64,000 nucleotides of DNA from NCBI RefSeq assembly GCF_019375555.1, contig NZ_JAHXDN010000002.1, positions 620,001-684,000 of the forward strand, read 5' to 3'. Source of the stretch: Roseobacter insulae (GTDB taxonomy: Bacteria > Pseudomonadota > Alphaproteobacteria > Rhodobacterales > Rhodobacteraceae). The position numbers were made by a program, and so were the translations under genes. Shown here piece after piece: positions 1-64,000 of this stretch (the first letter of the stretch is position 1; every line of letters starts with the position of its first letter). Below the pieces are notes generated by a model. The model did no database searches and was not told the DNA's origin. It saw only the letters and a list, made by a program, of their open reading frames with translations.

Positions 1-644
1 GTGGCCACATATTGCCCGGAGACGACACCGGTCTGCAGACCCTGATACAGCTGCGACCAGTCATAGGGCACCGGAACCGCGCCCCAGTTCTTCACAAGGG
101 TGTATTCGATCGGGCTCTTGGTGACCCGCCATTTGATCCCCGCCATATCGGATGGCACATGGACCGGACCATGGGCGTTGCCAAGCTGGCGGAACCCGCC
201 CGAGGAATAGACAGTCAGGCAGACGTGGCCTGCTTCCTCGGCCGCGATGTCGCATTGCTTCTTGGCCAGCCATTCAGAGGAAATACGGTCCGCGTCCTCG
301 ATGCTTTTGAAGATATAGGGCAGATCGAAGATGGCGAGCGCGGTGCCGAAATTTCCGAAATTCGCGGTTGAGCTGGTCCAGAGCGCGAGCAGCCCCTGGT
401 TTGCCTGCTCACCGCAGGATTGTTCACTGCACAGCGACTTTCTGTAGTGCGGCTCGATCTTCAGTTGCCCGCCCGACACCTCTTCCAGCGTCGGGATCAG
501 GGCCTGATCGATCGCATCCCCGATCGGCATTCCCAAAAAGCCCACGGTTCCCAGTTTCAGCACTTTTTCGGCGGCGGCGGATTGAGCCAGCGTGGCTATC
601 GCGGTGGCAACGCAGAGGATTTTACCAACGTCCTTCAGTTTCAT
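1..644 (-). CDS. TRAP transporter substrate-binding protein, DctP family (C-terminal end beyond window)
   Basis: An open frame runs from an ATG at 644 leftwards off the window edge (about 214 codons visible). It opens with a Sec-type signal peptide (basic MKLKDVGK, hydrophobic core, then QSAAAEK) followed by the DctP-family fold: a VLKLGTVGFLG first strand, the YSSGGFRQL segment, IKWRVTKSP, and the SQLYQGLQTGVVSGQ region that lines the ligand cleft in this family. Such proteins are periplasmic solute receptors that feed a DctQM membrane pair; those genes would be expected just off the left edge. It is transcribed away from the MocR-type regulator and probably imports the substrate of the epoxide hydrolase/aldehyde dehydrogenase pathway. 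The ligand cannot be deduced. The visible part has no frameshift. Confidence 0.88.
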   Translation of the reverse strand, partial: MKLKDVGKILCVATAIATLAQSAAAEKVLKLGTVGFLGMPIGDAIDQALIPTLEEVSGGQLKIEPHYRKSLCSEQSCGEQANQGLLALWTSSTANFGNFGTALAIFDLPYIFKSIEDADRISSEWLAKKQCDIAAEEAGHVCLTVYSSGGFRQLGNAHGPVHVPSDMAGIKWRVTKSPIEYTLVKNWGAVPVPYDWSQLYQGLQTGVVSGQYVA

Positions 645-710
645 GACTGTGTCTCCCTGTGACATCTCGATATTTGGCCACATCTTTCACGCCGCGCTTT
701 GCCGAAGAAA

Positions 711-775
711 GGGACAGATGATTTGAATGAAGGGGACAGATCGGATTGCACCTGACAGAAGGCCCCCCACCTGAC
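711..775. promoter_or_regulatory. Two sets of direct repeats between the TRAP receptor gene and the MocR gene
   Basis: GGGACAGAT occurs at 711-719 and again at 733-741, on the same strand and 22 bp apart (about two helical turns). Directly downstream CACCTGAC occurs at 749-756 and 768-775, 19 bp apart. MocR-type regulators are known to bind direct repeats in the divergent region next to their own gene, so these are good operator candidates. The assignment is inferred from position and repetition. Confidence 0.5.
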
Positions 776-819
776 TAAGATTTGGCACGGTCACCACGGC
801 CAGCGTAACGGAGGGACAG

Positions 820-2283
820 TTGAGTTCGACCTCGCCACAGTTTCTGAAATTGCCCGAAAGCTCGAACCTGAGCCTGCGGGACCAGATTTGCGAGGTGGTC
901 AGCGCGGCGATCACCTCGCAGTCGCTGGCCTGTGACCGCCCGCTGCCGTCCTGCAGGGAGCTGGCTGACCAGTTCGGGGTGTCGCGAAACACGGTGTTTG
1001 CGGCCTATAACCAGCTGGTCGATCTGGAGCTTCTGGTGTCGCGGGACCGGTCGGGGTACTTCGTGCATCCGCAGATGATGTCGTTGCAGCAGCGGGCCAA
1101 TGACGGCGCGCATTCCCGGCGGGACGAAACCCCCTGTCCTGTCAGCTTCCCCCAGAGCGATCTGATGCCGGTGGTCAACCCGCTGGACTGGAATGCCTAT
1201 CCCTATCCCTTCATCTACAACCAGATCGACCCGGACCTCTTCCCGGTCGAAGGGTGGCGCGAATGCACCCGGCAGGCGCTGGGGCGCAAGCACATGCCTG
1301 CCTGGGCCAGCGATTCCGTGGAAAGCGACAGCCCGCAACTGGTGCAGCAATTGCGCCAAAGGCTGTTGAACACACGCGGCATCTACGCCGAGGAAGACGA
1401 GATCCTGATCACGCTGGGGTCGCAGAATGCCCTGTTTGTGCTGGGCACGATATTCGCCCGCTCCGGCAAACCGATTGCGCTGGAGGACCCCGGTTTCTTT
1501 GGCGCCCGCAACGCGTTTCGCCTGTCAGGCAACGAGCTGATCGGGGTGCCCATTGACGGTGACGGGCTGATCCCGGCGGCCATCCCCTCCGGCTGCCAGA
1601 TGGTATTCACCACCCCCAGCCATCAGTTTCCCACCATGGTCACGATGAGCCAGGCACGCCGTGAAGAGCTGATCGAGGCCGCGGTCAGGCAGGATTTCCT
1701 GATCATCGAGGATGATTACGAGGCCGAGATGAACTATGTCGCGAAGTCCTCGCCCTCGTTGCGCTCGATGGATAAGTCGGGTCGGGTGATCTATGTCGGC
1801 AGCCTGTCCAAAACCGTGTCGCCGGGGATCAGGCTGGGCTTCATTGTCGCGCATCGGGACATCATTCACGAAGCGCGGATCGCCCGTGGCGTGATGATGC
1901 GCCACCCCCCGACCATCGTGCAGGAAATCGTGGCGCTGTTCTTCCGGCTGGGCCATTACGACGTGCATCTGCGCAACATCGAGCGCCGCTACAAGAAACG
2001 CTGGCATGCGATGAATGACGCGCTGACGCAACATCTGGGCATGTTGAGGCACACCCGGTCAGAGGGCGGCACCTCGTTCTGGCTGACCGGGCCGGAGGGG
2101 TTCGACGCCACCGAACTGGCGCGACGGCTGCGCGGCAGGGGCGTGCTGGTGGACCGCGGGCAGGACTACTATCTCGATTACGGTGACAAGCGCAGCTTTC
2201 GTCTGGGTTTCGCCTATGTGCCGGTATCCAACCTGGAGGCCGGCGTCCGCATCATCGCCGACGAAGTGACAGCGCTGCTGTGA
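820..2283 (+). CDS. MocR-type transcriptional regulator (GntR winged helix fused to class I aminotransferase domain)
   Basis: The 487-residue product has a GntR-type winged helix at about residues 15-80 (LPSCRELADQFGVSRNTVFAAY) and a fold-type I PLP aminotransferase domain from about 120 to the end. Lys331 in GSLSKTVSPG is the expected PLP Schiff-base lysine, and IEDDYEAEM is the usual MocR signature. The start is TTG at 820 with GGAGG five bases upstream; no better start lies in frame. MocR proteins sense an amine, amino acid or PLP-related effector and usually control neighbouring transport and catabolic genes. Here it sits between a divergent TRAP receptor gene and an epoxide hydrolase/aldehyde dehydrogenase pair, its likely targets. 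Length is normal for the family. Confidence 0.9.
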   Translation: MSSTSPQFLKLPESSNLSLRDQICEVVSAAITSQSLACDRPLPSCRELADQFGVSRNTVFAAYNQLVDLELLVSRDRSGYFVHPQMMSLQQRANDGAHSRRDETPCPVSFPQSDLMPVVNPLDWNAYPYPFIYNQIDPDLFPVEGWRECTRQALGRKHMPAWASDSVESDSPQLVQQLRQRLLNTRGIYAEEDEILITLGSQNALFVLGTIFARSGKPIALEDPGFFGARNAFRLSGNELIGVPIDGDGLIPAAIPSGCQMVFTTPSHQFPTMVTMSQARREELIEAAVRQDFLIIEDDYEAEMNYVAKSSPSLRSMDKSGRVIYVGSLSKTVSPGIRLGFIVAHRDIIHEARIARGVMMRHPPTIVQEIVALFFRLGHYDVHLRNIERRYKKRWHAMNDALTQHLGMLRHTRSEGGTSFWLTGPEGFDATELARRLRGRGVLVDRGQDYYLDYGDKRSFRLGFAYVPVSNLEAGVRIIADEVTALL

Positions 2284-2306
2284 CCTTCGGCACCTCCGGG
2301 CGGGCC

Positions 2307-2315
2307 ATCTGTCCC
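2307..2315 (-). promoter_or_regulatory. Third copy of the GGGACAGAT element, inverted
   Basis: The plus strand reads ATCTGTCCC, the exact reverse complement of the nine-base element repeated at 711-719 and 733-741. It lies 24 bp after the MocR stop codon and about 117 bp before the epoxide hydrolase start, where an operator for the downstream genes would be expected. A related CACCTGTCAC follows at 2328-2337. Confidence 0.4.
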
Positions 2316-2431
2316 GTCGAAAGGCGTCACCTGTCACTCACCGGTCTGGGCGAATTTCAGGTATCTGGTGCGCAGGGCATCCGGGATTTGCTGCGCCGCG
2401 ATGCCGCCATTCAGATCGGGACATTGGCTTT

Positions 2432-3604
2432 TTGAAAGATCACATCCTTTCCAACCCGCAGGTTCGCCCCTTCAGTTTCCATGTCCCTGACGACACGCTG
2501 GACAGGATACGCGCGCGCGTCGCCAACTACCCGTGGCACGAGATGCCCGATGACGGCGGCTGGGACTACGGCACCAACATGGCCTATCTGCAGGAGCTGT
2601 GCGCCTATTGGGTCGACGGCTTTGACTGGCGCTTGCAGGAGGCGCGGATCAACGCCTTTGCCAACTACACGGCCACGGTCGACGGGATCGACATGCATTT
2701 CATCCACGAACAGGGCAGCGGTGCGAGCCCGATGCCGCTGATGATCAGCCATGGCTGGCCGGGGTCGGTGGTCGAATTCCTTGACCTGATCGAACCGCTG
2801 GCGCACCCAGAACGCTTTGGCGGCACTGTCGAGGATGCCTTTACGGTGATCGTTCCCTCCCTGCCGGGGTTCGGCTTCTCGGGGCGCCCGCCACGGCCCT
2901 ACGGGCCGCGCAAAATGGCAGGGCTGATCAACAGCCTGATGACGGACACGCTGGGGTTTGACAGCTATCTGGCGCAGGGCGGTGACTGGGGCGGCGCGAT
3001 CTGTTCGTGGCTGGGGTTTGACCATGCGCCGGCCTGCGCCGCCATCCACATCAACGTGCTGACCATGCGCCACCCCGATGGCCCGCAAACGCCGGAGGAA
3101 GTGGCATGGGCAAAACAGTTTGCCCGCGACCAGATCATGCAGGACGGCTATCGCACGCAACAGGCCACACGCCCGCAAACCCTGAGCTACGCGATGATGG
3201 ACAGCCCGGTCGGGATCGCCGCCTGGCTGATCGAGAAATTCCACGACTGGTCGGATGTGGAGACCGGCGGGATCGAGAGCGCGCATTCCAAGGATGAGCT
3301 GCTGACCAACATCATGATCTACATCACCACGCGCACCTTCAACACCGCCTCTTGGATCTACTACGGACGGCGCGAGGAAGGCGGGCGGACCCTGTCCCCG
3401 GAGGGCAAGCGCGTGGAAGTGCCGACGGGCTGCGCGGTGTTTCCCGCCGAGATGCTGAACTGGCCCCCGCGCAGCTATGCCGAGCGCATCTACAATATCC
3501 AGCACTGGACGGAGATGCCGCGGGGCGGGCATTTCGCCGCGATGGAAGAACCCGAGAGGCTCCTGAACGACATTCGCAAATTCGCGCGCCGAGTGCGCGG
3601 CTAA
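2432..3604 (+). CDS. Epoxide hydrolase, alpha/beta-hydrolase fold with EHN N-terminal domain
   Basis: The 390-residue protein begins with an epoxide hydrolase N-terminal (EHN) segment (about residues 10-115, PFSFHVPDDTLDRIRARV) and continues into an alpha/beta hydrolase. HGWPGS near residue 107 supplies the oxyanion-hole motif, Asp185 in GGDWGG is the nucleophile, and His367 in RGGHFAAMEEP is the general base. These enzymes open epoxides to diols; they are cytoplasmic in bacteria. The start is a TTG at 2432 with a weak upstream ribosome site, so the exact N-terminus is uncertain, but the EHN match begins within a few residues of it. The aldehyde dehydrogenase gene follows after 18 bp, implying co-transcription. 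The natural substrate is unknown. Confidence 0.85.
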   Translation: MKDHILSNPQVRPFSFHVPDDTLDRIRARVANYPWHEMPDDGGWDYGTNMAYLQELCAYWVDGFDWRLQEARINAFANYTATVDGIDMHFIHEQGSGASPMPLMISHGWPGSVVEFLDLIEPLAHPERFGGTVEDAFTVIVPSLPGFGFSGRPPRPYGPRKMAGLINSLMTDTLGFDSYLAQGGDWGGAICSWLGFDHAPACAAIHINVLTMRHPDGPQTPEEVAWAKQFARDQIMQDGYRTQQATRPQTLSYAMMDSPVGIAAWLIEKFHDWSDVETGGIESAHSKDELLTNIMIYITTRTFNTASWIYYGRREEGGRTLSPEGKRVEVPTGCAVFPAEMLNWPPRSYAERIYNIQHWTEMPRGGHFAAMEEPERLLNDIRKFARRVRG

Positions 3605-3622
3605 CGACCCCGGAGAGATCAC

Positions 3623-5116
3623 ATGACCCTTTCACACGCCCAGTATCAGGCCATTGCCGCCCGGCTGACCCCGACCGGACAGGCCTTTATCGACGGGGCG
3701 TTCTGCGATGCGGCCGATGGCGACAAATTCGAAACGGTGAACCCGGCGACGGGGGAGGTTCTGGCCTCGGTCGCCCATTGCAAGGCCGCGGATGTGGACC
3801 GCGCGGTGGCGGCGGCGCGCCGCGTGTTCAACGCGGGCACATGGTCGCGCGCAGAACCCGAAGAGCGCAAGGCGGTGTTGCTGAAAATCGCGGCGCTGGT
3901 GCGCGAAAATGCGCAAGAGCTGGCGGTTCTGGAAAGCCTCGATACCGGCAAGACGATCAGAGACTGCATGGATGAGATCGGCGGCGAGGTGCCCAATTTT
4001 TTCCAGTGGTACGCGGAGCTTGCCGATAAGACCTTTGGCAAGATCGCCCCGACCGGTCCCGGCGCGCTGGCCCTTGTGACCAGGGAACCCGCAGGCATCG
4101 CGGGGGCCGTGTTGCCGTGGAATTTCCCGCTGGTGATGGCGGCATGGAAGATTGCCCCCTCGCTCGCCGTGGGCTGTTCGGCGGTCATCAAACCGGCGGA
4201 GCAGACGCCGCTCTCGGCCCTACGCCTCGCGGCGCTGATGCAGGAGGCCGGTGTGCCCGACGGCGTCATCAACATCGTGCCGGGCTATGGCGACACTGCG
4301 GGCAAGGCCATCGGCCTGCATAACGACATCGACACGGTGTCCTTCACCGGCTCCACCGAGGTGGGGCGGATGTTCATGCGCTATTCCGGCGACAGCAACC
4401 TCAAGGGCGTGGGGCTGGAAATGGGGGGCAAAAGCCCGTTCATCGTGCTCGATGACGCGGCCATGAATGACGCGCTCATCGAGCATGCCGCGATGTCGGC
4501 CTTCTGGAACGGCGGGCAGAACTGTTCCGCGAACATGCGTCAGCTGATCGCGCAACCGCTGGTCGCGGATTTCACCGCCCGCATCATGGACCGGGTGAAA
4601 TCGTTCAGACTGGGGGACCCGCTGGACCCCGCGACCGATATCGGCTCGATGATCACGCAGGACCACAAAACCAGGGTGATGGACTACATCCGGAGCGGTG
4701 TCGAGGAGGGCGCGCAGATGGTGACGGGCGGTGACAGTGACCTGCCCGGCTACTTCGTCGAACCAACCGTCTTTCACCACGTCACGCCTGAGATGAAGAT
4801 CGCGCGGGAGGAGATATTCGGCCCGGTTCTTGGCATCATGCCGGTGGCCTCGCCGCAAGAAGCGCTGGCGATCGCCAGCGACACCGACTACGGGCTGCAC
4901 GCGACCGTGTTCACCCAGGATATCGACCGCGCCCTGCACATGGCCCGCGCCCTGCCATGCGGCACCGTTTCGGTGAACGGGTTCTCCGAAGGTGACATCA
5001 AAACCCCGTTTGGCGGCTACAAACAGTCCGGCTCGCTCGCGCGGGACAACGGCACCGAAGCGCTGGAACAGTATCTGCAAACCAAGACGATATGGATTGA
5101 ACTGAAAACCGGTTAG
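3623..5116 (+). CDS. NAD(P)-dependent aldehyde dehydrogenase
   Basis: This is a 497-residue protein of normal length for the class I/II aldehyde dehydrogenase superfamily. The active-site pair is visible: about Glu266 in GLEMGGKSP and about Cys301 in GGQNCSANM, with the PWNFPLVMAAWK cofactor-loop region and the C-terminal KTPFGGYKQSG. It most resembles the PuuC-like branch that oxidises gamma-amino- or hydroxy-aldehydes. The ATG at 3623 follows a GGAGAG ribosome site. It is paired with the epoxide hydrolase and may oxidise an aldehyde formed downstream of epoxide opening; that pathway link is inferred. It ends convergently with dnaB, 82 bp away. Confidence 0.9.
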   Translation: MTLSHAQYQAIAARLTPTGQAFIDGAFCDAADGDKFETVNPATGEVLASVAHCKAADVDRAVAAARRVFNAGTWSRAEPEERKAVLLKIAALVRENAQELAVLESLDTGKTIRDCMDEIGGEVPNFFQWYAELADKTFGKIAPTGPGALALVTREPAGIAGAVLPWNFPLVMAAWKIAPSLAVGCSAVIKPAEQTPLSALRLAALMQEAGVPDGVINIVPGYGDTAGKAIGLHNDIDTVSFTGSTEVGRMFMRYSGDSNLKGVGLEMGGKSPFIVLDDAAMNDALIEHAAMSAFWNGGQNCSANMRQLIAQPLVADFTARIMDRVKSFRLGDPLDPATDIGSMITQDHKTRVMDYIRSGVEEGAQMVTGGDSDLPGYFVEPTVFHHVTPEMKIAREEIFGPVLGIMPVASPQEALAIASDTDYGLHATVFTQDIDRALHMARALPCGTVSVNGFSEGDIKTPFGGYKQSGSLARDNGTEALEQYLQTKTIWIELKTG

Positions 5117-5198
5117 CAGCGGTATCGCGGCAGCGGTGCCGGTGCGCGTGACAGGCCGCCGGGGCGGGGCGGTGCCTGCAGACCAGGTATCATCCGGA

Positions 5199-6692
5199 TC
5201 AGAAGTCGCGCTCGCCCGATTGCTGCCACGGCTGCACCAGGTTGCCAAAGCGGGTGAAGCGGCCCTCGAAGCTCAGCTCGACCGTGCCGATGGGGCCGTG
5301 ACGCTGCTTGCCGATGACAACTTCGGCCTTGCCGTGCAGGCGCTCCATCTCTTCCTGCCATTTGGCCATCGCCTCAAGATCGTGATCGCCGGGTTTTTCC
5401 CGCTCCTTGTAGTATTCCTCGCGGAACACGAACATCACCACATCCGCATCCTGCTCGATCGAGCCGGATTCGCGCAGATCACTGAGTTGCGGGCGTTTGT
5501 CTTCGCGGTTTTCCACCTGACGTGACAGCTGCGACAGGGCGATGACGGGGATGTCCAGTTCCTTGGCGATGGCTTTCAGGCCCATGGTGATCTCGGAGAT
5601 TTCGTTCACCCGGTTTTCCGATTTGCCGGTGCCACGCACCAGTTGCAGGTAGTCCACGATCAGCACGTCCAGCCCGTAAGTACGTTTGAGCCGCCGGGCG
5701 CGGGCCGCCAGCTGGCTGATCGGCAGGGCGGGCGTGTCGTCGATGTAGAGCGGGCAGGCCTCCAGCGCCTTGGCCGCATCGACGAAGCGGCGGAACTCGG
5801 CCTCGGTCATATCGCCGCGACGGATCTGTTCGCTGGGCACTTCTGCTGCCTCTGACAGAATCCGCGCGGCGAGCTGCTCGGCACTCATCTCAAGCGAATA
5901 AAAACCGACAACGCCGCCATCTATGGCGCCCTCCGTACCATCGGGCAGCTGGCCGCGTTTATAGGCCTTGGCGACGTTGAAGGCGATGTTGGTGGCAAGC
6001 GAGGTCTTCCCCATGGACGGTCGACCGGCGAGGATCAGCAAATCCGACCGGTGCAGGCCCCCCAGCTTCTTGTCCATGTCGATCAGGCCGGTGGAGACGC
6101 CGGCCAGCCCGCCCTCGCGTTGGTAGGCGGCGTTGGCGACATTAACTGCATCCGTTGCTGCCTTGAGAAAGCTTTGAAAACCGCTTTCCACCTGACCCTG
6201 TTCGGCCAGCTTGTAAAGCGCCTGTTCGGCTTCCACGATCTGCTCGCGCGGCTCGGAGGCGATATCGACCGTTGCGGCCTTGTCGGAGATCTCCCGGCCC
6301 AGCTGGATGAGGTCCCGGCGCACCGCCAGATCATAGATCATCTGCGCATAGTCGCGCACCGCATAGGCCGAGATCGCTGCCCCGGCCAGACGCGCCAGAT
6401 AGGCGGGACCGCCCAGCTCCTTCAGGCCCTCATCGTCTTCCATGAAAGCCTTGAGGGTGACCGGAGAGGCGAGGTTGTTCTTGGCGATCCGGGCGGCGGA
6501 AATCTCGAACATGCGCGCGTGAACAGGATCATAGAAGTGTTTTGGCCCGATGATCGAGGCAACCCGGTCGTAGATATCGTTATTGGTCAGAATCGCGCCC
6601 AGAAGCTGCTGCTCCGCCTCGATGGAATGCGGCATGGTCTCTGGCGATTGCACATCTACGCCGGTCGGATTGAAGGCCGTTATTTCGTTCAT
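5199..6692 (-). CDS. dnaB: Replicative DNA helicase DnaB
   Basis: The 497-residue product has the DnaB N-terminal collar domain (PHSIEAEQQLLGAILTNN from about residue 21) and a RecA-like C-terminal motor. The Walker A motif GRPSMGKTS lies near residues 222-230; Walker B is in LDVLIVDYLQLV, and SQLSRQVENREDKRP is the family-typical segment. DnaB forms the hexamer that unwinds DNA at the replication fork. There is no intein: length and motif spacing are normal. The gene is monocistronic in appearance, with 247 bp upstream before pyrE. Confidence 0.97.
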   Translation of the reverse strand: MNEITAFNPTGVDVQSPETMPHSIEAEQQLLGAILTNNDIYDRVASIIGPKHFYDPVHARMFEISAARIAKNNLASPVTLKAFMEDDEGLKELGGPAYLARLAGAAISAYAVRDYAQMIYDLAVRRDLIQLGREISDKAATVDIASEPREQIVEAEQALYKLAEQGQVESGFQSFLKAATDAVNVANAAYQREGGLAGVSTGLIDMDKKLGGLHRSDLLILAGRPSMGKTSLATNIAFNVAKAYKRGQLPDGTEGAIDGGVVGFYSLEMSAEQLAARILSEAAEVPSEQIRRGDMTEAEFRRFVDAAKALEACPLYIDDTPALPISQLAARARRLKRTYGLDVLIVDYLQLVRGTGKSENRVNEISEITMGLKAIAKELDIPVIALSQLSRQVENREDKRPQLSDLRESGSIEQDADVVMFVFREEYYKEREKPGDHDLEAMAKWQEEMERLHGKAEVVIGKQRHGPIGTVELSFEGRFTRFGNLVQPWQQSGERDF

Positions 6693-6853
6693 GACTGTCC
6701 CTGTTCGCGCGCACCCTGCTCTGGTCTGTTGAACTGCGTCGCTATTGCCCTTGTCTTACCGAATTTTTCCCCGATGCCCTATCATGATATCTTGGTGGAG
6801 AAGGCTGAGGAAAAAGCTGTGCATAACATCAGCGCGGTCAATTCTTACCATAT

Positions 6854-6881
6854 AGTGTATCATGACGCCCGTGTCGCGCAA
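6854..6881 (-). promoter_or_regulatory. Candidate sigma-70 promoter for dnaB
   Basis: On the minus strand TTGCGC (6881-6876) and TACACT (6859-6854) are separated by 16 bp in a locally AT-rich stretch about 160 bp upstream of the dnaB start. The match to the alphaproteobacterial consensus is reasonable but not compelling. The rest of 6693-6939 shows no other convincing signal. Confidence 0.3.
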
Positions 6882-6939
6882 CATGTGCGTCGCACCAGGC
6901 GATTCTATGACAGTTTTGCGACCGTGATGTGAGTAAGTT

Positions 6940-7617
6940 TTATTTTGCGTTGCCCGACTGCCACTTACGCGGATCGTTCAGGAACTGCTCGACCTGATCC
7001 AGTGTTTCGGCATCGAAGGCGGCCTCGACTTTCGCTTCCGCCAGGACATCCCACCAGGTGCAGAGCGCGTGCAGTTGCACGCCATGATCGCCCAGCGTTT
7101 TTTCGGTCTCGGGGAAGATGCCGTAGTAGAAAATCACCGCCGTGTGGCCGCAGGTGGCGCCCGTGTCGCGAATCGCATCGACGAAGCTGAGCTTGGAGCC
7201 GCCGTCGGTGGTGAGGTCTTCGACCAGCAGCACCCGCTGGCCTTCCGACATGTCGCCCTCGATGCGGGCACCCTTGCCGTACCCCTTGGGCTTCTTGCGC
7301 ACGTAAGTCATTGGCAGCGCCATGCGCTCGGCCACCATCGCGGCGAAGGGGATGCCCGCGGTCTCGCCGCCCGCGATGTTGTCGAAAGCCTCAAAACCCG
7401 CGTTGCGCATCACGGTGACGGTCAGAAAATCCATCAGGGTCGACCGGATGCGCGGGTGGCTGATGAGCTTGCGGCAATCGATATACGTGGGGCTGGGCAG
7501 GCCGGAGGCGAGGATGAAAGGGTCGCTGGCATTGAAGTGAACGGCCTTTATTTCCAACAGCATGCGCGCCGTCAGGCGGGCGATTTCGGAGGGGTCGGGG
7601 TAACCTGTGGGGATCAT
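6940..7617 (-). CDS. pyrE: Orotate phosphoribosyltransferase
   Basis: At 225 residues the product matches the family length. It transfers a phosphoribosyl group from PRPP to orotate to make OMP in pyrimidine synthesis. The PRPP-binding loop is [13 protein letters not shown], and [14 protein letters not shown] carries the flexible catalytic loop. The ATG at 7617 is preceded by GGAAGG. It lies directly downstream of pyrC on the same strand, separated by a 74-bp gap largely occupied by a dispersed repeat, so the two pyrimidine genes are probably co-transcribed. Confidence 0.96.
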
Positions 7618-7656
7618 CGTTGCGTCCTTCCTGTGCCGTGGTGCCGGGATTTTCTT

Positions 7657-7690
7657 GCCTCCGGCGGGGATATTTTTGAACCAGAGAAGA
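7657..7690 (+). repeat. Dispersed intergenic repeat, copy 1
   Basis: GCCTCCGGCGGGGATATTT followed by TTGAACCAGAGAAGA. Two further copies, both inverted, are at 16010-16040 and 53290-53322. The element fills much of the pyrC-pyrE gap and abuts the pyrC stop codon. It has no coding potential. Confidence 0.75.
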
Positions 7691-8725
7691 TCACAGCACC
7701 CGCCACGTCAGATCAAACCCGGGATCGAAAACGGTGACCGGCCCGTCTTCCGTGTCTATGTGGCCGGGGTAATTTGCGCCGGATTTTTCCAGCGTGAGGG
7801 TGTCGGTGTTTGGTGGCATCCGGTAGAATGCCGGTCCGTTCAGGGAGGCAAAGGGTTCGAGCCGGTCCAGCGCGCCGTCCTCTTCGAAGACCTGCGCGAG
7901 GATGGACAGGGTGTTTGGGGCGGTAAAGCAGCCTGCGCAGCCGCAGGGCAGCAGCTTGTTTGCATCGGTATGGGGGGCGGAATCGGTGCCCAGGAAAAAG
8001 CGCGCGTCACCCGAAGTGGCCGCCCGGCGCAGGGCGAGGCGGTGGTGCTCGCGCTTGGCGACGGGCAGGCAATAATAATGCGGCCTGATACCGCCTGCCA
8101 GAATGTGGTTGCGGTTGATCACGAGATGGTGGGTGGTGATCGTGGCGCCCAGCGTGGCATCTTGTGCGCCGGCGTAGTCCACCGCGTCTTTGGTGGTGAT
8201 ATGTTCCATCACCACGCGCAACCCCGGTGTTGCGCGGCGGATCGGGTCAAGAACCCGGTCAATGAACACTGCCTCGCGGTCGAAAATATCGATGTCCGGG
8301 TCGGTGACTTCCCCATGCACGCAAAGCGGCAGACCGATCTCGGCCATTTTTTCCAGAACCGGGCGGACCTTGTCGAAGTCGGACACGCCGCTGGCCGAAT
8401 TCGTCGTGGCGCCCGCGGGGTAAAGCTTTACCGCGTGCACAAGCCCGGACGCCCGCGCGGCGGCGACATCGGCCGGATCGGTATCCTCGGTCAGGTAGAG
8501 GGTCATCAGCGGGGTGAAATCGGCCCCGTCAGGCAGGGCGGCGATGATGCGGTCGCGGTAGCTGCGCGCCTGGGCGGCGGTGACCACGGGCGGGACGAGG
8601 TTCGGCATGATGATGGCTCTTGCGAAATGGGCGGCCGTGGCGGGCAGAACTGCGCGCATCATGGCGCCGTCGCGCAGGTGCAGATGCCAATCATCGGGTC
8701 GGCGGAGGGTCAGTGTCTGGCTCAT
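7691..8725 (-). CDS. pyrC: Dihydroorotase (class II, PyrC type)
   Basis: The 344-residue protein has the PyrC-type zinc site: [12 protein letters not shown] near the N-terminus supplies the HxH pair, VCVHGEV and VMEHITT supply further metal ligands, and [10 protein letters not shown] supplies the catalytic aspartate region. It cyclises carbamoyl-aspartate to dihydroorotate. It is the first gene of the pyrC-pyrE pair on the minus strand, with an ATG at 8725. Confidence 0.96.
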
Positions 8726-8763
8726 GCGCCTGCGCTAGCACAGCTATTCGTGCAGCGCCAGCG

Positions 8764-9693
8764 TCAGTCGGCCATCCGGTCGTTGGCCCGTTTCAGGCGG
8801 CTGGCGAAACGGGGCGCGCGCATGCGCTGGGTGACATTGTGGCACAGCGCCGCCACAAGTGCCGGGCGGTCGTCCTGTTCCAGTCGTGCGAGCAGTCTTC
8901 GCAGGTAGGGCAGGTGGTCGCGGCGGGCGCGGGCCAGCCTGGCAAAGAGCCGGGGCGTCAGGCGGTTCTCGCTGGCCGCGGCCAGCAGCGGATAGAGGAT
9001 ATCCAGCTGCAGCAGATCGGTCTGCAAGCTTGCGCCCATATGCGGCAGCCGCAGTTTGGTGACACCCGCGCGGGTGAAGAGCGCCGCGTGCATCGCATCT
9101 TCGGTTTCCGCCGGATCGTAGATCACGAATGTTTCGGCGGCGGCGTCCAGCATGTCCGGCGCATAGCCGTAGCGGTCGGTGAAATTCGTGCGCCGCATGT
9201 CCGTGAACCGCTTGTCCCATTCCGTCACGCGCGGGTCGAGCGTGGCCTGTGGCTGGATGGCGAGCACCTTCGCCCCCGGGGCGGCCACGGAAAACGCGGC
9301 TGCCGCGTAGCCACAGGGGCCTGCGCCGTAAAACAGCACGTCTTCGAATTCATCGAAGAAGCCGTCATCGACCAACCGGTCGAAAAACGCGTAGACCGCC
9401 GGGTCACGGAACCATGTGTCGCCATCGCTGATGAGGCCGAGATGCGACCAGCGGTGTGTCTTGACCATTTCCCAGCCAAGCGGGTGCACCTGCGGCGAGA
9501 GCGTCTGGATCCCCTGATGTGTTTCAAACGACACCAGCAGCGTTTTGCCGTCCTCCACGAAGGTGGCGATGTGGCGTCGTCCCAGAGGGGTCAGGTAGCC
9601 GTGTTCGTCCACCAGGTCGGTGACTTCGGAGATCCACTCCTTCTTGCTCATATTCTTGAGCGACGATTCAAAATCAAACGCCGTGTCCGGCAT
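8764..9693 (-). CDS. Conserved protein of unknown function with a GAGPCGYAA nucleotide-loop-like motif
   Basis: The product is 309 residues from the ATG at 9693, chosen because GAGG lies nine bases upstream; a TTG at 9708 would add five residues. The central region contains a beta-strand plus glycine loop, VLFYGAGPCGYAAAAF, followed by GAKVLAIQPQATLDPR, the pattern of a nucleotide- or methyl-donor-binding Rossmann-like or alpha/beta core. No PAPS-reductase CxxC or ECGLH-type signature is visible, so a PAPS-reductase label would not be supported. The C-terminus is rich in Arg and Leu. I do not recognise the function. It is about 40 bp upstream of pyrC and same-strand, so it may be transcribed with the pyrimidine genes. 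Confidence 0.75.
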   Translation of the reverse strand: MPDTAFDFESSLKNMSKKEWISEVTDLVDEHGYLTPLGRRHIATFVEDGKTLLVSFETHQGIQTLSPQVHPLGWEMVKTHRWSHLGLISDGDTWFRDPAVYAFFDRLVDDGFFDEFEDVLFYGAGPCGYAAAAFSVAAPGAKVLAIQPQATLDPRVTEWDKRFTDMRRTNFTDRYGYAPDMLDAAAETFVIYDPAETEDAMHAALFTRAGVTKLRLPHMGASLQTDLLQLDILYPLLAAASENRLTPRLFARLARARRDHLPYLRRLLARLEQDDRPALVAALCHNVTQRMRAPRFASRLKRANDRMAD

Positions 9694-9798
9694 AATGGCG
9701 TTCCTCAACTCTGCCTATTTTTGATAGGCGGCGGCGCATTGAGTGTAAACTAAGCGCGATTTGAGGCAAAATTGCGGAAACAGAGTGCGGATTTTTCG

Positions 9799-10848
9799 CT
9801 AATTGTCTCTGTTTTCGGGATTTTCGCGGGCATAATCGAGCAGAAAACGTGCCGCATTGCCCGCAAGCGGGCGAGAGCCGGGCGTCATCAACAGGCGCCC
9901 GAACAGCGCCCGGAACGGGTCTGAGCGCATCAGGATGTCGAAGCGTTCGCGGCGCCAGGCCACGGCGGACCGGTGCAGCGCGGCGATCCGGGCGTCGGCC
10001 ATCAGCTCCGCGATCAGCGGTGCGCGGCGGGCGAAGACCGCCTCGATCGACCGGTCCTCGTCGCTGTTGAAATTACGCTCCACCCAGTAATCCAGACCCA
10101 GCAGGTCGTCGCTGTGCACCGCGCGTCCGCGATCCGCCTTGAGCAGGTAGCTTTCCATCGCGCCCAGCGGATAATGGTTGAGCTGAACAAGGCGGTGGTT
10201 GGGCCGTCCGTAATCCGAAAACACACGCCTTTTCCTGAAGGTGTCATCCAGTTCCCGGCCTTCGCCGTCAAACCAGCGCGCCTGTGACAACCGGGCCGCG
10301 TCGGGCGCCCGGGGCCGGTGCACCCCGAGTTTGCCGTAGGTACCATCGTTGCGGTACAGCGTTTTGAACATCGCCGCGCGCCACGGCCAGTGGATGACGC
10401 CGGGCGCGCACCGCCGGAACACTGCCGTTACGGGTTCATCTTTGAAGCGCGTCTCGCCCGCATTGCCAAACAGCCGCCATGTCAGCGTGATGGCGGTGGC
10501 CTCGGGCAGGGCATCAACCAGATCCGCGAGGGTGTTGTTGCCCACATGCACGTTGACGAACTCATCAACATCCAGCGGCAGCAGCCAGTCCGCCGCGCGC
10601 ACGTTCGGATGGCTTTCCACCCGCTTCAATGCAGTGAACTGAATCCCGCGATTTCCGTAAGGACCATCGTTGCGCACATGCGACAGCCAGCCCATTTCCT
10701 GCAACCGGTCCAGCATCGTATCGGTACCGTCTGAACACGCATTGGAGCACACCACGAAGTCGGTGACCCCCACGGCCCGGTGGTGGGCCAGCCATTCCAG
10801 CAGAAAGGCGCCTTCGTTTTTGACGGTGAGGATGGCTGTGGTCTTCAA
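9799..10848 (-). CDS. Glycosyltransferase family 2-like protein (Glyco_tranf_2_4 type)
   Basis: The start is taken as TTG at 10848, with GGCGGAA upstream, giving 349 residues. An alternative at 10908 would add 20 residues and overlap the preceding gene. The N-terminus TAILTVKNEGAFLLEWLAHH with CSNACSDGTD is the nucleotide-sugar domain of this GT-A subgroup, and LDVDEFVNVH holds the acidic metal-binding motif. A downstream LNHYPLGAMESYLLKADRGR block is shared with the two paralogues in this operon. It presumably adds a sugar to a surface or extracellular glycan; donor and acceptor are unknown. It is the last gene of the four-gene operon. Confidence 0.85.
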   Translation of the reverse strand: MKTTAILTVKNEGAFLLEWLAHHRAVGVTDFVVCSNACSDGTDTMLDRLQEMGWLSHVRNDGPYGNRGIQFTALKRVESHPNVRAADWLLPLDVDEFVNVHVGNNTLADLVDALPEATAITLTWRLFGNAGETRFKDEPVTAVFRRCAPGVIHWPWRAAMFKTLYRNDGTYGKLGVHRPRAPDAARLSQARWFDGEGRELDDTFRKRRVFSDYGRPNHRLVQLNHYPLGAMESYLLKADRGRAVHSDDLLGLDYWVERNFNSDEDRSIEAVFARRAPLIAELMADARIAALHRSAVAWRRERFDILMRSDPFRALFGRLLMTPGSRPLAGNAARFLLDYARENPENRDN

Positions 10849-10879
10849 GGTCGTTCCGCCTTGGATTGGGGCGCCCGCA

Positions 10880-13219
10880 TCAGCTTTCAGTATCGAGCGC
10901 GAGGGCAAAGGCCACGCGCTCTGTCTCGGTGAGTTTCAGCGCGACGGCTTGTTTGTAAAGGTCCGCGAACTCCGGCACCTCCTGCAGTTCGGCGGCTTTG
11001 GCCTGATGCCATTCAAACCCGTCCCGATGCAGTTTGTTCAGCTGCGGGTCGGCCATCAGACGCGCGCGTTCCGCCTGCACCCGCGGGATGTTCCGCTTGA
11101 TCGTGATGTCGCGAAAGTCGGACCAGTCCATCCGGATCCAGTAGTTCAGCCCGATCGAGCGGTCGACATGCAGCGCGCGCCCGCGCTGGCGTTTGATCAG
11201 GAAACTCTCGGCCGACCGAAGCGCGTAGTGATTGAGTTGAATGAGATCGTACCCGATGGATTTGCGCGAACTGCGCCACCCGTTCCGGGCCACTTCCCGG
11301 GTCATGTCCATGCCCGAGCCATTGACCCATTTCACTTTATCCTCAAAGGGTTCGGACAGTTTGTTCGGGCGGTGGCAGCTGATTTTCTCGTAAGCGCCGA
11401 TGTTGCGGAACATCGTCTTGAACCCCCAGACGGTGTGCGGCTTGGGGCAGTACTTGGGCGCGCAGGTGTCGAACTGGTCGATCACCAGTTCGTCGCGCAA
11501 CCGGCTCACCCCGTTGTGGCCGAACAGGCGCCATGTCATCGCGATATTCGTGGCATCGGGGACGCGGTCGATGAAATCCTGCACGGTGCCGTTGCCGCAC
11601 CGGATATTCATGAACTCATCCACGTCAATGTGCACGATCCACTCCGCGTTCCTGATCACCGGTTCCTTGAGAGCCTGATTGAGCGCGTATTGCTGGGGCG
11701 AATTGCCCTTCCAGTTATCGTTGTTGCGGTGCGTGAGCACGCCCATCGCGTCGAGCCTGTCCAGAATCTCGGAGGTGCCGTCGGAACAGTCATTCGTGTA
11801 AATCAGGAAATTGTCGATGCCGATGGCGCGGTGATAGGCCACCCATTCGACGATGTAGGGCGCTTCATTTTTCATGCAGCCCACGATGACGTTGCCGGTG
11901 GATCCTTTCGCCAACCGGCGCGGGGCCGCGGGGGAATAAGCGGCGGCGAGTTCCGCCTCGTTGACGGCACCAAGCCTGTTGTGAGGGGCCATCGGGGAGG
12001 TGCGCAGTTTCTCCAGTTGCTGAAGGGCGAGGGGGGGCAACACCGGGTTGGGTGCCGCGGCATCCGTCGGGCCGGTCGGCGGTTTGCTGATCTGGTCGGG
12101 ATCGTGCCGCTCCGGCCGCCGGGCCTGCTGCGTGGCTTTCTCGATCTTCCACATGAAGGCCAGCAGGTATTGCGACGCGCGATAGCCAAAAAGCGGCTCC
12201 GCCTCCTGCCATGCCGATTTGGCACGGGGGGCCTTGAACGTGGCATCAGTCAGCCCGCCATGCGCCTTGACGAGCTGCCGGTTTGCTGTCCGGAAGCGTT
12301 TGGAAACCGCCGACAGCCGGGCCGGATCAATGGGCGGGCCCGCCACATGGATATCGCGCACGAAAGACTGCCAAACCTGCCGCGGCAATACGTGGTCCCC
12401 GGTTTGGAGAAGGCGCAGCACAAGCTCATTCAGCAATCTGGCGCGGGTCAGCGTGGCGTCGGGGGGCGGCGGCGGGCCGCGCGTTGCCGCGATTGCGCCG
12501 AGGCTGGTGGTCAGGGCAAAGGCCCTGGCAATGTCGTCGCCCACGTGTTCGGCGGCGAAATCAGCGGCGGAATGGTGATGGAGCCGCGTCGCCCCGTCCC
12601 CGAACACGGCGTCCCAATGGGACACCAGCGCCTTGAAGTCCAACCAGAATGGCGCGCCCTGTACTTCCTCGAACACACCGGCTGCGGCGTCGATCCGGGG
12701 CATTGTGTCCAGGCAGGATTGCCACCAGTCCGCCGCCTCGACCAGCGCCAGGTCACGTGCAAGCGATACGGCGCGTCCGGCAATCACCTGATGCGCATAG
12801 TGGTCGCTCAGCATGGTTGCCGGTTCGTCCACGAAGGCGACAATGCGGATGTCATCGGAAAAGCGCGATAGCATCTCTTTCAGCCGCGCCACCTCGCTGG
12901 TCCGCCACAGGCTGCCGGCCAATTGGCGGCAGGACAGGATCAGCGTGTGCGGCTTGTGGGTGTCGATTTCCGCGGCAAGCTGATCACGCAGGGATTCGGC
13001 CATAAGCGCTTGTTTTTCGGGTGTTTCCAGCCCCCGGTTGTACCTGAGCGGATCGACATGGCCAGGATCGGTGACCGCCATGAAGAGACGTGTGTGGTTC
13101 TTGTTGCCCGGGCTTTGGGCAAAAAGAACGCGATCTTTCAACAGCCGCCCCCGCTTGTCCGCGAGGATGTTCTGGATGCGATCCGACCCGCAAAGGCCGA
13201 TATGCAGGCAAATCCGCAT
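10880..13219 (-). CDS. Two-domain protein: degenerate sulfotransferase-like N-terminus fused to a GT2-like glycosyltransferase
   Basis: The product is 779 residues from the ATG at 13219, one base after the stop of the sulfotransferase gene. The C-terminal part (about residues 475-779) is a Glyco_tranf_2_4 domain: VIVGCMKNEAPYIVEW, NDCSDGTSEIL, HIDVDEFMNI, and LNHYALRSAESFLIKRQRGR. The N-terminal 330 residues start MRICLHIGLCGSDRIQNIL, the position and shape of the HIG..KTGTT..Q PAPS-binding loop of bacterial sulfotransferases, but the Lys and Thr/Ser of that loop are replaced by CGSD. The middle holds a Pro-rich linker. The N-terminal domain may be a non-catalytic relative that binds a glycan or partner. 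The fusion is larger than either single-domain neighbour, with no internal stop or frameshift. Confidence 0.8.
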   Translation of the reverse strand: MRICLHIGLCGSDRIQNILADKRGRLLKDRVLFAQSPGNKNHTRLFMAVTDPGHVDPLRYNRGLETPEKQALMAESLRDQLAAEIDTHKPHTLILSCRQLAGSLWRTSEVARLKEMLSRFSDDIRIVAFVDEPATMLSDHYAHQVIAGRAVSLARDLALVEAADWWQSCLDTMPRIDAAAGVFEEVQGAPFWLDFKALVSHWDAVFGDGATRLHHHSAADFAAEHVGDDIARAFALTTSLGAIAATRGPPPPPDATLTRARLLNELVLRLLQTGDHVLPRQVWQSFVRDIHVAGPPIDPARLSAVSKRFRTANRQLVKAHGGLTDATFKAPRAKSAWQEAEPLFGYRASQYLLAFMWKIEKATQQARRPERHDPDQISKPPTGPTDAAAPNPVLPPLALQQLEKLRTSPMAPHNRLGAVNEAELAAAYSPAAPRRLAKGSTGNVIVGCMKNEAPYIVEWVAYHRAIGIDNFLIYTNDCSDGTSEILDRLDAMGVLTHRNNDNWKGNSPQQYALNQALKEPVIRNAEWIVHIDVDEFMNIRCGNGTVQDFIDRVPDATNIAMTWRLFGHNGVSRLRDELVIDQFDTCAPKYCPKPHTVWGFKTMFRNIGAYEKISCHRPNKLSEPFEDKVKWVNGSGMDMTREVARNGWRSSRKSIGYDLIQLNHYALRSAESFLIKRQRGRALHVDRSIGLNYWIRMDWSDFRDITIKRNIPRVQAERARLMADPQLNKLHRDGFEWHQAKAAELQEVPEFADLYKQAVALKLTETERVAFALALDTES

Positions 13220-13220
13220 G

Positions 13221-13847
13221 TCAGCCCGCCTTGCGCTTTGCATTGGCATTGGCGCGCCCCCACCAGGGCAGCGGGCGCCCCAGGTGTTTGGCGATTTTCT
13301 TCGGGGCCGCTTCCTCCGCGACGTCAAATTCCAGGAACACCGGATCGTTGGCGAAAATGGCCCTGAGGTGCGCGTAATGACCCTCTATCCACTTGATGCG
13401 CTCGGCGTCGGTTTCGCCGTATCCGGCTGGCAACCCCGGAATGGCGGCACGTGGCAGGCGGTGCGAGCCAAGATTCGTCCATGCCGCCATCGAGGCGGAA
13501 AGCTCCGCCGGGTCGCGGCTGGAGGCCAGAAACCGCACCTCGGGATGGTGCTTGCGCAAGGCATCGAGCAGCCCAAAGTCGGTCTGGGGCCACAGCGACC
13601 GGCCCCGCTGGATCAGGTTGACCTCGGTCACCGCGTCGAAATCATCGAACTCGGCCCCCGGATCGCCCGTGTTGAAATACCCGCGGTACATCATCGCGCC
13701 GACAAATTTGCCCTTATGCGCATCATTGGCGCTCTGGCCTTGCCGAATGCGGTGATCTGCCACTTTGTAGCCTGCGCGCCTGAGCGCGCGCGCCAGCGTC
13801 GTTGTCCCGCTTTTGGGCAGTCCGAGGTTGACGACAAGCAAGCTCAC
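13221..13847 (-). CDS. Sulfotransferase family protein
   Basis: Start GTG at 13847, overlapping the upstream gene stop as GTGA, gives 208 residues; the frame stays open further upstream but lacks a plausible start there. The N-terminus LLVVNLGLPKSGTTTLARAL is an intact 5'-PAPS phosphosulfate-binding loop (Lys12, Ser13, Thr15), and FLASSRDPAEL matches the 3'-phosphate-binding segment. Such enzymes move sulfate from PAPS to a hydroxyl or amine on a glycan or lipid. Sitting between glycosyltransferase genes, it most likely sulfates the glycan they build. Confidence 0.85.
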   Translation of the reverse strand: MSLLVVNLGLPKSGTTTLARALRRAGYKVADHRIRQGQSANDAHKGKFVGAMMYRGYFNTGDPGAEFDDFDAVTEVNLIQRGRSLWPQTDFGLLDALRKHHPEVRFLASSRDPAELSASMAAWTNLGSHRLPRAAIPGLPAGYGETDAERIKWIEGHYAHLRAIFANDPVFLEFDVAEEAAPKKIAKHLGRPLPWWGRANANAKRKAG

Positions 13848-14875
13848 ACCGGCGCTCCCAGAGCGGCCAGAAGCGCGATTTCCTGTGGTGGCAGAGCCGG
13901 CGCGTCCTGCAGCGCAGCGCGCAGCGCCCGCATGTCCGGGCGCGCCATCAGCTCGGCGCATTTCGCCTTGTGGGACCGCACACAGGCCTCGTGCTGCGCA
14001 TTGATGGTCTTGTCGGCCTTCAGCTCCCGGAGCGCGGCGTCAAGGGCAGGCGCATAGCGCATGATGCTGGTGTCCTGCCACGCCGGATCATTGCGGTCCT
14101 GCCAGTAAGAGGTATCGAAAGCCCTGTGCGCGCGGTTCACATCGCCCCGGTCGTGTTTGACAAGATAACTGTCCAGACTGCGTAGCGCATAATGGTTAAG
14201 CGTTGCGAAATCCCGCGCGCCTCTGGCCGGGTAGCGCCGGATGCGCCGGGAGTTTGCCGCGACCTGGAAACGATGTGGGACAGGGCGGCCGGAACCATCT
14301 GTCCAGCGCGGGCGCTGATCCGCGGGCAACTTCTTCTTGAAGAACGGGCGGTGGGCGCCGAAATACTGCAGCGGGAAATCCCGGCGCATGAGGGTTTTCA
14401 CCTCGATCGCTGTTTCGCCGCACCACAGGTCGGGGTTATGCGAATGCGAAAACTGCCCGATCACCGGGTGGTCGAGGTAGTCTGCCACGCCGTTATTGGC
14501 AAAAAACTGAAAGGTGACGCTGATGGCCATCGGATCGCCACAGGCGGCCACCAGCGCCGGGATCGTGTGATCCCCGGCGTGGATGTTCAGGAATTCATCG
14601 ACATCCGCGACCCAGACCCAATCGGCGGCCGTCACGACGGGGTGACCGGACGCATCCTTCAGCGCCGCCATCTGGTAGGTGCGGCCCTGCGCCGGGTTGG
14701 GCAGATGGTGGACCATACCCTTGTCGGCAAGCACGTCCAGCAACGCATCGGTGCCATCCGTGCAGTCATTTGAATAGAACAGGAAATCCGTGACACCAAT
14801 CAGCCTGTTGAAGGCGATCCACTCCAGCAGGAACGGCCCTTCGTTCTTCACGCAGGTCACTGCGGTGATGCGCAT
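13844..14875 (-). CDS. Glycosyltransferase family 2-like protein (Glyco_tranf_2_4 type), first gene of operon
   Basis: This 343-residue protein starts at ATG 14875 and opens with TAVTCVKNEGPFLLEWIAF, then YSNDCTDGTDALL, VADVDEFLNIH and LNHYALRSLDSYLVKHDRG. It is clearly paralogous to the products of 9799-10848 and the C-terminal half of 10880-13219, suggesting local duplication. It is translationally coupled to the sulfotransferase gene by a four-base overlap. Predicted cytoplasmic, no signal peptide or membrane span. Substrates are unknown. Confidence 0.85.
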   Translation of the reverse strand: MRITAVTCVKNEGPFLLEWIAFNRLIGVTDFLFYSNDCTDGTDALLDVLADKGMVHHLPNPAQGRTYQMAALKDASGHPVVTAADWVWVADVDEFLNIHAGDHTIPALVAACGDPMAISVTFQFFANNGVADYLDHPVIGQFSHSHNPDLWCGETAIEVKTLMRRDFPLQYFGAHRPFFKKKLPADQRPRWTDGSGRPVPHRFQVAANSRRIRRYPARGARDFATLNHYALRSLDSYLVKHDRGDVNRAHRAFDTSYWQDRNDPAWQDTSIMRYAPALDAALRELKADKTINAQHEACVRSHKAKCAELMARPDMRALRAALQDAPALPPQEIALLAALGAPV

Positions 14876-15024
14876 GTCAGACCGCTCCGCCGCTGCAAAT
14901 ACCAGTGCTCGCCATGCTCATAACCGCCCGTGGTCCGCTTCTGACACGGGATTTGTCCCCGTTGTCGCCTTATTGTTGGTCAGAACATGACAGGTCCGCC
15001 GAATCGCGTCAATGAAAGGGTCGG

Positions 15025-15062
15025 CACCGGGGCGCGGACGATCAGTGCTTGACGCCCCGGTG
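15025..15062. promoter_or_regulatory. 10-bp perfect inverted repeat upstream of the MoxR gene
   Basis: CACCGGGGCG at 15025-15034 and CGCCCCGGTG at 15053-15062 flank an 18-base loop, ending 36 bases before the MoxR start. No T-run follows, so it is more likely an operator or a leader stem than a terminator. It lies in the 223-bp region shared with the divergent glycan operon. Confidence 0.45.
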
Positions 15063-15098
15063 ATTGAATGCAGGGTATCGCCTAGCAGGGGAGCGTAC

Positions 15099-16007
15099 AT
15101 GACACAGCCAGCCACGATCGATGCCGTCCAGCAGATGCTTGCAGAACAGGGCTACGTCTGCGGGCGCCCCCTCGGCACGGTTGTTTTCCTCGCGTTGCAA
15201 CTGGGCCGCCCGCTGTTTCTCGAAGGCGAAGCCGGCGTCGGCAAAACCGAGATCGCCAAGGCGCTTTCCGCGGGTCTGAACCGGCGTCTGATCCGCCTGC
15301 AATGCTACGAAGGTCTCGACGCCGCGAGCGCTGTCTACGAATGGAACTTCCCCGCGCAGATGGTGGCGATCCGCACGGCCGAAGCCGCCGGCGACACCAG
15401 CAGGCCGGCGCTGCAGGCGGAGCTTTTCAGCAAGGACTACCTGATCGAGCGCCCGCTGCTGGAAGCGATGCGCCCGGATGAGAACGGCGCCCCCGTTTTG
15501 CTGATCGACGAACTGGACCGGACCGATGAACCTTTTGAGGCCTTCCTTCTCGAAGCGCTGAGCGATTTCCAGGTCACCATCCCGGAACTGGGCACGATCA
15601 GGGCACCGGAACCGCCCATCGTGATCGTCACCTCGAACAGGACCCGCGAAGTCCACGACGCGCTCAAGCGCCGCTGTCTCTACCACTGGGTCGATTACCC
15701 GGATTTCGACCGCGAAATGAAAATTCTGCAGGCCCGCGCGCCCGAAGCCTCCGACGCGCTCAGCCGCGAAGTCGTGGCCTTCGTGCAGCAATTGCGGACC
15801 GAAGATCTCTTCAAGAAACCCGGTGTCGCGGAAACCATCGACTGGGCCAAGTGCCTGCTGGCCCTTGACGTGATCAACCTCAGCCCCGAGGTGATCGCCG
15901 ATACGCTCGGGGCGATCCTCAAGTATCAGGACGATATTCAGAAACTGCAGGGTTCGGAGGCCAAACGCATTCTCGATCAGGTCAGGGCCTCCCTGGAACC
16001 GGCATGA
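15099..16007 (+). CDS. MoxR-family AAA+ ATPase (CoxD-like)
   Basis: The ATG at 15099 is preceded by AGGGGAG and gives 302 residues. FLEGEAGVGKTEIAKAL is Walker A, PVLLIDELDRTDEPF is Walker B, and VTSNRTREVHDALKRR carries sensor-1 and arginine-finger features of MoxR proteins. MoxR ATPases act as chaperones in assembling metalloenzymes or other complexes, with a VWA-domain partner. The next gene encodes such a partner, so the pair is probably a functional unit. No carbon monoxide dehydrogenase genes are nearby, so the client is unknown. I favour this start over upstream in-frame codons because of the ribosome site. Confidence 0.92.
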   Translation: MTQPATIDAVQQMLAEQGYVCGRPLGTVVFLALQLGRPLFLEGEAGVGKTEIAKALSAGLNRRLIRLQCYEGLDAASAVYEWNFPAQMVAIRTAEAAGDTSRPALQAELFSKDYLIERPLLEAMRPDENGAPVLLIDELDRTDEPFEAFLLEALSDFQVTIPELGTIRAPEPPIVIVTSNRTREVHDALKRRCLYHWVDYPDFDREMKILQARAPEASDALSREVVAFVQQLRTEDLFKKPGVAETIDWAKCLLALDVINLSPEVIADTLGAILKYQDDIQKLQGSEAKRILDQVRASLEPA

Positions 16008-16009
16008 AG

Positions 16010-16040
16010 CGTCTCTGGTTCATAAATATCCCGGGGAGGC
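16010..16040 (-). repeat. Dispersed intergenic repeat, copy 2
   Basis: Reverse complement of the element at 7657-7690: plus strand CTCTGGTTCATAAATATC then CCGGGGAGGC. It sits within the 66-bp gap between the MoxR and VWA genes. The GGCGGGGAT core is altered to a shorter CCCCGGGAT in this copy. Confidence 0.65.
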
Positions 16041-16073
16041 GCGCAGCGCCGGGGCAGCGCCCCAAATCGGCCC

Positions 16074-17336
16074 ATGCCTGACTACCTTCCGCTGGATCTG
16101 CCGGATGATCCGAAACTGGCAGGCAATATCACCCATTTCGCCCGCGCCCTGCGCCGCGCGGGCCTGCCGATCGGACCGGGCCGTGTCATCGACGCCATCC
16201 GCGCGGTGCAGGCCGCAGGTTTCACGGACAAACGCGATTTCTACTGGACGCTGCACGCCTGCTTTGTAAACCGCCCCGAACATCGCACCGTCTTTTCCCA
16301 GGTCTTCCGGCTCTACTGGCGCGACCCGCGGTATCTGGAGCATATGATGTCGATGATGATCCCGGCCATTCGTGGGGTTCAGGAGGACCGCAAGGCGCAG
16401 TCTGCGGAAAAGCGCGCGGCCGAAGCGCTGCTGGACGGCGCCGAGGCCCCGGATCTTGGCGCGGGTCCCGAGGATGACGATGAGACCACCGAGATCGAGA
16501 TTGACGCAAGCCTGACGATGTCCGCGCAGGAGCGCCTGCGCACGCTGGATTTCGAACAGATGAGCACCGCGGAAATGGCCCAGGCCAAGCGCATGCTCGC
16601 CCGTCTCAACCTGCCGGTGCCGCCGATCCGGTCGCGCCGCGCCAAACCCAGCCTGACCGGCAATCGGGTCGATGCCGCGCGAACGCTGCGGGCGGCGATG
16701 CGGCAGGGCGGAGAGATGCACAGGATCGCGCTCAGGCAGCCGACCCCGAGATGGCCCAACCTCGTTGTGCTCTGCGATATCTCGGGCTCGATGAGCCAGT
16801 ACAGCCGGGTTGTCCTGCATTTCCTGCACGCGGTGGCCAATGCCAAGGGGGCGGGCTGGGCAAAGGTACACGCCTTCACCTTCGGCACCCGCCTGACCAA
16901 TATCACCCGCCACTTGCGGCACCGGGATGTCGATGCCGCGCTTGCCGCGGCCGGTGCCGAGGCGCAGGATTGGGAGGGTGGCACGCGCATCGGCCAGTGT
17001 CTGGAGAGCTTCAACCGCGACTGGTCGCGCCGCGTCATGGGGCAGGGGGCGGTGGTGCTGCTGATCACCGATGGGCTGGATCGCGATGACCCGGAGGCCT
17101 TGTCACGGCAGATGGAACGGTTGCACCTGTCGTCGCGCCGCCTGATCTGGCTGAACCCGCTGCTGCGCTGGGAGGGGTTTGCCCCCCGGGCGCAGGGGAT
17201 CGCGGCGATGTTGCCGCATGTGGACAGCTTTCGCGCGGGCCATTCGATCGCCTCGCTGGAAGACCTCGCGACATCGCTGTCCCGGCGCGACGACCGGGGT
17301 GAGAAAGAGCGCCTGATGCAGCTGCTGGGGGCCTGA
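16074..17336 (+). CDS. VWA-domain protein (CoxE-like)
   Basis: The 420-residue product has a CoxE-like N-terminal region (about 1-220, acidic middle EDDDETTEIEID) and a C-terminal von Willebrand A domain. The MIDAS motif is DISGSMSQYS near residue 238, with later LITDGLDRDDPE. VWA proteins of this group pair with MoxR ATPases and dock on the client enzyme. No membrane span or signal peptide is seen, so it should be cytoplasmic. Ends four bases before the convergent purL stop. Confidence 0.9.
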   Translation: MPDYLPLDLPDDPKLAGNITHFARALRRAGLPIGPGRVIDAIRAVQAAGFTDKRDFYWTLHACFVNRPEHRTVFSQVFRLYWRDPRYLEHMMSMMIPAIRGVQEDRKAQSAEKRAAEALLDGAEAPDLGAGPEDDDETTEIEIDASLTMSAQERLRTLDFEQMSTAEMAQAKRMLARLNLPVPPIRSRRAKPSLTGNRVDAARTLRAAMRQGGEMHRIALRQPTPRWPNLVVLCDISGSMSQYSRVVLHFLHAVANAKGAGWAKVHAFTFGTRLTNITRHLRHRDVDAALAAAGAEAQDWEGGTRIGQCLESFNRDWSRRVMGQGAVVLLITDGLDRDDPEALSRQMERLHLSSRRLIWLNPLLRWEGFAPRAQGIAAMLPHVDSFRAGHSIASLEDLATSLSRRDDRGEKERLMQLLGA

Positions 17337-17340
17337 CGGC

Positions 17341-19500
17341 TCAGGCAAAGACCGAGGCAAAGGCCCCGCGGTAAAGAGTTGCAAGACCATCCAGCGGCGC
17401 CGAGGCGGCCCCGAAGGTCACCGCATCGCCGCCGAAGCTGCCGACGGCGGCCAGCGACACCCCGGCACTCTGCGCCGCCGCCATCAGCGCCTCCGCCGCC
17501 GGCGGGGCGCAGGCGATCAGATAGCGGCCCTGGTCCTCTCCAAAAAGCGTTTTCGTGTCGTCAGTCTCAAGCTGGACGCCGATGCCTGCCTTTTCGGACA
17601 ATTCGAAAGCGGCCAGCGCCATGCCTCCGTCAGAGAGATCGGTGCAGGCCGCGACAAGGCCCCGGTTTTCCCGGATGAAATCGCCGTGCGCCGCCTCGGT
17701 CGCCAGATCCACGGGCGGTGCTGTGCCCTCGGCGCGGTCGAAGACCTCGGCCAGCAGGGCGGATTGTCCCAGATGCCCGGTGGTTTCCCCCAGCACCAGC
17801 GCCACATGACCCTCGCGCACATCGCAGCCGATGATCTCGGCCACATCGGCGATCAGGCCCACGGCGCCAATGGTCGGCGTGGGCAGGATCGCCGCGCCGT
17901 CGGTCTCGTTGTAGAGCGAGACATTGCCCGACACGATGGGCATATCCAGCGCATCGACAGCCGCCCCGATGCCCTGGATTGCGCCCACGAACTGCCCCAT
18001 GATCCGGGGCTTTTCCGGATTACCGAAGTTCATGTTGTCGGTGGTGGCCAGCGGTTTCGCCCCCACCGCCGTCAGATTGCGATAGGCTTCGGCCACCGCC
18101 TGCTTGCCGCCCTCGACCGGATCGGCCTTGACGTAGCGCGGCGTCACGTCGGAGGTGAAGGCCAGTGCCTTGTCGGAGCCATGCACCCGCACGATGCCCG
18201 CGCCCAGCCCGGGAATGCGCACGGTATCTGCCATCACCATGGTATCGTACTGCCGGTACACCCATGCCTTGGAAGCGTAGTTCGGGCTGCTGATCAGCGC
18301 CTTGAGCCCCTCGATGGGATCAACTGTCAGGGTCTCGCTGAACGGGGCCGCCGGTGGCGTTGGCTCCCACGGGCGGTCGTACTCGGGAGCTGTGCCGGCG
18401 AGTGTCTTGAGCGGCAGATCTGCCTTGACCTCACCTTTATGCACGATCAGGAAGCGGTCTTCGGCAATGGTTTCGCCGACGATGGCAAAGTCGAGGTCCC
18501 ATTTGTCGAAAACCGCCTTGGCCTCGGCTTCCAGGTCCGGGCGCAATACCATCAGCATCCGCTCCTGCGACTCCGACAGCATCATTTCATAGGCTGTCAT
18601 CTCTTCTTCGCGCACCGGCACGTTTTCCAGATCAAGCCGCACACCGAGATTGCCCTTGTCCCCCATCTCCACGGCGGAGCAGGTCAGCCCGGCCGCCCCC
18701 ATATCCTGAATGGAAATCACCGCGCCGGTCTTCATCAGCTCCAGCGTGGCTTCCATCAGGCGCTTTTCCGTGAATGGGTCACCCACCTGCACGGTGGGGC
18801 GTTTCTCTTCGATGGTGTCGTCAAATTCAGCAGAGGCCATGGTGGCCCCGCCCACGCCGTCACGCCCGGTCTTGGCCCCCAGATACACGACCGGCATGCC
18901 GACCCCGGAAGCCGCCGAATAGAAAATCTTGTCCGCATCCGCGAGACCAGCGGCGAAAGCATTCACCAGGCAATTGCCGTTATAGGCCGGATCAAAGCGC
19001 ACTTCGCCGCCCACGGTGGGCACGCCAAAGCAATTGCCGTAACCGCCGATACCCTCGACCACCCCGTTCACCAGTTGCCGGGTCTTGGGGTGCGACGGGT
19101 CGCCGAAACTCAGCGAGTTCATCGCCGCGATGGGCCGTGCGCCCATGGTAAACACGTCGCGCAGAATGCCACCCACACCGGTGGCCGCGCCCTGGTAGGG
19201 TTCGATGTAGCTGGGGTGGTTGTGGCTTTCCATCTTGAAGACGACCGCCTGACCGTCGCCGATGTCGACCACACCGGCATTCTCACCGGGGCCGCAAATG
19301 ACCTGCGGGCCGGAGGTGGGCAGCGTGCGCAGCCATTTCTTGGAGGATTTGTAGGAACAGTGCTCGTTCCACATGGCCGAGAAAATGCCCAGCTCCGTGA
19401 AACTCGGTTCACGGCCGACGATGTCGAGAATGCGCTCATATTCATCCGGACTCAGGCCGTGGCTGGCAATCAATTCCGGTGTTATGGCAGGTTCAGTCAT
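17341..19500 (-). CDS. purL: Phosphoribosylformylglycinamidine synthase subunit PurL
   Basis: Starting at ATG 19500 ([15 protein letters not shown]) the product is 719 residues, the small PurL form that works with separate PurS and PurQ subunits. [12 protein letters not shown] holds the catalytic His of Pur[25 protein letters not shown] the ATP-binding signature, and the second half repeats the AIR-synthase-like fold. It converts FGAR to FGAM in purine synthesis. A longer frame to 19587 exists but lacks homology-like sequence. purQ and purS are not in the window. Confidence 0.97.
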
Positions 19501-19809
19501 CGCGTGGCCCCCAGTCGCAATTGTTGCGATGTCTTTAGAGGAAGGGACCTGTGGGGAAAAGGGGCAAAGCCCGTGCGGACAGCGCAAAACGCGCCGTTGA
19601 AAATGCGCTGCGCCGGATCACATTCCGGGCGGCGAAAAAAAAGGCCGAGCACGAAGCTCGGCCAAGTCCAACAGGGAGGTATGAAGGCAGATGCAGGGCA
19701 TCCGCGCCTTCAAGAGATCAAATAAGTAGCGACCTGCACACGATCAAGGCTGAATCTTAACGCCCGGCAGCATGTCCGATATGCAATAAATGCATAGCTC
19801 GCCGGGGGA
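19501..19809. other. Gap between purL and the LysR gene: terminator plus possible small RNA
   Basis: No convincing protein gene. The minus strand carries an ACCTCCCT anti-Shine-Dalgarno stretch (19680-19673) followed by a strong U-rich terminator at 19663-19634, the layout of a short regulatory RNA. Closer to the LysR stop are nested inverted repeats: CCCGGC/GCCGGG (19763-19768, 19801-19806) around TATGCA/TGCATA (19780-19785, 19791-19796). A 14-codon plus-strand frame at 19681-19725 has its GGAGG only one base from the ATG and is unlikely to be translated. Confidence 0.35.
19634..19663 (-). terminator. Rho-independent terminator, minus strand
   Basis: Perfect 8-bp stem GGCCGAGC/GCTCGGCC (19643-19650 with 19656-19663), five-base loop, and an eight-base A run at 19635-19642 that reads as U8 on the minus strand. 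It would end transcripts coming from the LysR gene or from a small RNA, insulating purL. Confidence 0.85.
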
Positions 19810-20715
19810 TCAGGACTTTTGCTTTTCTCTCAGCTGTTTGCGGTAGGTTATGATCTCTTCCTGCACGAAGTCCTTGAAAGCGGAGACACGCTGAGAATGC
19901 CGCAACTCCTCCGGATATGCGAGGAAAACAGGCACATCTGCCGACTCAAGGTCGGGAAGCACCTGTACGAGGTCGGGAAAATCCTCGGTCACGTAGTCCG
20001 GCAGCACACCGATTCCCAGGTTGTTCAGCACGCTTTGCAGGACACCGTAGTAGTTGTTCACCGTGAGCAGTGACCGGATTTCATAGGTCATGAGGTGTTG
20101 AACGAGGTTGCGTCCGGCGCCAACCTGATTGCTGTCGATGTTTTGGCAGATCAGCCGATGATCCTCGATGTCTTCGATGTCGCGCGGTGTGCCGTTCTCC
20201 GCCAGGTAATCCGGGGTCGCGTAGAGACACATGCGGATCATCATCAGCTTTTTGCGGATCAGATCGGCCTGGCTGGGCTCTTTCATGCGGATTGCCACAT
20301 CCGCTTCGCGCATCGGCAGATCCAGCACGCGTTCTTCCAGCATCAGGTCGACCTTGAGGTCAGGGTAGTTCTCGTAGAGCTTCGGCAGTCGCGGCGCGAG
20401 CCACAGCGTGCCGAACCCGGTTGTGGTGGTCACGCGCAATTCGCCGAACACTTCTTCTTCGCTGTCGCGAATCCGGGCGGAGGCGGTGTCCAGCCGTTTG
20501 GACATGGCGGAGGTCGCATCGAACAGCAACTCGCCCTGTTCGGTCAGGATCAGGCCACGCGCATGGCGGTGAAACAGCGTCGCATTCAGGGATTCCTCAA
20601 GACCTCTGATCTGTCGGCTCACCGCCGATTGCGACAGGTTCAGCTTGTCACCCGCATGCGTCAGGGACCCGGCATCCGCCACCGCGTGAAAAATTCTCAG
20701 CTTGTCCCAATCCAT
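19810..20715 (-). CDS. LysR-family transcriptional regulator
   Basis: Taking ATG 20715 (MDWDKLRIFHAVADAG) gives 301 residues, normal for LysR. The winged helix is at about 3-60 (GSLTHAGDKLNLSQSAVSRQIRGLEE), followed by a periplasmic-binding-protein-like effector domain. A GGAA six bases before the ATG supports this start over the longer frame to 20805. It is divergent from the indolepyruvate oxidoreductase gene, 174 bp away, which it may regulate. The effector is unknown. Confidence 0.9.
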   Translation of the reverse strand: MDWDKLRIFHAVADAGSLTHAGDKLNLSQSAVSRQIRGLEESLNATLFHRHARGLILTEQGELLFDATSAMSKRLDTASARIRDSEEEVFGELRVTTTTGFGTLWLAPRLPKLYENYPDLKVDLMLEERVLDLPMREADVAIRMKEPSQADLIRKKLMMIRMCLYATPDYLAENGTPRDIEDIEDHRLICQNIDSNQVGAGRNLVQHLMTYEIRSLLTVNNYYGVLQSVLNNLGIGVLPDYVTEDFPDLVQVLPDLESADVPVFLAYPEELRHSQRVSAFKDFVQEEIITYRKQLREKQKS

Positions 20716-20820
20716 ATTGCATTCCATGTAAATCGTTAACGCCGTGGTAGCGGTATCCGGGGCTGAAATACAGTAGAGCGCGCCGCAAAAGCTCTGGAAT
20801 TTCAAAATAACCCCTATACG

Positions 20821-20848
20821 GGTCAGCTTTTATGACCTATTATTGGTC
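20821..20848. promoter_or_regulatory. Overlapping GGTC/GACC dyads in the LysR / oxidoreductase divergent region
   Basis: GGTCA (20821-20825), TGACC (20833-20837) and GGTC (20845-20848) are spaced at 12-bp steps, forming GGTCA-N7-TGACC and GACC-N7-GGTC dyads. This fits the T-N11-A style symmetry of LysR sites and lies 42-69 bp before the start at 20890. Functional assignment is inferred. Confidence 0.45.
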
Positions 20849-20889
20849 TAAATCTGTGCAACACTGACCGAGCGCTGGGGAGGCGATCG

Positions 20890-23800
20890 ATGAGCACTCA
20901 GAAAATATCGCTGAATGACCGTTATGACCTGAACAAGAACACGGTGCTGTTGAACGGCACGCAGGCCCTTGTGCGCCTGATGATGATGCAGAAGGTCCGC
21001 GACACCGCCGCCGGGCTGAATACCGCCGGTCTGGTCACCGGCTACCGGGGATCCCCCCTGGGCGCGGTCGATATGCAGATGCAACGCGCCCTCAAACCGC
21101 TGACCGAACACGCCATCACGTTCCAGGCGGGCCTGAACGAGGATCTTGCTGCGACGGCCCTCTGGGGCAGTCAGCAGGCCGAACTGCGCGGCGAGGGAAA
21201 ATATGACGGCGTTTTCGGCCTCTGGTACGGCAAGGGGCCGGGGGTTGACCGCTCCGGCGACGTGATGCGGCACGCCAATATGGCGGGCAGCGCCCGGAAC
21301 GGCGGTGTGTTGATGGCGATGGGCGATGACCATACCGGCGAAAGCTCGACCGTTCTGCACCAGTCTGAATGGGCGATGGTGGACGCCTATATGCCTGTGG
21401 TCAGCCCCGCCGGGGTGCAGGAGATCCTGGATTACGGGCTCTACGGCTTTGCGCTCAGCCGGTTCTCTGGTCTCTGGGTCGGTCTGAAGACCATGAAAGA
21501 CACGGTCGAGGCGACCTCCGTGGTGGATGGAAACCCGACACGGCTGAGCTTTGTCACGCCAGACTTCAAGATGCCCGAAGGCGGGCTGAACATCCGCCTG
21601 ATCGACACCCCGCACGAGCAAGAAGCGCGAATGATTGACCACAAGCGCTTTGCCGCCGAGGCCTTCAGCCATGCCAACAAGATGGACAAGCGCATATGGG
21701 GCAAGGCGGGTGCCAAGATCGGGTTCGTGGCCGCCGGCAAGAACTGGCTGGATCTTGAGCACGCGCTGACGCTTTTGAACATCGACGCGCCCGAGGCTGA
21801 CCGTCTGGGCATCACCACCTACAAGGTGGGGCAGACTTTCCCGCTCGACATGGAGGGGTTCCACGACTGGGCCGAAGGGCTCGACCTGATCGTCGTGGTT
21901 GAGGAAAAGCGCAAGCTGATCGAGGTGCAGATCAAGGAGGCGATCTTTGACGACCGGCGCGGGCGCCGGGTTTACGGATGGTACAAAGGCGGGGCCGGTG
22001 GCATGCACCGCGACGAGCTGTTCCCGACGCGCGGCGCGCTCGACCCGATCATGATCGCGGAGAAGCTGGGAGAAATCCTGATCGAAGAAGGGCGTGATAA
22101 CGAGAGGTTACGTGCCGGTCTTGAAGTTCTCGAAGACGCCCGCAGGAATGACAACGCGGAAGATATCGCGGCGCGTTTGCCCTATTTCTGCTCGGGATGT
22201 CCGCACAATACCTCGACGCGGCTGCCCGACGGGTCGCGCGCCTATGCAGGCATCGGCTGCCACTATATGGTGCAGTGGATGGACCGCGAAACCACGGGCT
22301 TCACGCATATGGGGGGCGAGGGCGCAAACTGGATCGGCGAAGCGCCGTTTTCCACCCGCGAGCATGTGTTTCAGAACCTCGGCGATGGCACCTACAACCA
22401 TTCCGGCGTGCAGGCCATCCGGGCCGCGCTGAACGCGAAAACCAATATCACCTACAAGATCCTCTACAATGATGCCGTCGCCATGACCGGCGGTCAGCAC
22501 AACGAGGGCGATTTGGACGCGCCGCGGATCGTCAGGGAATTGCAGGCCATGGGCGTGCCCCATATCGCGGTGGTCTACGACGAGAAAGAGGCGGTCGATC
22601 TGTCTGCTTTCAAGGGGGTCGAAGTCCACGAAAGAGCGTCTTTGCAAACGGTGCAGGAGCGGTTTGCAAAGACCCCCGGCGTGTCCGCGATCGTCTACAT
22701 CCAGACCTGTGCTGCCGAAAAACGCCGGCGTCGCAAGCGGGGGCTGTTTCCGGACCCTGACAAGCGGGTGTTCATCAACACGGACGTGTGTGAAGGCTGT
22801 GGCGATTGTGGCGTTCAATCCAACTGTGTTTCAATCGTGCCGCAGGAAACGGAGCTGGGGCGCAAGCGGGCGATTGATCAATCCTCCTGCAACAAGGATT
22901 TCAGTTGCCTCAAAGGCTTCTGCCCATCGTTTGTGACGCTGGAAGGCGCGAAGGTGCGCAAGGACCCCACGACCACGCTGGACATCCCGAACCTGCCGCA
23001 GCCCGCGCTGCCGGCAATCGATGGCACCTGGAACGTCGTGATCACCGGGGTCGGGGGCACCGGCGTCGTGACTATCGGCGCGGTGATGGCGCAGGCGGCG
23101 CACATCGACGGCAAGGGCGCGGGAATGATGGAGATGGCCGGCCTCGCGCAAAAGGGCGGCGCGGTGCATATTCACTGCCGCTTGGCGGAAAAACCCGGCG
23201 ACATCACTGCGATACGTGTCGCGACCGGTGAGGCCGACGCGCTGATCGGCGGCGATCTGGTGGTGTCCGCAGGGGCGAAAACCCTCGGCCTGACGCGCGG
23301 GGGGCGCACCGGTGCGGTTGTGAACAGCCACGAGATCATTACCGGCGACTTCACCCGTGACACGGAATTCCGACTCCCCAGTGAACGGCTGTCACTGGCG
23401 TTGCAGGCGCGGCTGAAAGACCGGGTCGACCTCTTCGATGCCTCCGAGCTTGCCAAGGCCACGCTGGGCGATTCGATCTTTTCCAACATGATGATTTTTG
23501 GCGCCGCGTGGCAGCGGGGGCTGGTGCCGCTGTCGTTTGATGCGATCAGTGAGGCGATCAAGCTCAACGGAGCCGCGGTGGAGCGCAATCTGCGCGCCTT
23601 CGAGATCGGACGGTGGGCGGTGCTGAACCCCGCGGAGGCCGCGGCGCTGTTGCAGCCCAGGGTGATCAAGCTGCCGCAGACGCCGGAGGAAAAAATTGCC
23701 TTCCGCGAGGCACATCTGACCGCCTACCAAAGCAGGCGGCTGGCCAAACGGTACCGCCGGTTGCTTGATACGATCCCGGATCAAGAGGTCAGGCAGGCGG

Positions 23801-24306
23801 CGGCAGAAGGTTATCATAAACTGCTGTCCTACAAGGATGAATACGAAGTGGCGCGGTTGCTTTTGACCAGTCGGGAAAAGGCTGCCGCTGAGTTTGACGG
23901 TGATTTCAAGATGACCTTCAACCTGGCGCCGCCGATGCTGTCCAAAACAGGACCGGACGGACGGCCGATGAAACGCACCTTCGGACCCTGGCTCGAAAAA
24001 CCCCTGCGGGTGCTCGCGAAATTCAAGCGTCTGCGCGGCACGCCGTTCGATCCCTTTGGATATACCGCCGAGCGCCGTATGGAGCGCGCGCTGATCAGGC
24101 AATATGAACGCGATCTGGCAACTGTGCTGCCTTTGCTGACCGAGAGCACGGGGCCAGCGATTGCGGCACTTGCGGAATTGCCCATGCAGATCAAGGGGTT
24201 CGGCCCCGTCAAACAGCTCAACGAGGCCAAGGCGGCAAAACGGCGCGAAGAATTGCTTGCAGTGATACAGGCCGGGGGGGCAGATACCGCCAAAGCGGCC
24301 GAGTAG
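20890..24306 (+). CDS. Indolepyruvate ferredoxin oxidoreductase, fused single-chain form
   Basis: At 1138 residues this is the fused type of 2-oxoacid:ferredoxin oxidoreductase. The N-terminal half carries the TPP-enzyme regions (TGYRGSPLGAVD, AGIGCHYM, NDAVAMTGGQHNEGD). A 4Fe-4S-type cluster motif, CEGCGDCGVQSNC, lies at about 633-646 with further cysteines to CNKDFSCLKGFCPS. The C-terminal third has the gamma-domain loop GVGGTGVVTIGAVMAQAA. The family oxidatively decarboxylates indolepyruvate and other aryl-pyruvates from aromatic amino acid transamination to acyl-CoA. GGGGAGG precedes the ATG. It is divergent from a LysR gene. Confidence 0.93.
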   Translation: MSTQKISLNDRYDLNKNTVLLNGTQALVRLMMMQKVRDTAAGLNTAGLVTGYRGSPLGAVDMQMQRALKPLTEHAITFQAGLNEDLAATALWGSQQAELRGEGKYDGVFGLWYGKGPGVDRSGDVMRHANMAGSARNGGVLMAMGDDHTGESSTVLHQSEWAMVDAYMPVVSPAGVQEILDYGLYGFALSRFSGLWVGLKTMKDTVEATSVVDGNPTRLSFVTPDFKMPEGGLNIRLIDTPHEQEARMIDHKRFAAEAFSHANKMDKRIWGKAGAKIGFVAAGKNWLDLEHALTLLNIDAPEADRLGITTYKVGQTFPLDMEGFHDWAEGLDLIVVVEEKRKLIEVQIKEAIFDDRRGRRVYGWYKGGAGGMHRDELFPTRGALDPIMIAEKLGEILIEEGRDNERLRAGLEVLEDARRNDNAEDIAARLPYFCSGCPHNTSTRLPDGSRAYAGIGCHYMVQWMDRETTGFTHMGGEGANWIGEAPFSTREHVFQNLGDGTYNHSGVQAIRAALNAKTNITYKILYNDAVAMTGGQHNEGDLDAPRIVRELQAMGVPHIAVVYDEKEAVDLSAFKGVEVHERASLQTVQERFAKTPGVSAIVYIQTCAAEKRRRRKRGLFPDPDKRVFINTDVCEGCGDCGVQSNCVSIVPQETELGRKRAIDQSSCNKDFSCLKGFCPSFVTLEGAKVRKDPTTTLDIPNLPQPALPAIDGTWNVVITGVGGTGVVTIGAVMAQAAHIDGKGAGMMEMAGLAQKGGAVHIHCRLAEKPGDITAIRVATGEADALIGGDLVVSAGAKTLGLTRGGRTGAVVNSHEIITGDFTRDTEFRLPSERLSLALQARLKDRVDLFDASELAKATLGDSIFSNMMIFGAAWQRGLVPLSFDAISEAIKLNGAAVERNLRAFEIGRWAVLNPAEAAALLQPRVIKLPQTPEEKIAFREAHLTAYQSRRLAKRYRRLLDTIPDQEVRQAAAEGYHKLLSYKDEYEVARLLLTSREKAAAEFDGDFKMTFNLAPPMLSKTGPDGRPMKRTFGPWLEKPLRVLAKFKRLRGTPFDPFGYTAERRMERALIRQYERDLATVLPLLTESTGPAIAALAELPMQIKGFGPVKQLNEAKAAKRREELLAVIQAGGADTAKAAE

Positions 24307-24384
24307 GCGTCATGGCACCGTCATATTTTCCGGGTATCGCATTTTGCCAGAACCGTCGCCGGCCACGGATTTTTGGAGACTTCA

Positions 24385-25266
24385 ATGGGGATGATGCGCC
24401 CGAATATCGCCCGTGATATCAGCTATTCCTATTCGGCCGAAACCAAGGGCGGGCGCGCCCTCATCCGCTTGATGGAAAACAGCACCGGACGGTTGCGCCT
24501 GATCAAGCGGGCTGAGGGCTACGAATCCGAAGTCGCTGCGGGCCGGGACTTCTTCGAGGTGATGGTGGAGCGCTACGGGCTGACGCTCGACATTGTCTCC
24601 GGCGCCTTGGAGAACGTGCCGTGCGCCGGCCCGCTGATCCTGATCGCCAACCATCCCTACGGCATCCTGGACGGGCTGATCATGGGGCACATCCTCGCGC
24701 ATACCCGGGGCGATTTCCGCATCCTTGCGAATTCGGTTTTCCGCAAAGCCGAAGATCTGAACCGCATCATCCTGCCCATCAGTTTCGACGATACCAGGGA
24801 GGCGATGGCTCTTAATATCGCCACGCGTAGGACGGCGTTGAAATACCTCGCGGATGAAGGTGCCATCGGGATATTTCCGGGCGGGACAGTCAGCACCGCG
24901 GCGCGACCTTTCTCGCGCCCGATGGATCCCGGCTGGCGCAGCTTCACCGCGCGGATGATCGCGAAATCCAACGCGACCGTGCTGCCGTTATTCTTTGACG
25001 GCCACACCAGCCGGATGTTTCAGATCGCCAGCCACATGCACGCCACCCTGCGCATGGGGTTGCTGATCAAGGAGTTCGGCAAACGGGTGGATACGCCGGT
25101 TCGCCTGTGTGTCGGCGCGCCGATTGGGCGTGACGTTCTGGACCCACTCGCAAAAGATAGCAAAGCGATGATGGATTTCCTCCGAAAAGCAACGTATGAG
25201 CTGTCACCAGATCCTCGGAAGTTTTTCGATCTGGGGTATGAATTCGAGGAACGGCACCGGACCTGA
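24385..25266 (+). CDS. Lysophospholipid acyltransferase family protein (PlsC-like)
   Basis: The ATG at 24385 has GGAG six bases upstream and gives 293 residues; the TTG at 24373 would add four. IANHPYGILDGLIMGHIL is the acyltransferase block I with an NHP-x4-D variant of the usual HX4D motif, and GAIGIFPGGTVSTA is block III. Such enzymes transfer acyl groups to lysophosphatidate or to ornithine-lipid precursors. There is no clear transmembrane segment; probably membrane-associated. The exact acceptor is unresolved. Confidence 0.85.
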   Translation: MGMMRPNIARDISYSYSAETKGGRALIRLMENSTGRLRLIKRAEGYESEVAAGRDFFEVMVERYGLTLDIVSGALENVPCAGPLILIANHPYGILDGLIMGHILAHTRGDFRILANSVFRKAEDLNRIILPISFDDTREAMALNIATRRTALKYLADEGAIGIFPGGTVSTAARPFSRPMDPGWRSFTARMIAKSNATVLPLFFDGHTSRMFQIASHMHATLRMGLLIKEFGKRVDTPVRLCVGAPIGRDVLDPLAKDSKAMMDFLRKATYELSPDPRKFFDLGYEFEERHRT

Positions 25267-25293
25267 CGGGGTGCCATTGGGGCACCGGGCGCG

Positions 25294-26103
25294 ATGGCGG
25301 TAGGCATTTTTGATAGCGGATTGGGCGGTCTGACCGTGCTGGATGCGGTTGAAAAACGGCTGCCTGAGGTGCCGTTTGTTTATCTGGCCGACAGCGCGCA
25401 TGCGCCCTACGGTGTGCGGACAGCCGACGATATCTTCGACCTGACATGTTCCGCGGTCACGCGGCTTTTTGAGGCGGGATGCGATCTGGTGATTCTGGCC
25501 TGCAATACCGCGTCGGCCGCAGCGCTTCGGCGCATGCAGGAATCGTGGGTTCCCGCCGACAAGCGCGTCTTGGGCGTATTTGTGCCACTGATCGAAGCAA
25601 TGACGGAGCGGCAATGGGGCGACAATTCGCCCCCGAGAGAGGTTGCGGTTAAACATGTGGCCCTGTTTGCGACGCCTGCAACCGTTGCGAGCCGCGCCTT
25701 TCAGCGAGAGCTCGCCTTCAGGGCGATCGGCGTCGATGTCGAGGCGCAAGCCTGTGGCGGCGTGGTCGACGCGATCGAGGACGGTGACATGATATTGGCC
25801 GAAGCGCTGGTGCGCAGCCATGTCGATGCGCTGAAGCGGAAGATGCCTGACCCGGATGCCGCGATATTGGGCTGCACACATTACCCTCTGATGGAAGGCT
25901 ATTTTCAGGATGCATTGGGCAGCGATGTCCGGGTGTTCAGCCAGGCCTCGCTGGTGGCTGAAAGTCTTGCGGATTATCTGGTCCGTCATCCGGATATGGG
26001 TGGGACCGGAGACAGCGCATTCCTGACGACGGGCGATCCCCGCAAGGTCTCCGACCGCGCGACACAGTTCTTGCGACGACAGATTACCTTTCAATCCGCC
26101 TGA
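25294..26103 (+). CDS. murI: Glutamate racemase
   Basis: The 269-residue product starts [16 protein letters not shown]. Both catalytic cysteines are visible: Cys70 in [10 protein letters not shown] and Cys194 in LGCTHYPLM, with DSGLGG at the N-terminus. It makes D-glutamate for peptidoglycan. The next gene, argC, starts 33 bp after its stop, so the two are likely co-transcribed. Confidence 0.94.
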
Positions 26104-26136
26104 GCTTTGCAAACGTCTTCGATACGGAATTCATCC

Positions 26137-27165
26137 ATGACTTACTCCATCGCCATCCTCGGGGCCTCTGGCTATACCGGGGCAGAACTGATCCGGTTGA
26201 TCGCCGGACACCCGCATCTTGCCATCAGCGCTCTTGGCGCAAACTCCAAAGCAGGGAAAACCATCGCAGAGGTCTTTCCCCATCTGCGGCATCTTGAGTT
26301 GCCAGCTCTTTTGCAAATTGACCAGATTGACTTTGCAAATATTGATCTGTGTTTCTGTGCCCTGCCGCATAAGACCAGCCAGCAGGTTGTCGCGGCGCTG
26401 CCCGCGGATTTGAAGATCGTTGATCTGAGCGCGGATTTCCGGCTGCGCGACCCCGATGCGTACAAAAAATGGTACGGCAACGAGCACGCCGCCGTAGACC
26501 AGCAACACGAAGCCGTCTACGGCCTGACCGAGTTCTACCGTGAACAGATCGCCCCCGCCCGGTTGGTGGCCGGAACGGGATGCAACGCGGCCACGGGCCA
26601 GTTTGTTCTGCGGCCGCTTGTTGTCGCCGGGATCATCGACCTGGACGAGATCATTCTCGACCTGAAATGCGCGGTATCCGGCGCAGGTCGCAGTCTGAAG
26701 GAAAACCTGCTGCACGCGGAGCTCTCCGAGGGGTATCACGCCTATGCCGTGGGGGGCACGCATCGGCACCTGGGTGAATTTGATCAGGAATTCAGTGCCT
26801 TGGCGGGGCGGCCTGTCCAGGTCCAGTTCACGCCGCATCTCATTCCGGCCAATCGTGGTATCCTCGCGACTACCTATGTGAAAGGCGACCCTGACCGGAT
26901 TTACGAGACGTTGTGCGCCGCCTATGCGGATGAACCCTTTATCGAGGTTCTGCCGTTTGGCGAAACCCCAAGCACACATCACGTCCGCGGCTCAAACTAT
27001 TGCCATATCGGCGTGTCACGCGACCGGTTGCCCGGCCGTGCCATCATCACAGGGGCGCTCGATAACCTCACGAAAGGATCCAGCGGGCAGGCGTTGCAAA
27101 ACGCCAACCTGATGTTAGGTATTGAGGAGACAGAGGGGCTGACGATGGCGCCGCTTTTTCCATGA
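26137..27165 (+). CDS. argC: N-acetyl-gamma-glutamyl-phosphate reductase
   Basis: From ATG 26137 ([18 protein letters not shown]) the product is 342 residues. GASGYTG is the NADP-binding loop, Cys149 in GTGCNAATG is the catalytic cysteine, and [10 protein letters not shown] matches the His-containing substrate region. It reduces N-acetylglutamyl phosphate to the semialdehyde in arginine synthesis. GGAA lies seven bases before the start; ccmE begins six bases after the stop, so argC and ccmE are probably on one transcript. Confidence 0.96.
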
Positions 27166-27171
27166 GGACCA

Positions 27172-27615
27172 ATGAAAAGCCTTAAGAAACAACGCCGTAT
27201 CCAAGTCATCGCCGTCGCGGCGGTGGCTTTGGTGTTATCGACTGTGCTGATCGGGTACGCGATGCGCGATGGCATCAATTTCTTTCGTGCGCCAACCCAG
27301 GTGTTGGCGGAACCGCCCGCGCCATCCGAGGTGTTCCGCATCGGCGGGCTGGTGACCGAAGGCTCTCTGGTTCGCGGTCAGGGCAAGACAATTCAGTTCA
27401 GCGTTACCGACGGTGGCGCGACCGTGCCAGTGACCTACACGGGCGTTCTGCCGGATCTTTTCGAGGAAAACCAAGGCATGGTCGGAACCGGTCGTTACAT
27501 TAACGGCGTCTTTGAAGCTTCTGAAATACTTGCAAAACATGATGAAACATACATGCCAAAGGAAGTTGTCGACGCGCTGAAAGAGCAAGGCGTCTACAAG
27601 GAGCCGGAAGGGTAA
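27172..27615 (+). CDS. ccmE: Cytochrome c maturation heme chaperone CcmE
   Basis: The 147-residue protein has a basic N-terminus and one membrane anchor (about residues 11-28), then an OB-fold periplasmic domain. His123 and Tyr127 in KHDETYMP form the heme-attachment motif HxxxY. CcmE accepts heme from CcmCD and passes it to CcmFH for attachment to apocytochrome c. ccmF and ccmH follow, but only after an inserted lysis cassette. Confidence 0.95.
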   Translation: MKSLKKQRRIQVIAVAAVALVLSTVLIGYAMRDGINFFRAPTQVLAEPPAPSEVFRIGGLVTEGSLVRGQGKTIQFSVTDGGATVPVTYTGVLPDLFEENQGMVGTGRYINGVFEASEILAKHDETYMPKEVVDALKEQGVYKEPEG

Positions 27616-27648
27616 CAGCGTACGCTGCTCTCAGACCGAATTAACCAT
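27616..27648. promoter_or_regulatory. Palindrome and CtrA-like half-site upstream of the lysis cassette
   Basis: A perfect 12-bp palindrome CAGCGTACGCTG (27616-27627) starts right after the ccmE stop, and TTAACCAT, the CtrA half-site sequence known from Caulobacter-type regulation, occupies 27641-27648, 48 bp before the endolysin start. No second TTAA at N7 spacing is present, so this is a half-site at best. Confidence 0.4.
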
Positions 27649-27695
27649 TTCTAGCCCATTTTGTTCCCCGCAAAAGCGAACATATGGGGGCAAGG

Positions 27696-28307
27696 ATGCA
27701 GACGGTCAGAGAGATCGCGACACAGATCGTTGCGCGTGAAGGCGGCTTTGTGAACGATCCGGATGATCCGGGCGGGGCAACCAACTTCGGCGTTACCATT
27801 CACACGATGCGCACATTGGGGCTCGATCTGGACCGGGATGGTACGGTGACGGTTGCGGATGTGCGTGCGCTGACAAAGGCCCAGGCGGTCGAGATTTTCG
27901 AAAAACACTATTTCGAAAAGCCTTTGATCGCCTTGTTACCGCCTCCGCTGCACGCGACGGTCTTTGATATGTATGTCAATGCCGGGGCAAATGCGGTCAA
28001 GATTCTTCAGCGATTACTGAACGATATGGGGCACGATGTGGCGGTGGACGGGGCGCTTGGCCCACAAAGCATCGCCGCGGCACAGGCCGCCTACGTCCAG
28101 GCGCCGGGCCATCTAGCGGATGCCTACGGAATCGCCCGGCGTAACTATTATTTTCGGATCGCCGACCGCCGGGCCGCCAGCCGCAAATTCGCCCGCACCC
28201 GTGCCGGTGGCAAGGGTGGCTGGATCAGGCGCGCCGAAGACTTCATTTCCGCGCGGTATCACATGACGGAAAAACAGTTTCAGCAAAGGGTCGCAGCATG
28301 GGTTTGA
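27696..28307 (+). CDS. Endolysin: glycoside hydrolase 108 (N-acetylmuramidase) with peptidoglycan-binding domain, GTA-release type
   Basis: The start at 27696 is preferred because GGGGG lies five bases before it (an ATG at 27684 would add four residues), giving 203 residues. The N-terminal half has the GH108 signature with putative catalytic Glu15 in REGGFVNDPDDPGGATNFGV; a C-terminal peptidoglycan-binding region follows (VAVDGALGPQSIAA). No signal peptide, so export would depend on a holin. The next gene overlaps by 10 bases and encodes a holin. In Rhodobacter capsulatus an endolysin/holin pair of these families releases the gene transfer agent, and that is the most likely role here; a remnant prophage lysis module is the alternative, but no other phage genes are nearby. 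Confidence 0.82.
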   Translation: MQTVREIATQIVAREGGFVNDPDDPGGATNFGVTIHTMRTLGLDLDRDGTVTVADVRALTKAQAVEIFEKHYFEKPLIALLPPPLHATVFDMYVNAGANAVKILQRLLNDMGHDVAVDGALGPQSIAAAQAAYVQAPGHLADAYGIARRNYYFRIADRRAASRKFARTRAGGKGGWIRRAEDFISARYHMTEKQFQQRVAAWV

Positions 28308-28885
28308 TCACCGGTATCTTGAACGTCATTTTTGGCAATGGTCGCAACGTGATAAGCGATACAGCCGAAGTGTTCCGCGAAAACACCGAGGAAGGTGCGG
28401 CCCGCTCGCAAGAGCTCAGGCTCGAAGCGATGAAGCAGTTTGCCCGCGAATTTGAATCGTCCAATCAAAGCGTCTTTGACCGCATCATGGACGGCGTGAA
28501 CCGTGTTCCACGGCCAGCGCTGGCCCTGGGCACCTTGGGGCTTTTTGTCGCGGCCATGGTGGATCCGATCTGGTTTTCCAAGCGGATGCAGGGCATTGCG
28601 CTTGTGCCGGAACCCTTGTGGTGGTTGCTGGGCGTGATCGTGTCGTTTTACTTCGGGGCGCGACACCAGATCAAAAGTCAGCAATTTCAAAGGTCTATTG
28701 CTAAAACCATGGCATACACGCCGAAAGTGGTCGAAAACATCACCGCGCTGAACGGGCTGAAATCGACAAGCCCGGGGCTGGCGGACAGCGGACCGGATGC
28801 CCGTTTGTCGGCGCTGTCCATCATTCCGGATGGCAATGCGGCGCTGGAAGACTGGCGCGCGCATAAGCGCCCCGCGACAAAGTGA
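28298..28885 (+). CDS. Holin of the 3TM gene-transfer-release family
   Basis: The 195-residue protein has an N-terminal amphipathic/hydrophobic stretch (MGLITGILNVIFGNG), a charged linker, and two clear hydrophobic segments at about 72-90 (LALGTLGLFVAAMV) and 106-122 (LWWLLGVIVSFYFGA). This layout matches the holin family described for gene-transfer-agent release. It would open the inner membrane so the upstream endolysin reaches the wall. Its ATG lies inside the end of the endolysin gene, indicating translational coupling. The Lys/Arg-rich C-terminus faces the cytoplasm by prediction. Confidence 0.8.
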   Translation: MGLITGILNVIFGNGRNVISDTAEVFRENTEEGAARSQELRLEAMKQFAREFESSNQSVFDRIMDGVNRVPRPALALGTLGLFVAAMVDPIWFSKRMQGIALVPEPLWWLLGVIVSFYFGARHQIKSQQFQRSIAKTMAYTPKVVENITALNGLKSTSPGLADSGPDARLSALSIIPDGNAALEDWRAHKRPATK

Positions 28886-28943
28886 TCACCTGATCGGCGC
28901 GATTGTCATTGGATGCGCTTCCGGCGCGTCCTATACTGCGGGC

Positions 28944-30905
28944 ATGATCACAGAATTTGGACATTTCGCCCTGATCCTGGCCTTTATCGTGGCCATTGTT
29001 CAGATGATCGTACCGCTGATCGGTGCGCAGAAGCGCTGGCCTGCATGGATGGCCGTGGCGGAACCCGCCGCCTCGGCGCAGTTCCTGCTTACCGCCTTCG
29101 CCTTCGGGGCGTTGATGTACGCCTTCGTCACCTCTGATTTCAGCCTCAGGCTGGTTACGCTCAACAGCCATTCGGCCAAGCCGATGCTGTACAAGATCAG
29201 CGGAACATGGGGCAACCACGAGGGATCCATGCTGCTGTGGGTTCTCATTGTCACGCTCTTTGGCGCCATGGCCGCGTGGTTCGGGGGCAATCTGCCACCC
29301 ACCCTGCGGGCGCGGGTTCTGGCCGTGCAATCAGCCATTGCGGTTGCGTTCTTTGCCTTTATTCTCTTTACCTCCAACCCCTTTCTGCGGTTGGCCGTCC
29401 CGCCGTTCGACGGGCAGGACCTCAACCCGCTGTTGCAGGATCCCGGTCTGGCGTTTCACCCGCCGTTTCTTTACCTCGGCTATGTCGGGCTGAGCATGAC
29501 CTTCAGCTTCGCCGTGGGCGCCTTGATCGAAGGACGGGTCGATGCGGCCTGGGGCCGCTGGGTGCGGCCCTGGACCCTTGCGGCATGGGTGTTTCTGACC
29601 ATCGGCATCGCTTTGGGCTCGTGGTGGGCCTATTACGAGCTTGGCTGGGGCGGTTTCTGGTTCTGGGACCCGGTGGAGAACGCCTCTTTCATGCCATGGC
29701 TGCTGGCGGCGGCGCTGCTGCACTCGGCGATCGTCGTTGAGAAACGCGAGGCGCTCAAAAGCTGGACCATTTTGCTGGCCATCCTCGCCTTCGGGTTCTC
29801 CCTGATCGGCACCTTCATCGTCCGGTCGGGCCTGCTGACCTCGGTGCATGCCTTCGCCAATGACCCTGAGCGCGGTGTCTTTATCCTGATGATCATGGCG
29901 TTTTTTATGGGCGGGGCGCTTATTCTCTATGCCTTGCGCGCGGGGGCCATGGAGGCCCGCGGCGTCTTCGGCGTTGTCAGCCGGGAAAGCGCGCTGCTGG
30001 CCAACAACCTGTTGCTGGCCGTCTCGTGCTTCGTGGTGTTCGTGGGCACGATGTGGCCTTTGGTGGCCGAGATGTTCTTTGACCGCAAGCTCAGCGTCGG
30101 ACCGCCGTTTTTCAACATGGCCTTTTCGCCCTTCATGCTGGTGTTGGGGCTGATCCTGCCCATCGGCTCCGCGATGCCGTGGAAGCGGGCAAGCATCCTG
30201 CGGTCCCTGCGGCCCCTCAGATATGTCTTCGTGCTGGCGGTGGCCGTCGGCGGATTGGCCTATGCCATGCAGACAGGCCGCAGCCTTCTGGGGCCCATCG
30301 GGATGTTTCTTGCCGCGTGGATTGTCGCGGGAACGATTGTTGACCTGATGCAGCGCACGGGCCGCGGGCCGGGCAGGTGGGCGCGCCTGACGCGTCTGCC
30401 GCGCGCGGACTGGGGCAAGATGGTCGCCCATTCCGGCCTCGGGATCACCATGATGGGGGTCTCGGGATTGATGGCATGGCAATACGAGGACATCCGCGTT
30501 GCGCAGTTTGGCGAGCCTTTTGATGTGGGGGCCTACACGCTGACCCTGGATGACGTGGTCAACAGCGAAGGCCCGAATTACCTGTCGACAACCGGGTTCA
30601 TCACGCTTTCCAGGGATGGCCGTGAAATCGCGCAACTGCGGCCAGAGAAACGTATCTACCCGGTGGCCCAGATGCCAACCACGGAAGCGGCAATCGACTA
30701 CGATCTGGCGCGCGACGTCTATGTTGTGATCGGCGACCGCCAGGGTGCTGGCGGATGGGCGGTGCGGACCTATATCAAGCCGCTCACCAACTGGATATGG
30801 ATCGGCAGCGGCCTCATGGCGCTTGGCGGGTTGCTCAGCCTGTCGGACCGGCGTTTCCGCGTGGCCGCCGGGGCGCGCAGGACAGCGGCGGTGCCTGCCG
30901 AATGA
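28944..30905 (+). CDS. ccmF: Cytochrome c heme lyase subunit CcmF
   Basis: The ATG at 28944 (MITEFGHFALILAF) gives a 653-residue polytopic membrane protein. The tryptophan-rich heme-handling motif WGGFWFWDPVENASFMPW lies at about residues 231-250, with conserved periplasmic His residues in TWGNHEGSMLLW. CcmF works with CcmH to attach heme to apocytochrome c. Frame sequence before 28944 belongs to the overlapping end of the holin gene and gap, so longer starts are rejected. Its stop overlaps ccmH as ATGA. Confidence 0.96.
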   Translation: MITEFGHFALILAFIVAIVQMIVPLIGAQKRWPAWMAVAEPAASAQFLLTAFAFGALMYAFVTSDFSLRLVTLNSHSAKPMLYKISGTWGNHEGSMLLWVLIVTLFGAMAAWFGGNLPPTLRARVLAVQSAIAVAFFAFILFTSNPFLRLAVPPFDGQDLNPLLQDPGLAFHPPFLYLGYVGLSMTFSFAVGALIEGRVDAAWGRWVRPWTLAAWVFLTIGIALGSWWAYYELGWGGFWFWDPVENASFMPWLLAAALLHSAIVVEKREALKSWTILLAILAFGFSLIGTFIVRSGLLTSVHAFANDPERGVFILMIMAFFMGGALILYALRAGAMEARGVFGVVSRESALLANNLLLAVSCFVVFVGTMWPLVAEMFFDRKLSVGPPFFNMAFSPFMLVLGLILPIGSAMPWKRASILRSLRPLRYVFVLAVAVGGLAYAMQTGRSLLGPIGMFLAAWIVAGTIVDLMQRTGRGPGRWARLTRLPRADWGKMVAHSGLGITMMGVSGLMAWQYEDIRVAQFGEPFDVGAYTLTLDDVVNSEGPNYLSTTGFITLSRDGREIAQLRPEKRIYPVAQMPTTEAAIDYDLARDVYVVIGDRQGAGGWAVRTYIKPLTNWIWIGSGLMALGGLLSLSDRRFRVAAGARRTAAVPAE

Positions 30906-31354
30906 TCCGTGTGGCGCTCCTGATGATCCTGCTGGCCAGCCCTCTCTGGGCGCTCGATCCGTCTGAAATGCTGCCTGACCCGGCCCTTGAGGCGCGCGCG
31001 CGCGCCATCGATCACGAATTGCGCTGCGTTGTGTGCCAGTCGGAATCGGTTGCCTTCTCCAATTCCAACTGGGCGGAGGATGCCCGCCGCACGGTACGCG
31101 AGCTTGTCACCGACGGGGCCACGGATGCCGAGATCATGGATTTTTTCGTCGCGCGGTACGGAGAGTTCGTGCTGATGTCGCCACGCGCCAGCGGCTCGAC
31201 ATGGGTGCTTTGGGCGGCAGGTCCCCTGATGGTTCTGTTGGCGGCGGCGGTTGGATTTGGATACATCAGGTCGCGAGCACGGACGGCCGCACCCCAGGAG
31301 GCGCAGCTGAGTGAGGCCGAAGAGGCGCGCCTGCGTGAAATCCTGAAAGAGTGA
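30902..31354 (+). CDS. ccmH: Cytochrome c maturation thiol-disulfide subunit CcmH
   Basis: A 150-residue protein with an N-terminal signal peptide (MIRVALLMILLASPLWA), the redox CxxC at Cys42/Cys45 in LRCVVCQSESV, and one C-terminal membrane span (WAAGPLMVLLAAAVGFGYI). It reduces apocytochrome c thiols before heme ligation. The usual motif is LRCLVCQNQ, so QNQ is changed to QSE here. This is the short form; the TPR subunit CcmI is not in the window. Confidence 0.94.
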   Translation: MIRVALLMILLASPLWALDPSEMLPDPALEARARAIDHELRCVVCQSESVAFSNSNWAEDARRTVRELVTDGATDAEIMDFFVARYGEFVLMSPRASGSTWVLWAAGPLMVLLAAAVGFGYIRSRARTAAPQEAQLSEAEEARLREILKE

Positions 31355-31423
31355 CGCCTCGTTGCTCTTCCCTGAACCGATCAGTTTGATATGACAGGGC
31401 AGGCCCGGAAAAAGGATTGCCCA

Positions 31424-32200
31424 ATGGACTATCAAACGCTGACCTGCACGCTGAAAGACGGCGTCGCCACCATCACCCTGAACCGGCCAGACAAGATGAA
31501 TGCGCTGAGCACGCAGATGCGCGCCGAGATCGCATATGCCGTGACTGAAGCGGGCAAGAGCGCGCGGGTGGTTGTGCTGACGGGAGCAGGGCGCGCCTTT
31601 TGTTCCGGGCAGGATCTGGGTGACCGGGTGAGTGCTGCCAATCTCGACCTTGAACGGACGCTGCGGGATGAATACGCACCGATGCTCCGCGCCATTGTCG
31701 ATTGCCCGGTGCCGACCATCGCGGCGGTGAACGGGCCTGCCGCCGGGGCCGGGGCCAACCTTGCGCTTGCGGCGGACGTCGTGATCGCGGCGGAAAGCGC
31801 CTATTTCCTGCAGGCCTTCGCGCGTATCGGTCTGATCCCCGATGCGGGCGGGACCTATGTTCTGCCCCGCACCATGGGCACCGCCAAGGCCATGGGGGCG
31901 GCTCTCTTTGCCGACAAGATCACGGCGCGGCAGGCGGATGACTGGGGCATGATCTGGGAAGCCGTTCCCGATGACACATTTGCAGAGCATTGGCAGGCGC
32001 GCGCCGCGCATCTTGCGCAGGGGCCCACGGCGGCTTATGCGGCCATAAAGACGGTTATTCGCGGCAGCTGGAACAACTCGATGGAAGATCAGCTGTCACT
32101 GGAGGCACGCCAACAGGGCGCGTGCGGCAAATCCCGCGACTTTCAGGAAGGTGTTCTGGCCTTTACGGAGAAGCGCCCGGCACGGTTCGAAGGGCGCTGA
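31424..32200 (+). CDS. Enoyl-CoA hydratase/isomerase family protein, PaaG-like
   Basis: From ATG 31424 (MDYQTLTCTLKDGVATI) the product is 258 residues, a crotonase-fold enzyme. GRAFCSGQDLGDRV is the first oxyanion block and resembles PaaG (ring-1,2-epoxyphenylacetyl-CoA isomerase) more than fatty-acid hydratases; FARIGLIPDAGGTY is the second block. The rest of the paa pathway is absent, so the substrate is uncertain. It follows ccmH by 69 bp on the same strand. Confidence 0.85.
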   Translation: MDYQTLTCTLKDGVATITLNRPDKMNALSTQMRAEIAYAVTEAGKSARVVVLTGAGRAFCSGQDLGDRVSAANLDLERTLRDEYAPMLRAIVDCPVPTIAAVNGPAAGAGANLALAADVVIAAESAYFLQAFARIGLIPDAGGTYVLPRTMGTAKAMGAALFADKITARQADDWGMIWEAVPDDTFAEHWQARAAHLAQGPTAAYAAIKTVIRGSWNNSMEDQLSLEARQQGACGKSRDFQEGVLAFTEKRPARFEGR

Positions 32201-32203
32201 GCT

Positions 32204-32515
32204 TCAGGCCGGACGGCTCACGAAGCGCTCGACCAGCAGCACATCATCGACGGTCAGCCGGGGACCATCCGCACAGGCAACGATTGCGACGGCGATCCCG
32301 TTTGCATGCACGGTCTGAACGCTGCCGGACACGTCGGTAATGGTGATCGTGGGGGGGGCTTCACCTTTGTCATAGACAACCGCGATCTTGTCTTCTGCCG
32401 TGCCGTCATCCGGGATCAGGGCGCCTTCGGGCCCAGTGCTCCAGTCGGCGGGCAGTGGCATCCGTTTTGCCAGCCCCTGGGCGCAGGCGTGAGAATTATT
32501 GACTTGCCGGACCAT
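32204..32515 (-). CDS. Small conserved-looking protein of unknown function
   Basis: The start at 32515 has GAGG six bases upstream, giving 103 residues; a longer frame to 32548 lacks a ribosome site. The product is soluble, with a beta-rich second half (ITITDVSGSVQTVHANGIAVAIV) and no signal peptide or cysteine motif. Its stop lies three bases from the convergent enoyl-CoA hydratase stop. I do not recognise a family. Confidence 0.6.
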   Translation of the reverse strand: MVRQVNNSHACAQGLAKRMPLPADWSTGPEGALIPDDGTAEDKIAVVYDKGEAPPTITITDVSGSVQTVHANGIAVAIVACADGPRLTVDDVLLVERFVSRPA

Positions 32516-32893
32516 CTTATACCTCACACTCTGTACTGAAGGCGTCATGGCGCGATTTCCGCGACAGTCCTGCGCCCCAAAACCCAGATTTACCCTTGCC
32601 AGCGCGGGCCTTTCACAGTGCCTGGAAACAGGTAACGGACAGGATCACACCGGGTATTTAAGCGCTCAAAGCGCCTTGAGCCGGGACTGTACGGGGTGTC
32701 GCAACGACCGGTCAAGAAATCGCCCGGATTATGCGGCGGTCGGAAACAATGACATAATTCGAACACATTTCGCCGTGTCGGGCGTGGACAGTAGCCTGCG
32801 CAACTGTCGGTAATCTCACATAAATCGCGGGATTGTTCGGTGGATCGTGTCAGGCTGATTCGCAGCGTGTCATCCACCGCATCGAGGTGCCGT
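32516..32893. other. Gap between the small unknown gene and gltA terminator
   Basis: About 380 bp with no convincing gene on either strand. Minus-strand frame 32590-32877 has unusual composition (many Cys, Arg, Pro) and no ribosome site. A CGCTCAAAGCG hairpin-like stretch is at 32663-32673. It probably holds the promoter for the 32204-32515 gene. Confidence 0.4.
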
Positions 32894-32929
32894 GCTGGCC
32901 GACCCGATGGTGATTACGGGTCGGCCAGC
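32894..32929 (-). terminator. Strong stem-loop after gltA
   Basis: Perfect 13-bp inverted repeat GCTGGCCGACCCG / CGGGTCGGCCAGC around a 10-base loop, 9 bp after the gltA stop on the minus strand. There is no U-run, so it may stabilise the mRNA end or act with Rho. Confidence 0.7.
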
Positions 32930-32937
32930 AAGCAGGG

Positions 32938-34233
32938 TCAGCGGTTTTCGATATCCACGTAGTCACGTGCGGTGCTGCCAAGATACAGCTGCCGCGGGCG
33001 GCCGATCTTGTTTTGCGGATCGGCGATCATTTCCTTCCACTGGGAAATCCAGCCGACGGTGCGGCTCAGCGCGAAGATCGGCGTAAACATCGACGTGGGG
33101 AAGCCCATCGCTTCGAGGATGATGCCGGAATAGAAGTCCACGTTGGGGAAGAGCTTCTTGTCCGCGAAATAGGGATCGGCCAGCGCCGCCGTTTCCAGCT
33201 CCTTGGCCACCTGCAGGATCGGGTTGTTGTCCACGCCCAGCAGCTCCAGCACCTCGTCAGCGCTTTCCTTCATGACCTTGGCGCGGGGATCAAAGTTCTT
33301 GTACACGCGGTGGCCAAAACCCATCAGTCGGAAGGGGTCGTTCTTGTCTTTCGCGCGGGCGATGAATTCGGGGATGCGGTCGGGCGTGCCGATCTCGTTG
33401 AGCATCTCCAGACAGGCCTGGTTCGCGCCGCCATGCGCCGGCCCCCAGAGACAGGCGATACCCGCCGCGATACAGGCAAAGGGATTGGCGCCGGAGGAGG
33501 ACGCCAGCCGCACCGTCGAGGTGGAGGCGTTCTGTTCATGATCCGCGTGCAGCGTGAAAATCCGGTCCATCGCGCGGCTGAGGATCGGATTGACCTCGTA
33601 ATCCTCGGCCGGCACGGCAAAGCACATGCGCAGGAAGTTGGAGGCATAGTCCAGATCGTTGCGCGGATACACGAAGGGCTGGCCGATGGTGTATTTATAC
33701 GCCATCGCCGCAATCGTCGGCATCTTCGCGATCAGGCGGATAGAGGCGACCTCGCGCTGCCACGGATCGGCGATATCGGTGCTGTCATGATAGAAGGCCG
33801 ACATGGCACCCACGACGCCGGTCATGACGGCCATGGGGTGCGCGTCGCGCCTGAACCCGCGGAAGAAATTCATCATCTGCTCGTGCAGCATGGTGTGATT
33901 AGTCACGCGGCTTTCGAAATCCTCCAGCTCGGCCGGTGTCGGCAGTTCACCGTATAGCAGCAGATAGCAGACTTCGAGGTAGTGGGATTTGCTGGCAAGC
34001 TGATCGATCGGATACCCGCGGTGCAGCAGCTCACCCTTATCGCCGTCAATGAAGGTGATGGTGCTGTCGCAGCTGGCGGTGGAGGTGAAGCCCGGGTCAT
34101 AGGTAAAAACACCCGCCTGGGCGTAAAGTTTGCGGATGTCGACCACTTCAGGCCCGGCGGTCGGGGCAAAGACGGGCAGTTCGTAGTCCTTGCCGTCAAT
34201 GCTCAGCTTCGCGGATTTCGTGCTTTCAGCCAT
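32938..34233 (-). CDS. gltA: Citrate synthase
   Basis: A 431-residue type II (hexameric, NADH-sensitive type by family) citrate synthase. Conserved blocks include [26 protein letters not shown] with one catalytic His, [14 protein letters not shown] with another, and [14 protein letters not shown] with the catalytic Asp. It condenses oxaloacetate and acetyl-CoA at the entry to the TCA cycle. Separated from gltX by 85 bp on the same strand. Confidence 0.97.
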
Positions 34234-34318
34234 GGGTGGTCCTTCCTGTCATATATGCGGGCGTACCCGACTTACGGCTCTCGACGCCACGGGCATCCGG
34301 CCAAGTTTTCCTGCAGAG

Positions 34319-35731
34319 TCATGCCTCCGCGTCCTGCGCTGCATCCGTCAAGCGGGCGAGGGTTTCCTCTTTCCCCAAAACCAGCATCATGTCGAATACC
34401 GAGGGCGTTACCGCCCGACCGGATAGTGCTGCGCGCAAGGGTCCGGCGAGTTTCCCGAACTTGGTGTCTTTGCTTTCCGCAAAGCGGTTCAGGATACCTT
34501 CCAGATTTTCCTTGTCCCAGCTATCAGTTTGCAGATGCGGCGTCAATTCGCCCAGCATACCACGGGATACCGTATCAAGATTCTTTGCCGCTTTCTCCTC
34601 CGTTTCTATCGGACGAGAGGTTAACGCAAAGTGAGCTTTTTCAAGGAGTTCAGGCAAAGTTTTGGCCCGATCCTTCACGCAATAGAGGGCGCGGGACAGC
34701 ATCTCGGCCTGCCGTCGGGTCAAGGCGGGTGCCCCGGTTGCGGCAAGATAGCCCGTGATTTCTTGCTGCAGCGCAGCGTCATCGGACTGCGCAATGTGCA
34801 GCCCTGACAGGTTTTCCAGTTTCTTGAGGTCGAACCGGGCCGGGCTCTTGCCGATGCCGGACAAATCGAACCACGCGCGCGCCTGCGCATCGGTGAAGAA
34901 CTCGTCATCCCCATGGCTCCATCCGAGCCGCGCGAGGTAGTTGCGCATACCCGCGGCAGGGTATCCCATCGCCTGATATTCCTGCGCGCCCAAAGCGCCA
35001 TGGCGTTTGGAGAGTTTCTTGCCGTCGGGCCCGTGGATCAGCGGAATATGCGCCCAGACCGGAACGTCCCATCCCATCGCGTGATAGATCATCATCTGGC
35101 GTGCCGCGTTGTTGAGGTGATCATCGCCCCGGATCACATGGGTCACCCCCATGTCATGGTCATCTACCACCACTGCCAACATGTAAACGGGCGTGCCATC
35201 CGAACGTAACAGCACCATGTCATCCAGCTGGTCATTGCGGATGGTGACCTCTCCCTGAACCTCATCGTGGATCACGGTATTGCCCGACTGCGGTGCCTTG
35301 ATCCGGATGACGAAAGGTGCGTCGGGATGGCTGGCAGGGTCGGCGTCGCGCCACGGCGACCGGTAGAGCGTGCTCTTACCCTCGGCCCGGGCGGCCTCCC
35401 GGAAGGCGGTGATGTCGTCTTGCGTGGCGAAGCATTTGTAGGCCTTGCCAGCGGCCAGAAGCTCGCGCGCCACAGCCGCGTGGCGGTCGGCGTTTTCGAA
35501 CTGGCTGACGATCTCGCCGTCATGGTCCAGCCCCAGCCACGCCATGCCCTGCAGGATCGCCTCCGTCGCCTCCGGGGTAGACCGCGCGCGATCGGTATCC
35601 TCGATCCGCAGCAGGAATCTGCCCCCGCGGCCCCGGGCATAGAGCCAGTTGAACAGCGCGGTGCGCGCGCCCCCGATGTGAAGGAACCCTGTGGGCGAGG
35701 GGGCGAAACGGGTGACGACAGGGGCTGACAT
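34319..35731 (-). CDS. gltX: Glutamyl-tRNA synthetase
   Basis: The 470-residue class I synthetase has the HIGH-like motif in [19 protein letters not shown] and the KMSKS-like motif in KKLSKRHGA, with the Glu/Gln-type anticodon-binding C-terminal domain. It charges tRNA-Glu. Length is typical for a single-copy alphaproteobacterial GltX. The start at 35731 leaves 90 bp to the divergent comEC start. Confidence 0.97.
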
Positions 35732-35808
35732 GGGCGGTGTTTACCTTTCAGTAACCATGGGGGGCGTACTTATAGAAGGTCTGTCTATCCAGTGCGGTGA
35801 ATGGGGGC

Positions 35809-35817
35809 AAGGAGGTG
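35809..35817 (+). promoter_or_regulatory. Perfect Shine-Dalgarno for comEC
   Basis: AAGGAGGTG is fully complementary to the 16S rRNA anti-SD and ends four bases before the ATG at 35822. It fixes the comEC start and is unusually strong for this window. Confidence 0.7.
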
Positions 35818-35821
35818 CTGA

Positions 35822-37855
35822 ATGACACGGATCAGGGCCGTTTTGCTGCAGCAGCGCGGGTCTCTGTTTGAATGGGTGCCCGTGTGCCTTGCCATTGGTA
35901 TTGGCTGCTACTTCCTGCTGCGCTTTGAACCCTCCACCAGCTTTCTTGTTGCCACCTGTGCGGCAGCACTTGGCCTCTTGCTATGTCACCGGGTGCTGGG
36001 CGAAGCCTTCAGCCCACTGGCGATCGCTGCCGCCCTCGTTGCCTGCGGGTTCATTCTGGCCGCCTACCGGGCCCATGATGTTGCCAGTCCCGTCCTGGGG
36101 TGGCGGTATTACGGCCCGGTGGAAGGGCGGGTGATCAATATCGACCGCAGCGGGTCGGACGCATTGCGGGTGACGCTGGATCAGGTGGTGATGGAGCGGA
36201 TTTCGCCGGAAAGGACGCCGACGCGCGTGCGCATTTCCCTGCACGGCGATCAGTCGCACAGCATCGCGCCGGCGCCCGGGCTGCGGGTCATGACGACTGC
36301 GCATGTCTCGCCGCCGGGAGGCCCGGTTGAACCGGGCGGATTTGATTTCCAACGCCATGCATGGTTCGGGCAACTGGGTGGTGTCGGCTACTCTCGCGTG
36401 CCGCTGCTGGCCATCGCGCCGCCTGCCGACGGGGAATGGGGACTGCTCGTGTTCCGCGTCCGCATGGCGGTCGCGGCCCGGATGCTCGACGTGCTGCCGG
36501 GCGATGTGGGCGGTTTTGCGGTGGCCGTGACCACCGGCGCACGAAGCGCCATCAGTCAGGAGGCGCTGGACGATCTGCGCGCCAGCAACCTCGCGCATTT
36601 GCTGGCCATCTCGGGTTTGCACATGGGGTTGCTTACCGGGTTTGTCTTTGCGCTGCTGCGCGTGTGCATCGCGCTGGTGCCGCCGCTGGCGCTGCGGGTT
36701 CCGGCCCGCAAGCTGGCCGCGGGCGGTGCGCTCGTGGTCGCCAGCGGCTACCTTGCCCTTTCCGGCGGCAATGTCGCGACGGAGCGGGCCTTTATCATGG
36801 TGGCGGTGGCGCTCACCGCCTTGATGCTGAACCGCCGTGCGATCAGTCTGAGGGCCGTGGCCATCGCCGCGACCATCGTGCTTCTTCTGCGGCCCGAGGC
36901 GTTGCTGGGACCGGGGTTCCAGATGTCCTTCGCCGCGACCACTGCCCTTGTTGCGGTCTTCGGATACATGCGGGACCATCGCCTGTCGATGGGACCGACC
37001 TGGGCCAAACCCGTCGTGGCGGTGTTGATATCCTCTGGGGTTGCGGGGCTGGCGACCGCGCCCATCGGCGCTGCACACTTCAATGCCATCGCGCATTACG
37101 GGCTTTTTGCCAACCTGACGTCAGTGCCGATGATGGGCATGGTGGTGATCCCGGCTGCTGTTCTGGCACTGTGTCTCGCGCCTTTGGGGCTGGATTGGAT
37201 CGGCCTGTGGATCATGGGGCTGGGGCTGCGCTGGATACTCGAGGTCGGCAGTTTCGTGGCCAATCTGGATGGCGCGCGATCTTTTGTGGCCGGTCCCGGT
37301 ATGGCCGTTCTGCCGATGATCGCGCTGGGGTTCCTGTGGCTTTGCCTCTGGCAGGGGCGCACCCGTCTGATCGGGGTGGCCCCTGTTCTGGCGGCGTTCT
37401 GGATGTGGCAAAATGCCGATCGGCCTGTCGGTCTGATCGCAGAGAACGGGGCCCTTGTCGGGGTAATGACGGCAGATGGGCGCGCGCTCAGCAAAAGCAA
37501 GGGGGCCGGTTTCGTTGCCCGGAACTGGCTGGAAAATGACGGCGATGCAACGGATCAACTGACAGCAGCATCGCGCTGGCCGTCGGGGCAGGCGGTGCCG
37601 CTGCCGGGCGGCCTGCGTGTCACCCACCTGGCTGGTAAAAAAGCCGTCGCGGGGTTTGACGGCTGTGATACCGGGCAAATCATCGTCGCCAATCAGGACT
37701 TGCCCGTGCGGTCATCGACCTGTGTGCTGCTGGACCCCAAACGCCTGCGTGACATGGGGGCGGTCGCGATCAGAACCGGCAAGGACGGCATCCGGCTGGT
37801 GTCGGTCCGTGATGTGACCGGAGACAGGCTCTGGTCGCCGTGGCGCAGACCCTGA
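35822..37855 (+). CDS. comEC: ComEC/Rec2-family membrane protein
   Basis: The 677-residue protein has an N-terminal DUF4131 region with two membrane spans (about 18-75), then the polytopic Competence domain (LLAISGLHMGLLTGF near residue 262, conserved in ComEC) and a C-terminal region from about 530. The metallo-beta-lactamase-like domain present in full ComEC is not recognisable: no HXHXDH motif is visible, and the last 150 residues look like a short degenerate form, as often in alphaproteobacteria. It is the predicted inner-membrane channel for single-stranded DNA during transformation. Confidence 0.9.
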   Translation: MTRIRAVLLQQRGSLFEWVPVCLAIGIGCYFLLRFEPSTSFLVATCAAALGLLLCHRVLGEAFSPLAIAAALVACGFILAAYRAHDVASPVLGWRYYGPVEGRVINIDRSGSDALRVTLDQVVMERISPERTPTRVRISLHGDQSHSIAPAPGLRVMTTAHVSPPGGPVEPGGFDFQRHAWFGQLGGVGYSRVPLLAIAPPADGEWGLLVFRVRMAVAARMLDVLPGDVGGFAVAVTTGARSAISQEALDDLRASNLAHLLAISGLHMGLLTGFVFALLRVCIALVPPLALRVPARKLAAGGALVVASGYLALSGGNVATERAFIMVAVALTALMLNRRAISLRAVAIAATIVLLLRPEALLGPGFQMSFAATTALVAVFGYMRDHRLSMGPTWAKPVVAVLISSGVAGLATAPIGAAHFNAIAHYGLFANLTSVPMMGMVVIPAAVLALCLAPLGLDWIGLWIMGLGLRWILEVGSFVANLDGARSFVAGPGMAVLPMIALGFLWLCLWQGRTRLIGVAPVLAAFWMWQNADRPVGLIAENGALVGVMTADGRALSKSKGAGFVARNWLENDGDATDQLTAASRWPSGQAVPLPGGLRVTHLAGKKAVAGFDGCDTGQIIVANQDLPVRSSTCVLLDPKRLRDMGAVAIRTGKDGIRLVSVRDVTGDRLWSPWRRP

Positions 37856-37863
37856 TCAGCCGG

Positions 37864-38565
37864 TCAGTAAGTCCGGATCAGCCCGACCAGCTTGCCCTGG
37901 ACCTTGACCTTATCCTCAGTGAAGATGCGGGTTTCATACGCCGGGTTCGCCGCTTCAAGCGCGATGGCATTGCCTTTGCGCATGTAGCGTTTCAGGGTCG
38001 CTTCATGGTCCTCGACCAGCGCCACGACAATATCTCCGTTGTCGGCCACGCTGGTTTCCTTGATCACCACGACGTCGCCATCGTTGATCCCGGCTTCGAT
38101 CATCGAGTCGCCCTTGACTTCCAGCGCATAGTGCTCGCCCGAACCGGACAACATCTGGCCGGGGACAGCAACGGAGTGCGATGGTTGATTGATCGCTTCA
38201 ATCGGGACGCCTGCCGCGATGCGGCCCATCAGGGGTACCTCGCTCGCGAAGGCGGCACTGACGGCCTGTGCGTTCGCGGGGATGGGGGCGTCCGGCTTGT
38301 CGCCCTCGATGACCCGTGGCGAGAACCCCGACGTGGGGGCGCCGCCCAGGCTTTCAGGCAGCTTCACAATTTCGATCGCGCGGGCGCGATGTGCCAGCCT
38401 GCGGATAAAGCCACGCTCTTCCAGCGCGGTTATCAACCTGTGAATACCGGATTTCGAGCGCAGGTCGAGCGCTTCTTTCATTTCGTCAAAACTGGGGGGA
38501 ACGCCGTCGCGTCCGACGCGTTTGTGAATGAACTCCAGCAAATCCAACTGCTTCTTGGTGAGCAT
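37864..38565 (-). CDS. lexA: SOS-response repressor LexA
   Basis: The 233-residue protein has a winged-helix DNA-binding domain (about 1-65, [22 protein letters not shown]) and an S24 peptidase domain. Ser154 in KGDSMIEAG and Lys192 in EATLKRYM are the catalytic dyad; the self-cleavage site is Ala118-Gly119 in GRIAAGVP. It represses DNA-damage genes until RecA triggers cleavage. A perfect GTTC-N7-GTTC box lies 33 bp upstream of the ATG, so it should repress itself. It converges with comEC with only 8 bp between stops. Confidence 0.97.
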
Positions 38566-38597
38566 CTCTTGGTCCTCCGACGCCTGTTTTCACGTTT

Positions 38598-38612
38598 GTT
38601 CTAGTGATGTTC
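38598..38612 (+). promoter_or_regulatory. LexA-binding SOS box (GTTC-N7-GTTC)
   Basis: GTTC at 38598-38601 and GTTC at 38609-38612 with exactly seven bases between, the established alphaproteobacterial SOS box, in the lexA upstream region. It also lies just past the moeA stop, on the moeA side of the lexA promoter. Confidence 0.9.
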
Positions 38613-38644
38613 CCGTTTTGTGTCAACGGTTTCCGGGCAGGCGG

Positions 38645-39817
38645 TCACAGCGGCAGGTACGAGACCGTCTCGCCAATGCCGCGCGCCGGATCATGCGGCG
38701 GGCGCACCAGGAGGGCGTCGGCCTGCGCCAGTATGCCCAGCAAAGAACTGTCCTGCTGACCGAAGGCGACCAGCCCCGCTGCGGTCAGACGTGCCCGCAT
38801 ATAGTGTTCGCGCGGTCCGTTTCGGGTGAGCGGCGCCGCCAGCGGTGCGGTGCTTTGCGGGGCAGGGTCGGTGCCAAGGCCCAGCATTGCACGGATGACC
38901 GGGACTACAAATACCATCCCGCAGACCAGTGCGGACACCGGGTTGCCCGGCAGACCGATCATCGGCACACCTGCAAGCCGTCCCGCCATCAGCGGCTTAC
39001 CGGGGCGCATCGCGACCTTGTAGAACGACTGCTCCATCCCCAGATCCGCGGCCGCCGATGCGACCAGATCATGATCGCCGACAGAGGCGCCGCCAATGGT
39101 GACGATCAAATCGGCGGAGGATGCGAGGCCAAAAACGGTCTTGAGAGAGGCGGTCGTGTCCCGCGCGATGGGCATCATCTGCGTTTCTGCGCCAGCCGCT
39201 TCCAATTGCGCCGCAAGGCCAAACGCGTTGGAGGCAATGATCTGATCTGCCGACGGGGTTTCGCCCGGCATGACCAGTTCGTCGCCGGTGGCGATGATGG
39301 CCACGCGGGGGCGTCTGGCGACGGGCAGTTCGGGGTGATTCATCGCGGCCAGAAGCGCAACATCGGCAGCACCAAGAAGCCGTGGGGCGGCGACGACATC
39401 GCCGGCACTGAAATCACCACCCGCGGGCCGCACGTTGTCCTTGCCGTCCATATCGAGATGCAGCGTGATCAGATCGCCGCGCCGCGTCACATCTTCCTGA
39501 ATGACCACGAAATCCGTATCCGGCGGGATTGGCGCACCGGTAAAGATCCGCACGCATTGGCCCGGGCCGACGGGCCCACCGTAGCTGTGCCCCGCCGCCG
39601 CTTCACCCACCACCTTGAACATGGCGTCCGGCTCCACTTCGGCGCGGCGCAGCGCGTATCCATCCATCGAAGAGGCATCAAAGGGCGGTTGCGTCCTCGT
39701 GGCGGCGACATCCCGGGCCAGCACACGGCCGGCCGCGCGGCGGAGCGGGACGGTCTCGACACCAAGCGGATCGGCCAATGCAAACAGATGCACCAGCGCT
39801 TCGTGGACAGAGATCAT
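38645..39817 (-). CDS. moeA: Molybdopterin molybdenumtransferase
   Basis: A 390-residue MoeA: N-terminal [23 protein letters not shown] block, central [16 protein letters not shown] (the MoCF-type molybdopterin-binding domain with [10 protein letters not shown]), and a C-terminal beta domain. It inserts molybdate into molybdopterin. It overlaps moaC by four bases (ATGA), showing translational coupling. Confidence 0.95.
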
Positions 39818-40293
39818 GTCGCCTCGAAGCGACCGGACTTGCCGCCGTCTTTCAACACCACGCGCAAGTCATTGACCTGCATGCCTTTATCGACAGCTTT
39901 GCACATATCGTAGACGGTCAGCGCTGCGACGGAGGCAGCTGTCAGCGCCTCCATTTCAACGCCGGTCTGTCCTGTGGTCTTGACCGTTGCTGCCACGTGG
40001 TACCCGGGCAGGCTTTCATCCGCTTCGAAGTCAACCGAAACCTTGGTGATCGGCAAGGGATGACACAGTGGGATCAGGTCGGAGGTGCGCTTGGCGGCCA
40101 TGATGCCCGCAAGCCTCGCAACACCCAGAACGTCCCCTTTTTTGGCCTGTCCTTTCGAAATGATATCAAAGGTTTCTGCAAGCATCTTAATGTTGCATCG
40201 CGCCACGGCAACACGATCCGTGACGGGTTTGTCCCCCACGTCCACCATATGTGCATCGCCCTTGGCATCGAAATGGCTCAGCTTTCCCGTCAC
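39814..40293 (-). CDS. moaC: Cyclic pyranopterin monophosphate synthase
   Basis: The 159-residue product starts at a GTG (40293) one base after the trpC stop. [18 protein letters not shown] holds the metal/substrate histidine, and the [21 protein letters not shown] stretch is the family signature. With MoaA it makes the first pterin of molybdenum cofactor. moaA is not in the window. Confidence 0.95.
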
Positions 40294-40294
40294 G

Positions 40295-41107
40295 TCACAT
40301 AACTCCGCCAGTCATCGGATTTGCCAGCAACTGCCGCGTAGCAGTTTCGACGTCCTGCTGACGCATCAGGCTTTCCCCGATCAGGAAGATGCGGGCGCCG
40401 TAACGGGCCATATCCGCGAGGTCTTCCGGCGTGCTGAGACCGGATTCCGAAACGATCAGCTTGTCCTCGGGCACGTCGCGCGACAACTCCCGCGTGGTGT
40501 CCAGCGTGGTTTCAAATGTCTTCAGGTTGCGATTATTGATGCCCATAAGCCGGCTTTTGAGGCGGCTGGCGCGGTCCAGTTCCGCCTTGTCATGCACTTC
40601 CAGCAACGCGTCCATGCCCCATTCCGTCGCGGTGTCTTCAAGCTCCTGCGCCTGGGCATCGCTGACAGACGCCATGATGATCAGAATGCAATCCGCCCCC
40701 AGCGCGCGGGCTTCGGCCACCTGATAGGGATCATACATGAAATCCTTGCGCAGCACCGGCAGGTCGCAGGCGGCGCGCGCCTGAACAAGGTAGTCCTTTG
40801 CCCCCTGGAAGCTTGGCGTGTCGGTCAGGACCGAAAGACAGGCCGCCCCACCCGCCGTGTAAGCTCTGGCCAGCGCCGCAGGATCGAAATCTTCCCGGAT
40901 CAGGCCTTTGGACGGGCTGGCCTTCTTGATCTCTGCAATCAGCCCGTACCCGTCCAGCGTGGCGTGATGCAGCGCATCGGCAAAGGGACGGACAGGAGGC
41001 GCATCCCGCGCGTCGGCTTCGATGTCAGCCATCGGCCTTGCCGCCTTGTCAGCGGCAACTTCTTCCAGCTTATAGGCTTTGATCTTGTCCAGAATGGTGT
41101 CGGTCAT
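40295..41107 (-). CDS. trpC: Indole-3-glycerol phosphate synthase
   Basis: Start ATG 41107 ([17 protein letters not shown]) gives 270 residues; the longer upstream frame is the overlapping ung gene. [16 protein letters not shown] is the TIM-barrel strand with the catalytic Lys, and [14 protein letters not shown] and LIVSESG match the phosphate-binding end. It makes indole-glycerol phosphate for tryptophan. It overlaps ung by four bases (ATGA). Confidence 0.96.
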
Positions 41108-41775
41108 GGGGCCTCCGGCGGGTTGGCCCAGTTTATGGCGTGCTCGCCGCGGGCCTGCAACCACGCATTGACCCGACTGAACGGACGAGAGCCGAAAAAC
41201 CCGCGCCGCGCCGACAGCGGCGAGGGATGCGCGGTTTCGATCTTGAGATTTACGTTTGGATCGATCCGGTCTGCGGCCTCTTGCGCCTGCGCGCCCCAGA
41301 GCAGATAGGCGCGCGGCGTTGCTGCAAGATGCGTCAACACCTGTTGCGTCAAGTCTTGCCACCCGATCCTGTCGTGTCCTTTTGCCTCACCTGCCGGGAC
41401 CGTCAGCACGGTGTTGAGCAACAAGACACCCTGATCCGCCCAGAACCCCAGATCGGCATTCGCCGGGCATGATCCGATATCATCCGCCATCTCCTTGAAG
41501 ATATTCGACAAAGAGCGCGGCAGGGGCGTGACATGCGCGTCGGCTGAAAAGGCCAGACCATGGGCATGCCCCGGCGTCGGATAGGGATCCTGACCAAGGA
41601 TCACCACGCGGGCCTGTTCAGGTTGAACGCATTCCAGCGCCCTGAACACCAAGAACGACGGGGGCAGTATCTCGCGTGTGTCGGCCTCCAGTTTCCGCTC
41701 GGTTTCTGCCCAGCTGCTGCCGAAAAAGGGCAGGCGGCGCCATGCGCCCAACCGGGTCAGATCGTAGGTGCTCAC
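41104..41775 (-). CDS. ung: Uracil-DNA glycosylase (family 1)
   Basis: The 223-residue product has the catalytic GQDPY loop (Asp63) and the [17 protein letters not shown] minor-groove intercalation loop. The classical GQDPYH reads GQDPYP here (His to Pro), though the rest of the motif (GHAHGLAFS) is intact, so activity is expected. It removes uracil from DNA. It is overlapped at both ends by trp genes (trpD stop and trpC start), making it a fully embedded member of the trp operon. Confidence 0.94.
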
Positions 41776-42791
41776 GCCTGTTGGGTGATGCGGGCGACGG
41801 CGGTGATCTTGTCGCGTGCCGCGCCGCTGTCAATGGAGGCAGCTGCCTTGGCGACGCCCTCCTTCAGGTCTGCGGCCGCATCCGCAACGACAAGGGCCGC
41901 CGCCGCATTCAGGAGGACGGCGTCGCGGTAGGCAGAGGCCTGACCATCCAGCAAGGCGTTGAAATCCCGCGCGTTGTCTTCCGGCGTGCCGCCGATGATA
42001 TCCTCGAAAGGATGCACCGGCAGGCCCGCATCCTCGGGATGAACTTCCTGTTCGCTGATGGTCCCGTCGGTGCTCAGGGCGCTGACCCAGGAGACGCCGG
42101 TGATGGTAAGCTCATCCGTGCCGTCGGAGCCGTGGACAAGCCAGGCTTTCTCGGAACCGAGTGTTTTGAGTGTTTCCGCCATGGGGCGGATCAGGTCGCG
42201 CGAAAAAGCACCGGTCAGCTGGCGTTTGACAGCTGCGGGGTTCGTCAGCGGACCCAGAATATTGAAAATGGTGCGCGTACCCAGTTCCGCACGGGTTGGC
42301 ATCACGTGAGCGATCGCGGGGTGATGCATTGGCGCCATCATGAACCCGATGCCCGCCTCTCTGAGCGCTTTTTCAACGACTTCAGCGCCGACCATGACAT
42401 TGAGGCCCATTTGCGTCAGCGCATCCGCAGCCCCTGACTTGGAACTCAGATTGCGGTTGCCATGCTTGGCCACGACAACGCCCGCACCCGCAACGACAAA
42501 TGCCGTCGCGGTGGAGATGTTCAATGTCCCCTTGCCGTCGCCACCTGTCCCGACGATATCCATCGCCCCCTCGGGCGCCCGCACGGCGTTGCATTTGTCG
42601 CGCATCACCGCGGCGGCTGCGGCGTATTCATCCACCGTCTCGCCGCGGGTGCGCAGGGCCATCAGGAAGCCGCCGATCTGGCTGGGGGTGGCTTCTCCGT
42701 CGAACAGGATGCCGAACGCGGCCTCCGCCTGCTCCTTGGTTAGCGGACCGGTCGCCGCCGCCCCGATCAGGGGTTTCAGCGCCTCGCTCAT
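41772..42791 (-). CDS. trpD: Anthranilate phosphoribosyltransferase
   Basis: A 339-residue TrpD with the glycine-rich PRPP loop [14 protein letters not shown] and the [17 protein letters not shown] block. It transfers phosphoribose to anthranilate. It overlaps trpG by four bases upstream and ung by four downstream. Confidence 0.96.
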
Positions 42792-43369
42792 GCCGCGACC
42801 TTCATCTCTTTCAGAAAGTTCTGCAGCAACGCATGACCGTGCTCGGACCGGATCGATTCCGGGTGAAACTGCACGCCGTGGATGGGCAGTTCACGGTGTT
42901 GCAGGCCCATGATCGTGCCGTCCTCCAATGCTGCCGTGACCTCAAGACTGTCGGGCAGGCTCTCGCGATCGACGATCAGCGAGTGATACCGCGTGGCGGC
43001 AAAGGGTGTTGGCAAACCGGCAAAGAGCCCCGTGCCGCCGTGGCTGATCTGGCCGAGTTTGCCGTGCACGATGTCGCTGGCCTGAACAACTTTGCCGCCA
43101 AAAGCCTGGCCAATAGTCTGATGCCCAAGGCAGACCCCCATCAAGGGTGTGCGGGTTTCCGCCGCCGCCTGCGTGAGGGCAAGGCAAATTCCCGCCTGAT
43201 CGGGATCACAGGGACCGGGCGACAGCAAAATACCAGCGGGATTCAGCGCCATGGCCTGCTGCACGTCCAGCGCATCGTTGCGGTGCACCACCACATCCGC
43301 CCCGAGGCTGCCCAGATAGTGCAAAAGGTTGTAGGTGAAACTGTCGTAATTGTCGATCAGCAGCAACAT
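42788..43369 (-). CDS. trpG: Anthranilate synthase glutamine amidotransferase component
   Basis: From ATG 43369 ([15 protein letters not shown]) the product is 193 residues. Cys80 in [12 protein letters not shown] is the amidotransferase nucleophile and [11 protein letters not shown] supplies His and Glu. It hands ammonia to TrpE, whose gene is 5 kb away at 48619-50130. The longer frame to 43564 runs into the divergent gene region and is rejected. Confidence 0.96.
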
Positions 43370-43557
43370 GTCCAAAACTTTGATTTCAGGGCTGGAGACC
43401 GATGGCTCTAGCGCGGTATAGTTCGTGCATACATGTTCAGGCTTGCAAGGCTGCGTCAAGGGGCGCAGAGTCACGCAGCAGGCTTGGGTGGGCAGGCGAA
43501 AACGGGTTCTTTGCATCGCGCCGAGAGCCGGTGAAGACGAAAAGAGGTGGGCTGAGC

Positions 43558-45288
43558 GTGGCACGTGGTTTTCTGAGGGGGGCTCTTTGGGGCAGCGCTG
43601 CGAGTTTGTGCGTGGCGGGCATTGTATCGGTCATGGCGGATGGCCCCGTTGCGCCGGTGGTCACCGCCGCGGCACCTGCCAAGGATGCGGCCCCACGACC
43701 CGCGGTGACCAACGCCCAACAGTCGCAGGGAGATCGTGCGCCGGTGACCGGGCAGCAGGCGCCGAAAGCACCGGCACCGCAGCCCGATACGCTGCTGGCT
43801 GTGCGCGACAGCGATACCGCCCCCGCCGCTTTACCCGAGACGGGGGGCGCTTCTGCCCTGTCCGGACCGTCCGCCGAGGATGCGCAGGGTGGCATCGACA
43901 CCTCGAAGGTGGGAACGCCGGTTGTGTCCAACCCGCAGACACCGGGGCTGGCGGCCCCGGTCACGGAGCCGTCGCTGTCAGTTTCGACGGACCCGGCGCA
44001 GCCACCGGCGCCGCAGGTTTCCGACGACATCGCCCTGTCCGAAGACCCCGAACAGCCGGGACAGCCGTCCGTTGAGGCGGACACAGTGGCACTGGCATCG
44101 CCGTCAACGGATCAGGCCCCGCCACCTGTGGATGTGGAGACGTCGATCTCCGTCGAACCGGATCAGCCGCCGCTGCCCGAGGTTCCGGCAGAAGCGCAGG
44201 CATTCGATACGTCCGAACCGTCGCAGGTGACCGATGATGCGCCTCAGGAAACCGGCACGCCGTCCGCGTCGCCGGATGCCACGGCTGACACAGTCTCGCC
44301 GGAGGTGGAGATTGTACAGGATGGGGGCGTGATCTCCGATGCCCCCTTGGAAGCAGGGCAGGACGAAGAGATCGTCACCGAGACGGCCCCGGATCCCGCG
44401 CCGCAGGTTATTGCCTCGGATGACGGTGCCGGACCTGAAGGCGAGGTGCTGGAAAGCATCGGAACGCCGGTGGGTACATTCGGCAATCTTGCGCCGGAGG
44501 TGAAAACCAATCGTCTGCCAACCCTTGGGGAGGAACCCGAGGCAGCCCCCGAACCGTTGCCCCTTGAGGACATCGAAGAGGTGGCCCCGGATCCGGGCGC
44601 AGAGAACCGGCCGGTTGTCCGCTTTGCCGCACCACACGAAAATCCGGACGGCAAGCCGGTGATGGCGATTGTCCTGATGGATGACGGTGTGGATCTTTCC
44701 GCCGATACAATCGGGCTGCCGGCGTTGCGCAGCTTTCCCTACCCGGTGAGCTTTGCGGTGGACACCAGCCTGCCCGACGCGAAGGACCGTATGGCGGCCT
44801 ACCGCGCGGAAGGCTTCGAGGTGCTGGCCATGGTGGATCTGCCTCAGGGCGCGCGGGCGCGGGACGCCGAAATCTCGATGTCGGTTGCCTTGGAAGCGAT
44901 TCCCGAAGCGGTCGGGGTGCTGGAAGGTGTCGGCGAGGGGGTTCAGGGAACACGTGACGCCGCGCGGCAGGTGACAGAGATCCTGGCCGCGTCCGGTCAC
45001 GGGTTTGTCACTCAGAACAAGGGGTTGAACACGGTGCAGAAACTGGCGGCAAAGGCGGGCGTGCCCTCGGCTGTCGTGTTTCGCGATTTTGACAGCAGTC
45101 AGCAAACGCCAACCGTGATCCGCCGGTTTCTGGATCAGGCGGCGTTTCGCGCCGACAACGAGGGCGGTGTGATCATGTTGGGCCGTTTGCGGGAAGACAC
45201 GATTTCGGCGCTCTTGTTATGGGCGCTGCAGGACCGCGCGAAACGTGTCGCTCTGGTGCCTGTTTCAGCCGCGCTGACGACCCAGTAG
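43558..45288 (+). CDS. Divergent polysaccharide deacetylase family protein
   Basis: The GTG at 43558 ([12 protein letters not shown]) is preferred over earlier in-frame starts because it opens a signal-anchor helix (about 8-27). The product is 576 residues: a long, Pro/Ala/Asp/Glu-rich low-complexity linker (about 30-350), then a compact C-terminal domain from about 355 ([16 protein letters not shown]) matching the divergent polysaccharide deacetylase fold. It should be anchored in the inner membrane with the domain in the periplasm. It is divergent from trpG and converges on the GGDEF/EAL gene. Confidence 0.85.
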
Positions 45289-45301
45289 GGCGCCCCGGCG
45301 C

Positions 45302-47371
45302 CTACGCCTGACGCTTCTGGGTGGATTTCATGAAGGTGTCATACCAGTCGGCAAACGCCTCCGCTGGCATCGGGTAGCCCAGCCGGTATCCTTGCACAAC
45401 GTCGCATCCCAGCGCTTTGACACGCTCGTAATGCGCGTCATTCTCCACGCCTTCCGCCACCACCCGCATCCCGAGATTGCGCGACAGTGCGACCACGGCG
45501 CCGATGATGCTCTCGGCCCGGGCATTGGGAACCGGCTCCACCAGGGAGCGGTCCAGCTTGAGTCCGTCAAACCGCAGGCGCGACAGGTTGGACATGGATG
45601 CATAGCCGGTGCCGAAATCATCGAGCACGACCGCAAATCCGCTGCCGGTCAGGTTTTCAATGGTCTGGATGGCCTCGTCGTCCTCGCTTTCGATCAATGT
45701 GCTTTCCAGAACTTCGACCGTCAGATCCTGCGGCGAGAGGCCGCGGGCGAGGACCTCCTGAAGCAACCGGTCCGGCAGGTTGGGATCCCGCAGCGTGTCG
45801 GGGGAGGCGTTGATCGAGATCGAGGGCACCTCCATGCCCCTCGCGCGGAACTGCTCCAGCAAATCAAGACCCTTTTCCACCATGATCAGGTCGATCTGGC
45901 GGATCATGCCCGCCTCTTCCGCCGCCGCAAGGAAGGTTCCCGGGGCGATGATGCCACGGGTGGGATGGTTCCACCTTGCGAGTATCTCGCAGCCGTAGAT
46001 TTTACCTGATCCGGTGAAAATCTGAGGTTGCAGATGCGGCACGAACTGGTCTTCCGCCAGCGCATGCGTGATTTCGGCAAACAGCGCCTCTCGTGTGTCG
46101 ATCTCCGTCCGCAAATCCCCCGAATAAGAAAAAACCTGCCCCCGTCCTGCCCGTTTGGCCTCGTAGAGCGCCAGGTCAGCCTCGATCAACAACTGGTCCG
46201 GGGTTGCCACGGAAGAGGTGGCCATGGTGAACCCGACGCTGGCCCCGATCCTGCATGTCGCCCCGTCGATTTTCATTGGTTTGCTGATTGCATCGACAAT
46301 ACGCGTGCCGAGCGATTCCAACGCGTCCATCGACCGCGGTGCCTTGACGACAATGACAAATTCATCGCCCCCGATCCGCGACACCAGATCGTCTGACCGC
46401 GCCTGAGACAGAAGGATATTGGCGACCGCAATCAGCACGTCGTCGCCAACCTTGTGCCCGAGCGTGTCATTGACCGACTTGAAGCGGTCGAGGTCGATTT
46501 TCAAAACGCTCAGCGCGACATCGCCGCTTTCGGGCGTGGGCTTCTGATTGGTAAGAAAGTCATAGAGCGCGCGCCGGTTCAGCAGCCCGGTCAATGCGTC
46601 GTGGTTTGCCGCATGGGTCAGGTTCTTGCGCGCCGCGACAAGCTCTTCATTGCGGTTTTTCAGGGTCTCGTAGGATGCGGTCAGCTGGTTGCTCCGCCGT
46701 TTCAGCCGTCGGATGGCCCGCGACACCGATATCTGCGCCGGAATGAATATGACGGCCGCCTCCAAAAACAGCACGATCAATGCGGCCCCAAGCGCAATCG
46801 CTTCAAGACGCTGCAGCCATCTTGTCTGCGCGCGCGAGCGTTGTTCATGCAGGCGCGATGCCGTGTTCAGTGCAGACAGCAGGTTTTGTTGTCCAAGTGC
46901 GACAAGCTGGTTTTCCATGTTGGCACGCACCTGACCCTGGGCTTCCATTGCGAAACGCGCCGTTTTGACAAACCGGCGGGAGAAATAGTCCAGGGGGAAT
47001 TCATCGTTTTCGAAATACAGCTGATTGAGGGCCGGTGACAGCTGCTGCCGTGTCGTCAGCCATTCATGAGAGGATTCGAAGAGCCGAATGGCCGACGCCA
47101 GGCGCGCTTCTGTTTCCAGCGACGGGTTCCTGTCGCTTTCCCGCATGAGAAACAGGATACGTTGGCTCAGCATGATTTGCTGGGTGCTGATATGGCTGGC
47201 CTTTGCATCCATCTCGGATGCGGAAATCGCCCGGATCGAGGCATAATGCGCGGCACCAATCGTCACCACGACAAGGGCGAATCCGACCGCATACCGCTTC
47301 CACAGGGATTGTGGATCGGTAATACAAACGTGGCGCTGGAACTTTCGAATAATCTTCGAAAACACACCCAT
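45302..47371 (-). CDS. Bifunctional GGDEF/EAL cyclic-di-GMP protein with PilJ-like sensor
   Basis: The 689-residue protein has two membrane spans (about 28-46 and 191-214) flanking a helical, PilJ-like periplasmic sensor (ISTQQIMLSQRILFL). GGDEF is intact (RIGGDEFVIVV, about 332-340), so cyclase activity is plausible. The EAL motif reads EIL (CEILARW, near 460); the catalytic Glu is kept, and LDDFGTGYAS, AEGVEN and QGYRLG are intact, so phosphodiesterase activity is also plausible. It likely links a cell-surface signal to c-di-GMP level. Confidence 0.9.
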   Translation of the reverse strand: MGVFSKIIRKFQRHVCITDPQSLWKRYAVGFALVVVTIGAAHYASIRAISASEMDAKASHISTQQIMLSQRILFLMRESDRNPSLETEARLASAIRLFESSHEWLTTRQQLSPALNQLYFENDEFPLDYFSRRFVKTARFAMEAQGQVRANMENQLVALGQQNLLSALNTASRLHEQRSRAQTRWLQRLEAIALGAALIVLFLEAAVIFIPAQISVSRAIRRLKRRSNQLTASYETLKNRNEELVAARKNLTHAANHDALTGLLNRRALYDFLTNQKPTPESGDVALSVLKIDLDRFKSVNDTLGHKVGDDVLIAVANILLSQARSDDLVSRIGGDEFVIVVKAPRSMDALESLGTRIVDAISKPMKIDGATCRIGASVGFTMATSSVATPDQLLIEADLALYEAKRAGRGQVFSYSGDLRTEIDTREALFAEITHALAEDQFVPHLQPQIFTGSGKIYGCEILARWNHPTRGIIAPGTFLAAAEEAGMIRQIDLIMVEKGLDLLEQFRARGMEVPSISINASPDTLRDPNLPDRLLQEVLARGLSPQDLTVEVLESTLIESEDDEAIQTIENLTGSGFAVVLDDFGTGYASMSNLSRLRFDGLKLDRSLVEPVPNARAESIIGAVVALSRNLGMRVVAEGVENDAHYERVKALGCDVVQGYRLGYPMPAEAFADWYDTFMKSTQKRQA

Positions 47372-47578
47372 GAAACGGGTCCCCCGACAGTCGAGCCTTC
47401 ATGCAGGGTCTTCGCGCGCTCGCTCCACCAAGCGAAAGCACACCCTGCTCAATAGGTTCCACTGTGCGGGAACGGTCTTTCAAATGTCTCAACACCGAGC
47501 AGATGCAGCGAGAAAACGGTTCTGTTTATGCGGGGAAATTTAATGAAATTACGACAAAACTGTCCTGATCCGAGGCGG

Positions 47579-48616
47579 TCAGATTATCTCGTCTTCATCA
47601 AAAAGCGGGTCGGTTTCCAGCTGCGTGGCTAGGTCCTCGACCGTTGCCTCGGCCACTTTCGGGCTGAGTGCTGCGAGGTGAAAAACGGCGTCCCCCTCGT
47701 TCACGACGGGCAGTATCGCGCGGCCGATCAGGATACCGGGCGAGGGGGCTGTCAAATCCGTTTCAAGCCCGCCGAAAGGGTCTGATATGGTCGCCAGTAT
47801 GTCGCCGGGTTCCACTGTTTCGCCTTCTGCGCGGAAAGTGCGCAGCAGTCCGCCGACAGGGGCCCTCAGCCAGGTCGAGCGTTCGCATACGTACGGTTCC
47901 GCCTTGGCTTTCGCGATGCCCTTTGCAGGCAGCATATCGAGGCTGCGCATGACGCGCAGAATGCCTGCGACCCCGGCGCGCACCGCCATCTCATCGAACC
48001 GCAGCCCTTCTCCCGCCTCGTAAAGCAGCACGGGGGTGCCGCGTTCGGCGGCTTCACCACGCAGGGATCCGTCGCGCAGGGGCGAGGTCAATATGACGGG
48101 CGCACCGAAGGCCAGCGCCATCTTCCGGGTGATATCGTCGCGCGGTGACACCCGGATCTGCGGCAGGTTAGTGCGGTGAATCGCGGCTGAGTGCAGATCA
48201 ATGCCGACATCGCAGCGCATGACCACTTCGTTCAGGAAGATATGCGCAAGTCGCGAGCCCAGAGACCCGGAGGGATGACCGGGAAAGCAGCGGTTCAGAT
48301 CGCGCCGGTCAGGCAGGTATCGCGACCGGTTGAGAAAGCCGAAAGCATTGACAACCGGCACAACCAGCAGGGTGCCGCGCAATGCTTTCAGTTGCGGTGC
48401 CCGCAGCAGGCGCCGCACTATTTCAACGCCGATCACCTCGTCGCCGTGCACGGCCGCGGAGACAAAGAGCGTCGGTCCCTCGCGTTTGCCATGATGAACC
48501 TGCACCGACAGATTGACCGGTGTGTGATCCGGCAGGGTGGAAACCGGCAGATGCGCTGTTGCCACGTCGCCCGGTGCTATGTGACGCCCCGCAATTTCGA
48601 ACGGTCGGCGCGGCAT
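47579..48616 (-). CDS. Succinylglutamate desuccinylase/aspartoacylase-type zinc amidohydrolase
   Basis: A 345-residue M14-like protein: SAAVHGDEVIGVEI gives zinc His and Glu, IDLHSAAIH the third ligand, and LLYEAGEGL the region expected to hold a catalytic Glu. The C-terminus (about 245-315) has a beta-rich biotinyl-like fold (PVGGLLRTFRAEGETVEPGDILATI). It removes an acyl group from an N-acyl amino acid; the exact substrate is open. It starts two bases after the trpE stop on the same strand. Confidence 0.85.
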   Translation of the reverse strand: MPRRPFEIAGRHIAPGDVATAHLPVSTLPDHTPVNLSVQVHHGKREGPTLFVSAAVHGDEVIGVEIVRRLLRAPQLKALRGTLLVVPVVNAFGFLNRSRYLPDRRDLNRCFPGHPSGSLGSRLAHIFLNEVVMRCDVGIDLHSAAIHRTNLPQIRVSPRDDITRKMALAFGAPVILTSPLRDGSLRGEAAERGTPVLLYEAGEGLRFDEMAVRAGVAGILRVMRSLDMLPAKGIAKAKAEPYVCERSTWLRAPVGGLLRTFRAEGETVEPGDILATISDPFGGLETDLTAPSPGILIGRAILPVVNEGDAVFHLAALSPKVAEATVEDLATQLETDPLFDEDEII

Positions 48617-48618
48617 CT

Positions 48619-50130
48619 TCAGCTGTTTCCCTGCCCCGAGAACCGGGCCGCATCGGCGGCAGCACGCCGGATGGCGTTCGATTTGTGCACGGTTTCCTGG
48701 AATTCGGCCTCGGGATCGCTGTCAAAGACCACACCGCCGCCCGCCTGAATATAGAGCGTCTGATCCTGCACGACCGCCGTGCGCAGGGCGATGCACATGT
48801 CCATGTCGCCGCCGGCACTGAAGTATCCGACGCCGCCGCCGTAAACGCCGCGTTTATCGGGTTCCAGCTCGTCGATGATCTCCATCGCGCGGACCTTGGG
48901 TGCGCCCGACACCGTCCCGGCGGGCATCCCGGCAAAGAATGCATCCAGCGCGTCCTTGTCCTGCTGCAACTCGCCAACCACGTTCGACACGATGTGCATC
49001 ACGTGGCTGTAGCGCTCGACGATGAATTCCTCCGTCGGGCGGACTGTGCCGATTTTCGCCACGCGTCCGACATCGTTGCGGCCCAGGTCCAGCAGCATCA
49101 GATGCTCCGCCAGTTCCTTCTGATCGGCCAGCAGATCGGCTTCCAGCGCCCGGTCTTCTTCGGGCGTCGCGCCGCGGGGACGGGTCCCGGCGATGGGCCG
49201 GATGGTCACTTCGTTGCCGAACACCCGGACCAGTATCTCCGGGCTCGCCCCGACCACCTGGAACCCGCCGAAATTGAAATAGAACATGAAAGGCGAGGGG
49301 TTCGTGCGTCGCAGGCTGCGATAGAGCGCAAAGGGGTCCTGTTTGAAATCCTGGGCCCAGCGTTGCGCGGGCACGACCTGAAAAATATCGCCCGCCCGAA
49401 TGTACGCGCGCGCTTTCTCCACGGCCGCCTTGTAGCCCTCGTGGGTGAAGTTGCTGACCGGTGCGCCGGGCGCTTCGGCCTCGCCGAGGTCGCGGGTGGC
49501 CGAGGGCATGGCCCGTTCCAGATCGCGCACCGCGTCCATCACCCGTTCCGCCGCCTGCGCGTAAGCGGCCCGGGCGGATTGCCCGTCGGACACCCAGGCA
49601 GGTGACACAACGGTGACCTCGCCCTTGACCCCGTCCAGAACCGCAACAACCGACGGGCGCATCATAACGGCGTCGGGCAGGCCGAGCGGATCCGGATTGA
49701 TATGCGGCAGATGTTCGACCAGCCGCACCATGTCGTAGCCAAGGTACCCAAAAAGCCCCGCGGCGGCCTGTGGCAGATCATCGGGCAGGTCAATCCTGCT
49801 TTCGGCCAGCAAGGCGCGCAGGGTATCGAGCGGATTGCCCTCCTGCGGCGTGAACGCCTCGGCATCGTAGCGGGCGGCGCGATTGATCTCGCTCAACGCG
49901 CCCCGGCACCGCCAGATCAGGTCAGGTTTCATCCCGATGATGGAGTAGCGCCCGCGCACTTCGCCACCCGTCACCGATTCCAGCACAAACGCGTCTTTCT
50001 GAGCGCCCGTGAGCTTGAGCATCAAGGAAACCGGGGTGTCCAGATCTGCTGCCAGCCGGGTGTAGACGATCTGGTTGCGGCCGGCCGCATAAGCGGCATC
50101 AAAGGCGTCGAATTCCGGGGTCAAAGCCAT
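48619..50130 (-). CDS. trpE: Anthranilate synthase component I
   Basis: The 503-residue TrpE has the N-terminal regulatory domain (FVLESVTGGEVRGRYSIIG, with the LLESxxxG-type feedback region) and the chorismate-binding domain (VVGASPEILVRV, RPIAGTRPRG, MLLDLGRNDVGR, GTVSGAPKVRAMEII). It converts chorismate to anthranilate with ammonia from TrpG. It is split from trpG-trpD-trpC by the deacetylase, GGDEF/EAL and AstE-like genes. No attenuator-like leader with Trp codons is seen upstream. Confidence 0.97.
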   Translation of the reverse strand: MALTPEFDAFDAAYAAGRNQIVYTRLAADLDTPVSLMLKLTGAQKDAFVLESVTGGEVRGRYSIIGMKPDLIWRCRGALSEINRAARYDAEAFTPQEGNPLDTLRALLAESRIDLPDDLPQAAAGLFGYLGYDMVRLVEHLPHINPDPLGLPDAVMMRPSVVAVLDGVKGEVTVVSPAWVSDGQSARAAYAQAAERVMDAVRDLERAMPSATRDLGEAEAPGAPVSNFTHEGYKAAVEKARAYIRAGDIFQVVPAQRWAQDFKQDPFALYRSLRRTNPSPFMFYFNFGGFQVVGASPEILVRVFGNEVTIRPIAGTRPRGATPEEDRALEADLLADQKELAEHLMLLDLGRNDVGRVAKIGTVRPTEEFIVERYSHVMHIVSNVVGELQQDKDALDAFFAGMPAGTVSGAPKVRAMEIIDELEPDKRGVYGGGVGYFSAGGDMDMCIALRTAVVQDQTLYIQAGGGVVFDSDPEAEFQETVHKSNAIRRAAADAARFSGQGNS

Positions 50131-50134
50131 GACG

Positions 50135-51973
50135 TCAGGGGAAATTCACATGCACCGCCTGCAACGCCTGCGGGTTGATCTGCGGGTTTGCGCGACGGGT
50201 CACATCCGCGCGGTAGATATCAAAGAGATCCTGTGCCAGAGCCTGTTCGGCCTGTTGTGCCAGCTGCATCCGCAGGGCGGCGGAGTCATCGTTCTCTTCG
50301 GGGCCGTCGATGGCATCCAGACGCACGACGACGATGGCGCCATCGTCTTCAAGGACCTCGACATCGCCGGTCGTCATGTCAAAGACGGCTGACATGAAGT
50401 CGGGCGGTGTGCCTCCCACGAAATCGCTGCGCAGCAGGTTCTCTTCCCGCACCGCGTCAAATCCGAGTTCCGCGAAGGTCGTCCCCGATTGCAGTTGCGG
50501 TAACTGGCTTTCGGTTTGAGCCACAAGCCGGTGCTGAACCTGACCTGCCTGCCATTGCGCACGCACGTCTTCGCGCACCTGCTCAAAGGGTGCCGGGCGG
50601 GGCGGCAACACGGCATCAAGTCGCATCGCAAAAAGACCACCATCATCCAGCTGATCGATTTCCGGGAAGTCTTCGACCGTCACGGCACTGGCCGCACGCC
50701 GGAAGGCTTCGTAGGCGGCAATGCCCTCTGTGGTCTCGAAACTCCAGTCGATCCGGTCGAGCACCATATCGGTGTCCGTCGCCAGCTCTTCCAGAGTGGC
50801 GCCCCCGGCAAGCAGGTCATCCAGATTTTCGGCCTGCGCTTCGACTAGGCGGCGGGCACGGTCGGCGGAAAGTTCCGGGCGCAGGATCGCCTGAGCGTCT
50901 TCAAAAGAGGTAAACTGCGCCGGCAACACCGCGTTGACCCGGAAAAGGGCGGGGCCGAGGCTGCTGGGCAAGGGACCAACCACCGCGCCGACCTCGGCTG
51001 CAAATACGGCCTCGCCCGCCGCGTCCAGATCGGCCTGGGTGACATCCCCCAGATCAATATCCGCCAGCGTCAGGCCACGCTCTTGCACCAGTGTGTCAAA
51101 CGCGGTGCCCACCTGCAGCGCGGCGGCCGCCTGATTTGCAGAGTCCTCATCGATATACGCCAGCCGTTCCACGAGCCGCCGTTCCGGCTGATTGAATTCC
51201 GCCTCCCGCAGATCATAGGCCTCCCGCAGATCCTCCTCTGCAATCTCCACCTGATCGATCATCGCATCGGGGCTGAGCAGCGCGTAGGTGATCTGCTTGG
51301 TTTCCGGCAGGGTAAAGGCGTCGATGTTCTCGTCGTAGTAGGCCCGCAGCGTTGCATCATCGGGGGTGTCGATGGCTTCCGTCAGGCTGGTGTCGTCCAG
51401 TCGGGTCCATGTGAAGCTGCGGCGTTCACCGACATAGTTGATCAGCGTGTCCACATAGGCATCGGGCATCACCACGCCACTGACGATCGCCCCCTGCAGG
51501 AGCGTGCGCGACACTTCTTCACGCAGCTGGGTTTCGAACTGCGCTTCGGACATACCGTTTTGTTCCAGCGCAAAACGATAGCCTTCGCGGTCGAATTCAC
51601 CATCGATGCCACGAAAGGCGGAAATCTCCAGAATGCGGTCGCGCAGGTTCGTGTCGCCAATCGACAGGCCGATCTGCGCCGCTTCGTGATCCAGTGCGCG
51701 CGTCGCGACCAGCCGTTGCAGAACCGCCTGGTCCAGCCCGATCTGCTGCGCCTGGGCAAATGGCAGAGCTTGCCCTGTCTGCTGTTCGACCGCGCGGATT
51801 TCCTGCTGAAGCTGACGCCCGTAGTTGTCGACAGAGACCGGCATATCACCGACCGAGCCGATCGTGCGGATCGTACCAGAGAGATTGGTGGCGCCAAAAC
51901 CCCCAAGGCCCAGGATCAACAGACCCAGCAGGATCCAGACGGCGGTTTTCGAGATGCTCATGCCCTTGGCCAT
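50135..51973 (-). CDS. ppiD: Peptidyl-prolyl isomerase PpiD-like periplasmic folding factor
   Basis: From ATG 51973 (MAKGMSISKTAVWILLGLL) the product is 612 residues with one N-terminal membrane anchor (about 9-29) and a SurA/PpiD N-terminal chaperone domain. A parvulin-like region occupies about 240-380 but the classical parvulin signature is weak, so isomerase activity is uncertain. It should help outer-membrane proteins fold in the periplasm. Frame sequence before 51973 is dropped. It lies directly upstream of trpE (4 bp). Confidence 0.88.
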   Translation of the reverse strand: MAKGMSISKTAVWILLGLLILGLGGFGATNLSGTIRTIGSVGDMPVSVDNYGRQLQQEIRAVEQQTGQALPFAQAQQIGLDQAVLQRLVATRALDHEAAQIGLSIGDTNLRDRILEISAFRGIDGEFDREGYRFALEQNGMSEAQFETQLREEVSRTLLQGAIVSGVVMPDAYVDTLINYVGERRSFTWTRLDDTSLTEAIDTPDDATLRAYYDENIDAFTLPETKQITYALLSPDAMIDQVEIAEEDLREAYDLREAEFNQPERRLVERLAYIDEDSANQAAAALQVGTAFDTLVQERGLTLADIDLGDVTQADLDAAGEAVFAAEVGAVVGPLPSSLGPALFRVNAVLPAQFTSFEDAQAILRPELSADRARRLVEAQAENLDDLLAGGATLEELATDTDMVLDRIDWSFETTEGIAAYEAFRRAASAVTVEDFPEIDQLDDGGLFAMRLDAVLPPRPAPFEQVREDVRAQWQAGQVQHRLVAQTESQLPQLQSGTTFAELGFDAVREENLLRSDFVGGTPPDFMSAVFDMTTGDVEVLEDDGAIVVVRLDAIDGPEENDDSAALRMQLAQQAEQALAQDLFDIYRADVTRRANPQINPQALQAVHVNFP

Positions 51974-52061
51974 AACTACCCTTCGTGCGCTGCACGTTTG
52001 TCCTTTGTTGGCGCTCTGTCTATGCGCAGCAGAGGTGGGGAGCAAGGGGTGTCACAGCGGC

Positions 52062-53231
52062 TCATGCACCTGTGAGCCGCTCAAAGAGCGCGGCAATGCC
52101 GCGGGCGTCAAGATTGGCAAATGCAATACGCAGCTGACTTCGGCCGCTTGCGTCGTCTTCGGGGCAGAACATCGTGCCGGGCAGGCACAGAATGCCCTGG
52201 TCCCGCACCAGCTTCGGGGCCAGTTCTGCAGAACTGATGTCAAAGGGGTGTGCCATATAGGCGAAATAGGCACCCAGCCCCAGCAGTTCCCACCCCCGAT
52301 CGGCAAGCTCGGGAAATCCTGTGGTAATGGCGGCGCGGCGGGCAAGGATTTCCGCCCGTTCCCCGGCCAGCCATTGCTGAAGGTTCTGCATCCCCCAAAG
52401 CGCCGCATGCTGTCCGATCTGCCCAGGGCAGATGGCAACGGTGTCGAGAAACTTCTCCACCTCCGCCAGCCGCGCGGATGCTGCCACCATCGCCCCGACG
52501 CGATGTCCCGTCAGGCGGTATGCCTTGGAAAAGGAATACAGATGGATCAGCGTGTCATCCCACTGCGCCTCCTCGAAGAGATCATGCGGTGCGCCGCTCT
52601 GACTGTGAAAATCGCGGTAGGTCTCATCCACGATCAGCGCGATGCCCTTCCTGCGCGCAAGATCAAAGAAGGCGCGGACGAGCCCCGAAGGATACTCAAC
52701 ACCAGCCGGGTTGTTGGGGGTGACCAGCGCGATCGCCCGGGTACGCGGCGTGATGAGCCCTTCCGCGACGTCCGGATCAGGCAAGAGATCGCGGCCGGTC
52801 TTCAGCGGTACAGTCGTGACCCCGGACATATCGAGCCACATTTTATGATTGAAATACCATGGGGTTGGCAGGATAACTTCATCCCCGTCGGCGCAGAGCG
52901 AGGCAATCGCCGCGGCAAAGGCCTGATTGCAGCCCGAGGTGATGGCCACTTGCCCGGCAACAACCGCGCCGTTGTAATGGGTACGGGTTTGTTCCGCCAA
53001 TGCCGCGCGCAGGTCAGGCAACCCCAGAACGGGTCCGTAGAGATGCGCATCGTCACGGGTCAGGGCGACATCCGCCATGACCCGCCGCAGGGCATCCGGC
53101 GGGGGGTCGACAGGCGCCGCCTGGCTGACATTCATCAGGGGGCGGTCGTCGGGAAAGGTCACGCCATCGAGCCACCGGCGCGCCTCCATGACCGGGGGGG
53201 CGAAGGTCGTCGCCGTTCGGGGCAAAGTCAT
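52062..53231 (-). CDS. Pyridoxal-phosphate-dependent aminotransferase (class I/II)
   Basis: A 389-residue fold-type I aminotransferase: VTPNNPAGVEYP, IVDETYRDF, and SFSKAYRLTGHRVGA with the PLP-binding Lys. The family covers aspartate/aromatic aminotransferases; specificity is not deducible. It is 88 bp upstream of ppiD on the same strand. Immediately upstream is dispersed repeat copy 3. Confidence 0.88.
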   Translation of the reverse strand: MTLPRTATTFAPPVMEARRWLDGVTFPDDRPLMNVSQAAPVDPPPDALRRVMADVALTRDDAHLYGPVLGLPDLRAALAEQTRTHYNGAVVAGQVAITSGCNQAFAAAIASLCADGDEVILPTPWYFNHKMWLDMSGVTTVPLKTGRDLLPDPDVAEGLITPRTRAIALVTPNNPAGVEYPSGLVRAFFDLARRKGIALIVDETYRDFHSQSGAPHDLFEEAQWDDTLIHLYSFSKAYRLTGHRVGAMVAASARLAEVEKFLDTVAICPGQIGQHAALWGMQNLQQWLAGERAEILARRAAITTGFPELADRGWELLGLGAYFAYMAHPFDISSAELAPKLVRDQGILCLPGTMFCPEDDASGRSQLRIAFANLDARGIAALFERLTGA

Positions 53232-53289
53232 GGTCTCACCTTTCCTCTGTCTGCTGGTCGTTCTGGGGCCGCATCGCGCACCGGGCTGG

Positions 53290-53322
53290 CTTCTCTGGTT
53301 CGGAAATATCCCCGCCGGAGGC
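53290..53322 (-). repeat. Dispersed intergenic repeat, copy 3
   Basis: Plus strand CTTCTCTGGTTCGGAAATAT then CCCCGCCGGAGGC, the reverse complement of GCCTCCGGCGGGGATATTT plus GAACCAGAGAAG. It is nearly identical to copy 1 at 7657-7690. It lies between the aminotransferase and gpt genes. Confidence 0.75.
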
Positions 53323-53336
53323 TGAAAGTTCTTCTG

Positions 53337-53849
53337 TCAATCGGTCCCGCGGTAGGGTTCGACGTATTGCAGGGCCATGTCCCAGGGGAAAAAGATCCAC
53401 GTGTCCTGGCTGACTTCTGTGATGAATGTATCGACCTGCGGGCGGCCCTTCGGTTTTGCGTAAACGGTCGCAAAATGGGCCTTGGGGTAGTTGGCCCGCA
53501 CCACTTCGAGCGTTTTGCCGCTGTCGACCAGATCGTCGATGATGAGAATGCCGGTCCCGTCCCCCATCAGATCGGGGTCCGGGGCCTTGAGTATCTTGGC
53601 CTCGGATTGTTTCTGGTGATCGTAGGACTTGATCGAAATCGTGTCGACGGTGCGGATGTCCAACTCGCGTGCGGCAATCATCGCCGGCGCCATGCCACCG
53701 CGCGTGATCGCCACGACCGCGCGCCAGCCGCCGTTATCCGGCCCCTGACCGTCCAGCCGCCACGCCAGCGCGCGGCTGTCACGGTGAATCTGGTCCCAGC
53801 TGATGTGAAAGCCTTTCTCGTGGGGCAGGCGGCTTGGATCATTGCTCAT
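53337..53849 (-). CDS. gpt: Xanthine(-guanine) phosphoribosyltransferase
   Basis: From ATG 53849 ([18 protein letters not shown]) the product is 170 residues. [16 protein letters not shown] is the PRPP-binding loop and [13 protein letters not shown] the purine side. It salvages xanthine/guanine. It starts one base after the LysE stop, on the same strand. Confidence 0.93.
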
Positions 53850-53850
53850 G

Positions 53851-54456
53851 TCAGTTCCTTTCGACAAGCAGACGCAGGCCCAGGGCCCCGAGGAGGGTCG
53901 CGGCGATGCGGTCAAATACAGGTTTCGCGCTCAGGTACCCGCGACGTGCGGGGGCGCTGGACAGCAGAACGGCAAACAGACTGTAAAAGCCGATCTCCAG
54001 CACAAGGTGGTTGGTGACGATCAGCGCGATTTCCGGTGCCGTCAGACCCTGCGGGAATACCACGAGTATCACCGCGGCGGCGAACAGCATGGATTTCGGG
54101 TTGCCGATATTGACCATCAGGCCCGAGGCGAATGCCCGTCCGCCGGGGCGGGCGGTGTCCGGCAGCGGGGACCGGGCCTGCCGCCAGGTTTGTACCGCGA
54201 TGTAAAGCAGATAGAGCGCCCCGCCGATCTTGAGCACCGTGTAGGCCCAAGGAAAGAGGCGAAACAAGCTTTCCAGCCCCAGCAAAGCGGCCAGTGTCCA
54301 GCCTGCCGCGGCAAGGCCAAGGCCCAGCCCGGTGGCGAGCGCCGCCCGGCGGCCCGCGGCCACGCAGGTCTTGATAAAGTAGATCAGCGCGGCACCCGGA
54401 CTGGCGATTGCCGCCATCAGCACAAGGTTGAAAGCGATCAGGCTCTCGACAGTCAC
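53851..54456 (-). CDS. LysE/RhtB-family amino acid exporter
   Basis: A 201-residue membrane protein of normal LysE length with about six hydrophobic segments; [23 protein letters not shown] and [14 protein letters not shown] are family-typical. The start is a GTG at 54456. Exports an amino acid or homoserine-lactone-like compound; the ligand is unknown. Confidence 0.88.
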
Positions 54457-54459
54457 CGA

Positions 54460-55266
54460 TTACTCCCTGCTCATGTCGGGTGCGTCCACCGCCTTCATCC
54501 CCACCACGTGGTACCCGGCATCCACATGCAGGTTTTCACCCGTTGTCCCGGAGCCCAGATCAGACAGCAGGAAGAGCGCCGCCTTGCCCACGTCTTCGGT
54601 GGTCACATTCCGGCGCAACGGAGAGTTATATTCATTCCATTTCATGATGTAGCGAAAATCGCCGATCCCGGAGGCGGCCAGCGTCTTGATTGGACCTGCG
54701 GAGATCGCGTTGACGCGGATGCCGTCCTTGCCGAGGTCTTCCGCCAGATATTGCACCGAGGCTTCAAGCGCCGCCTTCGCAACACCCATCACATTATAAT
54801 GCGGCATGACTTTTTCAGCGCCGTAATAGGTGAGGGTCAGGCAGGAGCCGCCCTTCGACATCATCTTCTCCGCCCGCTGCACCACCGCAGTAAAGGAATA
54901 CACCGAAATATCCATCGACAGCGCGAAGTTACCGCGGCTTGTGTCCACGTAACGGCCGCGCAGTTCGTTCTTGTCCGAGAACCCGATGGCGTGCACCACG
55001 AAATCCAGCGTGTCCCAATGCTCCTTCAGGTTGTCGAAAAGCGCATCCAGCGAGGCCTCGTCACCCACGTCGCAGGGCAATACGATGTCGCTGCCCAATT
55101 GCGCGGCCAGCGGATCCACCCGCTTCTTCAGCGCGTCACCCTGATAGGAGAAAGCAAGCTCTGCACCCGCGTCCGCACAGGCTTTGGCAATGCCCCAGGC
55201 GATGGATTTATCGTTGGCCAGGCCCATAATCAGGCCGCGCTTGCCCGCCAGAAGATCATTTCCCAT
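54460..55266 (-). CDS. fabI: Enoyl-ACP reductase FabI
   Basis: The 268-residue SDR-fold protein begins [21 protein letters not shown], the FabI nucleotide loop. The Tyr-x6-Lys pair is in [11 protein letters not shown]. It reduces trans-2-enoyl-ACP in fatty acid elongation and is the likely target of triclosan-type inhibitors. GAGGAAC precedes the ATG at 55266. It is divergent from pdxH. Confidence 0.96.
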
Positions 55267-55420
55267 GAAGGTTCCTCAGTTATCGGTTGGAGTTTTTCCC
55301 TCTGTGTCCTTTAGGCGATTGCGCGAGGCCCATCAAGGCTGGTTGCTGGCCCGGCACTGCACCCTTGACCTTTGGCGCGGTTCGTCCAATTGCTGGACAG
55401 ACACAGGAGATGAGGACGAT

Positions 55421-56026
55421 ATGGACACCAGAAGCGGAAAATTTGCAGGCGACAACCCGTTTGAAATTGCCGATCGCTGGTTGTCCGAGGCTGAAGAGAC
55501 CGAGCCGAATGACCCCAACGCCATTGCGCTGAGCACCGTTGACGCCACAGGCATGCCGAATGCCCGCATGGTGCTGCTGAAAGCGATCGAGCCCGATGCC
55601 TTTGTGTTCTACACCAACTACGAAAGCGCCAAGGCCGGGGAACTGGATGCCGCGGGCAAGGCGGCCTTCGTGATGCATTGGAAAAGCCTGCGCCGGCAGA
55701 TCAGGGTGCGCGGCGTCGTCGAGAAAGAGGATGGCGCGAAGGCGGATGCGTATTTTGCGTCCCGGTCACTCAAAAGCAGGCTGGGCGCCTGGGCGTCGCA
55801 GCAATCGCGTCCGCTGGCCAGTCGCGCGGCACTGATGGCGGAAGTTGCGAAAGTGACCGCCAAACACGGGACAAACCCGAAACGACCGCCGTTCTGGGGC
55901 GGGTTTCGGATCCTTCCGCATGAAATCGAGTTCTGGGCCGACGGTGATTTCAGGCTGCATGACCGGTTTGTCTGGCGACGCGAGGCGCCGGGTGATGCCT
56001 GGTCGATCACGCGCCTCAACCCATAG
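55421..56026 (+). CDS. pdxH: Pyridoxamine 5'-phosphate oxidase
   Basis: From ATG 55421 ([16 protein letters not shown]) the product is 201 residues; the longer frame is the divergent fabI region. FMN-binding blocks are [20 protein letters not shown] and [11 protein letters not shown], and the C-terminal [11 protein letters not shown] segment is typical. It makes PLP from PMP/PNP. GAGGACGAT precedes the start. Confidence 0.94.
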
Positions 56027-56034
56027 GTGTCAAG

Positions 56035-56107
56035 GTCGGTATCACACGCCTAGAAATAGTGTTTGTCAGCGCACAATAAATTGTGCGTAGATGAGAGGCG
56101 TACCGAC
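56035..56107. promoter_or_regulatory. Long bulged stem with inner palindrome just after pdxH
   Basis: Outer 12-bp stem: GTCGGT (56035-56040) and ACGCCT (56046-56051) pair with AGGCGT-ACCGAC (56096-56107), leaving a five-base bulge. Inside is the perfect palindrome CGCACAAT/ATTGTGCG (56070-56087, two-base loop). It begins nine bases after the pdxH stop. No U-run, so not a simple terminator. Confidence 0.5.
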
Positions 56108-56307
56108 ATTACAATGATTTACGCGACAGTTTTCCATTTTAGCGGGAAATGTGTCCCAATTCACGACCGCGTGAAGGTTGCGTGATGGGTTTTTGAGTAT
56201 TACCCGCCATTTTTCGAGCAGAAGTTTTTGTATTTCAACTTGAAACAAGAAAGCCAAATCGCGCAAGACTGTGTTAAAAGAAGTTACTGCGACCGAAAGT
56301 AGACTGT

Positions 56308-56844
56308 GTGAGCGAGACCGAAGAAATATCTTCCCCCGTAACTGGGTTGGTTAAATGGTTTGATCCGGTAAAGGGGTTCGGCTTCGTTGTCTCGGACGCG
56401 GGCGGTCCCGATATTCTGTTGCACGTTAACGTTTTGCGCAACTTCGGGCAAAGCTCGGTTGCCGATGGTGCCCGGGTCGAACTGGAAGTGCAGCGCACCG
56501 AACGCGGTGTGCAGGCAACGCAGGTTCTGGCCTTGCTGCCGCCCCAGGCGGGTGAGTCGGTGGGGCTGTCGGATATCGCGGCGCTCGATCCGGAAATCGT
56601 CGCCTCCGCCCCGCTGGAACCTGCGCGCGTCAAATGGTTCGACAAGGGCAAGGGTTTCGGCTTTGCCAATGTCTTTGGCCGGCGCGACGACATTTTTCTG
56701 CACATGGAAGTGCTGCGCCGCTCCGGCCTGTCGGACCTCGCGCCCGGCGAAGCCCTGGCCTTGCGGGTGATCGAGGGCAAGCGCGGCCATATGGCCGCGG
56801 AAGTCTTCGCCTGGGAAGCTGCATTGGATTCTTCGGGCTCATGA
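56308..56844 (+). CDS. Protein with two cold-shock domains
   Basis: The 178-residue protein starts at a GTG (56308). Two cold-shock domains are visible: residues about 10-72 (GLVKWFDPVKGFGFVVSD) and 103-170 (RVKWFDKGKGFGFANVFG), each with the RNP1 KGFGF motif. It binds single-stranded nucleic acid and is probably a stress- or cold-linked RNA chaperone; single-domain forms of about 70 residues are the common kind. It overlaps the DUF192 gene as ATGA. Confidence 0.92.
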   Translation: MSETEEISSPVTGLVKWFDPVKGFGFVVSDAGGPDILLHVNVLRNFGQSSVADGARVELEVQRTERGVQATQVLALLPPQAGESVGLSDIAALDPEIVASAPLEPARVKWFDKGKGFGFANVFGRRDDIFLHMEVLRRSGLSDLAPGEALALRVIEGKRGHMAAEVFAWEAALDSSGS

Positions 56845-57302
56845 CCCTGCGCGCCGCGCTGTTCGGATGTCTTCTGGCGCAACCCGTCTGGGCGCAGGAC
56901 TGTCGCGACGATACCGTCTTTCTGAAAGGTGACTGGGGGCAGGCGCGGTTTGCCGTTGAAATCGCGGATGACGCGCGTGAGCGTGCCCAGGGCCTGATGC
57001 ACCGCGAGAGCCTGCCGAGCGCTGCGGGCATGCTTTTTGTCTATGACCGACCACAGCGGCTGTCGTTCTGGATGCGCAATACGCTGATCGAACTGGATTT
57101 GCTGTTCATCGATGCCACGGGCACCGTTCAGCACATTCATCACCGCGCCCGACCGCTGGATGAAACGCCGATCCCCGGGGGCGATAACCTGACCCATGTG
57201 CTGGAAATCAACGGTGGTCTGGCCAGGGCGATGGGGATAAGTCCCGGCACCGTCCTGCGGCACCCAACATTTTCGAAAACGGATGCCAAATGGTCCTGTT
57301 AG
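56841..57302 (+). CDS. DUF192 secreted protein
   Basis: A 153-residue protein with a signal peptide (MTLRAALFGCLLAQPVWAQ) and the DUF192 fold: GLMHRESLP, MLFVYDRPQRLSFWMRNTLIELDLLF. The function of DUF192 is not established. It overlaps the cold-shock gene stop, so the two are translated in tandem. Confidence 0.9.
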   Translation: MTLRAALFGCLLAQPVWAQDCRDDTVFLKGDWGQARFAVEIADDARERAQGLMHRESLPSAAGMLFVYDRPQRLSFWMRNTLIELDLLFIDATGTVQHIHHRARPLDETPIPGGDNLTHVLEINGGLARAMGISPGTVLRHPTFSKTDAKWSC

Positions 57303-57343
57303 GGGTTTTCAATCCGTTTGACCCCGTCTAAAGAGGCGCAAGT

Positions 57344-57420
57344 CGGAGCGTGGCGCAGCCTGGTAGCGCACCTGTTTTGGGTACAGGGGGTCGGAGGTTC
57401 GAATCCTCTCGCTCCGACCA
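57344..57420 (+). tRNA. tRNA-Pro, anticodon TGG
   Basis: 77 nt with encoded CCA. Acceptor stem CGGAGCG (57344-57350) pairs with CGCTCCG (57410-57416). The anticodon stem CCTGT/ACAGG encloses TTTGGGT (57376-57382), anticodon TGG at 57378-57380. T-arm GGTTCGAATCC is present. Confidence 0.97.
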
Positions 57421-57462
57421 CTTTTCACCACGCATGTCTTGTTCCGGTGGCTCTGCGCGCCA

Positions 57463-57987
57463 TCAGGCCAGCAGCGCCCTTGCTTTCCTGATGCGCACGG
57501 CGATCGCCCCCGAGGGGTAGTCCGGCGCAGCAAGCGCAAGCACCCCGAGCGCCTCTTCGCGGTATTCCGGAAACTGATCCGCAAGGAGCGCCAGCGCGAA
57601 ATAGGCCCAGGCAATCACGAGCTTGTTGCTGTCAGCGAGGGACTTGAGCACGAAGGCCTTCACATCCGACCGAAGGGTTCGGGGGACGGCGATGGCCGGC
57701 ATCGTCTGCAGCACATGCAGTTTGGCTTCCCAATGCACCAGCCTGCCGACCCCTCGATAAAACGCATGGCGGTCGTCGTCGGAAAATGATGCCCCGCCTT
57801 TCTCGCAGTGATGCTTGATCAGCCAGGTCGCACCGCGTTCGCACTCTTCACGGCGGCTGCACCGGATCAAGGCGGGCAAAAAATCCTCCTGATGTTGGTA
57901 GCGCTGGTAGATATCGGCGATGTCGGTCGCTGACGTCTGGTCCCAAGGCTCCAGCGCCATCGCCAGATCGGACGAAGATGCGGACAT
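57463..57987 (-). CDS. HEAT-repeat-like protein of unknown function
   Basis: The ATG at 57987 has GGGAG seven bases upstream and is preferred over 57993, giving 174 residues. The sequence is mostly alpha-helical and leucine/alanine-rich with repeating helix pairs (FVLKSLADSNKLVIAWAYFALALLAD), like HEAT-type scaffolds. No catalytic motif, signal peptide or membrane span. The gene reads away from nrdJ; a strong NrdR-like box is 144 bp upstream of its start. I do not recognise the family. Confidence 0.7.
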   Translation of the reverse strand: MSASSSDLAMALEPWDQTSATDIADIYQRYQHQEDFLPALIRCSRREECERGATWLIKHHCEKGGASFSDDDRHAFYRGVGRLVHWEAKLHVLQTMPAIAVPRTLRSDVKAFVLKSLADSNKLVIAWAYFALALLADQFPEYREEALGVLALAAPDYPSGAIAVRIRKARALLA

Positions 57988-58130
57988 TGGCATGCTCCCG
58001 TGTTTTAAGGGCTGGCTGTGAACCCCATAAAAACGTGCGCGCAGGCTCCCGTAAAGGAATCATGCGGGGCCAAGGGGTATCGCGGCTTTGGATTTCGGCA
58101 CTATCGTGCATTTATCCCCTTGCGCGTCTG

Positions 58131-58146
58131 ACACTACATCTTGTGG
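58131..58146. promoter_or_regulatory. NrdR-like box, distal
   Basis: ACACTACATCTTGTGG. Its reverse complement matches 14 of 16 positions of the proximal box at 58564-58579, and it fits the NrdR consensus of paired CACWA/TWGTG half-sites. It could serve either the HEAT-like gene to the left or a second nrdJ promoter. Confidence 0.5.
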
Positions 58147-58307
58147 AGATTTGCTCAGGATAGCCGTGACCTCACCATATCTGGGGAGGTCAAAATTGTC
58201 GGCCCGGCCCAAATCGACACAAAACTGTAACACTCCGTGAGTAGGGATGATGAATCAGCCGTCGCAGCAAAACCAGCGCTTTGGTTGAGCGCCTCCCCAT
58301 GCGCCTC

Positions 58308-58316
58308 TGTGGATAA
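58308..58316 (-). promoter_or_regulatory. DnaA box (perfect consensus)
   Basis: Plus strand TGTGGATAA, reverse complement TTATCCACA, the strict DnaA consensus. It lies about 460 bp upstream of nrdJ. DnaA is known to control the class I nrd genes of E. coli. Confidence 0.55.
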
Positions 58317-58412
58317 ATTCATGTGCTGCATCAGATAGAGCAGCTAAATCAGCCAATCTATTCACTTATTGATGGATCGGCTGAAAGCCGGGGTTCAGGC
58401 ACGGTCTGGGGA

Positions 58413-58431
58413 TATTAACCGCGTGTTAATA
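58413..58431. promoter_or_regulatory. CtrA-type box TTAA-N7-TTAA in a 19-bp palindrome
   Basis: TTAA at 58415-58418 and TTAA at 58426-58429 with exactly seven bases between, the canonical CtrA site. The flanks extend it to TATTAAC/GTTAATA arms of seven with a five-base centre. It lies about 350 bp before the nrdJ start. Confidence 0.6.
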
Positions 58432-58532
58432 AGTTGAATCACGACACCGTGAGCGCTGACTAAAATTCGCCATCCGTCAAGTCGGTAAACTTCAAAAAAA
58501 TTACAAAAATTTCGTTGACCCAATAGGGGTGA

Positions 58533-58579
58533 ATACGTCAGTTTGTGGAGGCCGACGATGGTGCCACAACATGTAGTGG
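58533..58579. promoter_or_regulatory. Tandem NrdR-like boxes
   Basis: CCACAACATGTAGTGG (58564-58579) is a strong 16-bp near-palindrome of NrdR-box form. A second, weaker match (58533-58548, right half TTTGTGG) starts 31 bp upstream, the three-turn spacing typical of paired NrdR boxes. A TTGACC -35-like hexamer sits 12 bp upstream of the first box, so bound NrdR would cover the promoter. Confidence 0.65.
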
Positions 58580-58776
58580 TTAAACGCTCAGGGGCGCATC
58601 GACGGGACAGGGGCAATCAGACGATCTGAATTATCGATCTGGACAAGACCGGCGGCGCCGCAATGCGAGGCGCAGCACAGAGGTCTGCATGCTTCTGACC
58701 GTGGCAACAGGTTGGAGACGCACCGCAATGACGGCAGCGTTTCTTGAATGAAGATGCTGGAAATGAGGCAGCGAAA

Positions 58777-61700
58777 ATGAAAATTGAACGGAAATTCACA
58801 AAAGTAGATCAGGACGCCTACGCAGATCTGGATTTCGTCACTACGGCATCTGAAATTCGTAATCCCGACGGCACTGTCGTGTTCCGCCTTGATGAGGTGG
58901 AGGTTCCCAACGCGTGGAGCCAGGTCGCCAGCGACGTGATTGCGCAGAAATACTTCCGCAAGGCGGGCGTGCCGTCGAAGACCAAGAAGGTCAAAGAGAA
59001 AGGTGTGCCGGAATTCCTGTGGCGCTCGGTACCTGCCGAGGGCGCGGAAATGGGCGGCGAGACCTCCTCCAAGCAGGTCTTTGATCGGTTGGCCGGTGCC
59101 TGGGCCTACTGGGGCTGGAAGGGCGGCTATTTCTCCACCGAGGAGGACGCCCGCGCCTATTTCGACGAGATGCGTCACATGCTGGCCAGCCAGCGCGCCG
59201 CGCCAAACAGCCCGCAGTGGTTCAACACTGGTCTGCACTGGGCATATGGCATCGATGGACCGGCGCAGGGTCACCACTATGTCGACTACAAGACCGGCAA
59301 GCTGACCAAATCAAAATCATCCTACGAACACCCGCAGCCCCATGCCTGCTTTATCCAGTCAGTCTCAGACGACCTCGTAAACGACGGCGGCATCATGGAT
59401 CTGTGGGTTCGGGAAGCCCGTTTGTTCAAGTACGGCTCTGGTACAGGCACCAACTTCTCCTCGCTGCGCGCAGCCGGGGAAAGCCTATCGGGCGGTGGCC
59501 GTTCTTCCGGACTCATGGGCTTCCTGAAAATTGGCGACCGGGCGGCGGGGGCGATCAAATCGGGCGGCACCACGCGCCGCGCGGCCAAGATGGTGATCGT
59601 CGATGCTGATCACCCGGACATTGAGGATTTCATCAACTGGAAGGTCATCGAAGAGCAGAAAGTGGCGAGCATCGTCGCAGGCTCCAAGATGCACGAGCAG
59701 AAGCTCAACGGTCTTTTCGAAGCCATCAGGACATGGGACGGGGCAGAAGCCGACGCCTACGATCCGGCCAAGAATGACGCGCTGAAAACCGCGATCCGTG
59801 CTGCGAAAAAAGTCTCTATCCCCGAGACTTACGTCAAGCGTGTGCTGGATTATGCCAAGCAGGGGCATACCTCGATCGAGTTCCCGACCTACGATACCGA
59901 CTGGGACTCTGAGGCCTACAACTCCGTCTCCGGCCAGAACTCCAACAACTCCATCCGCGTCACCAACGCTTTCCTCACCGCGGTCGAAAAAGATGCGGAC
60001 TGGGAGCTGATCAACCGCGTCGATGGCAAGGTCACCAAGACCGTGAAGGCCCGTGATTTGTGGGAGCAGATTGGCCACGCGGCCTGGGCCTGCGCCGATC
60101 CGGGCATCCAGTACCACGACACGGTGAACGACTGGCACACCTGTCCCGAAGACGGGGCGATCCGCGGCTCCAACCCGTGCTCGGAGTACATGTTCCTTGA
60201 TGACACGGCGTGCAACCTGGCGTCGATGAACCTGCTGACCTTCCTCAAGGAGGGCACCTTCCAGGTCGAAGATTACATCCACGCTGCCCGTCTCTGGACC
60301 GTGACGCTGGAAATCTCTGTTATGATGGCGCAGTTCCCCTCCAAGGAGATCGCGCAACGCTCCTACGACTTCCGCACCCTCGGCCTGGGTTATGCCAACA
60401 TCGGCGGCCTGTTGATGAACATGGGGTACAGCTATGACAGCACGGAAGGTCGTGCCCTGTGCGGGGCGCTGACCGCGATCATGACCGGTGTGTCCTACGC
60501 CACCTCTGCCGAGATGGCGGGCGAGCTTGGGGCCTTCCCGGGCTACGTCAAGAACAGCGCGCACATGCTGCGGGTCATTCGCAATCACCGCATGGCGGCG
60601 CAGGGCAAAACTGACGGGTACGAAGCGCTGGCAGTCAAGCCGGTTGCGCTGGACCACGCAGGCTGCCCGGATCCCAAGCTGATCGAGGTCGCGATTTCCG
60701 CCTGGGACGAGGCGTTGGCGCTTGGCGAAAAGCACGGTTACCGCAATGCGCAGGTCTCTGTGATCGCGCCGACCGGGACAATCGGTCTGGTGATGGATTG
60801 CGACACCACGGGGATTGAACCGGATTTTGCTCTGGTCAAGTTCAAGAAGCTCGCCGGCGGCGGGTATTTCAAGATCATCAACCAGTCGGTGCCGGCCGCG
60901 CTTGAGAAGCTCGGCTACGGCTCGGCCCAGATCGAGGAGATCGTCTCCTACGCCGTGGGTCACGGTACCATCGGCAATGCGCCGGGCATCAACCACACCT
61001 CGCTCGCGGGCCACGGCTTTGGCGCCAATGAGCTGGCGAAAGTGGATGCGGCGCTGGCCTCGGCCTTCGACATCCGGTTCGTCTTCAACCAGTGGACACT
61101 GGGAGAGGAGTTCTGCACGCAAGTCCTTGGCATTCCTGCCGAAAAGCTGAACGATCCAACGTTTGACCTGCTGCGGCACCTTGGGTTCACCAAGGCGGAT
61201 ATCGACGCGGCGAATGACCACGTCTGCGGTACCATGACGCTGGAAGGCGCGCCCTTCCTGAAAGATGAGCATCTGAGCATCTTCGATTGCGCCAACCCCT
61301 GCGGCAAGAAAGGCAAGCGCTTCCTGTCGGTCAACAGCCACATCACCATGATGGCGGCGGCACAAAGCTTCATCTCGGGCGCGATCTCCAAGACCATCAA
61401 TATGCCCAACGATGCGACCATCGAGGATTGCCAGAAAGCCTATGAACTCAGCTGGTCGCTGGGGGTGAAGGCCAACGCGCTCTACCGCGATGGCTCCAAG
61501 CTTTCGCAACCTCTCGCGGCTGCGCTGGTCGAGGATGACGACGACGCGCAGGAGGTGCTCGAAAGCGGCTCGGCGCAGGAGAAAGCCACCGTGCTCGCCG
61601 AGAAGATCGTCGAGAAGGTGATCGTCAAGGAAATTGTCAAGTCGCACCGCGAGAAGATGCCGCAGCGGCGCAAGGGCTACACCCAAAAGGCCATCGTCGG

Positions 61701-62430
61701 CGGCCACAAGGTCTATCTGCGCACCGGCGAATATGAAGACGGCAATCTGGGTGAAATTTTCATCGACATGCACAAGGAAGGGGCTGGTTTCCGGGCGATG
61801 ATGAACAACTTCGCCATCGCGGTCTCGGTCGGTCTGCAATACGGCGTGCCGCTGGAGGAGTTCGTCGATGCCTTCACCTTCACCAAATTCGAGCCCGCGG
61901 GCATGGTGCAGGGCAATGAGACGATCAAGAACGCGACTTCGATCCTCGATTACGTGTTCCGGGAACTGGCGGTCAGCTACCTCGACCGCACCGATCTGGC
62001 GCATGTGCAGCCCGAGGGTCACACCTTCGACGATCTGGGCCGGGGTGAGGAAGAGGGGGTGAGCAATGTCTCGGAACTCTCTGAAACCGCTGCCACAAAA
62101 TCGCTTGAGGTGCTGAAACAGATCAGCTCCACCGGGTACCTGCGCAAACGCCTGCCACAGGAACTGGTGGTGCTGCAGGGCGGCCAGCAGGGCTTTGCGG
62201 AACAGGCGGTCGCCTTCGACGGGCTCGCCCCGGTTGCCGAAGGCAGCGTTGCGGTCGCCATGGCGACAACGGCGGTCGCCAGCGGATCGGTCAGCATGGA
62301 CGCCCGCACAAAGGCCAAAATGCAGGGCTACGAGGGCGAGGCCTGCGGCGAATGCGGCAACTACACGCTGGTGCGCAACGGCACCTGCATGAAATGCAAC
62401 ACCTGCGGCGGAACGTCCGGGTGTAGCTAA
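58777..62430 (+). CDS. nrdJ: Class II (adenosylcobalamin-dependent) ribonucleoside-diphosphate reductase
   Basis: From ATG 58777 ([15 protein letters not shown]) the product is 1217 residues, the long NrdJ form. Substrate and radical regions include [36 protein letters not shown] and [19 protein letters not shown]. The extreme C-terminus carries [10 protein letters not shown] and CMKCNTCGG, cysteine pairs for metal binding or redox shuttling. It makes deoxyribonucleotides using a cobalamin-generated thiyl radical, so it needs B12 but no oxygen. The frame to 58744 is rejected as lacking a ribosome site. Upstream DNA has DnaA, CtrA and NrdR-like sites. Confidence 0.97.
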
Positions 62431-62456
62431 GCCAAACGCGTCCCTGGGGACGTGTA

Positions 62457-62612
62457 GGGGTCACGGTCTCCCGAGCAGACCGGACCCCGACGAACAGGGT
62501 GGGAACGGTGCTTTGTTCCTTCCCACCTTTACAGGGGGCGGGTGCGCTCGCCCTTGACGACGTTCAGGCCGCAGGCAGAAAAATACCGAGCGGTTAACAT
62601 ACAGAGCCTGAA
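62457..62612 (+). other. Chain of strong stem-loops after nrdJ (possible structured RNA)
   Basis: Four hairpins follow the stop codon: GGGGTC...GACCCC with inner GGTCT/AGACC (62457-62488); GGTGGGAA/TTCCCACC (62498-62527); GGGCG/CGCCC around 62535-62553; and GTTCAGGC/GCCTGAAC (about 62559-62612, long loop). A Rho-independent terminator ends the stretch at 62651. No protein frame. It may be an nrdJ 3' UTR or an RNA released from it. Confidence 0.4.
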
Positions 62613-62625
62613 CGGCGAAACTTGG

Positions 62626-62651
62626 CGGAGAGCTTCGGCTCTCCGTTTTTT
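62626..62651 (+). terminator. Rho-independent terminator of the nrdJ transcript
   Basis: CGGAGAGC/GCTCTCCG stem of 8 bp with a stable TTCG tetraloop, then T6. It lies about 195 bp after the nrdJ stop and just before the convergent sigma factor gene end. Confidence 0.92.
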
Positions 62652-62689
62652 CTTTCCGGCGTGCTGCGCCGTGCCAGTCAGTTCCCCGC

Positions 62690-63193
62690 TCAGAACAGTT
62701 CCGACACCGGGGCGCGTTGCGCAATACCCATCGCTGTGCGCAGCTTGGAGCGGGCGCGGGCGAGGCGTGACATGACGGTGCCCACCGGCAGCCCGGTGCG
62801 TTCTGCGATCACCGCCGGGCTCGTCTCGCCCGCGGCGATCATGTGGATCAGCTGAGACTGCGTCTCGGGCAGTTTTTCGACCGCCGCCGCCAGTTCAGCA
62901 CAGGCGATGCGGGCGGGGGCGACAGGCGGTACGGCGGCGCTGGCTTCTTCCAGCGGGTCGGTCGGTCGGTCCGAACGCCAGCGCTGTCGCGCCTGATTGC
63001 GCAGGATGGTCATCGCATAGCGGTCCAGGTCGTCAATGTCGGTCCCTTTTTGCAGGGTTTGCCAAAGCTTGAGCGTCGTTTCCTGGACAAGGTCGTCGGC
63101 ATCGCTGGCGTTGTCGGCCAGCCGGCGCGCCCGTGTGATCAGGCGGGGCAGCAAGGCGTTCAACGACGGCGGGATATCATGCAGATGTTCCAT
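62690..63193 (-). CDS. RNA polymerase sigma factor, ECF-like
   Basis: From ATG 63193 (MEHLHDIPPSLNALL), with GGAGC upstream, the product is 167 residues. Region 2 is DADDLVQETTLKLWQTL and region 4 is LPETQSQLIHMIAAGETSPAVIAERTGLPVGTVMSRLARARSKL. No anti-sigma gene lies beside it within the window. It is divergent from a secreted EF-hand gene, a likely target. The frame to 63424 is rejected. Confidence 0.9.
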   Translation of the reverse strand: MEHLHDIPPSLNALLPRLITRARRLADNASDADDLVQETTLKLWQTLQKGTDIDDLDRYAMTILRNQARQRWRSDRPTDPLEEASAAVPPVAPARIACAELAAAVEKLPETQSQLIHMIAAGETSPAVIAERTGLPVGTVMSRLARARSKLRTAMGIAQRAPVSELF

Positions 63194-63416
63194 GTGAAGC
63201 TCCTTTGTGAGGCATGTACTCAACATGGCATGTCTTTCGCGCGCTACCAGATGGGGGCTTTTTGCCGATGGCGCGCGGAGGGTCTTTTTCGGCGACCCGT
63301 CGCCACCCTTCCGGGCATGGATCGGCGGGGATTGGCGCGCAGCGGCGGCCGTTACCCGGGAAGCGGACGGAAGTCGACATTCCTGCATCTGACAGGGTGA
63401 GGCGCAGAGCAGCGCC

Positions 63417-63434
63417 TTGAACACGAAAGTTCAA
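63417..63434. promoter_or_regulatory. TTGAAC/GTTCAA palindrome between sigma factor and EF-hand genes
   Basis: Perfect 6-bp arms (63417-63422 and 63429-63434) around ACGAAA, 23 bp before the EF-hand ATG. It may be part of the promoter or an operator. Confidence 0.4.
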
Positions 63435-63456
63435 ACCTAATAATGGGAGTACCCAA

Positions 63457-63693
63457 ATGAAAATGATCACCAAACCAACCATCGCCCTGATTGCAGTTCT
63501 GTCGGCCTCTGCCGCGATGGCGCAACTCGCGGCGGATGCGAATGGCGATGGCGTTCTGACAATCGACGAGGTGCAGGCTGTCTATCCGGACATCACGGCA
63601 GAGACTTTCAGCACAATGGATCTGAACGCGGATGGCGCACTGGACGAAGCCGAAGTGCAATCCGCGCAAGAAGCTGGCCTGATGCCGGCCTGA
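63457..63693 (+). CDS. Small secreted EF-hand protein
   Basis: A 78-residue protein with a signal peptide (to about residue 22, ASAAMAQ) and two EF-hand calcium loops: DANGDGVLTIDE and DLNADGALDEAE. GGGAG lies eight bases before the ATG. Exported to the periplasm, probably a calcium-binding or sensor protein. Followed by a strong terminator, so monocistronic. Divergent from the sigma gene. Confidence 0.88.
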   Translation: MKMITKPTIALIAVLSASAAMAQLAADANGDGVLTIDEVQAVYPDITAETFSTMDLNADGALDEAEVQSAQEAGLMPA

Positions 63694-63752
63694 CACGCAG
63701 CAGGCCTGACAGCGCCTGATCACGCATAAGATTACAGGCGTACAGGCCCGGG

Positions 63753-63787
63753 CCCGGCTCCTCCCCCAGGAGCCGGGTTCCTTTTTT
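63753..63787 (+). terminator. Rho-independent terminator of the EF-hand gene
   Basis: 10-bp stem CCCGGCTCCT/AGGAGCCGGG (63753-63762 with 63768-63777), then TTCCTTTTTT. Confidence 0.92.
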
Positions 63788-63796
63788 GCCAAAGGG

Positions 63797-64000
63797 TTAC
63801 GCGGGGAGGTGAATGTTGAACCGGGCGCGCAGCTGCGCATCGAGCTGGGGGTCAAACCGCGCGGCGGATCGTTGCGCGAGGATCTCCTCTTTGCGCGCCG
63901 TCGCCTTTGCGATGAGGTCGGGTTTGCCCAGCTCGTCCCATTCCTTGGGCGACGTGCGGTCTCCGTATGTCGGATAGACGTGATCCGCCTGCATCCGGCC
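63797..64000 (-). CDS. C-terminal end of an MttB-family (trimethylamine methyltransferase-like) protein, runs off window
   Basis: The frame runs from the right edge to a TAA at 63797-63799. The visible 67 or so residues include YPTYGDRTSPKEWDELGKPD and end FDPQLDAQLRARFNIHLPA, the typical C-terminus of MttB-superfamily methyltransferases (non-pyrrolysine, corrinoid-dependent). The active-site part is outside the window, so substrate (glycine betaine or trimethylamine-type) cannot be judged. The tail is too short for certainty. Confidence 0.7.
   Translation of the reverse strand, partial: GRMQADHVYPTYGDRTSPKEWDELGKPDLIAKATARKEEILAQRSAARFDPQLDAQLRARFNIHLPA

Follow-up and report, generated by a model that had tools for sequence, protein, structure and literature searches.

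Candidate NrdR, DnaA and CtrA-type inputs upstream of the class II ribonucleotide reductase gene nrdJ in Roseobacter insulae and its relatives

NrdR boxes are 16-bp palindromes, and tandem boxes lie about integral helical turns apart; Rodionov and Gelfand reportedly defined them by comparative genomics in 2005. The DnaA regulon of Caulobacter is said to have been described by Hottes and co-workers in 2005, and nrdB is a class I ribonucleotide reductase (RNR) gene. Control of nrd genes by DnaA is already known, both in E. coli and at Caulobacter nrdB (PMC11317965, PMC3193534). According to the available text of two reports, the E. coli promoters of nrdAB, and also of nrdDG, are acted on by both DnaA and NrdR (PMC11317965, PMC2500167). 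ChIP-seq places DnaA upstream of nrdA and nrdD, and nrdA is listed as positively regulated by DnaA (PMC11317965), whereas repression of nrdAB by DnaA is argued in PMC2500167, where a repeat near the nrdAB boxes is a possible NrdR target. The E. coli enzymes belong to classes I and III and the DnaA box there is double, while the enzymes considered here belong to class II and their strict boxes are mostly single; the present system further differs in that nrdJ has two NrdR pairs and nrdR a DnaA box of its own. The Caulobacter crescentus DnaA regulon includes nrdB and mipZ, making nrdB an alphaproteobacterial RNR gene under direct DnaA control, but the available text names no link to nrdR or CtrA (PMC3193534). 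In Pseudomonas aeruginosa each RNR promoter carries two NrdR boxes, box 1 lying over the -10, and the class II gene nrdJ has a tandem NrdR pair arranged much as described below; in contrast to our locus, no DnaA or CtrA element is described in the text available to us (PMC4409342). Neither at nrdJ nor at nrdR did we find DnaA sites reported for alphaproteobacteria within the accessible portions of the open-licence literature, and nrd terms are absent from the available text of PMC4287350.

The stretch of DNA that we analysed (the window) comprises 64 kb of the Roseobacter insulae genome. It holds nrdJ, encoding a class II (B12-dependent) RNR of 1217 aa (58777-62430, plus strand; PF08471, PF02867, PF12637), and directly 5' of its ATG at 58777 a gap of 789 bp (57988-58776). 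The upstream neighbour, a minus-strand open reading frame at 57463-57993, matched no Pfam family, and upstream of this divergent frame lies a tRNA gene (57344-57417; Rfam RF00005, 62.3 bits). The GC content of the gap is 52%, against 62% for the genome (4.88 Mb in 17 contigs). A DnaA box, a CtrA-type palindrome and two NrdR boxes had been placed in this gap by the first-pass annotation, and all of them lie where it put them or within 1 base. A motif count also bears out its remark that the strict DnaA box and the TTAA-N7-TTAA site each occur as a single exact copy in the window. Genome-wide there are 27 copies of the strict DnaA box TTATCCACA, 28 of TTAA-N7-TTAA and 7 places with the NrdR core CACNANATNTNGTG, so that 789 bp at genome density would hold about 0.004, 0.005 and 0.001 of these respectively; because the gap is AT-richer than the genome, the figures for TTATCCACA and TTAA-N7-TTAA are underestimates. 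Several of the strict DnaA boxes occur in or near genes with no evident link to replication, such as those for nitrile hydratase, a P450 and lactate racemase. The reading that we favour, and hold to be rather probable from the arrangement of sites, is that the gap is a multi-input control region in which NrdR and DnaA act, within a circuit that includes nrdR and a second RNR gene, together with a CtrA-type input in this genus.

For comparison, 900 bp upstream of nrdJ were aligned from 17 genomes of the genus, the source genome included. A set from other genera consists of the best 80 of at least 596 matches, less L078 (a match without a start) and L001 (which duplicates L089), leaving n=78. 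Main counts cover -800 to -1; their background came from 365 flank windows and from shuffling the same sequences 20 times with dinucleotide composition preserved. The counts carry no tree correction, the 17 genus loci sharing ancestry and not being independent, and the 78 other-genus loci also being related. Control promoters were those of other genes in the same nrdJ loci (n=170 for 300 bp, n=154 for 500 bp). The 500-bp control windows probably contain more coding DNA than the nrdJ gap, and the shuffle is therefore the composition-matched control. Other alphaproteobacterial families are represented by a separate set of eight loci (L098-L105), which show a strict DnaA box in 1/8, an NrdR box of at least 15/16 in 3/8 and a CtrA-type site in 0/8.

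No feature of the nrdJ region is stronger or more widely conserved than its NrdR boxes. Box 1, ATACGTCAGTTTGTGG (58533-58548, plus strand), and box 2, CCACAACATGTAGTGG (58564-58579), start 31 bp apart and form a tandem pair over a putative promoter. Within the promoter block CGTTGACC, a putative -35, TTGACC (58515-58520, plus strand), is followed by box 1 at the expected -10 position, and the -10 itself is non-canonical. Box 2 is present in 17/17 genus loci, and in the other genera at 14/16 or better between -300 and -100 in 46/78. A proximal box of at least 13/16 occurs in 64 of the 78 other-genus loci (shuffle mean 4.1), and the consensus of these 64 displays the -35 as well as both boxes. 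At the threshold of 15/16 the count is 33/78, with a shuffle mean of 0.00 and 0/365 flank windows, and among the genus loci 17/17, again with a shuffle mean of 0.00. NrdR itself is encoded in the genome (TIGR00244, 163.1 bits, cut-off 124.65). Repression of nrdJ by NrdR, which the likeness to the P. aeruginosa arrangement favours, is the best supported step of the mechanism that we propose: the promoter, its -10 hidden in box 1, would be repressed by NrdR bound to the tandem pair.

Two of the seven CACNANATNTNGTG places of the genome lie in the nrdJ gap, at 58565-58578 and at 58132-58145. The latter belongs to a distal NrdR pair, which the first-pass annotation had missed. Distal box 3, ACACTACATCTTGTGG (58131-58146), is found at 13/16 or better between -634 and -648 in 15/17 genus loci; its NrdR-like partner, box 4 (58172-58187), was recognised in the alignment within a near-palindrome at 58171-58188. 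The two are 41 bp apart, and the pair recurs in 15/17 genus loci at nearly constant spacing; in the genus relative L085 the partner lies within the perfect palindrome CTCCCCATATATGGGGAG. Distal boxes of at least 14/16 (-800 to -300) occur in 11/17 genus loci (shuffle 0.30) and 13/78 other-genus loci (shuffle 0.75; flanks 1/365). This second pair, about 400 bp upstream on a conserved element, might serve a second promoter or act as a looping partner. In L088 and L094-L097, what by eye appears to be the same tRNA lies directly before the nrdJ control region. A divergent gene was rejected as the general explanation of the distal pair, since in these loci the apparent tRNA and not an open reading frame precedes the pair and the pair is retained. 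Elsewhere in the genome the cell-division gene mipZ (PF09140) has an NrdR-type palindrome, CACCACATATAGTG, 63 bp ahead of its presumed start (L118 position 994, G000:C12:367193-367206); no clear partner box was seen by eye, and it may be there by chance.

We infer that transcription of nrdJ would start near 58548, giving an expected 5' leader of about 228 nt (58549-58776, plus strand). Such a leader, with its conserved stretches, could in principle hold a B12 riboswitch or another RNA element controlling nrdJ, and a consensus fold of 17 leaders does score below column shuffles (z about -10); yet the covariation term of +1.06 gives it no support and four single folds differ. A conserved leader structure was dropped for want of covariation. 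An Rfam scan of the leader gave no match at the gathering score and, with E up to 10, two weak snoRNA matches; a cobalamin riboswitch or other known leader RNA was accordingly rejected, and we regard control by leader RNA as very improbable.

The strict DnaA box of the window, TTATCCACA, lies on the minus strand at 58308-58316. In the aligned genus loci the exact box is found at the same place in 3/17 and its TGTGG core in 13/17, so that the region is conserved and not that exact box; a strict box anywhere in the -800 to -1 range occurs in 4/17 (shuffle 0.15). Among the other genera it is found in 24/78, against a shuffle mean of 0.30 and 1/365 flank windows, and is missing within 800 bp in 54/78. 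Within 500 bp upstream of nrdJ the count is 22/78 against 0/154 control promoters (Fisher p 4e-12); narrowing the range to 300 bp leaves just 4/78 against 0/170. A broader control set, which included nrdR loci with the nrdR promoters only loosely excluded, had a strict box in 6/204. In other genera the distance between the strict boxes and NrdR box 2 ranges from 57 to 450 bp, and the boxes are seen in either orientation. A DnaA-like sequence, TGGGGATAT (58407-58415), overlaps the CtrA-type palindrome of the window, and TGTGGATAT or TGTGGATAA occurs there in 7/17 genus loci. The genome encodes DnaA (TIGR00362, 552.4 bits, cut-off 343.9). A point against is that in E. coli, according to available text, only 13 of 32 single consensus boxes were associated with DnaA binding (PMC11317965). 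Action of DnaA at nrdJ, by activation or by repression, is probable, judged from the sites, and DnaA bound upstream would couple nrdJ expression to replication initiation.

It could be argued that NrdR alone matters, nrdJ having an ordinary NrdR-repressed promoter with DnaA-like and CtrA-like words that are incidental in AT-rich DNA. The rank of the NrdR boxes as the most conserved feature and the exact DnaA box at one place in just 3 of 17 genus loci agree with this. However, shuffles that preserve dinucleotide composition, and the control promoters, yield far fewer strict boxes than the nrdJ loci of other genera, and this box turns up again before nrdR and before a second RNR gene. We consider it quite improbable that NrdR is the whole explanation. 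The premise of the first-pass annotation that the motifs should be denser here than at random intergenic positions withstood the genome scan and the comparison with shuffles and flanks, DnaA and NrdR sites being enriched. Its other refuting condition, lack of conservation in related genomes, did not apply either, but conservation is uneven: it holds across the family for NrdR and regionally for DnaA, but not for the exact DnaA box and, outside the genus, for few CtrA-type sites.

The recurrence of the DnaA box at other genes of the pathway had escaped the first-pass annotation. In the source genome a strict box lies 62 bp before nrdR, one base after a -10-like CCTATAA. It is exact in 7/11 genus genomes, near forms being visible in the other four, and is found in 14/30 other genera (the best 30 of 77 hits) against 1/299 background windows. 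It is missing in the remaining 16/30, and none was found in 7/7 nrdR loci from other alphaproteobacterial families. In 14/14 of the positive other-genus loci exactly four bases separate CCTATA(G/A) from TGTGGATAA. With this fixed spacing the box covers the point where nrdR transcription is expected to begin, a position that argues for repression.

Besides nrdJ the genome has two class II RNR genes (TIGR02504; L120 1130-2854 and L114 1090-3429). The second RNR, of 779 aa, has a strict DnaA box 86 bp before the presumed start of its reading frame. This box is found in the source genome and 11/16 genus relatives, and in 8/29 other genera (counted from the best 30 of a longer list) against 0/180 windows; 21/29 have none. 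In many of these loci an NrdR-like pair 31 bp apart stands beside the box, the pair of the source genome being weak (22/32). The third, shorter enzyme (574 aa) has a TTAA-N7-TTAA site at -46 in the source genome, and of 9 genus relatives examined 6 have one to three such sites and 3 have none. As a rough estimate, 27 boxes give a probability of about 0.003 that any one gene has a box in the 500 bp before it, and boxes at three of the four genes (nrdJ, nrdR and the two other class II RNR genes) would have a chance of the order of 1e-7, a figure that is optimistic by perhaps two or more orders of magnitude, the genes having been picked afterwards and boxes possibly favouring non-coding DNA.

DnaA boxes need not control transcription; they might be titration or other replication-related sites, datA-like or DARS-like. 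At nrdJ the boxes shift in place and strand between genera, as is expected of a titration site, and E. coli has such sites beside genes (PMC11317965, available text). The single fixed place of the nrdR box after its -10-like sequence speaks against it, and titration sites would not be expected to recur at three genes that share a pathway. We therefore judge a titration role unlikely and keep to control of transcription as the working interpretation.

The CtrA-type element is a perfect 19-bp inverted repeat (7+5+7), TATTAAC-CGCGT-GTTAATA, at 58413-58431, containing TTAACCGCGTGTTAA (58415-58429), the window's one TTAA-N7-TTAA; the longer form TTAA-N7-TTAAC has 0 copies in the 64 kb. Exact TTAA-N7-TTAA is present in 14/17 genus loci (shuffle 0.05) and in 6/78 loci of other genera (shuffle 0.80; flanks 1/365), the latter all within 500 bp and set against 1/154 control promoters (p 0.006). 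Three of these six lie about 100 bp farther from NrdR box 2 than the genus sites do. The site at nrdJ is thus mainly a genus feature. The usual genus form is a composite, T(G/T)GGATATTAACC-N4-GTTAA then TTGAATC, whose DnaA-like half and CtrA-type site overlap; a loose pattern finds it in 15/17 genus loci, its distance to NrdR box 2 being 146 to 157 bp. The GAATC that follows (58436-58440, plus strand), a GANTC (CcrM-type) site, is present in 17/17 aligned genus loci. GANTC has 114 matches in the window on both strands, and a GcrA gene is present. Since TTGAATC in other genera is no commoner than in the shuffles (8/78; shuffle mean 8.45; flanks 18/365), control by GANTC and GcrA was rejected as a family-wide feature.

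Is this element a CtrA site? The genome encodes a Rhodobacterales CtrA (NF045991, 426.1 bits, cut-off 350). Some of the 28 genomic TTAA-N7-TTAA sites stand where CtrA sites would be plausible, among them the place where murB ends ahead of a D-Ala ligase gene, the region upstream of a PAS-domain gene and the putative oriC. In available text of PMC9437464, TTAA-N7-TTAA is described as the palindromic motif of CtrA, and sites of this kind are reported to be bound. Alternatively, the palindrome could be the operator of some other dimeric regulator: TTAAC-N5-GTTAA is an inverted repeat, while the CtrA consensus used for Dinoroseobacter shibae is TTAA-N7-TTAAC (PMC4046655); the usual genus form is TTAACC-N4-GTTAA; the site is patchy outside the genus; and nrd genes are unnamed in the available main text of two D. 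shibae CtrA papers (PMC4046655, PMC6473078). In view of the encoded CtrA and the sites shared with other plausible targets we find a different regulator doubtful, though the least doubtful of the alternatives, and a CtrA layer at nrdJ, mostly local to the genus, plausible. The idea of three inputs at one locus stands as regards the sites, which are real, and falls short as regards the exact DnaA box, which few genus loci keep at its aligned place, and the CtrA-type site, which is mainly a genus feature.

In this genus the CtrA-type site merges with a DnaA-like half and precedes a GANTC site, an arrangement that may provide a lineage-specific cell-cycle or differentiation input, perhaps through competition between CtrA and DnaA. 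At the Caulobacter oriC, according to available text, CtrA keeps DnaA off, and CtrA and DnaA sites are adjacent and act in opposition (PMC12186491, PMC8116508). That locus, unlike ours, is a replication origin and not a promoter, and the overlap at nrdJ is known from sequence alone. Elsewhere in the genome a DnaA box and TTAA-N7-TTAA come within 200 bp of each other at the putative oriC, next to xthA and near a gene for plasmid replication. The possible oriC is an AT-richer gap between shikimate dehydrogenase and hemJ-rho (L112 1079-2077, G000:C1 about 578578-579576), where the single strict DnaA box found lies 14 bp from a TTAA-N7-TTAA site. Two strict DnaA boxes and one TTAA-N7-TTAA lie between the exonuclease III gene xthA and a DUF6902 gene (L111 7640-7790, G000:C10:701153-701259), one of the boxes being 7 bp from the CtrA-type site. 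In L113 (2254-2452, G000:C3) a TTAA-N7-TTAA and a strict DnaA box stand upstream of a plasmid-type replication initiator gene (PF10134).

Our best reading is that dNTP supply in Rhodobacterales is under the joint control of DnaA and NrdR, with CtrA as a lineage-specific layer. In the circuit that we infer from the placement of the boxes, DnaA would act on RNR promoters and shut off nrdR, which encodes the repressor of those promoters; in this way active DnaA would raise dNTP supply by two routes. More tentatively, and with less confidence than we place in the multi-input control region, DnaA could throw a double switch, acting on two class II RNR promoters while simultaneously repressing nrdR over its start, with CtrA competing at the nrdJ element in one genus. 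If this were true, DnaA would control both the enzyme and the enzyme's sensor-repressor. DnaA regulation is known for class I and III RNR genes in E. coli and for nrdB in Caulobacter, its sign being disputed; many Rhodobacterales keep DnaA boxes at class II nrdJ, at the second class II RNR and at nrdR. Boxes at all three gene types make the coupling between replication initiation and dNTP supply testable in laboratory roseobacters, and nrdR offers a clean target, since the position of its box is fixed and the only sign predicted from it is repression.
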